From: a virus
Virus record (IMG/VR): IMGVR_UViG_3300034198_010221
Location: 1-39,834 of that record
DNA: 39,834 bases
Strand: one strand, 5' to 3'
The stretch's first letter is position 1. Each line of letters opens with the position of its first letter. The notes beneath the pieces are model-generated. The model had not been told where the DNA came from and did not search any database. It saw only the letters and a list, made by a program, of their open reading frames with translations. The translations under genes were made by a program, and so were the position numbers. Of the stretch, positions 1-39,834 are shown in pieces.

Positions 1-891
1 ATACCAGGAGCTGAAGTTCGCCCCCGTGATGCTGGCCACGTCCGCACTGCGGGTGACCGTGGCGGTGGTGGTGGGGATGTAGCTGGTGGGGAAGGCAGCG
101 GCTTCTAATTGGGCGCCCCAAAGGTAAAGGCCAGAGGTGTTGTCTCCGGTCCAGCTGTTTGCAGCTGACGTGGCGCTAGAGGATAGACGAATTTGAACAG
201 AAGTACTTGTTGTTGCCGTTGCTTGAGAAATAAGCGTGCATCTATACCAGCCATTTGGAAACGCTTGGATCTGCGCTGATGTATTTGTGCCAGAAATACT
301 TATGGTAAAACTACCGGCTCCGGAAAGGGTAAAAGACGCTGCAGTATTAGTCCCAAAGGCGCTAGATGGAAGAATTAAGCCCAAATACCTAGTAGCTCCA
401 GGAGCTTGTTTTGCCCAACAAGAGAAGGAGTAAGTAGTGCCGCTAGTGAATGAAATTGATCTTGCAAGATAACGACCAGTGGTAGCAGTATCTTCTTGAT
501 ACAAATCTGCAGTTGTTGCACCGTCAGGAGCTACTGCTTGGTTTGCGGTCAATGTTCCTTGGAGGTTTGCTTTAGACCAATAAGCATTATCAAATTCTTC
601 GCTGTACTGAAATAGGTTTGTTCTTGACTCCTCTACCAAAAGCCCAAGGCTTTCGCGGGTCGTGGGGTTGTGGTCGAAGCGTGCTTCGTTCGTCGTCGCG
701 GTCTTGATCAGCCCGTCGCTGCCCACATACGTCCCACTGCTGGCGTGGGTGAAGGTGATGCGGGGATCAAGCGTCTTTTGCCCAGCAAAGTCCAAGTCCA
801 GACTATAGACTGCCTTGGCACGACGCCACAGTTCATTACGGGCCCAGGGCCCTGCTTGCAGGGCACGACGGAACGGCAGCAGCAGGGTCAT
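1..891 (-). CDS. tail/spike-like structural protein, 3' end cut by the window
   Basis: An open frame of 297 codons runs from ATG at 891 to the window edge without a stop, so the C-terminus is missing. Residues 36-90 (LDLDFAG ... LGLLVEE) and the stretch ending FPTSYIPTTTATVTRSADV are phrases I know from many phage tail or head-spike proteins with lectin-like beta domains. A role in host binding is inference. It starts 3 nt after the stop of the 187-aa protein and continues the tail operon. Bases 181-660 are about 44% GC by my count (213/480), against about 65% on both sides, so the middle of the protein looks exchanged as a module. Confidence 0.8.
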   Translation of the reverse strand, partial: MTLLLPFRRALQAGPWARNELWRRAKAVYSLDLDFAGQKTLDPRITFTHASSGTYVGSDGLIKTATTNEARFDHNPTTRESLGLLVEESRTNLFQYSEEFDNAYWSKANLQGTLTANQAVAPDGATTADLYQEDTATTGRYLARSISFTSGTTYSFSCWAKQAPGATRYLGLILPSSAFGTNTAASFTLSGAGSFTISISGTNTSAQIQAFPNGWYRCTLISQATATTSTSVQIRLSSSATSAANSWTGDNTSGLYLWGAQLEAAAFPTSYIPTTTATVTRSADVASITGANFSSWY

Positions 892-894
892 GGA

Positions 895-1458
895 TTAGTT
901 CTGCGCGATTGCAAGCTCAATAAAGTGCTGCTCACCACTGGTCGGGGTGTAAGCACTGGTGACGGTCAAGATGCCGTAGATGGCGCCAGCAGCTGCATCA
1001 CAGACAAACGGCAGGTTCACAAAGGTCGACAGTGCCCCGCTGGCATCCGACCCAGTACCACCAGAGACATGGTTGAAGTCGATGAAGCCAATCCGGTTGG
1101 CCCGGTTGGCGTACAGCATCGTGAACTGCGCGTTGTCGTTGATTGCAGTGATGCTGCTGACCTTGTACAGGTGCAGGCGGTAGGTGGCACCCGTGGTGGT
1201 GGTGCTGTTCTTCATGTGCCGGGCGGACATAATCACACCGCTACCACCATTGGTCCGTGCGGCACTGCTGAAGGTCAGCAGGGCAGGGGCAGTGGTGCTG
1301 TTGCTAACGACGTCCTGCGCTGCGTAAGCAGTCGTGTCCGATGGTCTGGTGAAACTGGCGCTGGTGATGACCTGCACGCCAGAAGATGGAATCGCCCCGC
1401 CATCGGGTCCGATTACCCGCTGTACCCCAAAGTATTCAGGTGCGGTTGCGGATGGCAT
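895..1458 (-). CDS. small virion/tail-associated protein (187 aa)
   Basis: ATG at 1458 follows a good ribosome site (AGAGGA). The protein is Thr/Ser/Ala-rich, with no cysteine pair or membrane segment, and looks like a beta-rich virion protein. I know similar proteins only as unnamed genes next to cyanophage tail genes. It lies between the tail fibre (92-nt gap) and the truncated spike-like gene (3-nt gap), all on one strand, so it is probably co-transcribed with them and made late. Coding is well supported by the lack of competing frames and the tight spacing. The function is not known; a tail accessory or adhesin subunit is the likeliest guess. Confidence 0.8.
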   Translation of the reverse strand: MPSATAPEYFGVQRVIGPDGGAIPSSGVQVITSASFTRPSDTTAYAAQDVVSNSTTAPALLTFSSAARTNGGSGVIMSARHMKNSTTTTGATYRLHLYKVSSITAINDNAQFTMLYANRANRIGFIDFNHVSGGTGSDASGALSTFVNLPFVCDAAAGAIYGILTVTSAYTPTSGEQHFIELAIAQN

Positions 1459-1549
1459 TGCTTTTGTCCTCTAAGGGGCCAGTACAACTGGTTCTATTCT
1501 GAGGCTGGCAACTGGGTTTGGCCAGCGACCATCGAAATGATGAGAAGGG

Positions 1550-3817
1550 CTACTTGGCAGCTAGTTCATCAAGCCTTGCCTCCAGATCCTCAATTTTTCC
1601 CAAAGCCTCTTTTAGGGCCGCTGCAAGCAACGGCACCAGCTTGGAATGGTCAATGCTTTGGTAGATAGCGTTGCCATCGGAATCAACGGCATCTTTCTCC
1701 CCAATGACAGCCTCAGGAACCACTTTCTGAACCTCATGGGCAAGGAAGCCGTCAACGGTGTTTGCCTTGTCAGAGATAAAGTTGAAGCGACTGGGGTTGA
1801 GCTGCTTGATGCGGTCAACCGCGTTTGAAATGCTGGAGACGTTCTCCTTTAGGCGATAGTCGGAAGAGGTCGCGTAGGTCGTCCCTGATCCGCTAACCGT
1901 AATGGTGCCAACGGTGCCATTTGAATTGGCAAACCGAATCAGCCCGACTGAAGACGTGGTGTTGCCAGCACTGAATGTCGCGCCTCCATTGTTGATGCTG
2001 ACACCAGATACAAAAGCGGATGGCGTATCCACGCATCCAATCAAGAGTGTCCCAGCGCTGGAAACCCTCATCCTCTCAATAGGATTTGTCGAGTTGGCTG
2101 GGCAAGTATTAAAGGTCAGTGCGCCCGGAAGACTGGTGTTTGATGAGCTCATATCAGCAATGGCGCCAAGCCATGCAAACTCCCTCCCATCATTAGTGCC
2201 AAAGGTGATGACTCCAAGTTGCTGCCCGGTTACGACGTTAAAAGCAGAATCATTGCGGGCAAGCGAAGCAACACCAGGCGTTGGCGGATATTGACTTAAC
2301 GCGCTATTGCCTGTGATCTGTAGCCTTGCATTTTGGGCGTAAGTGCCAGAGCTGAATGAGCTGGTCTTGCCAAGCAACAACCGTGCACTATTGTCCAGCG
2401 TCATTCCGGTTGTGGCGCCCCCATCTGAGCTGAACCCAACGCCGTACATGCCACGCAAATACAAATGCCCCACAGTGGAGCCAGTGCCAACAGCGTTGGC
2501 CGCTGTAATTGATGCAATCAGATGACTATGGGTTGTGTCATCAATTTTGATCCGCGCATCTGTGACACTACGAATGTGCAGCAGGTTGGTTGGTGACGTG
2601 GTGCCAAGACCAGTGCGACCCAACGAATCCACTGCAAAACTTCCGAAAGGTGCTGCTTCGCTGAAAGAAACCGCAGGCGCGACACCTGAGGCTGCGCCAA
2701 CAAAATTGAAAGCACCACTTCCGGTAATACGGAATCGCTCTAGGCCATTGGTTGATACACCAACGGCATTGCCTGAAGGAAGAAAGACGCCAGCGGTTGG
2801 TGCTGTTGATGACGTAGGAAGAAACGTCCCTGCGGTGGCGCTGCCAGTGGCGACGACGTTGCCAGTGGTGACGACGTTTTGGCCTGTCAACTTGAGGTAA
2901 CGGGTCTCAGGGTTGCTGGCGTAGTAGTTAAGCCAATTCCATGTGCTGCCAACAATCGTGTACCGCAGACGCACCACAAGGCCTGGGTCACCAACAAACC
3001 CTGCGGGTAGGCCGGCCAGTGGGGTAAAACTCTGTAACCCGGTTGAGTCCTGTACCTCGATGTAGGTGTCGTTTGCAGGGCTGGCCGGGATAGCCGCAAC
3101 GTTTGTCTTCAGCTGGTAATTGATGGAGCTGGAGATTGCAGCAATGGCCTGTTCAGCCTTGTAGTCGGCGGTATTGGCTGTGGTAACTGCGCTTGTCGCG
3201 TTGGTGCTGGCGGTGTTGGCAGCACTGTTTGCGGCGTTGGCAGTTGTGACAGCAGCCGACGCATTGCTTGAAGCAGTGTTCGCAGTCGTCACTGCAGCTG
3301 AGGCGTTGCTGGCAGCGGTGTTGGCAGTTGCTACCGCAGCGCTGGCATTGGTTGATGCCGTATTTGCAGTGCTCTGTGCAGCATTGGCGGTGGTGACAGC
3401 AGCATTGGCTGCCGTTTGCGCAGCATTTGCAGTTGCCTGTGCCGCAAGAGACTGGCTGATCCCTGCGTCGTTGCGGTCCTGCTGCTCCTGGACGACGTAC
3501 AGGTTTTGGAGGTCAGCCGTGTTGAGGTCGCTGGAAACCAGGTTGGAACCATCCGTCCATGGCACCAACTGAGAGCTGTCTGGCGTATCCCGCAAGACCG
3601 TGAGCGTCACACCATTGGCAGGGGCCACGGTGGTTTGCACCTGTGTACTGCTTGTCCAGGCGTAGTCGGTGCCTTCCACCAGCAAGCTGGTGTAGGTGCC
3701 ATAAAGGATGTTGAAGCCTGTATAGACCTTGACGTGGGCCTTTAGCAGGTATGGGAACGGGACAGAAAAGTTCTTGTTGGAACCATTGCCCCCGTAGCTG
3801 GCATACGAGAAGGCCAC
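1550..3817 (-). CDS. tail fibre with T7 gp17-like N-terminus and peptidase S74 chaperone
   Basis: The first ~150 residues (SYGGNGSNKNFSVPFPYL...) match the T7 gp17 N-terminal type that docks the fibre on the tail. Residues ~125-225 are an Ala/Thr/Asn-rich heptad-like repeat (TANAA, TASTNASAA units), expected to form a trimeric coiled-coil shaft. The C-terminus is an intramolecular chaperone of the S74 type: Ser652 before DYRLKENV, with Lys at RLKEN, is the expected self-cleavage site, followed by a helical tail. The start is GTG at 3817 with no clear Shine-Dalgarno. A 14-bp dyad lies just upstream. Receptor binding on the host surface is the family role. Confidence 0.92.
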   Translation of the reverse strand: MAFSYASYGGNGSNKNFSVPFPYLLKAHVKVYTGFNILYGTYTSLLVEGTDYAWTSSTQVQTTVAPANGVTLTVLRDTPDSSQLVPWTDGSNLVSSDLNTADLQNLYVVQEQQDRNDAGISQSLAAQATANAAQTAANAAVTTANAAQSTANTASTNASAAVATANTAASNASAAVTTANTASSNASAAVTTANAANSAANTASTNATSAVTTANTADYKAEQAIAAISSSINYQLKTNVAAIPASPANDTYIEVQDSTGLQSFTPLAGLPAGFVGDPGLVVRLRYTIVGSTWNWLNYYASNPETRYLKLTGQNVVTTGNVVATGSATAGTFLPTSSTAPTAGVFLPSGNAVGVSTNGLERFRITGSGAFNFVGAASGVAPAVSFSEAAPFGSFAVDSLGRTGLGTTSPTNLLHIRSVTDARIKIDDTTHSHLIASITAANAVGTGSTVGHLYLRGMYGVGFSSDGGATTGMTLDNSARLLLGKTSSFSSGTYAQNARLQITGNSALSQYPPTPGVASLARNDSAFNVVTGQQLGVITFGTNDGREFAWLGAIADMSSSNTSLPGALTFNTCPANSTNPIERMRVSSAGTLLIGCVDTPSAFVSGVSINNGGATFSAGNTTSSVGLIRFANSNGTVGTITVSGSGTTYATSSDYRLKENVSSISNAVDRIKQLNPSRFNFISDKANTVDGFLAHEVQKVVPEAVIGEKDAVDSDGNAIYQSIDHSKLVPLLAAALKEALGKIEDLEARLDELAAK

Positions 3818-3822
3818 CGACT

Positions 3823-3836
3823 GCTCTGCACCTGTG
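3823..3836 (-). promoter_or_regulatory. CAYAGGTG-type motif upstream of the tail fibre
   Basis: On the minus strand this reads CACAGGTGCAGAGC, one base off the consensus CAYAGGTGGAGAGC seen before other transcription units. It also forms a dyad, CTGCAC-CT-GTGCAG (3826-3839). It lies in the 41-bp gap between the last internal virion protein and the fibre start. It could be a promoter for the phage polymerase or an operator; the sequence alone cannot decide. Confidence 0.45.
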
Positions 3837-3858
3837 CAGTCTTACCTTATCGGCCTCA

Positions 3859-6800
3859 TCACTGGCGACCAAGGCCTAGAGGGCTGGCCTCAAGGCGAGC
3901 GCGAACATTGCCTTGCAAAGCTCGCAAGTTACCAAGCGCCATTTCCTGGAACTCAGGGTGTTGACGCACCATCTCTTGGACCCCGAGCTTGTCGTAGTAG
4001 GTGACGATTGCATTGAACACCTCGTAGACACCGCGAGGGTCATTGACTCGATCCTTTCGAATGCTCAAAGGCTTGTTGGGTTGAGTCACAAGGCTGGGGC
4101 CACCAGGGCTGTTGAGCTCCAGGTTGTACTCAGGGTCTTGCCGCAGCTTGTCCAGGGCCTCTTTAAGGGTCTTGCCCTGCACGTAGCTATCGACGTTAAA
4201 CACGGCTGTGCCCACATTGATCGTGGCGTTGCCAGCTCCAAGTACGGCAGCGGCAGGCATCGTTCCCGGGATTGTGCGCATGGCTTCCCGGTAGGTGGCC
4301 TCCTGCGGTATGGTCATGTTGGTGGGCACCGGCAGGCCTTCTGAGACCGTTCCTTCCGGGCGCGGCTTCATGCCCAATCCGTGCTGGCGCAACCACTGGC
4401 GAAGCGGGTTGTTGGGAACAATGACCGGCATGAACGGGATCGTCTCGTCAACCGACAGCCCGAGCGGGCGCTCAATCCGATCGCCTAGCCAATCCTTGTC
4501 TTCTCTCTGGGGTGGAACGAGTTGGCCCAGGATCGGGTAGTCCTTGAAGATCCGGCTGGCGATGTTGTTGACGATCTCCCAGGTGGGATCTTGCTTGAGG
4601 GCCTGATACTCGGCAGGAGTCAGCTCGCGACGTTTGGCGACCTCTTCATTGGGGTCGTTAAACCCTCTAGAGGCAGAGGTGAACAAGCCAGACAGAGGCA
4701 GGATCCCATTCATCTGCTTGCCAAGTTCAGTGGCCCAGTCCACATCGTCACCACGCCCAGCCCTAAATACTGCGTTCAACAGAGACGTCACGCCGGTCAG
4801 GGAGGCCTTGTTCATCACCGTCCTGGCATAGGCATGAACGATGCCTTCCATGTGTGTGGTGAAGCTGTTGTTGTCTATCCGGCCCTCATGGCGAGCACGC
4901 AACAGGTCTGCCTGCAGGCCCATCAGATCAATCAGATCAATGGACGCACCTGACAGCTTGGCCAGCCCCTGGGCACCGCCAAATGCAACTGAGAAGGAAT
5001 AGGGCTTGAAGTCCGGCCCAAGGCGGTCCCGGTCTTCTTGCTTGGTCGGGCCGCCATCGCTGAAGATCCCGGCCTCCCAGAGCAGCTGAGTAGTGCTGGC
5101 CAAAGCCAGTGAGCTCACAAACGACGCACGGCTCTTGGCCAGAAGGTCGGCATCAACTGCGCCCCCTTCCCAGAACTTGCCAAAGGAGTCGTCACCAGGC
5201 CTTGCCCAGCCGCCATCGGCAAAAGCGTTCTTGGCCTCGATGTAGAGCTGCTTAGGGATCTGGACGTACATGTCATGGCCAAAGAGCCATTTGATGCCGT
5301 TGGCAGGAACACGCCAGACAGGAATCACCCAGCCCGCCAGCGGATTGCTGCGCATCAGCTGCACGCCTTGGGTAAAGCGATCGTCCAGTTTCTGAGTAAA
5401 GGTGACCTGGTTGCCCCTCTCAACGCCCAGCTTGCCGAGCTCATCAGCGGCGTTCGGGGTGCCATGCAGGTTGTTGAACATCAGAAGCCGCAGCTCCTCG
5501 TTATCCATGTCCCCAGCTGTGGCACCCAGTTCCCGAAGACGGAGCTTGGCCAGCTCGTCATCGGTCATTAAGCCGCTGAACACAGCTTTCTCGGCCAGCT
5601 GATCGGCCCGTTGGCGGATCCAGTTGCGGTCTACGCGCCGGCCGTTTTGCTCAACAACGCCTTCGGCTTCCTTGGAGGCACGTAGCCACGCCTCATGGTT
5701 GACCTTCCAGTCGAAGCTCATCTTTCTGATCACTTCGTCCCCACCGTTGAGCAGGCGGAAGGACGGCGTGTAACCAGCGGTGGTGCCGGTCAACTGTTCG
5801 ACGCCAGCACCCAGTAGCTTGCGGAAGCTCAAGTTGAGCAGGTTCAGGAACGTCACCGACGTTCCGATCAAGGCGGTCTTGGCGTGGTACGCGGGCGTCG
5901 TGAACAGTTCCCAGGCATCGTTGAGGTCACGGTTCACCGTGGCCTTGGTCTGCTCGAGGATGTCGTCCGACAGCTCTGCGTAGTTGTTGACGTCAAAGGT
6001 CTTCTTGCCATAGGCAAAGTTGTCCCAGGCGTTAAGCCAGGCCGTGTTCATGCCTTGCTGGACAGAGCGGAACGCATGGCCCATGGCACCAAGCTCTGAC
6101 TTGAGCCCGTACTTCAGAGCGCCCTCGGCAATGTCCTCGAGCCCATAGGCTCCGCTGACAAGGATGGAAGTCGGGTTACGAAAAAGCCATGTCGCAGCAC
6201 CGCTGAAAAAGTTGTCTTTGCGGTAGGTGCCCAGGACCCTTACTTGGGTCATGAAGTTGGGCTCGTTGAGCGACCTGCCCGCCAGTTCGTCGAGCCTCTT
6301 GGCCGTTGCTAGGCGCTTGAGTTTTGTGGGGTCGCCTGATGCGATTGCATCTTCTACTTGAGCCAACAGACTGCCAGCCTTGATCTCGTCAAGAGTCAGG
6401 AGATTGACGTCCTTGTCAAATTTCATGAAGATGTTTTCGTTCGCCCAGTCCCCGAACTGACGGGTGCGCAGCGCTTGGGCGATCTTGCGCGACACCTGGT
6501 TATCGAACTGCTCAAACGCGTGAGCCCACTGGGCAACATTCGCCAGATTTGTCTTGGCAGTGTCGTCCAAAGCCCCGAGCTTCATCAGCTCTGACGCCTC
6601 ATCCAGCGCATCCGCATAGGTGCGGACGGCATCCATCTTCACCCGGTTCACGATGTAGGCATTGACCGGCAGCTGATCGATGCCGGCCAGCTTGCGCTTC
6701 ATGGCATCAAACAAGGGTCCGGGCTCAGCTCCGTAAGCCATGGCCACCACACGGAACTGAGCATCGGCCACACCTTCTGTGTAAGGCCTGCGCAGCTCTA

Positions 6801-7188
6801 CGCCCTTTTCGCTGGCATTGCGCTTGAGGGCAAGAACCTCCAGCAGCTTGCCTAGGTTCTCTTCGCCAAAAGGCAGCTGCGCATAGTTGATGTGTAGCCC
6901 TTTGCTGCCAATAGGACGGGCTTGTTGTTCAAAGCCTGCGCGCATGGCTTGGCCGATAGCCTCCTCGTCCATGGCCATGGCATCGCGCTCAACCTGATTC
7001 CAGAACCGCTGGGGGTTGATCTCTAGCTTGTCGCCCGAAAGCATCCTGAATCGGATCGGCTTGGGCTCTGGCTGATTAGCGACAGCCTGGTTCAATTCGC
7101 CAGCCAGTCGCCTTTGCACGGCTTCATTGGCGGCTTTTTGCTCGCGCAGAGCCTGCAGCTGCTTTTCGAGATCAAAACACTCAGCCAT
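3859..7188 (-). CDS. large internal virion (ejection) protein, T7 gp16 position
   Basis: About 1109 aa. I chose ATG at 7188 (MAECFDLEK) over one 45 nt upstream because GGAGG lies 10 nt before it and the overlap with the previous gene is then 8 nt. It begins with a short coiled coil. The middle is helical and amphipathic, and I see no lytic transglycosylase or other enzyme motif. It holds the place of T7 gp16, the largest ejected core protein, directly before the fibre gene. By family knowledge such proteins leave the capsid and form the envelope-spanning conduit for DNA. Assignment rests on order, size and composition. Confidence 0.85.
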   Translation of the reverse strand: MAECFDLEKQLQALREQKAANEAVQRRLAGELNQAVANQPEPKPIRFRMLSGDKLEINPQRFWNQVERDAMAMDEEAIGQAMRAGFEQQARPIGSKGLHINYAQLPFGEENLGKLLEVLALKRNASEKGVELRRPYTEGVADAQFRVVAMAYGAEPGPLFDAMKRKLAGIDQLPVNAYIVNRVKMDAVRTYADALDEASELMKLGALDDTAKTNLANVAQWAHAFEQFDNQVSRKIAQALRTRQFGDWANENIFMKFDKDVNLLTLDEIKAGSLLAQVEDAIASGDPTKLKRLATAKRLDELAGRSLNEPNFMTQVRVLGTYRKDNFFSGAATWLFRNPTSILVSGAYGLEDIAEGALKYGLKSELGAMGHAFRSVQQGMNTAWLNAWDNFAYGKKTFDVNNYAELSDDILEQTKATVNRDLNDAWELFTTPAYHAKTALIGTSVTFLNLLNLSFRKLLGAGVEQLTGTTAGYTPSFRLLNGGDEVIRKMSFDWKVNHEAWLRASKEAEGVVEQNGRRVDRNWIRQRADQLAEKAVFSGLMTDDELAKLRLRELGATAGDMDNEELRLLMFNNLHGTPNAADELGKLGVERGNQVTFTQKLDDRFTQGVQLMRSNPLAGWVIPVWRVPANGIKWLFGHDMYVQIPKQLYIEAKNAFADGGWARPGDDSFGKFWEGGAVDADLLAKSRASFVSSLALASTTQLLWEAGIFSDGGPTKQEDRDRLGPDFKPYSFSVAFGGAQGLAKLSGASIDLIDLMGLQADLLRARHEGRIDNNSFTTHMEGIVHAYARTVMNKASLTGVTSLLNAVFRAGRGDDVDWATELGKQMNGILPLSGLFTSASRGFNDPNEEVAKRRELTPAEYQALKQDPTWEIVNNIASRIFKDYPILGQLVPPQREDKDWLGDRIERPLGLSVDETIPFMPVIVPNNPLRQWLRQHGLGMKPRPEGTVSEGLPVPTNMTIPQEATYREAMRTIPGTMPAAAVLGAGNATINVGTAVFNVDSYVQGKTLKEALDKLRQDPEYNLELNSPGGPSLVTQPNKPLSIRKDRVNDPRGVYEVFNAIVTYYDKLGVQEMVRQHPEFQEMALGNLRALQGNVRARLEASPLGLGRQ

Positions 7189-10100
7189 TGCAGCTGCCCT
7201 CCGCAATCTTGCGCTCAAGTTTTGCAATCTCATTGTCCAGCTCTTTGGCCTGCATCGCAGCCCTCTGCTGCTGCACTTTCAGCTGCCTTGCTTGGCCTCT
7301 TGAAAAGGTTGCCTGAGCTGTTGCCTGACGCTTGCTCACGGGTGGTGCGGCAGCGGCTTCAGGGGCTTTGGCGGGCTCTTTCATCGCCGTGCCTTCTGGC
7401 GTCCACTCGTAGGTGTTGGCCTTACGTGGTGGTGTTGGTGTCAGCTCAGGATTGAACTGCGGTGTTGCAGCCCTGACCCGATCAACAGCGCCACCAAACT
7501 CATTGCGCTGCAGGGCATAGAAACCCTCGCCAAGGATGCCCAGCTTCTTCTTCTCTTCCCAGGTCATTTGGTCCCAGCCGCGATCGGCCAGCCATGCCTG
7601 ACGCTGCACGCGCTGCGCTTGAGCATCCATCACTTGGTACTCGTACCTCAGCCGCATCTCATCAATGAGCAAGTCAGCGTTCTTGCCCCCGGCTTTGTAG
7701 ATGGGCAGCTGGTCATTCAAAAACTGCATAGGCAGTTGACCGCTCTCATCAGCCAGCAGGTCGTCGATGAACTGGCCTTGCTGGAAGAACTCAGGGCCGT
7801 CAGGGCGCTTGGGCAGCGGCGTCACCGGCGCTTGCACCTCGCCGTTGTCGATGGCCCGTTGCAGGATCTCGCGCTTGAGGCGGTTGCGGGTTTCAGCGTC
7901 AATGCCGCGAGCCTGGTAGTCCACCATCGGCACCACCACCTCGTTACCATCGGCATCGAGAGTGCGGCTCATTCCTGGCACATCCAGGTTTGCCGGCACG
8001 TCCAGCAGCGGTGCGTCGCCACCAGCTGGGTTGGTCGTCAGCCGCAGAGCGCCCTGTTCAGGGGTTGGCGGCTCTGGCGGCAGGTAGCGCCCACGGCGCT
8101 CGCTGATCTCCACCAGGGCATCAACAATGTCCTGCTTCTTGGCGTTCCACACCCGGCGGCCAGTGCGTGCCTTGACCAGAGCAGCCACCTCAGGGCTGGA
8201 GTCCGGCATTGCCAGCCGGCGCAGCTGGTCCCGGTTCCAGCCCTGCAGCGCGTTGCGGTAGTCATCTGGCGTCCGGTAGCCGTACTCGCTGGCGGTGGCA
8301 GCCAGGTCGCGGAACGGAGGCAGCTGAATCTCATCAGCCAGGTTCAGGCCCAGCTGCTGTGGCAGCGTCATCTCAAGCTGATCACCCACCAGGGTCTCGG
8401 GAACTTGTGACCGCGCTTGCAGCGATGCCACCTGCTGCTGTGCAGCATCCAGTTCTTTCTGGGCACGAGTCAGCAGGCGCTTGGCCCCTGTCGGCGTCAG
8501 GTTGCCTGCATCTGCTCTCGACTGGATCTCGGCAATCCGGTCATTGATCGTTTGGATCTGAGCTTGGGCCTGGGCAAGCTCCTGAACATTCCGTTCCTGG
8601 CCTGCTTGGCGATAGACACGGCTGTGGACCTGGCGCAACTGCTGGTCATCCAGCTCGTCCAGGTGCGCCAGGTACGTGTCGATCTCAGGCCTGGGGTCAA
8701 CAAGGTCAAACTCGCCTTGGACACCAGAGCGCGGGGCCAAGAACTCGTCAGTGGTGCTAGTGAGGTTCAGGTCAGCGATCTGCTTATCGACCTCAACCAG
8801 CTGCTTCTCAATGCCATCCAGCTGATCGGGGCTCTCTTGCATGGCTTTGATCAGCTGCCCTCTCTGTGTCTGCAGCTGGCGGATCTGCAGGCGCACCTCG
8901 GGGTCAACTGCCTGGCCGACATTCAGCTCAAGCTGGCCCAGCTCTCCTTGCTCGACCAACCCCTGTTGCTGCAGCCACTCACGCTGCTGCGTGACCTGTC
9001 TGATCTGGGTCTGCTCCTGTAACGACCGTCCAATAGCTGAGTCGTAGGGGGCAAGCGGACCGCCCACATCCCATGGACTGCGAGCCGGATCCCAACCCTG
9101 GCTCCACTGTCCGGCTTTTGCCTTGGCAAAGTCATTCAGCTGATCACCTTGCTGACGGCTGAAACCAGCGGCAGCAGAAGCAGCGTCTGCTGGTGCACTT
9201 GATCCATACGCAGAGGGCAACGCTGGCCCAGCCATTGGCTTGGGCATGTAGGGCTCGAGCTCAGCATCAGCCAGATCCTTGATCCAGTTGACATCCCCAT
9301 TCGCCAACCCTCTGCGGATGGGGGCAAGCAATGCGCCAGCACCAATCAATGCCAACGGTGCGGCGATGCCCTCAACCATCAAGCCCTTGCCGAATGCCTG
9401 CAGGTAGTTATCCCCTTCCTCCATACGACCTGGGAGCCTGAAGCCCGTTTCAGCAGGCACCACCTCGCCGGTCCAGTTGCCCTGTGCATCGACAACACCA
9501 CGGGCAGGTTTGACGGCACGAATGAAGGGAACACCCTTTGTGTCGTTGGGGTCGAAGGTGAAGTTGTCTGGCAGGTTCGCCAGGTTGCCGTCCTGCTGAT
9601 CCAGGAACGGTGCAGCAAGCGCAGTACCGACCAACGCTTCGCCAACGTTCTTGGCAACGTTCACGCCAGCCTTGATCTTGGGCGAGGCCTGGACAGCAAC
9701 AGCTGCACGGCGCACTGCTTGGGTGGCCTTCATTGCATCGGCTGCCTTCTTCAGCTGGCCCAGTTGCCCCAGCCGCCGCAGCACTGTGGCACCAGTGGCA
9801 GCACCTGCTAGCTCAGCGCCAATCCCTTCACCCACTGCCAGGCCAGCTTCATCAGCTGCGGTGACCTCAGAGCCAGTACCAATACGGAATGGGTTGAACT
9901 GCCGGGCCTGCTTATCGCTGATAGTCCAAGCATCCTTGACATCAATCGGCTTGCCCTGAACCAGATCACCCAGGGCATTGGTCAACTTGCTGATCCCGTT
10001 GATGGGGCCGGTAAAGATCCCTGCCTTGGTGTCAGGCGACGCCAAGGTGTTCATCAGCTGCCCCAACGGCTTGAGCGGGCCCAGCCGGTTCTCGAGCGAC

Positions 10101-10195
10101 TGGTTCATCTGCGCCCGCGTTGCCTTGGGCGGAGATGCCGGAGGCCACACCGGATTCAGATCGTCAGACAGAGGGGCAAGGTTGAACTTGGGCAT
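7181..10195 (-). CDS. internal virion protein (1004 aa), T7 gp15/gp16 region
   Basis: ATG at 10195 has AGGAGG within the end of the preceding gene. Residues ~110-290 include Ala/Gly-rich hydrophobic stretches (for example AELAGAATGATVL and IAAPLALIGAGALLAPI) that could meet membranes. Residues ~390-620 are a long Gln/Glu-rich coiled coil. The C-terminus (RQATAQATF ... LDNEIAKLERKI) is a basic coiled coil. No catalytic motif was recognised. It is one of three very large consecutive proteins before the fibre, the T7 gp14-15-16 arrangement, so it is called an ejected core protein. The exact T7 counterpart is uncertain. Confidence 0.8.
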   Translation of the reverse strand: MPKFNLAPLSDDLNPVWPPASPPKATRAQMNQSLENRLGPLKPLGQLMNTLASPDTKAGIFTGPINGISKLTNALGDLVQGKPIDVKDAWTISDKQARQFNPFRIGTGSEVTAADEAGLAVGEGIGAELAGAATGATVLRRLGQLGQLKKAADAMKATQAVRRAAVAVQASPKIKAGVNVAKNVGEALVGTALAAPFLDQQDGNLANLPDNFTFDPNDTKGVPFIRAVKPARGVVDAQGNWTGEVVPAETGFRLPGRMEEGDNYLQAFGKGLMVEGIAAPLALIGAGALLAPIRRGLANGDVNWIKDLADAELEPYMPKPMAGPALPSAYGSSAPADAASAAAGFSRQQGDQLNDFAKAKAGQWSQGWDPARSPWDVGGPLAPYDSAIGRSLQEQTQIRQVTQQREWLQQQGLVEQGELGQLELNVGQAVDPEVRLQIRQLQTQRGQLIKAMQESPDQLDGIEKQLVEVDKQIADLNLTSTTDEFLAPRSGVQGEFDLVDPRPEIDTYLAHLDELDDQQLRQVHSRVYRQAGQERNVQELAQAQAQIQTINDRIAEIQSRADAGNLTPTGAKRLLTRAQKELDAAQQQVASLQARSQVPETLVGDQLEMTLPQQLGLNLADEIQLPPFRDLAATASEYGYRTPDDYRNALQGWNRDQLRRLAMPDSSPEVAALVKARTGRRVWNAKKQDIVDALVEISERRGRYLPPEPPTPEQGALRLTTNPAGGDAPLLDVPANLDVPGMSRTLDADGNEVVVPMVDYQARGIDAETRNRLKREILQRAIDNGEVQAPVTPLPKRPDGPEFFQQGQFIDDLLADESGQLPMQFLNDQLPIYKAGGKNADLLIDEMRLRYEYQVMDAQAQRVQRQAWLADRGWDQMTWEEKKKLGILGEGFYALQRNEFGGAVDRVRAATPQFNPELTPTPPRKANTYEWTPEGTAMKEPAKAPEAAAAPPVSKRQATAQATFSRGQARQLKVQQQRAAMQAKELDNEIAKLERKIAEGSCNG

Positions 10196-10198
10196 GGG

Positions 10199-13012
10199 TC
10201 AGGGCCTCCTGTTGCTACGGATGATTCGCAGCAACTTGTTCACGTAATTGGGATCAGTGGCGTATCCCTGCTGCTTCAGGATCCGCGCTGCTTCTTCAAC
10301 GGTCTTCGCTTTATTCGCTCCATTACTGCCCTGATACCACTTGCTCACCAAGTAGCCGACGCTCTCATTAGGGCTTGCAAAGTCCATGAAGCTGGCTGAG
10401 GTGTTGACCCGTTGGCCACCAACGACTTCCCACGTATTGCGGCGAGTGCCTGCCCCTTTCTGACCGAAGTAGTTGTTGCGTCCGCTGGTGGAACGCCCCC
10501 AGTCCGATTCGAGAGCCCACTGTGCTGCCACCAACTCTGGGAACTTGGCACCGTTGGCACGAGCCATGGCAACAACCTTGTCCCACCCAGGGCCGCCGCT
10601 TCCGCCTCTTGTAGACCGGGTAGCGACATACGACTGACCGCCGCCACCGCTGTACTCAGGAGGCAACGTGGCAGCTGCAGCCGGCGGCATGATCATCTGC
10701 ATCAGCCAGCTACCTGGCGAGAAGCTGTTGTATCCAGTCAGCACCATCCCCAAACCCAAGCTGCTGTAGTTGGCGCTGGAAATGGTCTTGCCTTGCCGCT
10801 CGCGGATCAGCTGCTGTTGCAGGTATTTGGAGATGGTTCCGTCCCGATCCATGTCGGGATAGAACCGGGTCATCTGCTCGAGCAGATAGCGGGTCGTTGA
10901 CGTGTTGGCGCGACGAGCAAGGTTGTAGAGCTCTGGGCTGACCGGCTTGCCGTTGTTCAGGTTTTGCAGTTCGGAGTGCAGCCAGGGCTTGCTCATCACC
11001 GGACGAGCCTCATAAGCCTTGACTGTCGAATCCTTGAGTGCGCCGGCCTTACTGCGATCAACACCGCGCACGTCAGGACCAGGCTTGGTGCCCTGCTTCG
11101 GCCCTGTGCCCACCGACCCCTGGCCGACCTCACCAGGGTTCATGCCCGTGGCCTGGCTGTAGATCCGTGCGTACTCAGGCGATTTACGGGCAGCAGCTAC
11201 TGCTTGGCTGACGATGACGTTCTGGGCAGAAGGCGGGATGCGACCCACGCCGGGGTTTTCCTTGCGCCAGGCGTTCATGCCAGCCATCACCTGGCGGACA
11301 TACAGGTTCTCCAGATCGATCGCAAAGGCGGCCAGCTTGTTGGGGGCAGCGCTCATGGCTCCTCCCACCGTCATGCCTGGCTGCAGCAGCAGCGACATGG
11401 CTTCGCCTTTGGGATCCAACGACTTGATGGGTCCAAGGCCCATGTCTTGTTTGATCTCACCCTTGATCTGCCCAAACAGGCCCTCGGGCATGTCGTTGAA
11501 CAGCTTTTCGCGCTCGTTAATGCGGGTCTGCAATTTCTGGCGAAGCTGCTCTCTGCCCTCGCCCGTGCCTTCGCGGTTTGCGTAAGCATCGGCCTGGGCC
11601 CGAACGCGGCCAATGTTTTTGGGCGACAAGTCGTTGGGCGAAAGGTTGTCTACCCAGTTCTCGACAGCCGCTCGTTCCTCGGCCGTCATGCTGAACGCTG
11701 CCCTCGCAAACGCCTGCGATTGAGTGGCTTTGTCGCCCAGATAGTTGTCGATGTCCAGGTAGCCGATCCGCAGCCCATAGTTCTTGGCGGCAACCATCCG
11801 TTGCTGGTAGTCCTCTGAATCCACGACAACGCCCGGATGTCCAGGACCGTTCTTGCCGTAATAGAAGGCGTCCATCTGCTGGCCCAGATCCTTCTGCTTC
11901 AGCTCGAACCTCTGGGTTGTCAGCTGCAACCCCTTGTTCTGCATCTCCAGCAGCTGAACAGGGTTGGCATCAATGAAGCGCGGCCGCTTATCGAGAGGAT
12001 CGTTGGGGCTGCCGACGCGAATTTCGCGGACAATTCCTTCAATCGCCGGGTTGCGGCTGAGCAATGCGAGGTTGCCGTAGACCTGCTGCATCGCATCTTT
12101 TTTCTTGTCACCCGCCAGCAGCCGAAGGCCTTTGTCGATCTGATCGGTCAGAACCAGACCGGCCAAGGAGTTAAAGCGTGGGTCGGTACGGGTGATGACT
12201 GAACCATCAGCCATCGACACGCCGTTCCTGAGGATCTGAGCCAGCACCCCGTTGACTGCGCCACCCGTTGCCTCAGTGGTGGTGCGAGCTGTCTCTTCGT
12301 TCCACAGCTTGCGGTGCTGCTCGGTGTACGTCTCCCATGCCTTGTTTACGGCGGGCACGACATAGAACTGACTCTCCAGCTCATCGCCCGTCAGCCCATA
12401 GGCAGACATGACCTTGTTGGTGATGGCTGCTTTCTGTTTGACCAGCTCACCGCTGCCAGGGGCCAAGCCAGCTCGAGCACCAGCGTTGACCGCCAGGTCG
12501 TTCAGCAGGGCGTCATCAACTTCGGCTGCGGCCATCTGGGCTACGGCCCGCTTCCGGCCCACCTGGCTCCAGGGGTTGGAGTCCTGCAGCAGCTGTGAAG
12601 CCACTGGGTCAACCTTCTGCAGCTGGTTGATCTGCGCAGCAGCGTTGGCAGCGCCTTGCTCCTGCTGCACCTGCAGGCTCAGGGTCGCCTTGGCCTGTTG
12701 GTTCTTGAGCTTCTTGAGCTCGTCGTAATAGCCCTCCTCGATCTTGCCCTTGGCGTAGGAGAGGTAGCCCTGGGCGCCTGCCTGCACCAAGGTTTCGGTG
12801 AACGGGCTAAGAGCCGTGGCTAGCTGCTGGTATTGGTTGTAACCCTGAACGCTGCCGCCACTGCCCATCTGCAGAGTGGTGACGCCATCCGGGGTGCCGA
12901 GCATTGCTGGCTTGGCAGGCCCGGCGATGTTCTTGTCGGCGGCTTGAACGAACGCGCCGATGGGCCGCGCTACCGGCGTGATCTGACCAAAGGGGAGAAG
13001 ACGGTCTGCCAT
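10199..13012 (-). CDS. internal virion protein with C-terminal GH73-like muramidase domain
   Basis: 937 aa. The last ~130 residues carry a FlgJ/GH73-type glucosaminidase signature: AAQWALESDWGRS with Glu835 as the probable catalytic acid, then NNYFGQKG and a late YATDPNYVNKLL motif. This domain should cut peptidoglycan during DNA entry. The N-terminal 700 residues are helical and Gln-rich, like T7 core proteins. Pro/Gly-rich linkers precede the enzyme domain. The start is 3 nt after the stop of the gp14-like gene. In T7 the cell-wall enzyme sits at the N-terminus of gp16; here it is on an earlier core protein and at the C-terminus. Confidence 0.85.
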   Translation of the reverse strand: MADRLLPFGQITPVARPIGAFVQAADKNIAGPAKPAMLGTPDGVTTLQMGSGGSVQGYNQYQQLATALSPFTETLVQAGAQGYLSYAKGKIEEGYYDELKKLKNQQAKATLSLQVQQEQGAANAAAQINQLQKVDPVASQLLQDSNPWSQVGRKRAVAQMAAAEVDDALLNDLAVNAGARAGLAPGSGELVKQKAAITNKVMSAYGLTGDELESQFYVVPAVNKAWETYTEQHRKLWNEETARTTTEATGGAVNGVLAQILRNGVSMADGSVITRTDPRFNSLAGLVLTDQIDKGLRLLAGDKKKDAMQQVYGNLALLSRNPAIEGIVREIRVGSPNDPLDKRPRFIDANPVQLLEMQNKGLQLTTQRFELKQKDLGQQMDAFYYGKNGPGHPGVVVDSEDYQQRMVAAKNYGLRIGYLDIDNYLGDKATQSQAFARAAFSMTAEERAAVENWVDNLSPNDLSPKNIGRVRAQADAYANREGTGEGREQLRQKLQTRINEREKLFNDMPEGLFGQIKGEIKQDMGLGPIKSLDPKGEAMSLLLQPGMTVGGAMSAAPNKLAAFAIDLENLYVRQVMAGMNAWRKENPGVGRIPPSAQNVIVSQAVAAARKSPEYARIYSQATGMNPGEVGQGSVGTGPKQGTKPGPDVRGVDRSKAGALKDSTVKAYEARPVMSKPWLHSELQNLNNGKPVSPELYNLARRANTSTTRYLLEQMTRFYPDMDRDGTISKYLQQQLIRERQGKTISSANYSSLGLGMVLTGYNSFSPGSWLMQMIMPPAAAATLPPEYSGGGGQSYVATRSTRGGSGGPGWDKVVAMARANGAKFPELVAAQWALESDWGRSTSGRNNYFGQKGAGTRRNTWEVVGGQRVNTSASFMDFASPNESVGYLVSKWYQGSNGANKAKTVEEAARILKQQGYATDPNYVNKLLRIIRSNRRP

Positions 13013-13015
13013 GGA

Positions 13016-13897
13016 TCAGCCCAAGAGATTGACGCCGCTAAACGCGACCTTGGTGTTGCCAGTTCCAGGCCCTGTTGAGCCCGTTGGGGTTTTCAAGCCC
13101 TTGAGCTGACCGGCAAAGCTCATCCCCGTGCTGATGCCGCCCAGCACAGCGCTGCCAATGTTCAAGGCCGCGGCAGCACTGCTCGGCGCACCACCGCGCA
13201 TGGTTGGCGGCGGCGGAGTGATCAGCGTTGGCAACGGCGCGAACGGCGCCACAGGGTCGATGTATGGCTGCTCTTCGTAGAACTGCTGGCTGTTCCAGCG
13301 GCTCAGGTACTGAGCAACCTGCCCTGCCTGTTCGCGGGTGTACTGCCGGCTGCGGGTGCGTTGGTTGATCTCCTGCAGTGTCTGAAAATCGCCGGCCTGG
13401 CGGGCGTAGTCATTGACCAGGCGATCAACGCTGCGGCCTTCCTGGGCCATGGCCTGCACCGATGCACGGCCCTGCAGCGCCCTCCACTGGTACTGCTGCA
13501 ACGCAACAGCCTCCTGCATGGAGGCTTCTTGGTACGCCTGCGTTGTCGCTTCGCTGTCCCGCATGAAGGCAGCGCCAGTCGCCGCCCGGGTTTCTGCAAC
13601 CACTTCCGCCTGGCGGATTGAGCGCATCAGCTCAAGGTTCCGCAGCGAGTGCGTGTAAGACAGCTGCTGGTTGTAGTTGACCGTATCGGCCCAATACTTG
13701 TACTGAGCGTTGCTGTCTTGCACGCGAGCGTTAAAACCCGCCTGCCATTGGGCGAATTGATTGTTGGCGTCCTGGAACGCCGTCTGGTTGGCGTAGTCCT
13801 GTTGCTGGGCCTGATAGCCCAGACCAGCCTGGGCAATGCCTAGTCCGGCTTGAGCAGCTCCTAAGGCAATCGGGATTGCAAGAGGTCCAATAGGCAT
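13016..13897 (-). CDS. internal virion protein, T7 gp14-like
   Basis: 293 aa. The N-terminus (MPIGPLAIPIALGAAQAGLGIAQAGLGYQ) is hydrophobic and Gly/Ala-rich, followed by a long Gln/Arg-rich helix (residues ~30-210) and a Pro-rich C-terminus. This is the T7 gp14 plan: a membrane-active ejected protein thought to form the outer-membrane part of the conduit. Start and upstream stop share TGATG, with GGAGGG before the ATG, so translation is coupled to the gp13-like gene. It is the first of the internal core protein genes after tail tube B and gp13, as in T7. Confidence 0.85.
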   Translation of the reverse strand: MPIGPLAIPIALGAAQAGLGIAQAGLGYQAQQQDYANQTAFQDANNQFAQWQAGFNARVQDSNAQYKYWADTVNYNQQLSYTHSLRNLELMRSIRQAEVVAETRAATGAAFMRDSEATTQAYQEASMQEAVALQQYQWRALQGRASVQAMAQEGRSVDRLVNDYARQAGDFQTLQEINQRTRSRQYTREQAGQVAQYLSRWNSQQFYEEQPYIDPVAPFAPLPTLITPPPPTMRGGAPSSAAAALNIGSAVLGGISTGMSFAGQLKGLKTPTGSTGPGTGNTKVAFSGVNLLG

Positions 13898-14340
13898 CAG
13901 GCTGCCCTCCAGAAGTGAGCAAAGAGCTGAGCGCTACGGCCCATTGGCGCCGGGGTGTCGATCTTGAACCCCAGGTGCTCAAGCCAACGCAGCGTTGCCT
14001 TGTTTGACCACAGCGCCCAGTTCTCCAGGTACTGGTGCTGCTTCAACAAGCCATCAACCCACTGGCGACCACCGCGCAGGAATTGCTGGCGATGACTCTT
14101 GGTTGCCAGCAGCTCATCCGTGCCGAGCAACCAGATCCAAGATCCAGAGACTCCACAGATGCCCACGGCCTTCCCGTCATCTCCATCTATGCAACGGCAA
14201 TTCTGGCTGTTTTGCCAGCTCTCATAAACCGCCTGCTCCCCTGTAAGGCCGTGGCTGTAGAGCACTTCAAGCCGATCCTGGTACCTCAACATTTTTGCAA
14301 TGTGCTGCACCCGTGCAGGCGTTGGATCAGCCCACTTCAT
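13897..14340 (-). CDS. T7 gp13-like protein with acetyltransferase-like fold
   Basis: 147 aa from ATG at 14340, which overlaps the stop of tail tube B as ATGA and has AGGAG upstream. A longer reading from 14379 would overlap tube B by 43 nt and is less likely. The pattern (VGICGVSGSWIWLLGTDEL ... LRWLEHLGFKID) resembles T7 gp13 (GCS ... WLLGSD ... WLRWLGF, from memory), a small virion-assembly protein related to GNAT acetyltransferases. No catalytic claim is made. Its place between gp12-like and gp14-like genes supports the call. Confidence 0.82.
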   Translation of the reverse strand: MKWADPTPARVQHIAKMLRYQDRLEVLYSHGLTGEQAVYESWQNSQNCRCIDGDDGKAVGICGVSGSWIWLLGTDELLATKSHRQQFLRGGRQWVDGLLKQHQYLENWALWSNKATLRWLEHLGFKIDTPAPMGRSAQLFAHFWRAA

Positions 14341-16844
14341 TGCAGGCTCCTGGCTTGACTGGTCACCAGGCCCACCCATTCACAAGTGCTGAACTTGCAG
14401 GGGTTGGCGGTGCTGTTCCGTAGTTCGACGATGCAGTTCTCGCCACGGCTTGCAATCGGGATTTGGAACACCCCCTCGAAATAACGAGAGGTCGCCAAGT
14501 CCGGGTTGTTGTTCAGCGCATTGCCGATCTGCGAGGCACGTGCGGCCAACACAGTGCCGTCAAACTTGTAGACCACAGGGTCACGACGCTCAGCGGTGAC
14601 CCATGCCTCGAAGTAGTGGGTGTCGTGATACCGGAGCTTTGCGTGCCTCACCTGCGTGCGCTCGCTGTTGGCGGCCGTCTTCCCACCACCGACTTCCTTG
14701 TAGAGCTTGAACCTGGTAAAGCGATATAAGAACTCAAAGACCTCGCCAAACACAATCGGCTGAGTAGACCAGTTGCCACGAGCCGTAATTGTGCTTCCAC
14801 TGCTTGCCTCGCCAAGCAGCACGCCACCGTTGCTTGTGCTTGAAAAATCGCTCCAAGCCTGCGTTTTAGCCGCAATCGTGTACGGCAGCGTCCAGCTCGT
14901 GATATTGGTGGTGGCGTTGTAAGTACCAGCCGCAACACGAATAGCCGCAGGGGTCGCTGCAGTAGTGGTAACCCGCCGATCTAGCAGTAACTGATAGGGA
15001 TTGGGCAGCACATCCGCGGTGCGGTCAGCTGCAGAGATCTTCTCTAGCCATACTTGGCTGCCATACTCAACCAGCAGATAGATGGTTTCCTGCACGCAGA
15101 GGGCGTTGAGGATCCTGTCGGCTCCACTGAGCTGCCAGTGCCCCCAACTGCTTTGTGCTCGCTCAGCCCCGCCGCCGCTGTTGCGGTAAAAGTATTTGTA
15201 GGCGTAAAGCCTTTTCTCGTAACCGCTTTTGCCAGATAGGGCAAACCAGCAGTTGCCTGTGTCGTTTGCCGTCAACTTGAACACCTCTGAAGGCACGTAG
15301 CTGTTGACGTATCCGCTTAGGTCAGAGGCATCAGCAACCAGTGCAGTACCAGCACCGCGGACACTGAACTCACGGAACTGACTCCACTGGCCATTGGCTT
15401 GGCAAAAAATGATCGTTCCCTGCACGGGGATAGGCCGGCAGTTGGGGTCGATCTCGTACTGGGTCAGCACCGTGATCTGAGCCGTGCTTGGTGTCAGCAC
15501 GGTTTCAGCAGCGTTGAAGCGGAACTGAATCTGATCCGAGAAGATGATCAGCTCGTCCTGGTACGGGATGGCGTAACGCAGCACCGACACGCGGTTGTTG
15601 CTGCCCGTCAGATCAATCGGGTCGCTGTCCAGAACCGCTGTGACCGTCTCCGGGAAGAACTCAAAGAAGTCACGCGCCCGGCTCAGGATGACGTTTTCAT
15701 CGGCCAAGAACCCAAGCCGGTTTTTGTAGATAAATACGTCCTGAATCGGGTTACCAATAAAACTGGGGTCGGGCACAGTCTCGTAATCACCAGCGCCACG
15801 TTTGCCCCAGGTAGGGATTTGAATGCCGCTTTGAGTGCTGCCGTTGGCTGGGCCAAACCAAAAGTTGCCATTTGGCAAGCGCACCAGGAGGTGCGGCATG
15901 GTCGTGGCATCAATCTGGTATTCGACGCCAGGGCTTACCGTCTCCTGCCAGCTGCCTTCACCGAAGGTTCCAGCTCCGGTACGGGGCACAAACTGCACAT
16001 AGAAGCCATCAAACTTGTTGCCCGGATCGCCAACAATCTCAACTTGGTAACCAGTTGGTGCAATGGTTGGCAGCTCCGTGAAAGCCTGCACTGAATTGGT
16101 GATGGCGGTGATGTCCGCATTGGCTCGGGCATCGGAAGCCGCAATCGTGATGGCGCTGCTACTGGTGAAATGCAGCACGCTTCCCTTGCGACTGATCGTT
16201 ACGCCTGACACACCGCTTAGCGCTGATTGCAAACTGCTGGCAATGTCCTCGGTGCTAATCCTGTTTTCAGTGGTCGTTGTGCCAGTGACAATCACAGGTG
16301 CCACTGCGGTTTGCACCTGCACCTGAGTGCCATTGACGTTGACCTTGTAGGTCTGGCCGTAGTTGGCAGCCTTGACCCACACCAAGGCTTCATGAGTAGC
16401 TGGTCTGGCAGTGGCTGGCGCCAAGGAGGCGCTCATCGCTGGCACCTTTTTGACGTTGCTGACAAAGGTGTAGTCGGCAATCGACGCCGCCCGTAGATCG
16501 CTCTTTGCACTGGTCGCCGTGGACAGATAGCTGTAAGCCCCAGCAGCAGCCGTTACCGTCTTCTCGTTACCAGCCAAGTCGAACACGCGAATCGACGAAC
16601 TGCTGATCACCACCAGGTACTGCTCAGAAGAATCGCGCAGGATGCTGTGGAAATAGACGTTGCCAAAGCTGGTGTTGCTGACCTTGGCAATGGTCTGCGT
16701 CCCTTCCCGCTTCCTCAGGCCCTCGGCCAGGGAACTGACGGCATTGATTTGAAGCTCGCCCTGTGATGGATCCCGCTGCGCATCTGGCTGCTGCGAGATC
16801 CCCTGGATCAGGTTGGGAATGGTGTAGCTGACGAGATTAGCCAC
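14337..16844 (-). CDS. tail tubular protein B (T7 gp12-like)
   Basis: 835 aa. I chose GTG at 16844, giving MANLVSYTIPNLIQGISQQPD, because T7 gp12 begins in the same way (N-L-x-x-G-I-S-Q-Q-P-D) and a GGGGG ribosome site precedes it. A TTG at 16877 would add 11 unlikely residues. The protein is long, beta-rich and Thr/Ser-rich, as expected for the tail nozzle. It overlaps the stop of tail tube A by 8 nt. The Gln-Gln-Pro motif at the N-terminus is the most diagnostic feature. Confidence 0.93.
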   Translation of the reverse strand: MANLVSYTIPNLIQGISQQPDAQRDPSQGELQINAVSSLAEGLRKREGTQTIAKVSNTSFGNVYFHSILRDSSEQYLVVISSSSIRVFDLAGNEKTVTAAAGAYSYLSTATSAKSDLRAASIADYTFVSNVKKVPAMSASLAPATARPATHEALVWVKAANYGQTYKVNVNGTQVQVQTAVAPVIVTGTTTTENRISTEDIASSLQSALSGVSGVTISRKGSVLHFTSSSAITIAASDARANADITAITNSVQAFTELPTIAPTGYQVEIVGDPGNKFDGFYVQFVPRTGAGTFGEGSWQETVSPGVEYQIDATTMPHLLVRLPNGNFWFGPANGSTQSGIQIPTWGKRGAGDYETVPDPSFIGNPIQDVFIYKNRLGFLADENVILSRARDFFEFFPETVTAVLDSDPIDLTGSNNRVSVLRYAIPYQDELIIFSDQIQFRFNAAETVLTPSTAQITVLTQYEIDPNCRPIPVQGTIIFCQANGQWSQFREFSVRGAGTALVADASDLSGYVNSYVPSEVFKLTANDTGNCWFALSGKSGYEKRLYAYKYFYRNSGGGAERAQSSWGHWQLSGADRILNALCVQETIYLLVEYGSQVWLEKISAADRTADVLPNPYQLLLDRRVTTTAATPAAIRVAAGTYNATTNITSWTLPYTIAAKTQAWSDFSSTSNGGVLLGEASSGSTITARGNWSTQPIVFGEVFEFLYRFTRFKLYKEVGGGKTAANSERTQVRHAKLRYHDTHYFEAWVTAERRDPVVYKFDGTVLAARASQIGNALNNNPDLATSRYFEGVFQIPIASRGENCIVELRNSTANPCKFSTCEWVGLVTSQARSLQ

Positions 16845-17496
16845 GCAGATACCCCCGGTTCCGACCAAGCAAGCCAAGGCCCGGTGAATAAGTCGGGAAG
16901 GGTCTGAGCCCAGGTCCGCCCGTCAGGCTGTTGGCCTGCGTCTGCTCAAGCTCGACGCGTTGCAGCTCGACCAAAGCAGCCTGCTCATCAACCGCCGTGT
17001 ACTTGAAGATTGAGTCACTGCTCAACACCCGGTCGCTAAATACCCGGGCTGATCGAATCGTGATCCAGCGGTTGTAAGCCTCGGGACACTCGTCCCAGGG
17101 CAACAGCCAGACCACATCAGCTTTCAAGCTGGTGACGTCAGCACCCAGCGTGTAGGTGTGCTTTTCCTTGTCGTAGACCTTTTGCCCCCGCAGCTGGAAC
17201 CGCCCTGCCCACTCGTAGGCATCCGTGGCCCAGGTGACGATGTTGGGTGGAACTGTGATCTGATTGGTCGCGTTGTTCTTGGCGAACTCGTAAGCCAGCT
17301 CTGTGTTCCAGCTCCATCCCCTGGTCTGCCCTTCCTTGTGGAACTCAAGGATCGTGCGCTCAGCCATGGTGGCTTCCACCACCTGCTGGTTTTCAAGGCT
17401 GTTGACCGGCTGCTCGCCGATGTTCTGCAGACAGATGTTGACCGCCTCCAGCAGGGTTGTTCGGCCTGGGGTCAAGGCCTGATTAGCGAGGCCCAT
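16837..17496 (-). CDS. tail tubular protein A (T7 gp11-like)
   Basis: 219 aa. LEAVNICLQNIGEQPVNSLE at the N-terminus and GWSWNTE followed later by WDECPEAYNRWITIRSARVF are typical of the gp11/gatekeeper family that joins portal and nozzle. Its length is close to that of T7 gp11 (~196 aa). It is the first gene after the capsid terminator on the minus strand and is followed by tube B with an 8-nt overlap. The Shine-Dalgarno before ATG 17496 is weak. Expression may depend on read-through of the terminator, as in T7. Confidence 0.92.
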   Translation of the reverse strand: MGLANQALTPGRTTLLEAVNICLQNIGEQPVNSLENQQVVEATMAERTILEFHKEGQTRGWSWNTELAYEFAKNNATNQITVPPNIVTWATDAYEWAGRFQLRGQKVYDKEKHTYTLGADVTSLKADVVWLLPWDECPEAYNRWITIRSARVFSDRVLSSDSIFKYTAVDEQAALVELQRVELEQTQANSLTGGPGLRPFPTYSPGLGLLGRNRGYLRG

Positions 17497-17539
17497 CGTT
17501 GTTCTGCATGGGTGTTGAACTCATGCTATCGGCGGGCAC

Positions 17540-17570
17540 AAAAAAGCCCCCTGATGGCGGCAGGGGGCTT
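17540..17570 (-). terminator. rho-independent-type terminator after the major capsid gene
   Basis: The minus strand has a perfect 10-bp stem (AAGCCCCCTG with CAGGGGGCTT) and a 7-nt loop, followed by six T residues (complement of 17540-17545). It lies 23 bp downstream of the capsid stop. T7 has its main late terminator at the same place, after gene 10. It would reduce tail and core gene expression relative to capsid. Confidence 0.9.
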
Positions 17571-17592
17571 GGGACACCACTCCTAACTAAAG

Positions 17593-18600
17593 TTAGGGGA
17601 GCTCGATCACACCGGCACACTCAGCACGCAGCACGCTCATGCCGATTGCCATGCGGGCAACCATCAGAGTGGCTTGGTACATGATGTTGAAGTCACCGCC
17701 CTGAGGGGTGATTTGCAGGCCGGGGCTACGCAGGGTCAGCACACCGATGGCATCGCGGTGGAACACGACGGCCTTGTTCTTCGACAGATCCTGCTGATAG
17801 GCAGTGTTCTTGTCGTAGGTGCCGTTGGTGTAGGCAGCCTGGGTGACGTGGTTGGACATGATCACGGGGATGCCCTTCACGCGCAGCACACGGCCTTGCG
17901 CAAAGGAACCGTTCTCACCGCTGGCACCGTTGAAGTCCGCGTTGATGGCGCGGGTGGAATCCAGCAGGAAGTCGTACTCGTCGGGACCGACCACACAGAG
18001 GAGATCCTCGGTGGGCACGTCCTTCTTCTGCATCGCCACTTTGAGTGCGCTGATCTTGGCGACCAGCTCATCGCCTTTGGCGTTGGCAGAAGCGGCGGCA
18101 TAGCCAGCCGAGAGGGTCTGGCTCTGACCAATGCGACCGGCGTTGCCGGCTTTGGCCAGGGGCTCAGTGCTGGTCTTGGCAGCGGCATACAGAACACGCG
18201 CACAGCGCTTGTCCCATTCCCGAGCCAGAGCCTGGCCCAGCTGGTGGGTCACGTCCTGACGAACATCGACATAGTTCATCAGCTCATCAAGGTCATAGAT
18301 CACCTGATCGGCGATCAGCAGACCATCGAGGTTGATGATGCGCTCGTTGCGGTCACCAGGAGAGTTGGTGGCGCCGAGGATCGGGGTGCCCGGAACGTGG
18401 TAGGCAGCATCTGCCTTCCCCGACACCTGGAAGGCTGCGCTCTTGCCGCCTTTGATGTTGCGCTCCTTGACTTTGCCCTTGAACACGCAAGCGCGATCAA
18501 AAGCGTCAAGCAGCTCGGTCATGCCGAGCTTCAGGAACAGAGCGGAGGTATCACCTGCGCCCTGGATTTGACCGATACGGTCGAGAGAAACGTTGGCCAT
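17593..18600 (-). CDS. major capsid protein (T7 gp10-like)
   Basis: 335 aa, close to T7 gp10A (~345). Motifs such as GDTSALFLKLGMTELLDAFDRACVF, DKRCARVLYAAAKTS and VVGPDEYDFLLD belong to the HK97-fold capsid of T7-like phages. It lies between scaffold (upstream) and tail tube A (downstream), with a strong terminator after it. A 109-bp upstream gap holds a promoter-like block also found before the RNA polymerase. No frameshift extension (gp10B type) is visible, since the frame closes just before the terminator. The ribosome site is weak (AAGG). Confidence 0.96.
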   Translation of the reverse strand: MANVSLDRIGQIQGAGDTSALFLKLGMTELLDAFDRACVFKGKVKERNIKGGKSAAFQVSGKADAAYHVPGTPILGATNSPGDRNERIINLDGLLIADQVIYDLDELMNYVDVRQDVTHQLGQALAREWDKRCARVLYAAAKTSTEPLAKAGNAGRIGQSQTLSAGYAAASANAKGDELVAKISALKVAMQKKDVPTEDLLCVVGPDEYDFLLDSTRAINADFNGASGENGSFAQGRVLRVKGIPVIMSNHVTQAAYTNGTYDKNTAYQQDLSKNKAVVFHRDAIGVLTLRSPGLQITPQGGDFNIMYQATLMVARMAIGMSVLRAECAGVIELP

Positions 18601-18653
18601 TGGCCTTAATTGGGTTGCGAGCTTCTGCCTATTGCTTCACAAAACTGGGGTAT

Positions 18654-18690
18654 CTCCCTCGGGAGGCCCAATTTGCTCCACCAGTGCAGA
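18654..18690 (-). promoter_or_regulatory. probable phage promoter with 5' leader hairpin, capsid gene
   Basis: Minus strand: TCTGCACTGGTGGAG, then 3 nt, then AATTGGG (down to 18667), then the hairpin CTCCC-GA-GGGAG (18654-18665). The same order (TCTGCA-Y-W-GGTGG-R-G, short spacer, AATTGG, hairpin) occurs before the RNA polymerase gene at 29433-29469. The cyanophage Syn5 polymerase promoter, as I remember it, is ATTGGGCACCCGTAA; ATTGGGC plus a nearby CCCG fits in part. A start at GG would give an mRNA beginning with a hairpin, as in T7 gene 10. Confidence 0.5.
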
Positions 18691-18709
18691 TCAACTCATG
18701 CGCCCATTG

Positions 18710-19576
18710 TTACGCAAAAGTGGAACGTGCAAGGGTTTTCTCGTACCAGGACTTGTATTTGGGATCGACGTTGTAAAGCCGTTGGCCTTTGCTGTTGGTT
18801 TTGCGCATGGCCTCAATCGCCTGCTGCTGGCTCTCAAACGCCTCAGCCTTGGTTGGCTTACCGCCGCCCAGCAGCTCAGGCTCATCAGAGTCCTGGCCAG
18901 CTGCAGCTCGCACTTGCATGGCCCGCAACGCCAAGCGGACAGCAGCCTTGTTGCCGCTGTCCACCGCAACGTTGTAGTCCGCCAGTTCGTCGGCGCTCAT
19001 GTTGGCTGCAGCCCACTGGCTCAGCCGCTGAAACTCTTGGTCACCACCGACTAAGCCCTTTAGCTCGGTCACGTCTGCCTCGGTCAAGCCGCTATCGGCT
19101 GGCTCTGATGCAGCCGGTTGCGGGCGATAGGACTGCTCGTACTGCTCAATCAGCTGCACCGGGATGCCGGTCTTGGCGGCCAGCTTGTCCCGCAACGCTT
19201 TGGTGTCTTGGCCCTGGCGGACGGCTGCATCCCAGGCGCCAAGGTCGATGCCCTCTTCATCAGCAGCACTGGCAATGAACTCGCCGTAGTGCTCAGCGGC
19301 CTGCTCACGGCTCAGTGGTGCCGGGGTCTCAGGCTCAGAAGTCTTCTGCCCGCGCTGACTGATCAGCTTTTGGGCCTCGAGGTATGCCTTCTCCAGGTCT
19401 TCGGTTGACTTGAACTTGCCGGCCAGCAGCTTCTCTTCCTCGTCCTGCTGCTGCTCAGCAGCATCAATGTCTGCCTGCTGCTGCTCGATCTCCTCGAGGA
19501 ACTGGTCAAACACGTCCTGTTGGCCGGGGCCAACCATGGACTGCAGCTCCTCTCGGGTGTCAGGGGTGGTGGTCAT
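18710..19576 (-). CDS. capsid scaffolding protein (T7 gp9-like)
   Basis: 288 aa, very acidic and Gln/Glu-rich, helical, with a basic C-terminal helix (LYNVDPKYKSWYEKTLARSTF) of the kind that binds capsid subunits. Size and position between portal and capsid are those of T7 gp9 (~307 aa). Start and portal stop share ATGA, so it is translationally coupled to the portal. Family role: transient internal scaffold that shapes the procapsid and then leaves. Sequence conservation in this family is low, so the call leans on order and composition. Confidence 0.9.
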   Translation of the reverse strand: MTTTPDTREELQSMVGPGQQDVFDQFLEEIEQQQADIDAAEQQQDEEEKLLAGKFKSTEDLEKAYLEAQKLISQRGQKTSEPETPAPLSREQAAEHYGEFIASAADEEGIDLGAWDAAVRQGQDTKALRDKLAAKTGIPVQLIEQYEQSYRPQPAASEPADSGLTEADVTELKGLVGGDQEFQRLSQWAAANMSADELADYNVAVDSGNKAAVRLALRAMQVRAAAGQDSDEPELLGGGKPTKAEAFESQQQAIEAMRKTNSKGQRLYNVDPKYKSWYEKTLARSTFA

Positions 19577-21222
19577 GCTGGTTGTTCAGTTGGTGGTTGT
19601 TCGGCAGATGGCGGGGCTGCCATCTGCTGGGTGGTGGCCGCGGCGTTGGCAAGTTTCTGGGGGTCAGCCATACCGCTGGCCATAACCTGCTGCGCCATGG
19701 CCATCTGTTGCTGAGCCTGCTGCTCTGCAGCGAGCTGTTCGTCGGTTTTGACCAGGCCGATGATGTCCATGCCCATCGAGGCAGCCAGGCGACGGATCAG
19801 CTCTGACGGCATCACGTAGGTGGTGATGCCTTCAGGTCCGATCGACTGTTGCAGAATTTGCATAAAGCGAGCGGTCTTCTCCAGGTCGTTGCCGCGGCCA
19901 ACAGCCGACAGGCCAACGCTCACAACGGGTTTGACCAGCTCTTCTGGCAGCTTGGGCAGCTTGCCCTTGCGCACCAGCAGCGCCAGCTTGCGAGCCACAT
20001 ACGGCTGCTGGAACTCGGTGGTGAGGATGGCGTAGATAGAGCCCAGGGAGTTCTCAAGCTGCAGCGCTTGCAGCCGGACTTCCTCAGCAGTGACACGCTC
20101 GGCATCCCGCATGTCGGCCAGCATGAAGGCCTGTGCTAGACGAGCCTCGATGCGGGCCAGGCCCTGCATCGCAACGCTCAGATCCTGTGCCTTGCCCACC
20201 GTGATGGTGGTGACGTCATCAGGGTTGCCGGGCAGGTAGGCACCGTTAGCGGCCTCGGCCAACTTCTTGGGGTTGGCAACGCCACTGGGCTTGACCAGGT
20301 GCTTGACCTGGGCAGACACCAGTGACCCCTCGGCGATGGCCTGGCTCAGGGCTTCTGCGGTCTGAAGGTCAGCCATGCAGGCCGCCTCGACGTAGCCAGG
20401 CGAATAGTCATGACCGTCGATGCGGTACATGCGCAAGGCCAGCCAAGGCGACTCAGTGATCGGAGCTGTGCCACGGGTGCCAGGAATCTCCTTGTCCTTG
20501 ACTTCCTGATACCAGCTGACCTTTTCGCCCTCCCACTCCACGTGGGTGTAGAGCTTGATGGTGCGCTCGTACTCAGGAAGGTGGTCGTCCTCCTCCTCGA
20601 CGATGCCCATGGTTTCGCCGTCTTCTTCCTCAATCAGCTTCCGCACCTTCTCGGGGAGGGTGTCGTTGGCCAGCTCCTCGCAGACGATGGCCTCGAGGGG
20701 GTTACCCATCGGGTCGCGCCTGAGCACGTAGCGGTTGAGGTGGAAGCAGCGCAGCCCCTTCTCGCTGACGTACATCAGGGCGTTACCGCCCACGATCAGA
20801 TGCAACAGCATCTCGTGGACCGCAACGCGATCGTTACTGGCTTCGATGCTGCGCAGTACCGCCCGCTCAAGCCGTGCCAGGGCCAGATCAAACTCGCTCT
20901 TTGATTTGCCCAGTTCTTCTGGGCTCGCCCCAGCGGCCATGAGCTGCTGCTCGTTCTTGGCCATCTCGATCTCGTCGATCGTGAAGCGGAAGAACGTTTC
21001 CGTTGGGGGCAGCAGCGCCAAGCTCAGGCGGCTGGTGATGTTGTGAACACCGCGAGCGCCAATGCCATTCCAGGGCAGCGGAAAGCTCTCGGTCTGGTTG
21101 GGTGTGTACTCGTCGTTGAGCGGCACCAGGTACGGCAGGGTCAGCCGTGCTGCTGCTCGTGCTCTCTCGAGGTAGTAGTTCCGGTCGCCCTCAAGGTTCC
21201 GGTAGCGCTTAGTGCAACTCAT
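19573..21222 (-). CDS. portal / head-tail connector (T7 gp8-like)
   Basis: 549 aa from ATG at 21222 (MSCTKRYRNLEGDR), which has GGAGG 6 nt upstream; a TTG at 21234 would be inside that ribosome site. Motifs: RAAARLTLPYLVP, PWNGIGARGVHNITSRLSLALLPP, and SPGYVEAACMADLQTAEALSQA, all typical of the T7 connector family. Length matches T7 gp8 (536). It forms the dodecameric ring at one capsid vertex through which DNA is packed. The C-terminus is Gln/Pro-rich and probably disordered. Confidence 0.96.
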   Translation of the reverse strand: MSCTKRYRNLEGDRNYYLERARAAARLTLPYLVPLNDEYTPNQTESFPLPWNGIGARGVHNITSRLSLALLPPTETFFRFTIDEIEMAKNEQQLMAAGASPEELGKSKSEFDLALARLERAVLRSIEASNDRVAVHEMLLHLIVGGNALMYVSEKGLRCFHLNRYVLRRDPMGNPLEAIVCEELANDTLPEKVRKLIEEEDGETMGIVEEEDDHLPEYERTIKLYTHVEWEGEKVSWYQEVKDKEIPGTRGTAPITESPWLALRMYRIDGHDYSPGYVEAACMADLQTAEALSQAIAEGSLVSAQVKHLVKPSGVANPKKLAEAANGAYLPGNPDDVTTITVGKAQDLSVAMQGLARIEARLAQAFMLADMRDAERVTAEEVRLQALQLENSLGSIYAILTTEFQQPYVARKLALLVRKGKLPKLPEELVKPVVSVGLSAVGRGNDLEKTARFMQILQQSIGPEGITTYVMPSELIRRLAASMGMDIIGLVKTDEQLAAEQQAQQQMAMAQQVMASGMADPQKLANAAATTQQMAAPPSAEQPPTEQPA

Positions 21223-21223
21223 C

Positions 21224-21736
21224 TCAACCTCCAAGGTTCACGCCAACGCCTGAGCCGCGCCCGGAAGAACCGATGCGTAGATCAGATGTTGGGCTGGTGG
21301 TGCGGGCTGCAGGCGCAGCGGCCTGCTTGGTCTGCTGTGCCGTTGGCGCCTTGGTCTGCGGAGCAGTGGCCAACACACGCAACGAAGCGGACACCGTGTT
21401 GGTGGCATCGCGCATCTTTGATATTTGAGAATCCTGTTGCGCTTGCTGAGCCTGCATCTGCCCTTGCACTTGCGCGTCCTGCGCCTGGATTTGCGCAAGC
21501 TGCTGAGCTTCCTGAATCCTTAAGGCGTCAACGTTCTGACGCTGCTGGGCTTCTGCTTCAGCTTGCGACGCTTGCAGCCTTGCCATCTCTGCCTGCTGTG
21601 CAGCGACAGCCGCTTGCATCTGCCTCTCTTGTTCAGCAATGCGTTGACGCTGTTCTTCTGCGCGACGGTCTGCTTCCCACTGTCTGCGCTTGGCTTCTTC
21701 CTCGTGATGCCGGTTGTTGCCGCCTCCTGCACACAT
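21224..21736 (-). CDS. gp6.7/gp7.3-like virion protein, copy 3
   Basis: 170 aa: a short N-terminal tag (MCAGGG), a highly charged Gln/Ala coiled coil (residues ~10-110), and a C-terminal tag LRIGSSGRGSGVGVNLGG. Both ends match its two upstream neighbours and, from memory, T7 gp6.7 (starts MCFSPK) and T7 gp7.3 (ends with GGGINI). Those T7 proteins are small virion components released early on adsorption. It ends 1 nt before the portal start and has GGAG before its own start. The core is unrelated in sequence to the other copies except in its coiled-coil character. Confidence 0.8.
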   Translation of the reverse strand: MCAGGGNNRHHEEEAKRRQWEADRRAEEQRQRIAEQERQMQAAVAAQQAEMARLQASQAEAEAQQRQNVDALRIQEAQQLAQIQAQDAQVQGQMQAQQAQQDSQISKMRDATNTVSASLRVLATAPQTKAPTAQQTKQAAAPAARTTSPTSDLRIGSSGRGSGVGVNLGG

Positions 21737-21739
21737 GGC

Positions 21740-22201
21740 TCAAACTCCAATGTTGATGCCAGAGCCCTCGCTGGCGGCAGTAGCGCCAGGGGCAATCTTG
21801 AGAGTGCCTTTGAGTTTGTCTTTCTTTTTGGGAGCGGTGGTGGTTTGAGCGGCAACCGGCTCAGTCTGTGTCGTTGTTACGGCGTAAGCAGCCTGTTGCT
21901 GTGCTGCTGCAGAAGCAGTAGCGCCAGTCATTTGGGCATCCATTTCTCGTTGTTTCTGCGCCATTTGGGCATCCAGCTCCCGTTGCTTCTGTGGCATCAA
22001 GGCATCGAGCTCCTGACGCTTGGCGGCCGCTGAAGCGTTGGCGTCATCAATTTGCTTTTGAAGCGCAGACGCAAACTGCTGTTGCTGAGCCGATGAGTCT
22101 TGGCGGTACTGATTGAGCTTGGCGTTGTTGGCGTCGATGTCAGCCTGACTTGGCCCCACATAGCGAACCTCAGGGGCTTGAGGCGCAGATCCAAAACACA
22201 T
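21740..22201 (-). CDS. gp6.7/gp7.3-like virion protein, copy 2
   Basis: 153 aa. It starts MCFGSAP and ends LKIAPGATAASEGSGINIGV, so it has the MCFG head and Gly-x-Gly-Ile-Asn-Ile tail of the T7 gp6.7/gp7.3 group. The core includes two near-identical repeats, QKQRELDAQM and QKQREMDAQM, forming a coiled coil, then a Lys-rich patch (PKKKDKLKG). AGGAG precedes ATG 22201; 3 nt separate it from the next gene. It is expected to be a minor virion protein of the head-tail region. No enzymatic motif is present. Confidence 0.82.
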   Translation of the reverse strand: MCFGSAPQAPEVRYVGPSQADIDANNAKLNQYRQDSSAQQQQFASALQKQIDDANASAAAKRQELDALMPQKQRELDAQMAQKQREMDAQMTGATASAAAQQQAAYAVTTTQTEPVAAQTTTAPKKKDKLKGTLKIAPGATAASEGSGINIGV

Positions 22202-22203
22202 GG

Positions 22204-22629
22204 TCAGACTCCTGTGGTGATGTTCAAGCCAATGCCGGCGCCTGAGCTGGTGGGCGCAACCCGATCGATACGCAAACCACGCTTGCCAGTTGGCTTGGTC
22301 ATTTGCGCACGGTCAGAACCAATGACAGGAGCCTGAGCTGTTTTGTCTGGAGGTGGCGCCCCAATCAACGCAGCCATACGAGCAGCGTTGGCGCTTGTTT
22401 CAGCGGCTTTGGCATTGCTCTGATTAGCCTGCTCAATCTTGTAATCACGCAGCTCAGTCAAGACTTGCTGCTGCTTGTCCAAAGCCTGGGTCAGCTCAAG
22501 CTGTTTGAGCTTGAGGGCGCCGTCCTGATTGGAACGCATAGCGTCGAACTGCGCCTGCGCCATCCGGTCGTAGGCCCCGGTGTCTGGCATCGTGATTACG
22601 GCGCCACCACCGCCGCCACCGAAGCACAT
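22204..22629 (-). CDS. gp6.7/gp7.3-like virion protein, copy 1
   Basis: 141 aa. It starts MCFGGGGGG and ends LRIDRVAPTSSGAGIGLNITTGV, the same head and tail signatures as the two following genes. A helical Gln/Ala region (residues ~20-85) lies between them. The start overlaps the stop of the 75-aa gene as TGATG, with GGAGGAG upstream. It lies in the T7 gene 6.7 position, after the gp6.5-like gene. Family role by analogy: small virion protein needed for infectivity or early ejection. Confidence 0.82.
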   Translation of the reverse strand: MCFGGGGGGAVITMPDTGAYDRMAQAQFDAMRSNQDGALKLKQLELTQALDKQQQVLTELRDYKIEQANQSNAKAAETSANAARMAALIGAPPPDKTAQAPVIGSDRAQMTKPTGKRGLRIDRVAPTSSGAGIGLNITTGV

Positions 22630-22856
22630 CAGAGCTCCTCCAAATTGAGCGGATCGGACTTCTGCTCTTCCAGCAGCTTCTCCAGGTAGGCCATCACCTC
22701 TTGTTGACCGATCAGAATGTCCAAATCGCGGTGCGACAAGGAACGACTGACAGCTGCAGGGAAAACTTCCCGCAACTTGACGAGCAACTCTTCAGTGACG
22801 ATTGGCTGAAGCACTGCAGGTATGCAGACCAAACTCAGCCTACCGGCGGGCTCCAC
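22629..22856 (-). CDS. small helical protein in the T7 gene 6.5 position
   Basis: Up to 75 aa. The start is uncertain: GTG 22856 overlaps the exonuclease by 22 nt, while TTG 22832 would begin just after its stop. The core (EELLVKLREVFP ... HRDLDILIGQQEVMAYLEKLLEEQ) is amphipathic helix with an acidic end. It lies exactly where T7 has gp6.5, between exonuclease and gp6.7, and shares that protein's size and a Gly-x-Gln helix pattern. T7 gp6.5 has no settled function, so none is given here. Confidence 0.75.
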   Translation of the reverse strand: MEPAGRLSLVCIPAVLQPIVTEELLVKLREVFPAAVSRSLSHRDLDILIGQQEVMAYLEKLLEEQKSDPLNLEEL

Positions 22857-23575
22857 AACAGGGGAGTGCTGGCTTCAAGGTCGTACTCACCAGCTCGAAG
22901 GATGCGAGCACACCGAGCCTGGGTCATGGCATAGGCCTCGCCAAAGCCTTTCTTTTTGTAGGCGGCCAAGACTTCATGCCACATCTCCACCTCTGTTGAG
23001 CAACCAGCCAATGCTTTCTCTGCAGTGACAGGGCCATAGCCAGGGCAGCCGGGGTAGTTGTCGCTGACGTCTCCGGTCAACACCTGTTGGTAGAAGTTGC
23101 GATCGGCATCCAGCCTGCCGACCTCTCTGACCTGGCCATCACGAAGATGTAGCCCAGGCAGGGTGAGCATGTCCTTGTCCACGCTGACGATGACGTCGGC
23201 CTCCTCGTAGAGCACGCCCAGCACGTCGTCGCCCTCAATGTCGGGCAGCTCAGCCGTGCGCCAGCCGCGAGCCGGGCCGCTTTTGTGAACCCACTCGATC
23301 AGCTGGCGGTAGCCGGCAGGCTTGCGGTACTTCTTGCGGTTGCCTTTGTACTGGGGCCACACCCCGTAGCGGAATGACAGGGCGCTGCCGAAGACCAGCA
23401 CCTGCTCATGGTCAGGCAGCAGCTCGCGGAAAGCGCCGAGCTGTTCTTGAAACACCTCCTTGGCATCGTCGTGCCGGCAGAAGTAGGTCCAGACGTCAGG
23501 CTCCCACTCGACCTCGTACTGGCAGGCAGAGGCTGCGGTGAACAGGTAGAACTCCGTGTCGATCAGTGCCTTCAT
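22835..23575 (-). CDS. 5'-3' exonuclease (T7 gp6 / FEN family)
   Basis: 246 aa. Metal-binding acids are visible: Asp at IDTEF near the N-terminus, LPDIEGDDVLG, VIVSVDKDMLTL, then LTGDVSDNYPGCPGYGPVTAEKAL, the FEN-type helix-hairpin-helix. This is the enzyme that removes RNA primers and degrades host DNA in T7. The start overlaps the stop of a 29-codon gene as ATGA. It is the one clear T7-type replication enzyme left between the ssDNA-binding protein and the portal. Confidence 0.93.
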   Translation of the reverse strand: MKALIDTEFYLFTAASACQYEVEWEPDVWTYFCRHDDAKEVFQEQLGAFRELLPDHEQVLVFGSALSFRYGVWPQYKGNRKKYRKPAGYRQLIEWVHKSGPARGWRTAELPDIEGDDVLGVLYEEADVIVSVDKDMLTLPGLHLRDGQVREVGRLDADRNFYQQVLTGDVSDNYPGCPGYGPVTAEKALAGCSTEVEMWHEVLAAYKKKGFGEAYAMTQARCARILRAGEYDLEASTPLLWSPPVG

Positions 23576-23661
23576 GGGTGGATCGTGGCGACGTAGAGGA
23601 TTCCGATTGCCACGGCACAGAAGATGCAGGCAGCAAGGGTGATGGCGGTGTCTTGGCTCAT
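23572..23661 (-). CDS. 29-aa single-span membrane micropeptide
   Basis: ATG at 23661 to TGA at 23572-23574 gives 29 codons. The peptide begins MSQDTAITLAAC, has a hydrophobic core to about residue 26 and ends ATIHP. Its start overlaps the previous stop as ATGA, and its stop overlaps the exonuclease start as ATGA. Such double coupling is unlikely by chance and supports translation. One membrane helix with a short polar N-terminus suggests a small regulator or lysis accessory, but no family is recognised. Confidence 0.65.
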   Translation of the reverse strand: MSQDTAITLAACIFCAVAIGILYVATIHP

Positions 23662-23864
23662 GACGCTTCAGTAATCTCGCGGATCATTCGATCAGCCACT
23701 TCATTGATGGCCAGATGACAGATGCGTGCTTGCCCTGGATCTGGCGCCCAGGTGCGGATAGTGTTGGCAATCTCGCGGATCACCTCTTTCATCCGCCGCT
23801 TTTCGTCAATGCCGTATTCGCCCAGAGAGCCTTGAACGGAAAGACAGTTATCGAGCAAGTTCAT
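23658..23864 (-). CDS. small helical unknown protein (68 aa)
   Basis: ATGA overlaps join it to the gene before (23861-24088) and the micropeptide after. It is composed of amphipathic helices (IDEKRRMKEVIREIANTIRTW and LAINEVADRMIREITEA), with no membrane segment and no known motif. It is part of the compact middle operon between the ssDNA-binding protein and the exonuclease, so it is probably made with the replication genes. No function can be assigned from the sequence. Confidence 0.7.
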   Translation of the reverse strand: MNLLDNCLSVQGSLGEYGIDEKRRMKEVIREIANTIRTWAPDPGQARICHLAINEVADRMIREITEAS

Positions 23865-24088
23865 TTGAGTGGGGTGACAGTGGAATCAGGCCAGATGTTC
23901 TGGCAATACTTGATCGCTTTGGCCAGGCTGGGCGCTGGCTTGGTTACCCGCATTACCCTGTAGCCAGGGCGCTTGACTTCCAGGTAGTACATGCGAGTGG
24001 CCTCTTTGGGCTTGGGGTGGCTGATGCCAGGACCCAGGATTGGCTCAGGGCCTTCTTGCGGTAGACGGCCAGGGACCATCCAGCTCAT
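23861..24088 (-). CDS. small basic unknown protein (75 aa)
   Basis: ATG at 24088 overlaps the previous stop by one base (TAATG), and its end overlaps the next start as ATGA. The first 30 residues are Pro/Gly-rich (GRLPQEGPEPILGPG). The rest (MYYLEVKRPGYRVMRVTKPA ... AIKYCQNIWPDSTV) looks like a small alpha/beta fold; a second in-frame ATG precedes YYLEVKRPG, and the conserved part may start there. It is part of the operon of tiny early-middle genes. The function is unknown. Confidence 0.68.
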   Translation of the reverse strand: MSWMVPGRLPQEGPEPILGPGISHPKPKEATRMYYLEVKRPGYRVMRVTKPAPSLAKAIKYCQNIWPDSTVTPLK

Positions 24089-24258
24089 TACTCAAACTCC
24101 ATGTCGAGGATCTGCTCACATGCGCGGATGTAGCCCTCCCACCAAATCTGTGGATAGCTGCGCTCGACGCACTCGTCGTGATGCTTGCGTGCGTATTTCA
24201 AAAGTCGAACGACGGTGGCTCTTGAAACGTCGATGGGCTCTTCTTGTTGGGTGGACAT
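24088..24258 (-). CDS. small helical unknown protein (56 aa)
   Basis: ATG at 24258 to TAA at 24088-24090. After a short tag (MSTQQEEPID) the peptide has two clear amphipathic helices (RATVVRLLKYARKHHDECV and WWEGYIRACEQILDMEF). The stop shares a base with the next start (TAATG). It begins 61 nt inside the preceding 75-aa gene in another frame. That overlap is long for this operon, but both frames have sensible protein composition. The function is unknown. Confidence 0.65.
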   Translation of the reverse strand: MSTQQEEPIDVSRATVVRLLKYARKHHDECVERSYPQIWWEGYIRACEQILDMEFE

Positions 24259-24425
24259 AGTTCGATGTTGCGTAGGTCATAGACACGAATGTTTCGCTCC
24301 TGTGCGCCACGTGTGAACACAACAGAAACAGAGTCGGGATAGGTCTCGGTGATGTGACCGCGGACCCATCCGCCAAGAGCGCGGAAGCGAACCTCTTGGC
24401 CTTTGCTGTACTGGTTCCAGCTCAT
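24198..24425 (-). CDS. small beta-barrel-like protein (75 aa)
   Basis: The sequence (GQEVRFRALGGWVRGHITETYPDSVSVVF ... IRVYDLRNIEL) has the alternating pattern of a small SH3/KOW-like barrel, often nucleic-acid binding. Its start overlaps the previous stop as ATGA. The last ~20 codons overlap the next gene and are low-complexity Pro/Ser/Lys, so the fold probably ends near residue 58. The barrel call is inference from pattern alone. Confidence 0.7.
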   Translation of the reverse strand: MSWNQYSKGQEVRFRALGGWVRGHITETYPDSVSVVFTRGAQERNIRVYDLRNIELCPPNKKSPSTFQEPPSFDF

Positions 24426-24622
24426 GGGTAGTGATGCCTGCGAAAGGCCTCCATGTCGCGCAGCTCCATGTCTTGGAACTCGGGGTGTTCTTCAAGAAAC
24501 TGCTTGCTTGGCAGCACCACGTCTCGCGCTTTCTTGTTGAACTGCAGCACTGACCATTTGCCAGTAAGCAGCCCGTGCTCAAGGATTCCCCTGAGCTCTG
24601 AATGGCTGATCAGCGGTTGCAT
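24422..24622 (-). CDS. small unknown protein (66 aa)
   Basis: It lies in the coupled operon: ATG 24622 touches the stop of the 178-aa gene and its own stop overlaps the next start as ATGA. The sequence (LRGILEHGLLTGKWSVLQFNKKARDVVLPSKQFLEEHPEFQDMEL) is a soluble mixed fold with no metal-binding or catalytic signature. It is probably expressed together with the replication genes. No family is recognised. Confidence 0.7.
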   Translation of the reverse strand: MQPLISHSELRGILEHGLLTGKWSVLQFNKKARDVVLPSKQFLEEHPEFQDMELRDMEAFRRHHYP

Positions 24623-25158
24623 CAGCTCGCATCCAACCGGGCTTCCTCTTCCTTGACCCAGCTCAGATAGTCAGCCCAACGCTCAGGCGTCAGGCCAGGT
24701 CGCTCGTCCAGGCCAGGTGGCAGCAGCGGGTGCTCGGTGCTGGTGAAGGGCACATAGGCATCTGCGTTATGAGGGTCTGGCGCAGCGGCCAGGCTGTGCG
24801 GTGCAGCTGGCAGCAAAGCCAGCTGTGAATCAGAGGGCTGGCAGAAAGCAGGCAGCTCAGGCTTGAAGCCCCAGCTCCTGTTGGCCAAGCCGTTTTCACT
24901 GCGATAAAGCGGTGCCATCAATTCCTTCCATGTGGGATAGCGCTTAAAGACGTCGGGCTTCAGGCTCTGAATCCACTGCTCAGCGGCCCACATGAACTGG
25001 GGCTCATTGATCTCTGGGAATTCAGAAGTGAAGCTGTGGAACTTGAGCCGGCAGATGTGAGGGCTCCAGCGGTCGGCCTCTTTGATGCGCAGATGGGCTG
25101 CGATCATTTCGGCGACCGCCAGAAACGTCTCTGGTGTCAGGCGGTTTGACTTGGCCAT
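24622..25158 (-). CDS. possible replication accessory / helicase-loader-like protein (178 aa)
   Basis: Residues ~8-90 are helical and carry FTSEFPEINEPQFMWAAEQWIQSL followed by RYPTWKELMAPLYR. The order F-P, acidic, A-x-x-x-W-I, then T-W-x-E-L recalls the lambda P type of helicase loader. This is a weak pattern match only. The second half is Pro/Ala-rich, probably disordered, and ends in an acidic helix. It overlaps the zinc-ribbon protein gene by 22 nt. No DNA polymerase or primase-helicase is present here, so a protein that recruits the host helicase would fit the place. Confidence 0.6.
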   Translation of the reverse strand: MAKSNRLTPETFLAVAEMIAAHLRIKEADRWSPHICRLKFHSFTSEFPEINEPQFMWAAEQWIQSLKPDVFKRYPTWKELMAPLYRSENGLANRSWGFKPELPAFCQPSDSQLALLPAAPHSLAAAPDPHNADAYVPFTSTEHPLLPPGLDERPGLTPERWADYLSWVKEEEARLDAS

Positions 25159-25706
25159 TGCTCAAGGGCGGCGAGCATCGCCGGGTCTTTTGGCATTGGT
25201 CTGCCGCTGGCCTGGGGCTTAGCCAGCTCCTGCTTTAGGTAGTCAGGCTTGAGTGCCTGCCACCCGTGCTCAACGCCGGCCTGTGCCAGCAGCACCTGCT
25301 GCCATTGGGGCAGTGCAGCAACGCGTTGAACGCTTGCTTGCCATGCCGCTTCGGTCCAGGTGGCATTGCCCTTGTGCTTTGAGCGGCGGCTTTCGTTCCA
25401 CCACTGCACCAGTAACGGTTGAGCATCGAGTGCCACAGCCGCCAGGGTTTCGTCGTTCGCATGAGCGACGTAGCCAGCAGCAGGTTTGGCAACCTTCTTT
25501 GGCGGATCAGGCACCACTGCCAAGGCAGGAGCCGGGACCGCCATTTCGACGTAGCCAGCAGCCCGGCCCACAAAGACGCAGATGCGCTCGAGGGTTTGGA
25601 AGGTTTTGCCGCACCCTTGGCACAGCCGGATCCGGCGATCGGCGTCAGGCAGAGCACGGGTTTCGGTGACCCGGCTCTTTTCGTGGCCGCAGTGAGGGCA
25701 CTTCAT
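25137..25706 (-). CDS. zinc-ribbon protein, possible replication initiator (189 aa)
   Basis: I chose ATG 25706 (MKCPHCG) because it overlaps the previous stop as ATGA and follows GGAGGTGG. The N-terminus has CPHC and CQGC pairs in the arrangement of the NrdR-type zinc ribbon, a DNA-binding fold. A Pro/Ala linker follows. The C-terminal half (WWNESRRSKHKG ... LAQAGVEHGWQALKPDYL) is a helical domain I associate with phage replication-region proteins. With the downstream 178-aa protein it occupies the T7 gene 4/5 place. An initiator/loader pair is an inference. Confidence 0.65.
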   Translation of the reverse strand: MKCPHCGHEKSRVTETRALPDADRRIRLCQGCGKTFQTLERICVFVGRAAGYVEMAVPAPALAVVPDPPKKVAKPAAGYVAHANDETLAAVALDAQPLLVQWWNESRRSKHKGNATWTEAAWQASVQRVAALPQWQQVLLAQAGVEHGWQALKPDYLKQELAKPQASGRPMPKDPAMLAALEQWPSQTA

Positions 25707-25909
25707 GCCGCCACCTCCTGGGGGGCCCACTCACCACACCACTCCTTGGGCGAAACCCCAGGCCAGTTGTTGAGTGAGATGTTGTCGAAAGGCGTGAGTA
25801 CGGGCGGGTGGCGTTGGCAAAAAATGAAGGTGCCAAGTTCCTTCGGGCCACGCCCATAGCGGCAGTTGCCGCACTCCTGCTCACGCAGCGGCGGGAACGG
25901 AGTTGTCAT
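25703..25909 (-). CDS. small zinc-finger-like protein (68 aa)
   Basis: The cysteines in QECGNCRYGRG, FCQRHPP and WCGEW give a C-x2-C ... C ... C pattern typical of small phage zinc-binding proteins. The end is W-C-G-E-W-A-P. ATG 25909 lies 29 nt inside the RusA gene and its stop overlaps the next start as ATGA. It could help bind DNA or a host protein. The exact role is unknown. Confidence 0.75.
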   Translation of the reverse strand: MTTPFPPLREQECGNCRYGRGPKELGTFIFCQRHPPVLTPFDNISLNNWPGVSPKEWCGEWAPQEVAA

Positions 25910-26273
25910 TCCAGATCACCTTTAAGTAGATGGACTGGGCGTTCTTGGGCTTCTGCTGCCAGGACGCCTCGATGCGCTGCAGCACCGTCACCCGGTCGTC
26001 GGCCCAGACAATCCCCCGGCCGGCATCCATCACGGCGCCCGCCAGGTTGTCCAGATCGGAAGTGCCCGGGCCAAAAAAGGTCAAGTGCAAAGCCGTCACT
26101 TGCCCCTTCTCGAGCGGCGGCAGGGTCCACCACTCGGTCAGGATTGAGCGAACGGTGTCCGTCCATTCCCTGTAACGGCTGTCCTTGTAAGGCCGCCCGC
26201 GCAGCGTGAACCGCGGTCGGGACTTCGGCTGCAGCGGCACTGGCAGCACGAAGTCGGCTGTGCGTAATCCCAT
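25881..26273 (-). CDS. rusA: RusA-like Holliday junction resolvase
   Basis: 130 aa, the usual RusA size. The signature is complete: LPVPLQPKSRPRF at the N-terminus, then SDLDNLAGAVMDAG and IVWADDRVTVL, giving the conserved Asp residues that bind metal. It resolves branched DNA before packaging. It takes the place that T7 gives to the unrelated endonuclease gp3, between the ssDNA-binding protein and the rest of the replication operon. ATG 26273 touches the stop of the ssDNA-binding protein gene (TGATG type). Confidence 0.9.
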   Translation of the reverse strand: MGLRTADFVLPVPLQPKSRPRFTLRGRPYKDSRYREWTDTVRSILTEWWTLPPLEKGQVTALHLTFFGPGTSDLDNLAGAVMDAGRGIVWADDRVTVLQRIEASWQQKPKNAQSIYLKVIWNDNSVPAAA

Positions 26274-26935
26274 CAGAAGGGGATCTCATCAGAAACCTCC
26301 TGGCTTTTGCGCAGCCGCTGGCTGGGGCTAAGCACAGCCGGTTCTGGCTCGCGCTCAAACACCGGGGCCTCTTCTTCCTCGAGAACAAAGCCCTCGGTCT
26401 TCTCGAAGACAGGGGCGTCATCGACTGCCTCGTAGCCAACGTGCTCGAGCACCTGGACCTGCAGCAGCTCAAGGCTCATGCCCTTGCCAGTCGGGGTGTC
26501 CCATCCCCAGGGCTGGAAGGCGACGCGGATCTTGCTGCCGTTGCCGATCAGCTTGCTGGCGGGCCAAGGGTTGAGCTTGGCGTCGGTGACCACAGGAGCT
26601 GACTTCAAATCGCCCCGAGCTGTGGTCTGCTTGCGCTTGAAGTTGATGCGCATCATGCCGGTGGGCACCTTGCGGCCTTGCTCGTCCTTGGTGGTGTCCT
26701 CACCAAAGGGCCAGGCATAGGCGCTGTACTTGATCTTTCCGCTGCCATGCAGTTCAGCGAACTCGGCCTCGAGCTTCTCGATGAACTCGACGGTCGCGGG
26801 GTCGTTGGGATCCAGCAGCAGGGAAACCGACCAGACCCGAGGGCCATCGCCGTCAAACGGCTCGGGTGGTTCGCCAAGGATTTTTGCCCAGACAGCTTCG
26901 CCTGTCGGGCTGATGAGCGTTGCTCGTCGCGGCAT
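26273..26935 (-). CDS. ssDNA-binding protein with SSB-like C-terminal tip (T7 gp2.5 position)
   Basis: 220 aa. The N-terminal ~150 residues are an OB-fold-like region with an aromatic and basic surface (KYSAYAWPFGEDT, RINFKRKQTTARGD, FQPWGWDTP). A long acidic tail follows (EKTEGFVLEEEEAPVF), ending VSDEIPF. Phage ssDNA-binding proteins of this class lie just after the RNA polymerase in T7-like genomes, as here. The last four residues match the E. coli SSB tip (DDDIPF), which docks host replication and repair proteins. Such a tip suggests use of the host replisome. Confidence 0.85.
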   Translation of the reverse strand: MPRRATLISPTGEAVWAKILGEPPEPFDGDGPRVWSVSLLLDPNDPATVEFIEKLEAEFAELHGSGKIKYSAYAWPFGEDTTKDEQGRKVPTGMMRINFKRKQTTARGDLKSAPVVTDAKLNPWPASKLIGNGSKIRVAFQPWGWDTPTGKGMSLELLQVQVLEHVGYEAVDDAPVFEKTEGFVLEEEEAPVFEREPEPAVLSPSQRLRKSQEVSDEIPF

Positions 26936-26973
26936 CTGCTCGCTATGGGTGGAGTGCAGCGGAACCGTATCGG

Positions 26974-27007
26974 CCTAGGTGCAGATCTGCAACACACCTA
27001 GGTGTGT
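26974..27007. promoter_or_regulatory. double palindrome between RNA polymerase and ssDNA-binding protein genes
   Basis: It contains CCTAGGTGCAGATC (plus), the 10-bp palindrome GCAGATCTGC (26981-26990) and a perfect 16-bp palindrome ACACACCTAGGTGTGT (26992-27007), which ends 1 nt before the RNA polymerase stop codon. The CACC-TA-GGTG core relates it to the motif family seen upstream of other units. Another half-site, TATGGGTGGAGTGC, lies at 26944-26957 (plus). It could be an operator, a promoter for the replication operon, or a weak terminator without a T-run. Confidence 0.5.
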
Positions 27008-27008
27008 C

Positions 27009-29420
27009 TCAAGAGAAGCAGTGTGGGTTCAGCCCGATCTCACCAGGGCACAAGTCACCCACCGTTGGCGGCCGATGAAGATTGCTAAGCCTTGCACTGG
27101 AACGGATTTGCTGCCGCATTTCCTCCAGCCAATCGGTGGCGTACACCACCCGCAGCTGGTCGTGCAGGGTGTGATGCAGCCAGCCAGCCTGTGCCGGAAT
27201 TGTCGCAAAGCAATCGTGATTTGTTAGGAGCGGGAAACTGTGTGCGCTACTCATGGAGACGATGATGTGAGCGTGGGCTGCATCAAAGTGATGGATCACG
27301 TTGGCGGTCACCGCCCGGTTGGTGCTGCGGGCTGAGAGCTCTCCGTCGTCGGCTTGATCGGTCCAGGCCTGCCATCGCCGTTTGCCATGAGTCAGGCTCG
27401 TCACGGTGGTGCGGGGATCCAGCTGATCGCCCAACCGCATGGGCACCCCCAGCGGGTTGATCCACTCGAGCTGTTCACCCTTGGCCAGCACCCGCTTGCT
27501 GACGTTGCGCAGCCACGCCTGCAATTCCAGACAGCTCTTGAGCTCTGTGCCCAGCAACAGGCTGATCTTGCGGGCCAGGTAGCGGGCCGGCACCAGGTAG
27601 GCCTGTTCCCACTCCGAGACCCGCAGGCCGGCTTGCCGTTCCTCAAGGGCCAGCACCAACCCATCGACGATGCTTAGGAACTGAGCGCCATAGATGGTGG
27701 TCATCACCGGCCCCTTGCAAAGGCTGCGGTTGATGCCGAACTCCAGCCACAGCTCTGCCATGCGCACCTCTGAGGGGGTGCCATTGCTCAGGTCAAGCCG
27801 CAGCAGGCGCAGCAGCTCCTCGGCGATGTGGCCGTAAATGTCCTTGCGGATCTTGCCGTTGATGTTGGTGAGCCGGGCCAACCGCCGGTCCCGCATCAGC
27901 GCTGCCGCAATGCCAATGCCGCTGCAGGTCTGATCGAACCGGATCGGCACGCTGCAGCTGCTGTTGGGGTCCGCCACTTGCTGGGCAATGGCGCGGCAGA
28001 TCTGCAGGTACTGCCAGGGATCTTTGGCATCACGCCAAAGCTCGAGCCGATCCAGCGGTGCCTCCGCCAGGGCACAGATCTGCGGCAGGTGCTCTTGCCC
28101 CCAGGTCAGCCGGTCCCGCCAGGTGCTGGCCACCCCGTAGTGGCCGGCCGCGGCCTTGAGCATCCACTCAAAGGCCTCAACGCTGCACTGTTCAGCAGCG
28201 GCGAACTGGATGGCCCCCTTCTCCCAGTCCGGCCCCTGGTGGGTGGCATAGCGGTTGCTGCTGTAGATGCGGTAGCGGAAGTCCAGGCAGTAGGCGAACC
28301 ACATCGGCTGGCCAGCTACCTCCTCGCACTGGCGCAGCGTCTCTTCAATGCGACGCCGCAGCAGGGCGTTTTGGTTGCGGTCCTGTTGGGCCGCGGCTTT
28401 CTGCCGCAGGTATCGCTTGTACTCCTCCGGGCCCAGCAACTCCTGGGGCCGCGGCGGTTCTGGCAGTGGGTCGCGGGTGACCGGGAACAGGCCGCGGATG
28501 TTGTGGTCCCAGGCGCAGCGCTGCAGCTCGACCATGGCCGGGTCAATGCGCAGCTCCTGCTCCTGCAGGGCATTGACCACCTTGAGCAAGGGGGCCAGCC
28601 CCTTGGGCGTTAAGTGGCCCAGGTCATAGCCGGCCCGGCTGCGCACCAGGGCGTCCTCGTTGTCCAGGTGGCCGCCGCCATACATCCCTTGCCAGGGCCT
28701 GGGCGGCACCAGCATTGGCAGCCGACGAGCCGGCAGGGGCCGCGGCGGGTTGGCCTTGATCACGGCCAGGGCCTCGTCGGTGGCCACCACCACCTTGCGG
28801 CTGCGGCCATTGCGGGCGCTGGCCTCAATGCGAATCAGGTTGCTGTTGGCGGCAATCACCTGCAGCAGCAGCCCCCCCACCTGGGTGCGCTCGGCCGTGG
28901 CCCAGCCACCCACGTCCAGACGCAGTTGATCGAGCACTTGCTTTGAGCTCAGGGCCTTGTTCCCTTTGCGCTTGCGGATCAGGCGCAATAGATCAGGGCT
29001 GAGCTGCTCAATCCGCCCGGCCTTGAGCTCGCCTTGCAGGGCAATGCCAATGGCGCCGGCCAGCTTGCGTTCGGTGGGGCGCTGGCTGATGTGATCCAAG
29101 ACCACCCCAATCGCAATGGCAGCCAATGTTCTGGGCCCCCGATTCGTGACCATCAGCAGCAGCGGCCAGGCACTGAAGTACGGGCCTGGTTTGGATGGAT
29201 TGGCGAGCAGCTCCTCGAGCAACAGGCCCAGCGCAATCGTCACCCGCTCGGCATTAGCGGTGAACAGGGCCGTCCCGTATTCGGTGACGCTCTCTCGACC
29301 TAACTCACGGAGTCGGGCCCGTGCATTGATCGCGTCCCACTTTGCGCGTTCCTGCTCCCGTTCCTCCCTCTGCTTCTGCAGTTTGTCCACCGGGGTGGAC
29401 GCCGAGATTTTGGGTTTCAA
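27009..29420 (-). CDS. single-subunit DNA-dependent RNA polymerase (T7 gp1-like)
   Basis: 803 aa, shorter than T7 (883). Catalytic residues are in place: Asp496 in IRFDQTCSGI (T7 D537), Lys569 in INRSLCKGPVMT (T7 K631), Tyr577 in TTIYG (T7 Y639), and Asp736 in NHDCFATIP (T7 D812). A His in VIHHFDAAHAH matches the T7 H784 region. It transcribes the phage middle and late genes. The start is taken as TTG 29420; no ATG or Shine-Dalgarno is nearby, and GTG ten codons on is an alternative. A hairpin and promoter-like block lie just upstream. Confidence 0.96.
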   Translation of the reverse strand: MKPKISASTPVDKLQKQREEREQERAKWDAINARARLRELGRESVTEYGTALFTANAERVTIALGLLLEELLANPSKPGPYFSAWPLLLMVTNRGPRTLAAIAIGVVLDHISQRPTERKLAGAIGIALQGELKAGRIEQLSPDLLRLIRKRKGNKALSSKQVLDQLRLDVGGWATAERTQVGGLLLQVIAANSNLIRIEASARNGRSRKVVVATDEALAVIKANPPRPLPARRLPMLVPPRPWQGMYGGGHLDNEDALVRSRAGYDLGHLTPKGLAPLLKVVNALQEQELRIDPAMVELQRCAWDHNIRGLFPVTRDPLPEPPRPQELLGPEEYKRYLRQKAAAQQDRNQNALLRRRIEETLRQCEEVAGQPMWFAYCLDFRYRIYSSNRYATHQGPDWEKGAIQFAAAEQCSVEAFEWMLKAAAGHYGVASTWRDRLTWGQEHLPQICALAEAPLDRLELWRDAKDPWQYLQICRAIAQQVADPNSSCSVPIRFDQTCSGIGIAAALMRDRRLARLTNINGKIRKDIYGHIAEELLRLLRLDLSNGTPSEVRMAELWLEFGINRSLCKGPVMTTIYGAQFLSIVDGLVLALEERQAGLRVSEWEQAYLVPARYLARKISLLLGTELKSCLELQAWLRNVSKRVLAKGEQLEWINPLGVPMRLGDQLDPRTTVTSLTHGKRRWQAWTDQADDGELSARSTNRAVTANVIHHFDAAHAHIIVSMSSAHSFPLLTNHDCFATIPAQAGWLHHTLHDQLRVVYATDWLEEMRQQIRSSARLSNLHRPPTVGDLCPGEIGLNPHCFS

Positions 29421-29432
29421 TCGGCAGTTACG

Positions 29433-29469
29433 GGTGCTTTCAGCACCAATTCCACCCCACCTATGCAGA
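29433..29469 (-). promoter_or_regulatory. probable promoter and leader hairpin of the RNA polymerase gene
   Basis: Minus strand: TCTGCATAGGTGGGG, 3 nt, AATTGG (29446-29451), then the hairpin GGTGCT-GAA-AGCACC (29433-29447). Bases 29428-29437 continue as GCACCCGTAA, identical to the end of the Syn5 promoter as I remember it (ATTGGGCACCCGTAA). The block resembles the one before the capsid gene. If it is used by the phage polymerase, the polymerase gene would be auto-activated. Confidence 0.5.
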
Positions 29470-29531
29470 AGTGTCTAAGGCACTGGCGCAGACAGGTAAA
29501 ACAACTGCTCTGCAGGGGTGGAAGGTCGTTT

Positions 29532-29578
29532 TGCAGATTTTAAGTCCGCTGCGTATGCCAATTCCGCCATGCTCCCCC
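29532..29578 (-). other. attP core: 5' half of a tRNA-Leu(UAA) gene
   Basis: The minus strand reads as a tRNA-Leu from its first base: GGGGGAG acceptor strand, D arm (TGGCGGAATTGGCATACGC), anticodon stem GCGGA/TCTGC and loop CTTAAAA with anticodon TAA. No variable arm, T arm or 3' acceptor follows, so it is not a working tRNA. It lies between integrase and RNA polymerase genes, as in cyanophage P-SSP7, where a short match to host tRNA-Leu is the proposed attachment site. Core length cannot be set without the host sequence. Confidence 0.85.
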
Positions 29579-29696
29579 TAGTGATCGCAATGGATCTCAA
29601 GGATTTGGCGGTCTGCAAAGACTGCCAACTTCAAGCAGTCTGCCGGACGGTCTAAGCAGATTTGGCGATCCGGTGGACGCATCCACAACAAAGCCC

Positions 29697-29912
29697 TCAG
29701 GGGGTGAAGACAGGCAACGGTGCAGGTGCAGCTGACTCGGTGCGAATGCCGCCAGGCGTGAAGGGATCCATGCGCAGCACGGTTCCGTATTCGCCGGAAG
29801 CGTCAGGCACTGAGCAGCCCAGCACAAAGCTGTTGTCGGGTGTGATCTGGGCCCCGTAGTTCCAGCCGCAGGCAGGAGCGGCCAGCTGGGCCAGCAAGAA
29901 CAGTTCGGTCAT
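29697..29912 (-). CDS. small unknown protein next to attP (71 aa)
   Basis: ATG 29912 has GGAGG 6 nt upstream and begins 1 nt after the integrase stop. The first 16 residues (MTELFLLAQLAAPACG) are hydrophobic and could be a weak signal or anchor, though no positive charge precedes them. The rest (WNYGAQITPDNSFVLGCSVPDASGEYGTVLRMDPFTPGG) looks like a small extracellular or beta-rich fold. It is the only gene between integrase and attP. An excision factor would usually be basic, and this protein is not. Confidence 0.65.
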   Translation of the reverse strand: MTELFLLAQLAAPACGWNYGAQITPDNSFVLGCSVPDASGEYGTVLRMDPFTPGGIRTESAAPAPLPVFTP

Positions 29913-29913
29913 C

Positions 29914-30912
29914 TCAGTCCTCCAGTGCGCTGACGCAGGCAGCCAGGGCATCGGTGTGCAGGTGTAGGTAGCGCTGCACTGAGGCCAGGCTTGTCCACCC
30001 CCCGAACGTCATCAGCTGGTGCAGGGGGATGCCCTTGCTGGCCAGCTTGCTGGCGCAGGTGTGACGGGTGGTGTGAATTGATAGCGCCCTGTCATCCATA
30101 AGGCCGAGGGCACCCTTGGCCAGGTTGAACAGGTGCTGATAGCGGGTGTACTTGTACGGCCACACCCGATGGCTGGGCACCGCAGGCATGTGCGGCTCCA
30201 GGGCCTCGATGGCACGGCGGGTGAGCGGCACCGAGCGGGGCTTGCCGTTCTTGGTGGTCCAGAAGGTGACGCGACCCTTCACCAGATCCACGTCCTGACC
30301 CTTCACCCGTTCGGCTTCACCCCACCGGCAGGCGGTCTCAAGCAGGAACACCAGCATGTCGGCCGCGGCGGGCTCACCCACCTGCCTGAAGTAGGAGCAG
30401 AAGCGATCGCGCTCCTCGTCGCTGATCACCCGGTCTTTGGTGTTGACCAGGCGCAGCTGCTGGGGCATCCGCGGGATCTCCTGTAGGTGCCCGTGCAGGT
30501 GTGCATCGGCAAGCATTGCCCTGATGGCTGACACCTTGCGGTTGACCGTGCTGGGGCGGTTGCCCTTAGCCAGCAGCTTCTGGCGCCAGGCATCAACTGC
30601 CGCTGCCGTGATCTCGTTGACCGGGAAGTAGGCCCCGAAATAGTCCACCGCCTCGCGGCTGTAGATGGCCGCTGTGCGCTCGTAGGCGGTGCCTGCCCAG
30701 CGGATGCGCAGGGACAGGTCTCGAGCCTCTTTCAGGGTGAACGGAGGGGCCACAGCGGGCTTCGCATCGCGCTGCACCAGCAGCTCGAGCAGCTCACGCT
30801 TGCGGGCCAGGGCCTCGGATCGGCTTTTGCATTTGCCAGTACGGCGGACCCCATTGATGGTGACGTCAGCAATCCAGCTGCCGTCTGAGGCCTTGCGGAC
30901 AGTGCCTGCCAT
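29914..30912 (-). CDS. int: tyrosine-type integrase
   Basis: 332 aa with the full catalytic set: Arg196 (ETACRWGEAERV), His280 and Arg283 (HTTRHT), the GGW position that replaces the third His, and Tyr315 (VQRYLHL). An N-terminal arm-binding region and a SAM-like core-binding domain (residues ~55-160) precede it. It would recombine attP, 335 bp downstream, with a host tRNA-Leu. Its leader has a small hairpin and ACAACAACCACCACCACC just before ATG 30912. MarR-like regulator and integrase are adjacent and probably co-transcribed. Confidence 0.95.
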   Translation of the reverse strand: MAGTVRKASDGSWIADVTINGVRRTGKCKSRSEALARKRELLELLVQRDAKPAVAPPFTLKEARDLSLRIRWAGTAYERTAAIYSREAVDYFGAYFPVNEITAAAVDAWRQKLLAKGNRPSTVNRKVSAIRAMLADAHLHGHLQEIPRMPQQLRLVNTKDRVISDEERDRFCSYFRQVGEPAAADMLVFLLETACRWGEAERVKGQDVDLVKGRVTFWTTKNGKPRSVPLTRRAIEALEPHMPAVPSHRVWPYKYTRYQHLFNLAKGALGLMDDRALSIHTTRHTCASKLASKGIPLHQLMTFGGWTSLASVQRYLHLHTDALAACVSALED

Positions 30913-30957
30913 TGGATTGTGGTGGTGGTGGTTGTTGTGGTGAGGGTTCAGAGCCCC
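30913..30957 (-). promoter_or_regulatory. hairpin plus CA-rich translation leader, integrase
   Basis: Minus strand: stem GAGGG ... CCCTC, then ACCACAACAACCACCACCAC, a few bases and ATG. There is no Shine-Dalgarno. The same order, hairpin then CAACAACCACCACC at 14-17 nt from ATG, precedes three other early genes. An unstructured CA-rich ribosome landing site is the likely role. Confidence 0.55.
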
Positions 30958-31265
30958 TCGATCTGCCGCACCAAGGCCTTGCCCTTGGCGGTCAGGCGGA
31001 TCACAAAACGGCGCCCTTCTTCTGGATCGCGCACGACCTCAAGCAAGGCGTGCCCGTCGTATCCCTTGCGGTGCGTCTCGCCCAAGGCGTGAACCGTTCG
31101 GGACACGGTGGAGTTGGACAGGTTCAGGGCCTCTTCCAACTCCCGATAGGTCGCCTGGCCGCGCTGAGCGACCACCAGGAAGACCTCCGCATGGTGGATC
31201 GGGAACGCCGTTGGACTGAGTACGGAGAAAGCAGCCAGAGCCCCCTCCAGCTGACGTAAATCCAT
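30948..31265 (-). CDS. MarR-like winged-helix regulator (105 aa)
   Basis: The sequence HHAEVFLVVAQRGQATYRELEEALNLSNSTVSRTVHAL is a clear helix-turn-helix with recognition helix NSTVSRTVHAL. The wing (LEVVRDPEEGRRFVIRLT) and end helix (AKGKALVRQIE) complete the MarR fold. A palindrome (ACTCCTAGGAGT) and a CACCGGTG half lie 18-41 bp before its start, as expected for self-control. It is next to the integrase, so it may govern the lysogeny choice. No Shine-Dalgarno is seen before ATG 31265. Confidence 0.85.
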   Translation of the reverse strand: MDLRQLEGALAAFSVLSPTAFPIHHAEVFLVVAQRGQATYRELEEALNLSNSTVSRTVHALGETHRKGYDGHALLEVVRDPEEGRRFVIRLTAKGKALVRQIEGL

Positions 31266-31282
31266 GGTCCGTAGCGGCGGCG

Positions 31283-31312
31283 ACTCCTAGGAGTGTGACA
31301 CCGGTGGAGGAA
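31283..31312. promoter_or_regulatory. palindromic operator candidate before the MarR-like gene
   Basis: ACTCCTAGGAGT (31283-31294) is a perfect 12-bp palindrome. Five bases on, CACCGGTGGAGGAA (31299-31312, plus) matches the motif family. GACTCCTAGG-N-GT recurs at 34969-34980 before the RepL-like regulator. The two sites flank the early block, as expected for operators of a shared repressor. Confidence 0.5.
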
Positions 31313-31395
31313 GATGCGATGGGTCTGGCCCAGTGTCTCAAGGTACACAGAGAACCCAGTCCAGGAGCCGCGAAAGGGCAGTTCGACGGAAGCAA

Positions 31396-31809
31396 TTAGG
31401 CAGACTGACACTGGCTTTTCTCCTCGCAGGTGGACCTAGCCACTACTAGGTTTGTAGGGGCTTTGTAGGGGTCAAAATACGCGCTGATGAGCTGCTGACC
31501 TACAGCACTCAGCCGCAGTTGAAGGCCACGGCGATGCGGGTGCGGCCGCACATCAAGCAGGGAATACGGGCTCTCCACCCAACTCCCTTGGTGGTAGCGG
31601 GCTTTGCCCCGCAGTAAGGCAATCAACCGGCTAATGGTTGCCGGTGGTAGAGGGTTGCCATCGGGGTCGCACATCGCCCGCTGCAAGTCAGGGATGTTGT
31701 CGATCCCTGCAGCAATCAGCAGCAGCGCCTCAGCTATTTCGATCGGCACCACTCGGTTCTTCTGTCTTAAGTCCCCGAGGAACTTGGCCACGTCGGCAGG
31801 GTTATTCAC
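31396..31809 (-). CDS. winged-helix DNA-binding protein (137 aa)
   Basis: The stretch IDNIPDLQRAMCDPDGNPLPPATISRLIALLRGKARYH reads as helix-turn-helix, with PPATISRLIALLRG as the recognition helix. LDVRPHPHRRGLQLRLSAVGQQLISAYF is a MarR-type wing and closing helix. The C-terminus (STCEEKSQCQSA) is polar and probably free. Its start overlaps no gene but its ATG shares ATGA with the end of the 86-aa gene. A second MarR-fold protein so close to the first suggests a two-repressor switch. Confidence 0.75.
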   Translation of the reverse strand: MNNPADVAKFLGDLRQKNRVVPIEIAEALLLIAAGIDNIPDLQRAMCDPDGNPLPPATISRLIALLRGKARYHQGSWVESPYSLLDVRPHPHRRGLQLRLSAVGQQLISAYFDPYKAPTNLVVARSTCEEKSQCQSA

Positions 31810-32066
31810 TTGCCCTCCCGTTCGTATTGAGACTGGATGTTCCGCACCTTGAGCAGGGCTGTGGTTGCCACCTCGAGGGCGTCAGCGGTATCAGCCCAGT
31901 CAGTGCAGCCTTCAGGGCAAGAGAACACTTGGATCTCCAGCAGGTCGGTCAACAGATGGGTCCGTGGCCTCAGCAGAGACACCAGCAGGTCGGCCTCTTC
32001 TGCAGAGATGTCGAAGTTCAGCACGGCGCTGCACAGGTGGAGGGCTTTGCTTGTCAGTGTTGGCAT
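31806..32066 (-). CDS. small helical unknown protein (86 aa)
   Basis: It is an acidic, Leu-rich helical protein (ADLLVSLLRPRTHLLTDLLEIQVF ... DALEVATTALLKVRNIQSQY). A Cys pair (FSCPEGC) lies mid-way. The end overlaps the start of the winged-helix gene (ATGA). The upstream 48-bp gap contains a 9-bp-stem hairpin. It is probably an early protein. No family is recognised. Confidence 0.68.
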   Translation of the reverse strand: MPTLTSKALHLCSAVLNFDISAEEADLLVSLLRPRTHLLTDLLEIQVFSCPEGCTDWADTADALEVATTALLKVRNIQSQYEREGK

Positions 32067-32085
32067 GGCACGTCAAGAAAAGGAA

Positions 32086-32107
32086 GGGCAACGCGCAGGC
32101 GCTGCCC
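32086..32107 (-). other. leader hairpin before the 86-aa gene
   Basis: Minus strand: GGGCAGCGC-CTGC-GCGTTGCCC, a 9-bp stem with one G-U pair, followed by TTCCTTTTCTT and ATG 32066. It could be a weak terminator of the upstream gene or a leader structure. It has no CCAACAACC element. Confidence 0.5.
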
Positions 32108-32114
32108 AGTTGCA

Positions 32115-32294
32115 TCAGCCCTTGAATGGCGCCGCGGTCTCGAGCAGATAGGCGCACAGGTTGGAAACACTGCGGCCCTGATCGAAGGCAGTTGCCACCA
32201 GCCGTTCGGAAACGGCATAGCTGATGGTGATGGTGATCCGGCGGGGCGAACGCTTAGCGATCGCCACCCGATCACGTAGTGAGAGGTGGTCCAT
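32115..32294 (-). CDS. ribbon-helix-helix DNA-binding protein (59 aa)
   Basis: ATG 32294 (MDHLSLRDRVAIAKRSP) was chosen over one 75 nt upstream because the extension would cover a hairpin and has no ribosome site. RRITITISYAVSERLVATAFDQGRSVSNLCAYLLET has the strand, helix, turn (G-R-S-V-S) and helix of CopG/Arc-type repressors. Such proteins bind DNA as dimers, often as antirepressors or copy controls. It is the third DNA-binding regulator in the early block. Confidence 0.78.
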   Translation of the reverse strand: MDHLSLRDRVAIAKRSPRRITITISYAVSERLVATAFDQGRSVSNLCAYLLETAAPFKG

Positions 32295-32365
32295 GGGATC
32301 TCTCGGGTGAAGCAGGGCTGAGCCCTGCAGGTGGCCCCTGCGCAGGCACGGGCCGCGGGCAGGGT
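32295..32365 (-). other. degenerate copy of the intergenic double-hairpin module
   Basis: Minus strand: GGCCCGTGCCTGCGCAGGGGCC (outer GGCC arms, inner CCTGCGCAGG palindrome), then GCAGGGC-TCA-GCCCTGC (32312-32328). The same two elements occur in 32743-32826 and 33085-33170. The CA-rich leader is missing; GAGAGATCCC stands before the start instead. Confidence 0.5.
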
Positions 32366-32548
32366 TCAAGGCCCAGGGAACTGGGTGAGGGTGCGGCGAT
32401 CTGGCAGCTGCCTGTCAACGTTTGACGGCTGCGCAGGCATGGCTTGAGCAGCAGGCCGCGGCTGTTGTGGTGGCTGCGGTTGCTGCCAGGCGAGGGCGGC
32501 CAGGGCCCAGATCGCAATGGCACCGGTGGCGATGTCAGCGGCCTTCAT
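32366..32548 (-). CDS. small membrane-anchored protein (60 aa)
   Basis: The N-terminus MKAADIATGAIAIWALAALAW is one hydrophobic helix after a single Lys, followed by a Gln/Pro-rich tail (QQPQPPQQPRP) and a charged end. This is the plan of a one-span inner-membrane protein with a free tail. Its start overlaps the stop of the 65-aa gene. Similar short anchors in phages act in superinfection exclusion or lysis control, but nothing here proves that. Confidence 0.65.
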   Translation of the reverse strand: MKAADIATGAIAIWALAALAWQQPQPPQQPRPAAQAMPAQPSNVDRQLPDRRTLTQFPGP

Positions 32549-32742
32549 CGGGTGGCCTCCAGCTGGGCGGCCAGGTGCTCGGCGTCATCGCGCACCATGA
32601 GCAGCTCGGGCAGAAACGATCCGGCCCTGTCAAAGTCGCTGGCCAGGCTGTTGGCCTCGATGCCCCAGCCAGCGTCCGCCAGCTGGTTAATGGTGCGCGT
32701 GATGAAGCAAGACGCCGCACGCCGTAACTCGTGCTCTCTCAT
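32545..32742 (-). CDS. small unknown early protein (65 aa)
   Basis: The sequence is soluble and helical (RAASCFITRTINQLADAGWGIEANSLASDF ... MVRDDAEHLAAQLEAT). ATG 32742 comes directly after the CA-rich leader (CCAACAACC then ACC repeats) with no Shine-Dalgarno. It is followed by the membrane-anchored protein with overlap. No motif is recognised; coding is supported by the shared leader and compact spacing. Confidence 0.65.
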   Translation of the reverse strand: MREHELRRAASCFITRTINQLADAGWGIEANSLASDFDRAGSFLPELLMVRDDAEHLAAQLEATR

Positions 32743-32826
32743 TGGTGGTGGTGGTGGTGGTTGTTGGGCAGCCTTGAGGGCTGCTGAGGGCCCACCTGCG
32801 CAGGCAGGGAGGGCCCAGAGCAGACG
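32743..32826 (-). repeat. intergenic module copy 1: two hairpins and CA-rich leader
   Basis: After the stop of the 85-aa gene: TGACGTCTGC, GGGCCC ... inner palindrome CCTGCGCAGG ... GGGCCC, then GCAGCC-CTCAA-GGCTGC, then CCAACAACCACCACC and ATG. It is collinear with 33085-33170. The second stem differs between copies by a compensatory C-G to G-C change, which supports a real RNA structure. Confidence 0.75.
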
Positions 32827-33084
32827 TCAGCCCTTCCAGTTGATGGCGGCGCAAAAATCCTCGTAAAGGCCAGCCGGGCGATGCGTCCTGACGTACCGGC
32901 TCAGCACGCCCAGCACCTCGTATTGGCGATCCATGGTGTCGTGGGCATCGATGTGTTGGCCCGACTTGTAGTGGGTGCGCATCACGGTTCCCCAGGCCCT
33001 GTTGAACCGGTCGGCATGGTGCTGGCCGACTTTTATGAGCTCCTCGTCGCTGAGCTGATCGAACAAGGTGGCGGCGTTGTTCAT
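32827..33084 (-). CDS. small unknown early protein (85 aa)
   Basis: The sequence is hydrophilic and helical with several His (VGQHHADRFNRAW ... KSGQHIDAHDTMDRQYEVLGVLSRYVRTH). No zinc-finger spacing is evident. ATG 33084 is preceded by the CA-rich leader and not by a Shine-Dalgarno. It stands between ArdC-like and 65-aa genes and is flanked on both sides by copies of the same intergenic module. The function is unknown; an anti-host early role is plausible from position only. Confidence 0.68.
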   Translation of the reverse strand: MNNAATLFDQLSDEELIKVGQHHADRFNRAWGTVMRTHYKSGQHIDAHDTMDRQYEVLGVLSRYVRTHRPAGLYEDFCAAINWKG

Positions 33085-33170
33085 GGCGGTGGTGTGGTGG
33101 TTGTTGGGCAGGCGGTGAGGCCTGCAGAGGGCCCACCTGCCGCGCAGGCAGGGAGGGCCCAGTGCAGACG
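33085..33170 (-). repeat. intergenic module copy 2: two hairpins and CA-rich leader
   Basis: It starts at the ArdC-like stop: TGACGTCTGC, GGGCCC arms around CCTGCGCGGCAGG, then GCAGGC-CTCACC-GCCTGC, then CCAACAACCACCACACC and ATG 33084. It is nearly identical over its length to copy 1, and the hairpin stem change is compensatory. It may combine partial termination, mRNA protection and ribosome loading. Confidence 0.75.
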
Positions 33171-34154
33171 TCAGGCCTCTTCGATCACGTCAGGGCCGCA
33201 GATCGCGTTGGCCGCCTTGGTGGCATCGCTCAGCACCTTGAAAAGCACCTTGGGCCCTTCCTTGAGCACCCCGGCCCAGTTGCCCAGGTAGGCGGCGTGG
33301 TTCTCAGTGCAGCTGCTGATCTCCAGCCGGTTACAGATCAAAAAGGCTGCGAGCTCTGCCACCAGTTCTTCCCTGGCGTAATCAGCAGAGCCGAACGGGT
33401 TGCCCAGCTTGCGGCCCAGCCGGCTGCTGTGGCCGGTGCTGTGGGCCTGCTCATGGGCCCAGGTGGCATAGAGGCCCTCAGCGGTTGAGAACTGGGCCCG
33501 GGTGGGCATGGTGATCTGATCAGCGGCCGAGCTGTAGTAGGCGCGATCACCGGCCCAGGTGGTGGGCACCGGCCAGGCCCCTAGCACAGCCTCAGCAGCT
33601 GCCAGACGTTCGGGCTCAGGTTTCACCACCACAGCCCCCAGGGCCTCGGCGATGCGAGCCTCTAGGGCCTGCTGAGCCTCAGGGGTGCCGCCCACCAGGT
33701 CGGCGACGTTAAAAACGCACACCGGCTTGAACGAAACCCAGGCACTGATCAGGGGCTGCCCATCAGGGCCCACCACCGGCCGCCCCTTCTCATCCTCCTG
33801 TTCCCGTTTGTTGAGCTGTGGCCGCAGCACGTAGCAACCCTTAGAGCCCTTCCGCGGAAACCAGCCCTCTGCCTTGGCTTGAGCACCCCCCAGCCACAGC
33901 GGCAGGGAGAACCCCCGGCAGGCAGCCCACATCTCAAGCACTGCAGGGTTGCTGCCCCGGTACGGCTGGCCGGTGATCAGGTTGCGGTGCTGGCCCTGAG
34001 GGCCCGTCTGGGCCCAGTCGCGACGCCAAGGGTTGACGCCCTTCTCCAGGAGCTCAACCAATGCAGAGCACAACTTCTCTTCTGCTGTGGGCCCGTCGTA
34101 GGTCTTCCGGGCCTTGCTGCTGCCCTTACGGGCCTTGGTGGTGGTGGTGGCCAT
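33171..34154 (-). CDS. ArdC-like anti-restriction protein
   Basis: 327 aa. The N-terminal ssDNA-binding domain has the family order: LLEKGVNPWRRDW, NLITGQPYRGSNPAVL, GWFPRKGSKG. The C-terminal zincin domain has HEXXH at His234-Glu235-x-x-His238 (WAHEQAHSTGH) and the downstream EELVAELAAFLI. ArdC proteins of plasmids bind single-stranded DNA and protect incoming DNA from restriction; the peptidase part has no agreed target. The start is preceded by a hairpin and the CA-rich leader. It is probably the first gene expressed in the leftward early block. Confidence 0.92.
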   Translation of the reverse strand: MATTTTKARKGSSKARKTYDGPTAEEKLCSALVELLEKGVNPWRRDWAQTGPQGQHRNLITGQPYRGSNPAVLEMWAACRGFSLPLWLGGAQAKAEGWFPRKGSKGCYVLRPQLNKREQEDEKGRPVVGPDGQPLISAWVSFKPVCVFNVADLVGGTPEAQQALEARIAEALGAVVVKPEPERLAAAEAVLGAWPVPTTWAGDRAYYSSAADQITMPTRAQFSTAEGLYATWAHEQAHSTGHSSRLGRKLGNPFGSADYAREELVAELAAFLICNRLEISSCTENHAAYLGNWAGVLKEGPKVLFKVLSDATKAANAICGPDVIEEA

Positions 34155-34204
34155 GGCTGGCAGGTGGTGGTGGTTGTTGGCTGCTCTGCACTAGTGGCGA
34201 GCAG
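34155..34204 (-). promoter_or_regulatory. hairpin plus CA-rich translation leader, ArdC-like gene
   Basis: Minus strand: stem CTGCTC ... GAGCAG (34181-34204, with an inner CACTAGTG), then at once CCAACAACCACC (34169-34180), ACC and CTGCCAGCC before ATG 34154. The hairpin stem is unrelated in sequence to those of the other modules, but the layout is the same. No Shine-Dalgarno is present. Confidence 0.6.
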
Positions 34205-34223
34205 TGCTGAATACATAGCACAA

Positions 34224-34239
34224 GCTCTCCACCGGTGGA
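34224..34239. promoter_or_regulatory. CACCGGTGGAGAGC motif with perfect dyad before the ArdC-like gene
   Basis: Minus strand CACCGGTGGAGAGC (34224-34237) includes a perfect 12-bp palindrome TCCACCGGTGGA (34228-34239). It lies 70 bp upstream of ATG 34154. It is the most symmetric member of the motif family and a good operator candidate for the leftward early transcript. Confidence 0.55.
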
Positions 34240-34374
34240 AGTTGAGCAGGGGTAGCGCGACACCCAACCTGTAACAAAAGTTCACAGAGGAAAGCAGCCC
34301 GCTCTCAGCTGCAGCACCCCCGCCGCCACCTGCCGCAGGCCTGCCACACATCCCCAGCACCTGACGCCAGCACT

Positions 34375-34404
34375 GCATCAGGTGGCATCAGCTGGCATCA
34401 GCAC
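34375..34404 (+). repeat. three tandem 10-bp repeats (iteron-like)
   Basis: The units are GCATCAGGTG, GCATCAGCTG and GCATCAGCAC, each 10 bp, so they fall on one face of the helix. They are enclosed by CACCTGA (34358), TCAGGTG (34378) and CACCTGA (34402), which also form inverted repeats. This is typical of initiator or repressor binding arrays. Confidence 0.65.
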
Positions 34405-34635
34405 CTGACAACGGATGGGCAGTCCGCAAGACACTCAGTGCCTGCCTGGGTTCTGGCCGTTCAAGTGCGCAGCAGCTGCAACTAGCGGGCACCCCACCAC
34501 TGCAGGTGGCCCTCAGAAGGCCCTAGGAGGCCCCTCCCCCGACCCTTTTGCACAGACCCCCGGCAGGCCCCCCGAAGCCCCTCAGAGACGCAAGAGGGGG
34601 CCACGGGGGGCTGACGGACGCGCGCAGTAGAGAGA

Positions 34636-34706
34636 CGCCATCACATCGCGCGACCCAAAACTGGGAAATAGGTCGCCATGACATCGCGCGACCCAAAAAC
34701 GGGAAA
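34636..34706 (+). repeat. two 33-bp direct repeats with TCGCGCGA core
   Basis: 34636-34668 and 34674-34706 begin 38 bp apart and match at 30 of 33 positions. Each has CGCCAT, ACATCGCGCGACCC, an A-run and GGGAAA. The 8-bp palindrome TCGCGCGA is central. They lie on the edge of a G-rich tract and are not coding. Confidence 0.8.
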
Positions 34707-34737
34707 GGGTGTTTGCCACGAATCCGAGCAGGTCGAG

Positions 34738-34798
34738 GAGGGGTGGTGGCGGATGGGGGTGTGGGTGTGTGGGGATTTGTCGCAGTAGGGGGTGGGTG
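34738..34798 (+). other. G-rich tract, possible G-quadruplex
   Basis: The plus strand has runs GGGG, GGGGG, GGG, GGGG and GGGGG-T-GGG, separated mostly by short T/G loops. The strand is strongly asymmetric. It follows the 33-bp repeats and could unwind or fold; in vivo folding is inference. Confidence 0.5.
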
Positions 34799-34811
34799 TT
34801 CCTGGATTTCA

Positions 34812-34884
34812 GGTTTCCACCAGTAGAGAAATCAGAGGGAGTGTTGAGGGGCAGTTGGGCGAGAGGGGAAGCTCTCCACCTGTG
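34812..34884 (-). promoter_or_regulatory. two CAYAGGTG-type motifs in the control region
   Basis: Minus strand: TACTGGTGGAAACC (34812-34825) and CACAGGTGGAGAGC (34871-34884). The second fits the consensus exactly. Both point leftward, toward the ArdC-like gene 650-700 bp away. Confidence 0.45.
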
Positions 34885-34957
34885 TTGCTTTAGGGTTAAT
34901 CTGAGCTTGTCCAGACCGATTGCCCCCACTGGGTCGGATCCAGAAGGGGCAATGGAT

Positions 34958-34986
34958 ACCTAGGGAGTGACTCCTAGGTGTCAGGT
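34958..34986. promoter_or_regulatory. CCTAGG inverted repeat before the RepL-like gene
   Basis: ACCTAGGGAGT-G-ACTCCTAGGT (34958-34979) is an inverted repeat with one extra G, then GTCAGG. GACTCCTAGG matches the palindrome before the MarR-like gene. It lies 27 bp upstream of ATG 35013. Confidence 0.55.
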
Positions 34987-35012
34987 CCGTCAGCAGCCTC
35001 TGTACTGACTGC

Positions 35013-35387
35013 ATGAAGCCTAGAGAAGACGGTGACGAGAACTTCGTGATGGTCCACCAGCGCGATCTCGATTCGACCATTGCCCTGTTGGGTGAACGGA
35101 AGCTGGAGCTGCGGGATGCTGCGGTGTTCCTGGTGCTTTTGAACTACGTCAACTGGCGCAGTGGGAGAGCCCATGTGACGACCAGCTACATCGCTGAACG
35201 GTTGCAGGTAAAGCTGCCGGTAGCGGTGAGTGCGATCACCCGGTTGCGCAAGGAGAACCTGGTGCGGCGTGTAGCGGATCGCAGAACCGGGGAGACGTAC
35301 TTCCTGATCAACCCATTCCTGGCATCGGTTGGTGGTCCAAAACGCCGCGGCCATTTGTGGCAGCAATTTGAAGACTCACTGGAATGA
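35013..35387 (+). CDS. RepL-like winged-helix protein (124 aa)
   Basis: The stretch ELRDAAVFLVLLNYVNWRSGRAHVTTSYIAERLQVKLPVAVSAITRLRKENLVRR is a winged-helix domain, and the end GETYFLINPFLASVGG matches the last strand motif of RepL-type plasmid replication proteins (xYxxNPxL). It could be an origin-binding initiator or a regulator. It is the first rightward gene after the repeat-rich non-coding region and has a palindromic site just before it. No Shine-Dalgarno is present. Confidence 0.72.
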   Translation: MKPREDGDENFVMVHQRDLDSTIALLGERKLELRDAAVFLVLLNYVNWRSGRAHVTTSYIAERLQVKLPVAVSAITRLRKENLVRRVADRRTGETYFLINPFLASVGGPKRRGHLWQQFEDSLE

Positions 35388-35418
35388 CAACAGTGAGCTG
35401 GGTAGTCTTCTGTTATCT

Positions 35419-35432
35419 GCTCTCCACCTATG
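35419..35432 (-). promoter_or_regulatory. exact CATAGGTGGAGAGC motif at the start of the 76-aa gene
   Basis: The minus strand reads CATAGGTGGAGAGC, an exact fit to the consensus. The plus-strand ATG of the 76-aa gene (35430-35432) lies inside it. A bound repressor here would block that gene; as a promoter it would run leftward. Confidence 0.5.
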
Positions 35433-35660
35433 TACCTGACGAATGACGAGCGGATTCGTCTTGGCTTACAGCAGTACGGCTCTGATGTTCCAGCGGATGT
35501 GGTCGAAGCAGCTGAAGCTGCGTTGGCAACGCCTTGTGGAGGTGCTTGTCCTGCCCCAACGAAGGCGACCACAAAGACCCGTGCTCGGACCAAGAGCGGT
35601 CAATTTGAAGGCGATGATCCTGATACTGCTGCCGTGAACGAGGCATACGTTGAGGGCTAA
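35430..35660 (+). CDS. small conserved protein upstream of large terminase (76 aa)
   Basis: The N-terminal helix-rich part (MYLTNDERIRLGLQQYGSDVPADVVEAAEAAL) is followed by a Cys-containing linker, a basic stretch (TKTRARTKSGQFEG) and an end DDPDTAAVNEAYVEG. The last motif (basic, G-x-F-x-G-D-D-P-x-T, V-N-E-A) is one I have seen in many phage proteins near packaging or head genes. Whether it acts in packaging is unknown. It lies 111 bp before the terminase start. Confidence 0.7.
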   Translation: MYLTNDERIRLGLQQYGSDVPADVVEAAEAALATPCGGACPAPTKATTKTRARTKSGQFEGDDPDTAAVNEAYVEG

Positions 35661-35715
35661 GGTTGTGGTGCTCACCCGGGTGGTGCCGGGAAGCACACCG
35701 CCAGGACTTGCTTCT

Positions 35716-35768
35716 GGTGGTGGTTGTTGGGAGAGCCCTTCTGCGTCTTCGGATGTGGGAGGGCTCTC
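35716..35768. promoter_or_regulatory. hairpin and CA-rich element before large terminase
   Basis: A stem GAGAGCCCT (35731-35739) with AGGGCTCTC (35760-35768) encloses a 20-nt loop. The 3' arm holds the terminase ribosome site (GGGAGGG) just before ATG 35772, so the hairpin could hide it. On the minus strand the stem is followed at once by CCAACAACCACCACC (35716-35730), as in the early leaders, but no minus-strand gene starts behind it. TTTAT after the stem could also allow weak termination. Confidence 0.5.
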
Positions 35769-35771
35769 TTT

Positions 35772-37580
35772 ATGAATTGGGAGCCATTACCACCTGAGCT
35801 ATGGCCCTTCCCGCACTTCCTTTGTTACCTGCTGCGGGAACTCAACCTGGCCGATACACCAACGCTGCGGCAGCTGGAGGTGGCGGAATGGTTGGAGAAC
35901 GGTCCTGATCGCTCGATCACAACCGCTTATCGCGGATTGGGAAAGAGTTTTGAATCTGGTGGCTATGCCCTGTGGCGGCTGCGCCATGACCCGTTCACCG
36001 AAAAGATCCTGATCCCTGCTGCCACGGCAGAGAAAGCGGAGGAGGTGGCGACGTTCATGGCCCGGTGCATCCGGGATGTGGACATTTTGCGTTGCCTTGA
36101 ACCCAGGCCTGATGGGCGCTCATCGATTAAGGCCTTTGATGTGGGCCCTGCGGTGATCGACCAGAGCCCGAGTGTCCGCACTGTGGGAATCCTGTCGCCG
36201 TCTCTCACGGGTAAGCGCTGCACGCTGGCGCTGCCGGACGACATTGAGACGCTGAACAACTCGATCACACCGCTGAAGCAGGAACGCCTGGCCCAAGCGG
36301 TGACGGAGCTTGAGGCGATTATCAAGCCGGATGACCCGGGCTTTGACCCCAACGCACCTAGGGACTACACGCAGGCGGGCCTACGTCAGGTCTTCCCAAG
36401 ACAGATCCGGTATCTGGGAACTCCGCACCTTGAGAGCTCGCTGTACCTACGCCTGGTGCGGGAGAGGAACTACTCGATCCGGTTCTGGCCAGCTCGATTC
36501 CCCAACCCCACCGATGCGGATGAGTGGGATTGCTACGAGGGGAGCCTGGCGCCTGCAATCGCCGCGGCCGTGGAGGAGAACACGGCCCTGGCGGGGGAAC
36601 CGACAGACCCTGAGCGCTTTGGGCACCACGAGCTGCTGAAGCGCGAAACCCGGATGACACGGGCTGCGGTCCAGCTGCAGTACCAGCTGAACTGCCGGTT
36701 GAGCACCTTGGATCGTTACCCGATCCGTCTGGGTGACCTGATGGTGATGGACCTTGATGGCAAGGCCCTGCCGGAGGTGGTGGTGTGGGCGGCCAGCAAT
36801 GAACAGCGCATCCAGGATCTGCTGTGCGTCGGCCTTGGCGCAGATCGCTATTACCACCGTCCGGCGATGGTCAATGGCTGGGTGCCGCAGGAGGAGACCT
36901 GGCGCTGCGTGCTGGCGATTGACCCCTCAGGCCGCGGCAGTGATGAGCTGGCTTGGGCGGTGATCGCTGAGCTGAACGGCAACTTCTTCCTGCTGGAGAG
37001 CGGCGGCACCACCCGCGGCTATGAGCCTGAGGTGCTGCAGCTGCTGGCGACCAAGGCCAAGCGCTGGCAGGTGAACTACTGCGTGGCTGAAAGCAACATG
37101 GGCGATGGCATGTTCACGGCCCTGCTCTCACCGGTGATGTCGAAGCTGCATCCGGTGTCGATCGAGGAGGTGCGCGTCAGCCAGCAGAAGGAACGCCGGA
37201 TCGTGGACACCCTGGCGCCGTTGGTGCAGCAGCACCGGCTGGTGATCAGCAGCGAGCTGATCCGCCGGGATTATCACGATGCTGAGCGGGATCCTGAGAC
37301 AGGGCACCAGCGCTCGCTGATGTACCAGATGAGCCGGATCACGGTTGAGCGTGGGGCGCTGACTTTCGATGACCGCATTGATGCGTTGGCCCTGGGGGTC
37401 AAGTTCTTCACTGACGCCGCGGCCCAGGACCAGGAGAAGGCGAAGCGCGAGCGCCAGGACGAGATGGACGAAGTGATGCGTCAGGCCTGGTTCGATGAAA
37501 CCGGCTCGAGCATTGATGCCTTGGCCATGGGGTGGAAGCCACAGCCAAAAGCCAGGGCGTTCGGTGGGGTCAAGCGGTAG
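35772..37580 (+). CDS. large terminase subunit (T7 gp19-like)
   Basis: 602 aa from ATG 35772 (MNWEPLPPELWPFPHFL), with GGGAGG upstream. T7 gp19 hallmarks: AYRGLGKSF (Walker A), FDVGPAVIDQSPSVRTVGI, LALPDDIE (Walker B), IRYLGTPHLES, then nuclease acids in VLAIDPSGRGSDE, VAESNMGDGMF and FDDRIDALALG. It is the ATP-driven DNA packaging motor and cutter. It is on the plus strand, opposite to all other head and tail genes, and its last 11 nt overlap the end of the gp18-like gene. Confidence 0.96.
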   Translation: MNWEPLPPELWPFPHFLCYLLRELNLADTPTLRQLEVAEWLENGPDRSITTAYRGLGKSFESGGYALWRLRHDPFTEKILIPAATAEKAEEVATFMARCIRDVDILRCLEPRPDGRSSIKAFDVGPAVIDQSPSVRTVGILSPSLTGKRCTLALPDDIETLNNSITPLKQERLAQAVTELEAIIKPDDPGFDPNAPRDYTQAGLRQVFPRQIRYLGTPHLESSLYLRLVRERNYSIRFWPARFPNPTDADEWDCYEGSLAPAIAAAVEENTALAGEPTDPERFGHHELLKRETRMTRAAVQLQYQLNCRLSTLDRYPIRLGDLMVMDLDGKALPEVVVWAASNEQRIQDLLCVGLGADRYYHRPAMVNGWVPQEETWRCVLAIDPSGRGSDELAWAVIAELNGNFFLLESGGTTRGYEPEVLQLLATKAKRWQVNYCVAESNMGDGMFTALLSPVMSKLHPVSIEEVRVSQQKERRIVDTLAPLVQQHRLVISSELIRRDYHDAERDPETGHQRSLMYQMSRITVERGALTFDDRIDALALGVKFFTDAAAQDQEKAKRERQDEMDEVMRQAWFDETGSSIDALAMGWKPQPKARAFGGVKR

Positions 37581-37863
37581 CGGACTCGTCCGGCCGCACC
37601 ATCGGCACCACGTTGGCCTTGTTCTTCAGGGCCGAGAAGTCCAGCTTGCCGGCCATCTGCGAGCGCAGCTTGGCGGTGTCGCTCTCTGACAGGTTGGCGG
37701 TGATGCTGTTTTGCTTAAGCAGCTGCAGAGCAACCCGCAGATCATCGTTGCTGGTGGGCTTGAGGTTGCCCTCATCGTCGTAGCCGCCCTGGTCAACGCG
37801 CTCACGCACGGCCCGGACAACCGATGCGTGCAGTTCTTCAAGTTCCTTTGCGAGGTCTGCCAC
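37570..37863 (-). CDS. small terminase subunit (T7 gp18-like)
   Basis: 97 aa: an N-terminal helix (LAKELEELHASVVRAVRERVDQG), then DDLRVALQLLKQNSITANLSESD and a basic C-terminus (KLDFSALKNKANVVPM). This is the plan of T7-like small terminases (helix, L-x-x-A-x-x-x-L-K-x-N-x-I). The start is GTG 37863 without a Shine-Dalgarno. In T7 gp18 and gp19 are consecutive on one strand; here they converge and overlap. It recognises concatemer DNA for packaging. Confidence 0.8.
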   Translation of the reverse strand: MADLAKELEELHASVVRAVRERVDQGGYDDEGNLKPTSNDDLRVALQLLKQNSITANLSESDTAKLRSQMAGKLDFSALKNKANVVPMVRPDESATA

Positions 37864-37868
37864 GGTTA

Positions 37869-37882
37869 CATGGGTGGAGAGC
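37869..37882 (+). promoter_or_regulatory. CATGGGTGGAGAGC motif between divergent terminase-small and peptidase genes
   Basis: The plus strand differs by one base from the consensus. It points toward the C39-type gene (ATG 37893) and lies within the 29-bp divergent gap. Here the motif is on the plus strand with a plus-strand gene, which matches the orientation rule seen at the minus-strand units. Confidence 0.5.
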
Positions 37883-37892
37883 TTTCGCTTCC

Positions 37893-38612
37893 ATGATCCA
37901 GGAAGTCCAGTTCACTGACGAGCGTTGGCTCGAGTTCTGGCAGAACTACAAGGCTCTTGAGCACCAAAAACAGGCGGTGATCAAGCTCGGCCGCCACATC
38001 AAAGAGGTGGACCCGTGCCTGCTTACGGAGTCAGCGGACTGGACGCATGACTTCAAAAGCGGCATCCAACTGCAGCAACAAGCTGCATTGGTGCGCAATC
38101 CGCTGAACGTGAAATGGCAGAGCCAGCTGGATAACAAGAGCGGCAGGGGCTACCGGGAGTGCTTCAGCAGCTCCTGCGCCATGTTGGCGATGTATTGGGG
38201 CAAGGTGCCCAACGACGACGCCTACAACGCCATCCGGCAGAAGCATGGCGACAGCACATCAGCCCAAGCGCAACTGGCTGCCTTGCGGTCTCTGGGCCTG
38301 AAGGCTGACTTCTTCACCAACGGCACCCCAAAGGCGCTGGAAGCCGAGATTGATGCTGGCCGGCCTGTGGCTGTCGGTTGGCTCCACAAGGGCTCTGCAA
38401 GCGCTCCTACGGGCGATGGGCACTGGTCTGTGGTGATCGGCTACACCGATGCCGCCTGGATCCAGAACGATCCCAATGGCGAAGCCCTCCTGGTGGGCGG
38501 GGGCTACACCGCCAACACCAAAGGAGCCGGCATCGTCTACAGCCGCAAGAACTGGAATCCCCGCTGGATGGTCAATGGCACCGGCGGTTGGTATCTCACC
38601 TGCCGGCCATGA
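37893..38612 (+). CDS. C39-type cysteine peptidase, probable endolysin
   Basis: 239 aa. The catalytic Cys is in GYRECFSSSCAMLAMYWG, the His in GDGHWSVVIGYTD and the Asn/Asp in WIQNDPNGE, in the order of C39-like papain-fold peptidases. The N-terminal ~90 residues are helical. Cyanophages often carry such a protein where others have an endolysin, so peptide cross-link cleavage in lysis is the likely role. ATG 37893 was chosen because an upstream extension would read through the small terminase start. It overlaps the next gene as ATGA. Confidence 0.82.
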   Translation: MIQEVQFTDERWLEFWQNYKALEHQKQAVIKLGRHIKEVDPCLLTESADWTHDFKSGIQLQQQAALVRNPLNVKWQSQLDNKSGRGYRECFSSSCAMLAMYWGKVPNDDAYNAIRQKHGDSTSAQAQLAALRSLGLKADFFTNGTPKALEAEIDAGRPVAVGWLHKGSASAPTGDGHWSVVIGYTDAAWIQNDPNGEALLVGGGYTANTKGAGIVYSRKNWNPRWMVNGTGGWYLTCRP

Positions 38613-38848
38613 AGCGCGAAACCCTCCATCTGCCCAAGGGCATGTCCGTTGAAACCGGCCGCGATTCCAACGGCCGCTATTTCGTCGCCTATGCACGTAA
38701 CGCCAGTGTCTTTCTGCGCTCTGCGCAAGAGGTGCGGCGCTTCCTCAGGCTGCCCGCAAGCACCCCCTCCAGGGCATCACTCGACAGCTGGTTCGAGTCA
38801 CTGGCCGCTGGTGACGACCCTGCAGAGCTCAGCCCTGACCCCGCTTAG
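38609..38848 (+). CDS. small unknown protein (79 aa)
   Basis: ATG 38609 overlaps the C39 stop (ATGA), so translation is coupled. The core (SVETGRDSNGRYFVAYARNASVFLRSAQEVRRFLRLP) is a beta-beta-alpha pattern, followed by an acidic tail (LAAGDDPAELSPDP). It has no membrane helix, so it is not a holin. It may be an accessory of the peptidase. No family is recognised. Confidence 0.65.
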   Translation: MKRETLHLPKGMSVETGRDSNGRYFVAYARNASVFLRSAQEVRRFLRLPASTPSRASLDSWFESLAAGDDPAELSPDPA

Positions 38849-38858
38849 GTTTTCGGCC

Positions 38859-39035
38859 ATGGCTTGGCTTGCTGCCACGACCATTGCCCTGCCGAGTCTT
38901 CTTGTGGACCGGTTCCCGGTGGATCTGCTGCTGGTTGGCCTTTGGCTTACTCATCAGTCGATTGGCGGTTACGTGTGGCTTCCCAGGCCTCGCCCAGGTT
39001 TTCTGCTGCTTCCTTGGCAAACCACCGGGCAATAG
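38859..39035 (+). CDS. short hydrophobic reading frame (58 aa), doubtful
   Basis: MAWLAATTIALPSLL and PVDLLLVGLWL are hydrophobic and could make one or two membrane segments, as in a small holin. It lies 10 nt after the 79-aa gene. However, its 3' half overlaps 89 nt of a more convincing minus-strand gene (38947-39180) and the ribosome site is poor (TAGG). It could be an artefact of a Leu-rich shadow frame. Confidence 0.3.
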   Translation: MAWLAATTIALPSLLVDRFPVDLLLVGLWLTHQSIGGYVWLPRPRPGFLLLPWQTTGQ

Positions 39036-39180
39036 CCGTCTGCTGGTGCCAAAGCGTGTTCAGCAGCAATGCGGTGTTCAGCAGCCCCTGGTGATCACCC
39101 AGCTCATACAGCTCGAGCAGTGTTCGCTTCGTCGCTTCCTGCCGAAAGTCCAGCTCTTGACCAACGACGAAGGGCTGCAT
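38947..39180 (-). CDS. small conserved-looking helical protein (77 aa)
   Basis: The sequence is soluble helix with conserved-type aromatic and charged pattern (RQEATKRTLLELYELGDHQGLLNTALLLNTLWHQQTAIARWFAKEAAENLGEAW). I have the impression of similar unnamed proteins near lysis genes of cyanophages. It starts 3 nt after the stop of the 61-aa membrane protein. Its end runs against the plus-strand lysis genes. The function is unknown. Confidence 0.7.
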   Translation of the reverse strand: MQPFVVGQELDFRQEATKRTLLELYELGDHQGLLNTALLLNTLWHQQTAIARWFAKEAAENLGEAWEATRNRQSTDE

Positions 39181-39183
39181 GGC

Positions 39184-39369
39184 CTATCTCTTGGCTAGCG
39201 GGCTGATGATCCCGGCCAAGATCTCAATCGCCCGGTACAGCTTCACCGCCAGACGGCTGTAGGCGTCCAAGGCCTCGTTGTCCTTTGGCGTGGGAGTGAG
39301 ATTCACCACGATCACCGCAACGCCATGGACAGCAATCGCTAAAGCGATGTAGTCGGCAAAGCGATCCAT
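39184..39369 (-). CDS. small membrane protein, possible holin or spanin component (61 aa)
   Basis: ATG 39369 shares a base with the previous stop (TGATG). The first half (YIALAIAVHGVAVIVVNL) is a membrane helix. It is followed by TPTPKDNEALDAYSRLAVKLYRAIEILAGI, a motif I associate with small phage and cyanobacterial membrane proteins, and a basic end. Together with the 65-aa neighbour it forms a two-gene membrane cassette next to the C39 peptidase, so a holin role is possible. Confidence 0.68.
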   Translation of the reverse strand: MDRFADYIALAIAVHGVAVIVVNLTPTPKDNEALDAYSRLAVKLYRAIEILAGIISPLAKR

Positions 39370-39566
39370 CACGGCTCTTTCTCCACTCTGCGCAGCCGTT
39401 GCTCGTGGTCTTGCAGCATCTCCTTGATTCCTTCAAGGATCGTGCTGGTACGAGCCTCAAACCGGCCGAGCCCGTTGGCGATCTTCCAAAGGGCGGCCAC
39501 GCCTGAGCCGCCAAGTGCGATCAGCGCGATGACAGAGGCTGGGTCCAAAGGAACAGACAGCTGCAC
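39369..39566 (-). CDS. small membrane protein with coiled-coil tail (65 aa)
   Basis: The N-terminal helix (ASVIALIALGGSGVAALWKIA) should span the membrane once. The rest (RFEARTSTILEGIKEMLQDHEQRLRRVEKE) is a coiled coil. This is the plan of XhlA-type or other lysis-accessory proteins. The start is GTG 39566, which lies inside a CAYAGGTG-type motif, so translation may be leaderless or start elsewhere. It is coupled to the next gene. Confidence 0.65.
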   Translation of the reverse strand: MQLSVPLDPASVIALIALGGSGVAALWKIANGLGRFEARTSTILEGIKEMLQDHEQRLRRVEKEP

Positions 39567-39571
39567 CTATG
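39558..39571 (-). promoter_or_regulatory. CATAGGTGCAGCTG motif before the membrane-protein pair
   Basis: Minus strand CATAGGTGCAGCTG. With flanks it forms CTGCAT-AG-GTGCAG, 13 of 14 bases identical to the site before the tail fibre. It overlaps the GTG start at 39566. Confidence 0.45.
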
Positions 39572-39589
39572 CAGAGTAACGGCCATCCG

Positions 39590-39834
39590 CTACCCCGCAA
39601 ACAACCGCACCGGTTGCTCTGGATTCACCACATAGTCTGCCCAGTCTTCCAGCAACTCACCCATAAAGTTGACGTGCCAGCCGTCCAGCACGGTGGGAGC
39701 GGTCACCACGTTGCCTTCCTCGTTGTACTCACCGCCGATGGTGATGGTGCCAATCACATCCAACGCATGACCGTGGCTGGCGGTGATCCAGGTGTCGTCT
39801 TCGGTGCGGTAGTCAGCCAGGACGGTGATGGCCG
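39590..39834 (-). CDS. unknown phage protein, 5' end cut by the window
   Basis: 81 codons are visible including the stop (TAG, 39590-39592). The protein reads AITVLADYRTEDDTWITASHG ... GTITIGGEYNEEGNVVTAP, then DGWHVNFMGELLEDWADYVVNPEQPVRLF. The end motif (D-G-W-H-V-N-F) and the acidic aromatic style are known to me from unnamed cyanophage proteins. Its frame does not join that of the gene cut at position 1, so the two ends belong to different genes. Confidence 0.75.
   Translation of the reverse strand, partial: AITVLADYRTEDDTWITASHGHALDVIGTITIGGEYNEEGNVVTAPTVLDGWHVNFMGELLEDWADYVVNPEQPVRLFAG

What the first reader, a model, noticed from the sequence alone, without database searches (positions are those of the whole stretch)
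30913..34204. Hairpin plus CCAACAACCACCACC: a Shine-Dalgarno-free translation leader repeated before early genes
Integrase, 65-aa, 85-aa and ArdC-like genes all lack a Shine-Dalgarno. Each has a hairpin ending directly (or within a few bases) at (C)CAACAACCACCACC, with CAACAACC 14-17 nt from ATG. Virion and replication genes instead use GGAGG. The (CAA)n/(CCA)n composition recalls the TMV omega enhancer. It may mark a distinct translation class for early genes.
Basis: partly seen in the sequence, partly recalled or inferred. Interest (0 to 1): 0.8.

Follow-up and report, generated by a model that had tools for sequence, protein, structure and literature searches.

The report
Phage gene-start code with antisense RNA
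A large group of viruses of freshwater and marine picocyanobacteria puts the same short C/A-only "word" just before the start of many early genes and encodes, once per genome, a folded RNA carrying the complement of that word; word and complement change together between virus lineages, which points to one RNA that controls translation of much of the early gene set.

Summary
(C)CAACAACCACCAC(C) precedes the integrase, 65-aa, 85-aa and ArdC genes and recurs before early genes of relatives, including the isolate S-SRP02. It is phage-specific. The interpretation (a Shine-Dalgarno-free translation leader) is only part of it.

There the + strand reads GGTGGTGGTTGTTGG, the exact complement of the leaders. 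It sits in a structured RNA, 35650-35771 (+): hairpin H1 (loop GGUGGU), H2, the G/U tract, long hairpin H3. One copy per genome was seen, usually before terminase, sometimes elsewhere in the rightward operon. In 27 non-redundant copies H3 has 82 G-U pairs against 1 A-C, so it is a rightward RNA; 18 of 23 base pairs show compensatory changes.

Each lineage has its own C/A word and the tract matches it: in all 27 genomes with a detected integrase start, that leader has 10-18 nt of perfect complement to the genome's own tract. Permuting tracts among representatives gives p=2.5e-5 (integrase) and about 5e-6 (all starts). Two lineages share even a T.

Best reading: a GcvB-like antisense RNA regulating early translation, perhaps an immunity layer. 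Expression and direction of regulation are untested.

The parts
30924..30937 (-). C/A word CAACAACCACCACC before the integrase gene (29914-30912)
   Evidence: exact match, 17 nt between CAACAACC and ATG
30942..30959 (-). weak 5-bp hairpin before the integrase word, overlapping the stop of the MarR-like gene
   Evidence: sequence; weakest of the four
32753..32767 (-). C/A word CCAACAACCACCACC before the 65-aa gene (32545-32742)
   Evidence: exact match
32775..32829 (-). hairpin before the 65-aa word, beginning at the 85-aa stop codon
   Evidence: sequence; kept in predicted complex
33093..33107 (-). C/A word CCAACAACCACCACA before the 85-aa gene (32827-33084)
   Evidence: one mismatch
33116..33173 (-). 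hairpin before the 85-aa word, beginning at the ArdC stop codon
34166..34180 (-). C/A word CCAACAACCACCACC before the ArdC-like gene (33171-34154)
   Evidence: exact match
34180..34206 (-). hairpin before the ArdC word
35650..35771 (+). structured rightward RNA element (H1-H2-tract-H3) between the 76-aa gene and terminase
   Evidence: CM 103.8 bits, E 2e-28 (near-identical relatives are in the training set); covariation
35668..35696 (+). H1 hairpin with conserved loop GGUGGU
   Evidence: 7 of 8 pairs compensatory
35697..35722 (+). H2 hairpin whose 3' arm holds the 5' part of the tract
   Evidence: above mean of shuffles in 24 of 27 relatives; RNAfold
35716..35731 (+). G/U tract GGTGGTGGTTGTTGGG, complement of the C/A words
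35729..35770 (+). H3 long hairpin; 3' arm holds the SD-like GGGAGGG of terminase (ATG 35772)
   Evidence: 82 G-U vs 1 A-C; covariation

Best explanation
The leaders are the target half of a two-part RNA code. Shown by sequence: many early genes carry, mostly 14-31 nt before ATG, a phage-specific C/A word, often directly behind a hairpin. Shown by sequence: one structured RNA element per genome, read rightward, carries between hairpins H2 and H3 a G/U tract that is the complement of that genome's own word, and word and tract change together between lineages. Inferred: the word is an unstructured ribosome-loading (translational enhancer) site; the rightward RNA, alone or as part of the rightward transcript, pairs with it in trans and turns down translation of the word-bearing genes together (ArdC, integrase, small early genes), with H3 and the leader hairpin abutting the end of the duplex. 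More speculative: this is an early-to-late or lysogeny/immunity switch, and the lineage-specific words define immunity groups.
For: Word at gene starts and phage-specific: own word of 12 nt or more at 77 sites in 20 genomes, 73 of them within 30 nt of a start. Integrase leader complementary to own tract over 10-18 nt in 27 of 27 genomes; permutation p=2.5e-5 for integrase only (11 representatives), none of 200,000 permutations for all starts (17 representatives). Compensation outside C/A: L301 leaders CACCACCTACCACC with tract GGTGGTAGGTGGTG; L280 likewise. Rightward RNA: 82 G-U vs 1 A-C in H3, rightward fold more stable 27/27; 18 of 23 pairs compensatory; 0/500 shuffles reach any of five measures. 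The element moves within the rightward operon as a unit. Predicted tract-leader duplexes -31 to -35 vs -20.2 +/- 3.7 kcal/mol for random segments; predicted complexes -13 to -31 vs -6.4 +/- 3.6. Precedent: the G/U-rich R1 seed of GcvB binds C/A-rich enhancers.
Against: No expression data; no sigma-70-like promoter and no strong terminator were seen at the element, so a free small RNA is unproven. Own tract is the best match in only 6 of 11 (integrase) and 8 of 17 (all starts) rows, because related lineages share cores. Genomes are phylogenetically related, so the permutation p values are optimistic, and the words are low-complexity. The strand of the leader hairpins is unresolved (79 G-U vs 79 A-C). 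Integrase, the weakest of the four in the full complex (-13.3), lies inside the control range, whose minimum is -18.1, and the wordless 86-aa gene reaches -17.3. Lineages L281, L308 and others have a tract but too little flank to check leaders.
Confidence: 0.68

Rival explanations
1. One reading: the C/A word is only an SD-independent translation leader/enhancer (S1 or direct 30S loading) for early genes; the terminase-side copy is incidental.
For: Position before ATG; no SD at most word genes (5 of 70 with an SD-like motif); C/A-rich first codons; C/A-rich enhancers exist.
Against: One exact word per genome with lineage-specific change; match to own tract; word kept in front of good SDs in L306/L301; conserved RNA around the tract.
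Confidence: 0.12
2. DNA operators: the word is a double-stranded binding site of a phage repressor or roadblock protein, like the stoperators of cluster A mycobacteriophages; the terminase-side copy is one more site in reverse.
For: Short asymmetric word, uniform in a genome, changing between lineages, in non-structural regions, one odd site in reverse orientation; winged-helix/MarR-like regulators are encoded nearby.
Against: Word confined to a narrow distance from start codons; always C/A on the mRNA strand; the reverse copy lies between RNA hairpins with strand-specific G-U pairs. A separate palindrome ACTCCTAGGAGT looks the likelier MarR operator.
Confidence: 0.09
3. Reverse direction: the element is a cis sensor in the rightward mRNA, and abundant early leaders pair with it to open or close expression of the downstream gene (usually terminase, whose SD is inside H3).
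For: In most lineages H3 ends at the terminase start and its 3' arm holds the SD. Pairing is symmetric, so the same covariation is expected.
Against: The gene downstream differs: in L310, L315, L317, L309, L314 and L056 the element is 250-530 nt from terminase, before other genes. Many targets with one tract is the usual layout of a trans regulator.
Confidence: 0.08
4. Molecular drive or cassette borders: words are homogenised by recombination between gene cassettes, and the tract is an inverted copy with no RNA function.
For: Repeated homogenised short sequences at borders of variable small genes.
Against: Shared identity is only 12-18 bp while flanks differ; start-codon spacing is restricted; RNA covariation and strand bias at the element need selection on RNA.
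Confidence: 0.03

Closest known systems
GcvB small RNA (enterobacteria) acting on C/A-rich translational enhancers
   Same: A G/U-rich single-stranded seed pairs with C/A-rich stretches near the ribosome-binding site of several mRNAs (PMC7769764, PMC8383071).
   Different: Here phage-encoded, without sequence kinship (no Rfam match); the target is one near-exact word installed before many early genes, re-coded together with the seed between lineages; independent transcription not shown.
Start-associated sequences (SAS/ESAS) of cluster K mycobacteriophages
   Same: Short asymmetric repeat at starts of non-structural genes, mostly ATG, about half with an upstream inverted repeat, one odd copy in reverse (PMC3203893).
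   Different: SAS contain an SD core (GGGATAGGAGCCC) and no complementary RNA was described; here no SD, C/A-only, with a conserved complementary RNA.
Stoperators of cluster A mycobacteriophages
   Same: Asymmetric short sites, lineage-specific sequence linked to immunity (own knowledge; papers found).
   Different: Stoperators are DNA sites bound by a repressor and spread across the genome; here sites lie at a set distance from early gene starts and match an RNA.
Phage antisense immunity/exclusion RNAs (P4 CI, P1 C4; BTP1 STnc6030)
   Same: Phage RNA acting on phage mRNA by complementarity (P4/P1: own knowledge; STnc6030: PMC7067206).
   Different: Those act on one or few targets; here one tract matches the leaders of several genes across the early region.
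TMV omega leader
   Same: CAA/CCA-like repeat composition before a start codon (own knowledge).
   Different: Leader of a eukaryotic virus mRNA, no antisense partner; resemblance of composition only.

Membership tests
GcvB-type sRNA | G/U-rich seed between stem-loops | tested here: met
   tract 16 of 16 G/T in the window, between H2 and H3
GcvB-type sRNA | C/A-rich target sites near the ribosome-binding site of several mRNAs | tested here: met
GcvB-type sRNA | sequence kinship to the GcvB RNA family | tested here: not met
   no such Rfam match
GcvB-type sRNA | own transcript with promoter and terminator | tested here: inconclusive
   no promoter match, one weak terminator-like site on the + strand at the element
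Cluster K SAS | 13-bp GGGATAGGAGCCC with SD core, 3-7 bp from the start | tested here: not met
   word is C/A-only, no SD; SAS definition
Cluster K SAS | restricted to starts of non-structural genes, mostly ATG | tested here: met
Stoperators | binding of a phage repressor to the DNA | not testable with these tools
   needs binding assay
Stoperators | sites spread over the whole genome, structural genes included | tested here: not met
   motif confined to the early region and the element in the window and S-SRP02
Phage antisense immunity RNA (P4 CI / P1 C4 type) | structured phage RNA complementary to leaders of phage genes | tested here: met
Phage antisense immunity RNA (P4 CI / P1 C4 type) | made in the lysogen and sufficient for immunity | not testable with these tools
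   needs transcriptome and plaque assays

The most novel reading that the evidence does not exclude
These phages use an RNA address code: one trans-acting RNA silences the genes labelled with the genome's word, forming a post-transcriptional immunity or early-off switch. Lineages escape each other's control by re-coding word and tract together, giving RNA-defined immunity groups.
Probability: 0.4. Interest if true: 0.92.

Novelty: new variant of a known kind. Interest (0 to 1): 0.83.

Why it matters
It would be a phage regulon controlled by one base-pairing RNA, with natural compensatory changes already present in many genomes, so the pairing hypothesis can be tested directly by swapping words and tracts. 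It would add a translational control layer to temperate T7-like cyanophages, whose lysis-lysogeny control is poorly known, suggest a basis for immunity groups in abundant aquatic viruses, and offer a set of matched leader/antisense pairs for work in cyanobacteria.

Tried and rejected
(1) Host-wide leader: rejected; CAACAACCACC is at control level in picocyanobacterial genomes, and only 2 of 135 roughly called host ORFs have a C/A run of 12 or more upstream. (2) Known RNA family: none in Rfam. (3) Tiny ORF after the reverse copy at 35716: some relatives have ATG/GTG there, but no conserved ORF. (4) Strand of the leader hairpins by G-U vs A-C: inconclusive, 79 vs 79. (5) Element in AP013548, SS120-1 and S37C6: no CM hit; the AP013548 record is cut at terminase. 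(6) An exact-pattern scan of all viral contigs gave mostly isolated background hits. (7) CM scan of 201 picocyanobacterial genomes: 3 hits, one of them the MAG that holds phage contigs, the other two weak. (8) The TMV omega analogy: composition only.
Full report
What the window is. It is an IMG/VR virus record of 39,834 bp. It has a T7-like terminase and a C39-peptidase endolysin on the + strand, and integrase, a MarR-like regulator and an ArdC-like anti-restriction protein on the minus strand. Its closest named relative found is the isolated freshwater phage S-SRP02 of Synechococcus sp. SR-C1 (terminase 91% identical). Many more relatives are in IMG/VR and in Cyanobium/Synechococcus MAGs.

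The observation. (C)CAACAACCACCAC(C) stands before the integrase, 65-aa, 85-aa and ArdC genes at the stated places and is far above chance. In relatives there are 101 distinct copies of CAACAACCACC: 91 precede an ATG ORF, with the 5' end of the motif mostly 14-31 nt from ATG, and two precede GTG ORFs; the other eight belong to one other site. In cultured S-SRP02 the motif precedes the early genes at 10903, 11692, 12103, 12912 and 13986 and is seen once more at 9317. Phage records of the clades that use this word carry about 3-8 copies; host genomes of 2-4 Mb carry no more than the reversed control. So the repeat is real, phage-specific and tied to gene starts.

The missed copy. The other site is next to terminase. 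In the window it is 35716-35730 on the minus strand, between two + strand genes, with no conserved ORF after it. Read on the + strand it is GGTGGTGGTTGTTGG, the exact complement of the leaders, followed at once by an 18-19 bp hairpin (H3) whose 3' arm holds the terminase's SD-like GGGAGGG and ends at its ATG. Upstream lie a hairpin with loop GGUGGU (H1) and a smaller hairpin (H2). The same order is found in most terminase loci examined, including apparently marine ones. In several lineages (L310, L315, L317, L309, L314, L056) the whole element sits elsewhere in the rightward operon, 250-530 nt upstream of terminase. It is therefore an independent unit and not merely a terminase leader.

It is an RNA, read rightward. 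In 27 non-redundant H3 hairpins the G-U/A-C positions inside the stem are G-U on the rightward strand 82 times and A-C (that is, G-U on the other strand) once (p=1.7e-23), and the rightward fold is the more stable in 27 of 27. The consensus fold of the whole element has 23 pairs, 18 with compensatory changes. 91.5% of cells pair, against 75.7% in shuffles and about 50-61% when the partner is slid; none of 500 shuffles reaches any of the five measures. Pairing of H2 with the 5' half of the tract exceeds the mean of shuffles in 24 of 27. The model finds one strong hit in the window (35650-35770, 103.8 bits) and one in S-SRP02 (98 bits); both are close to the training set, so these scores only place the element. 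No Rfam family matches.

Word and tract change together. Each lineage has its own word before its early genes: CAACAACCACCACC (window clade), CAACCACCACCACC (L264/L007), CAACCACCAACCACC (L269/L041), CACACCAACCAACC (L296, L300), CAACCACACCACACC (L306), CACCACCTACCACC (L301), CACCACCACCACCAC (L278), CAACAACCACCAACC (L285). The tract follows. For one homologous gene, integrase, chosen without regard to its leader, the leader contains 10-18 nt of perfect complement to the genome's own tract in all 27 genomes with a detected start. Among 11 representatives the summed own match is 150 against a permutation mean of 110 (p=2.5e-5). With all starts and 17 representatives it is 209 against 147, and none of 200,000 permutations reached it. 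The L301 tract carries an A opposite the T that seven of its leaders share, and L280 likewise shares a T. Limits: related genomes are not independent; the words are low-complexity; own tract is the row maximum in only 6 of 11 and 8 of 17, because related lineages share cores.

What the word is for. Usually no SD lies between word and start (5 of 70 word genes have an SD-like motif), and the sequence stays C/A-rich through codons 2-11 but not 12-20. But the L306 and L301 lineages keep the word in front of good SDs, and enhancer function alone does not ask for one exact word per genome. The constant partner is the tract.

Mechanism proposed. The rightward RNA is predicted to expose part of the tract between H2 and H3; pairing would start there on the C/A word and extend into a duplex of about 15 bp: -31 to -35 kcal/mol for the window's four leaders, against -20.2 +/- 3.7 for random segments. 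In the predicted complexes with the ArdC and 65-aa leaders both H3 and a leader hairpin remain beside the duplex. The duplex would cover the ribosome-loading site, so repression is the expected outcome (inference). When the RNA is made is unknown. It lies downstream of a winged-helix gene (35013-35387) on the divergent rightward side, so it could accompany a repressor in the lysogen, or shut off early genes as terminase is expressed. In several lineages a rightward gene also carries the word (L296, L300, L310, L315), which would allow autoregulation. A further lead: the H1 loop GGUGGU could pair with ACCACC in the first codons (16 of 65 word genes against 1 of 88 others), in the right antiparallel order to bracket the start codon; this is untested.

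Place among known systems. In function the nearest is GcvB, whose G/U-rich R1 seed (88% G/U) binds C/A-rich enhancers of several mRNAs. The genomic pattern resembles the start-associated sequences of cluster K mycobacteriophages. The immunity idea resembles P4/P1 antisense RNAs (own knowledge) and BTP1 STnc6030. By the tests made it belongs to none of them. I rate it a new variant of a known kind: a phage-encoded, GcvB-like RNA with an early-region-wide, re-codable target word. I found no earlier description: the S-SRP02 paper mentions no hairpin, promoter or ribosome-binding feature of this kind, but the literature held is incomplete.

What is shown and what is not. Shown by sequence: the words, their phage specificity and link to starts, the conserved rightward RNA structure, and the co-change of word and tract. 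Inferred: pairing in vivo, repression, timing, immunity. No expression data were available.

Noticed in passing
window 31283-31294, 34970-34981, 26994-27005: Palindrome ACTCCTAGGAGT before the MarR-like gene (also seen there in relatives) and near-copies in the divergent early region and at 26994; a likely operator of the MarR-like regulator (4 matches vs 0.9 expected).
   Followed up: partly
window 34225, 34872, 35420 (+), 37869 (-): Repeated CTCTCCACCNNTG, exact four times; 32 near-matches vs 17.8 expected. Possibly promoter- or operator-like.
   Followed up: no
window 35680-35685 and first codons of word genes: The conserved H1 loop GGUGGU is complementary to ACCACC, enriched in codons 2-12 of word genes (16/65 vs 1/88); a possible second pairing site.
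   Followed up: partly
L310 8113, L315 6942, L296 8227, L300 5986: In these lineages a rightward gene upstream of the element carries the word in its own sense orientation.
   Followed up: partly
L292 and L022 early leaders: In this lineage the word is followed by a purine stretch GAGAGAGA before ATG.
   Followed up: no
window 34640-34705: A repeated sequence CATCACATCGCGCGACCCAAAACTGGGAAA / CATGACATCGCGCGACCCAAAAACGGGAAA in the divergent intergenic region; L307 has a similar GCGACCCAAAAACGGGAAA.
   Followed up: no
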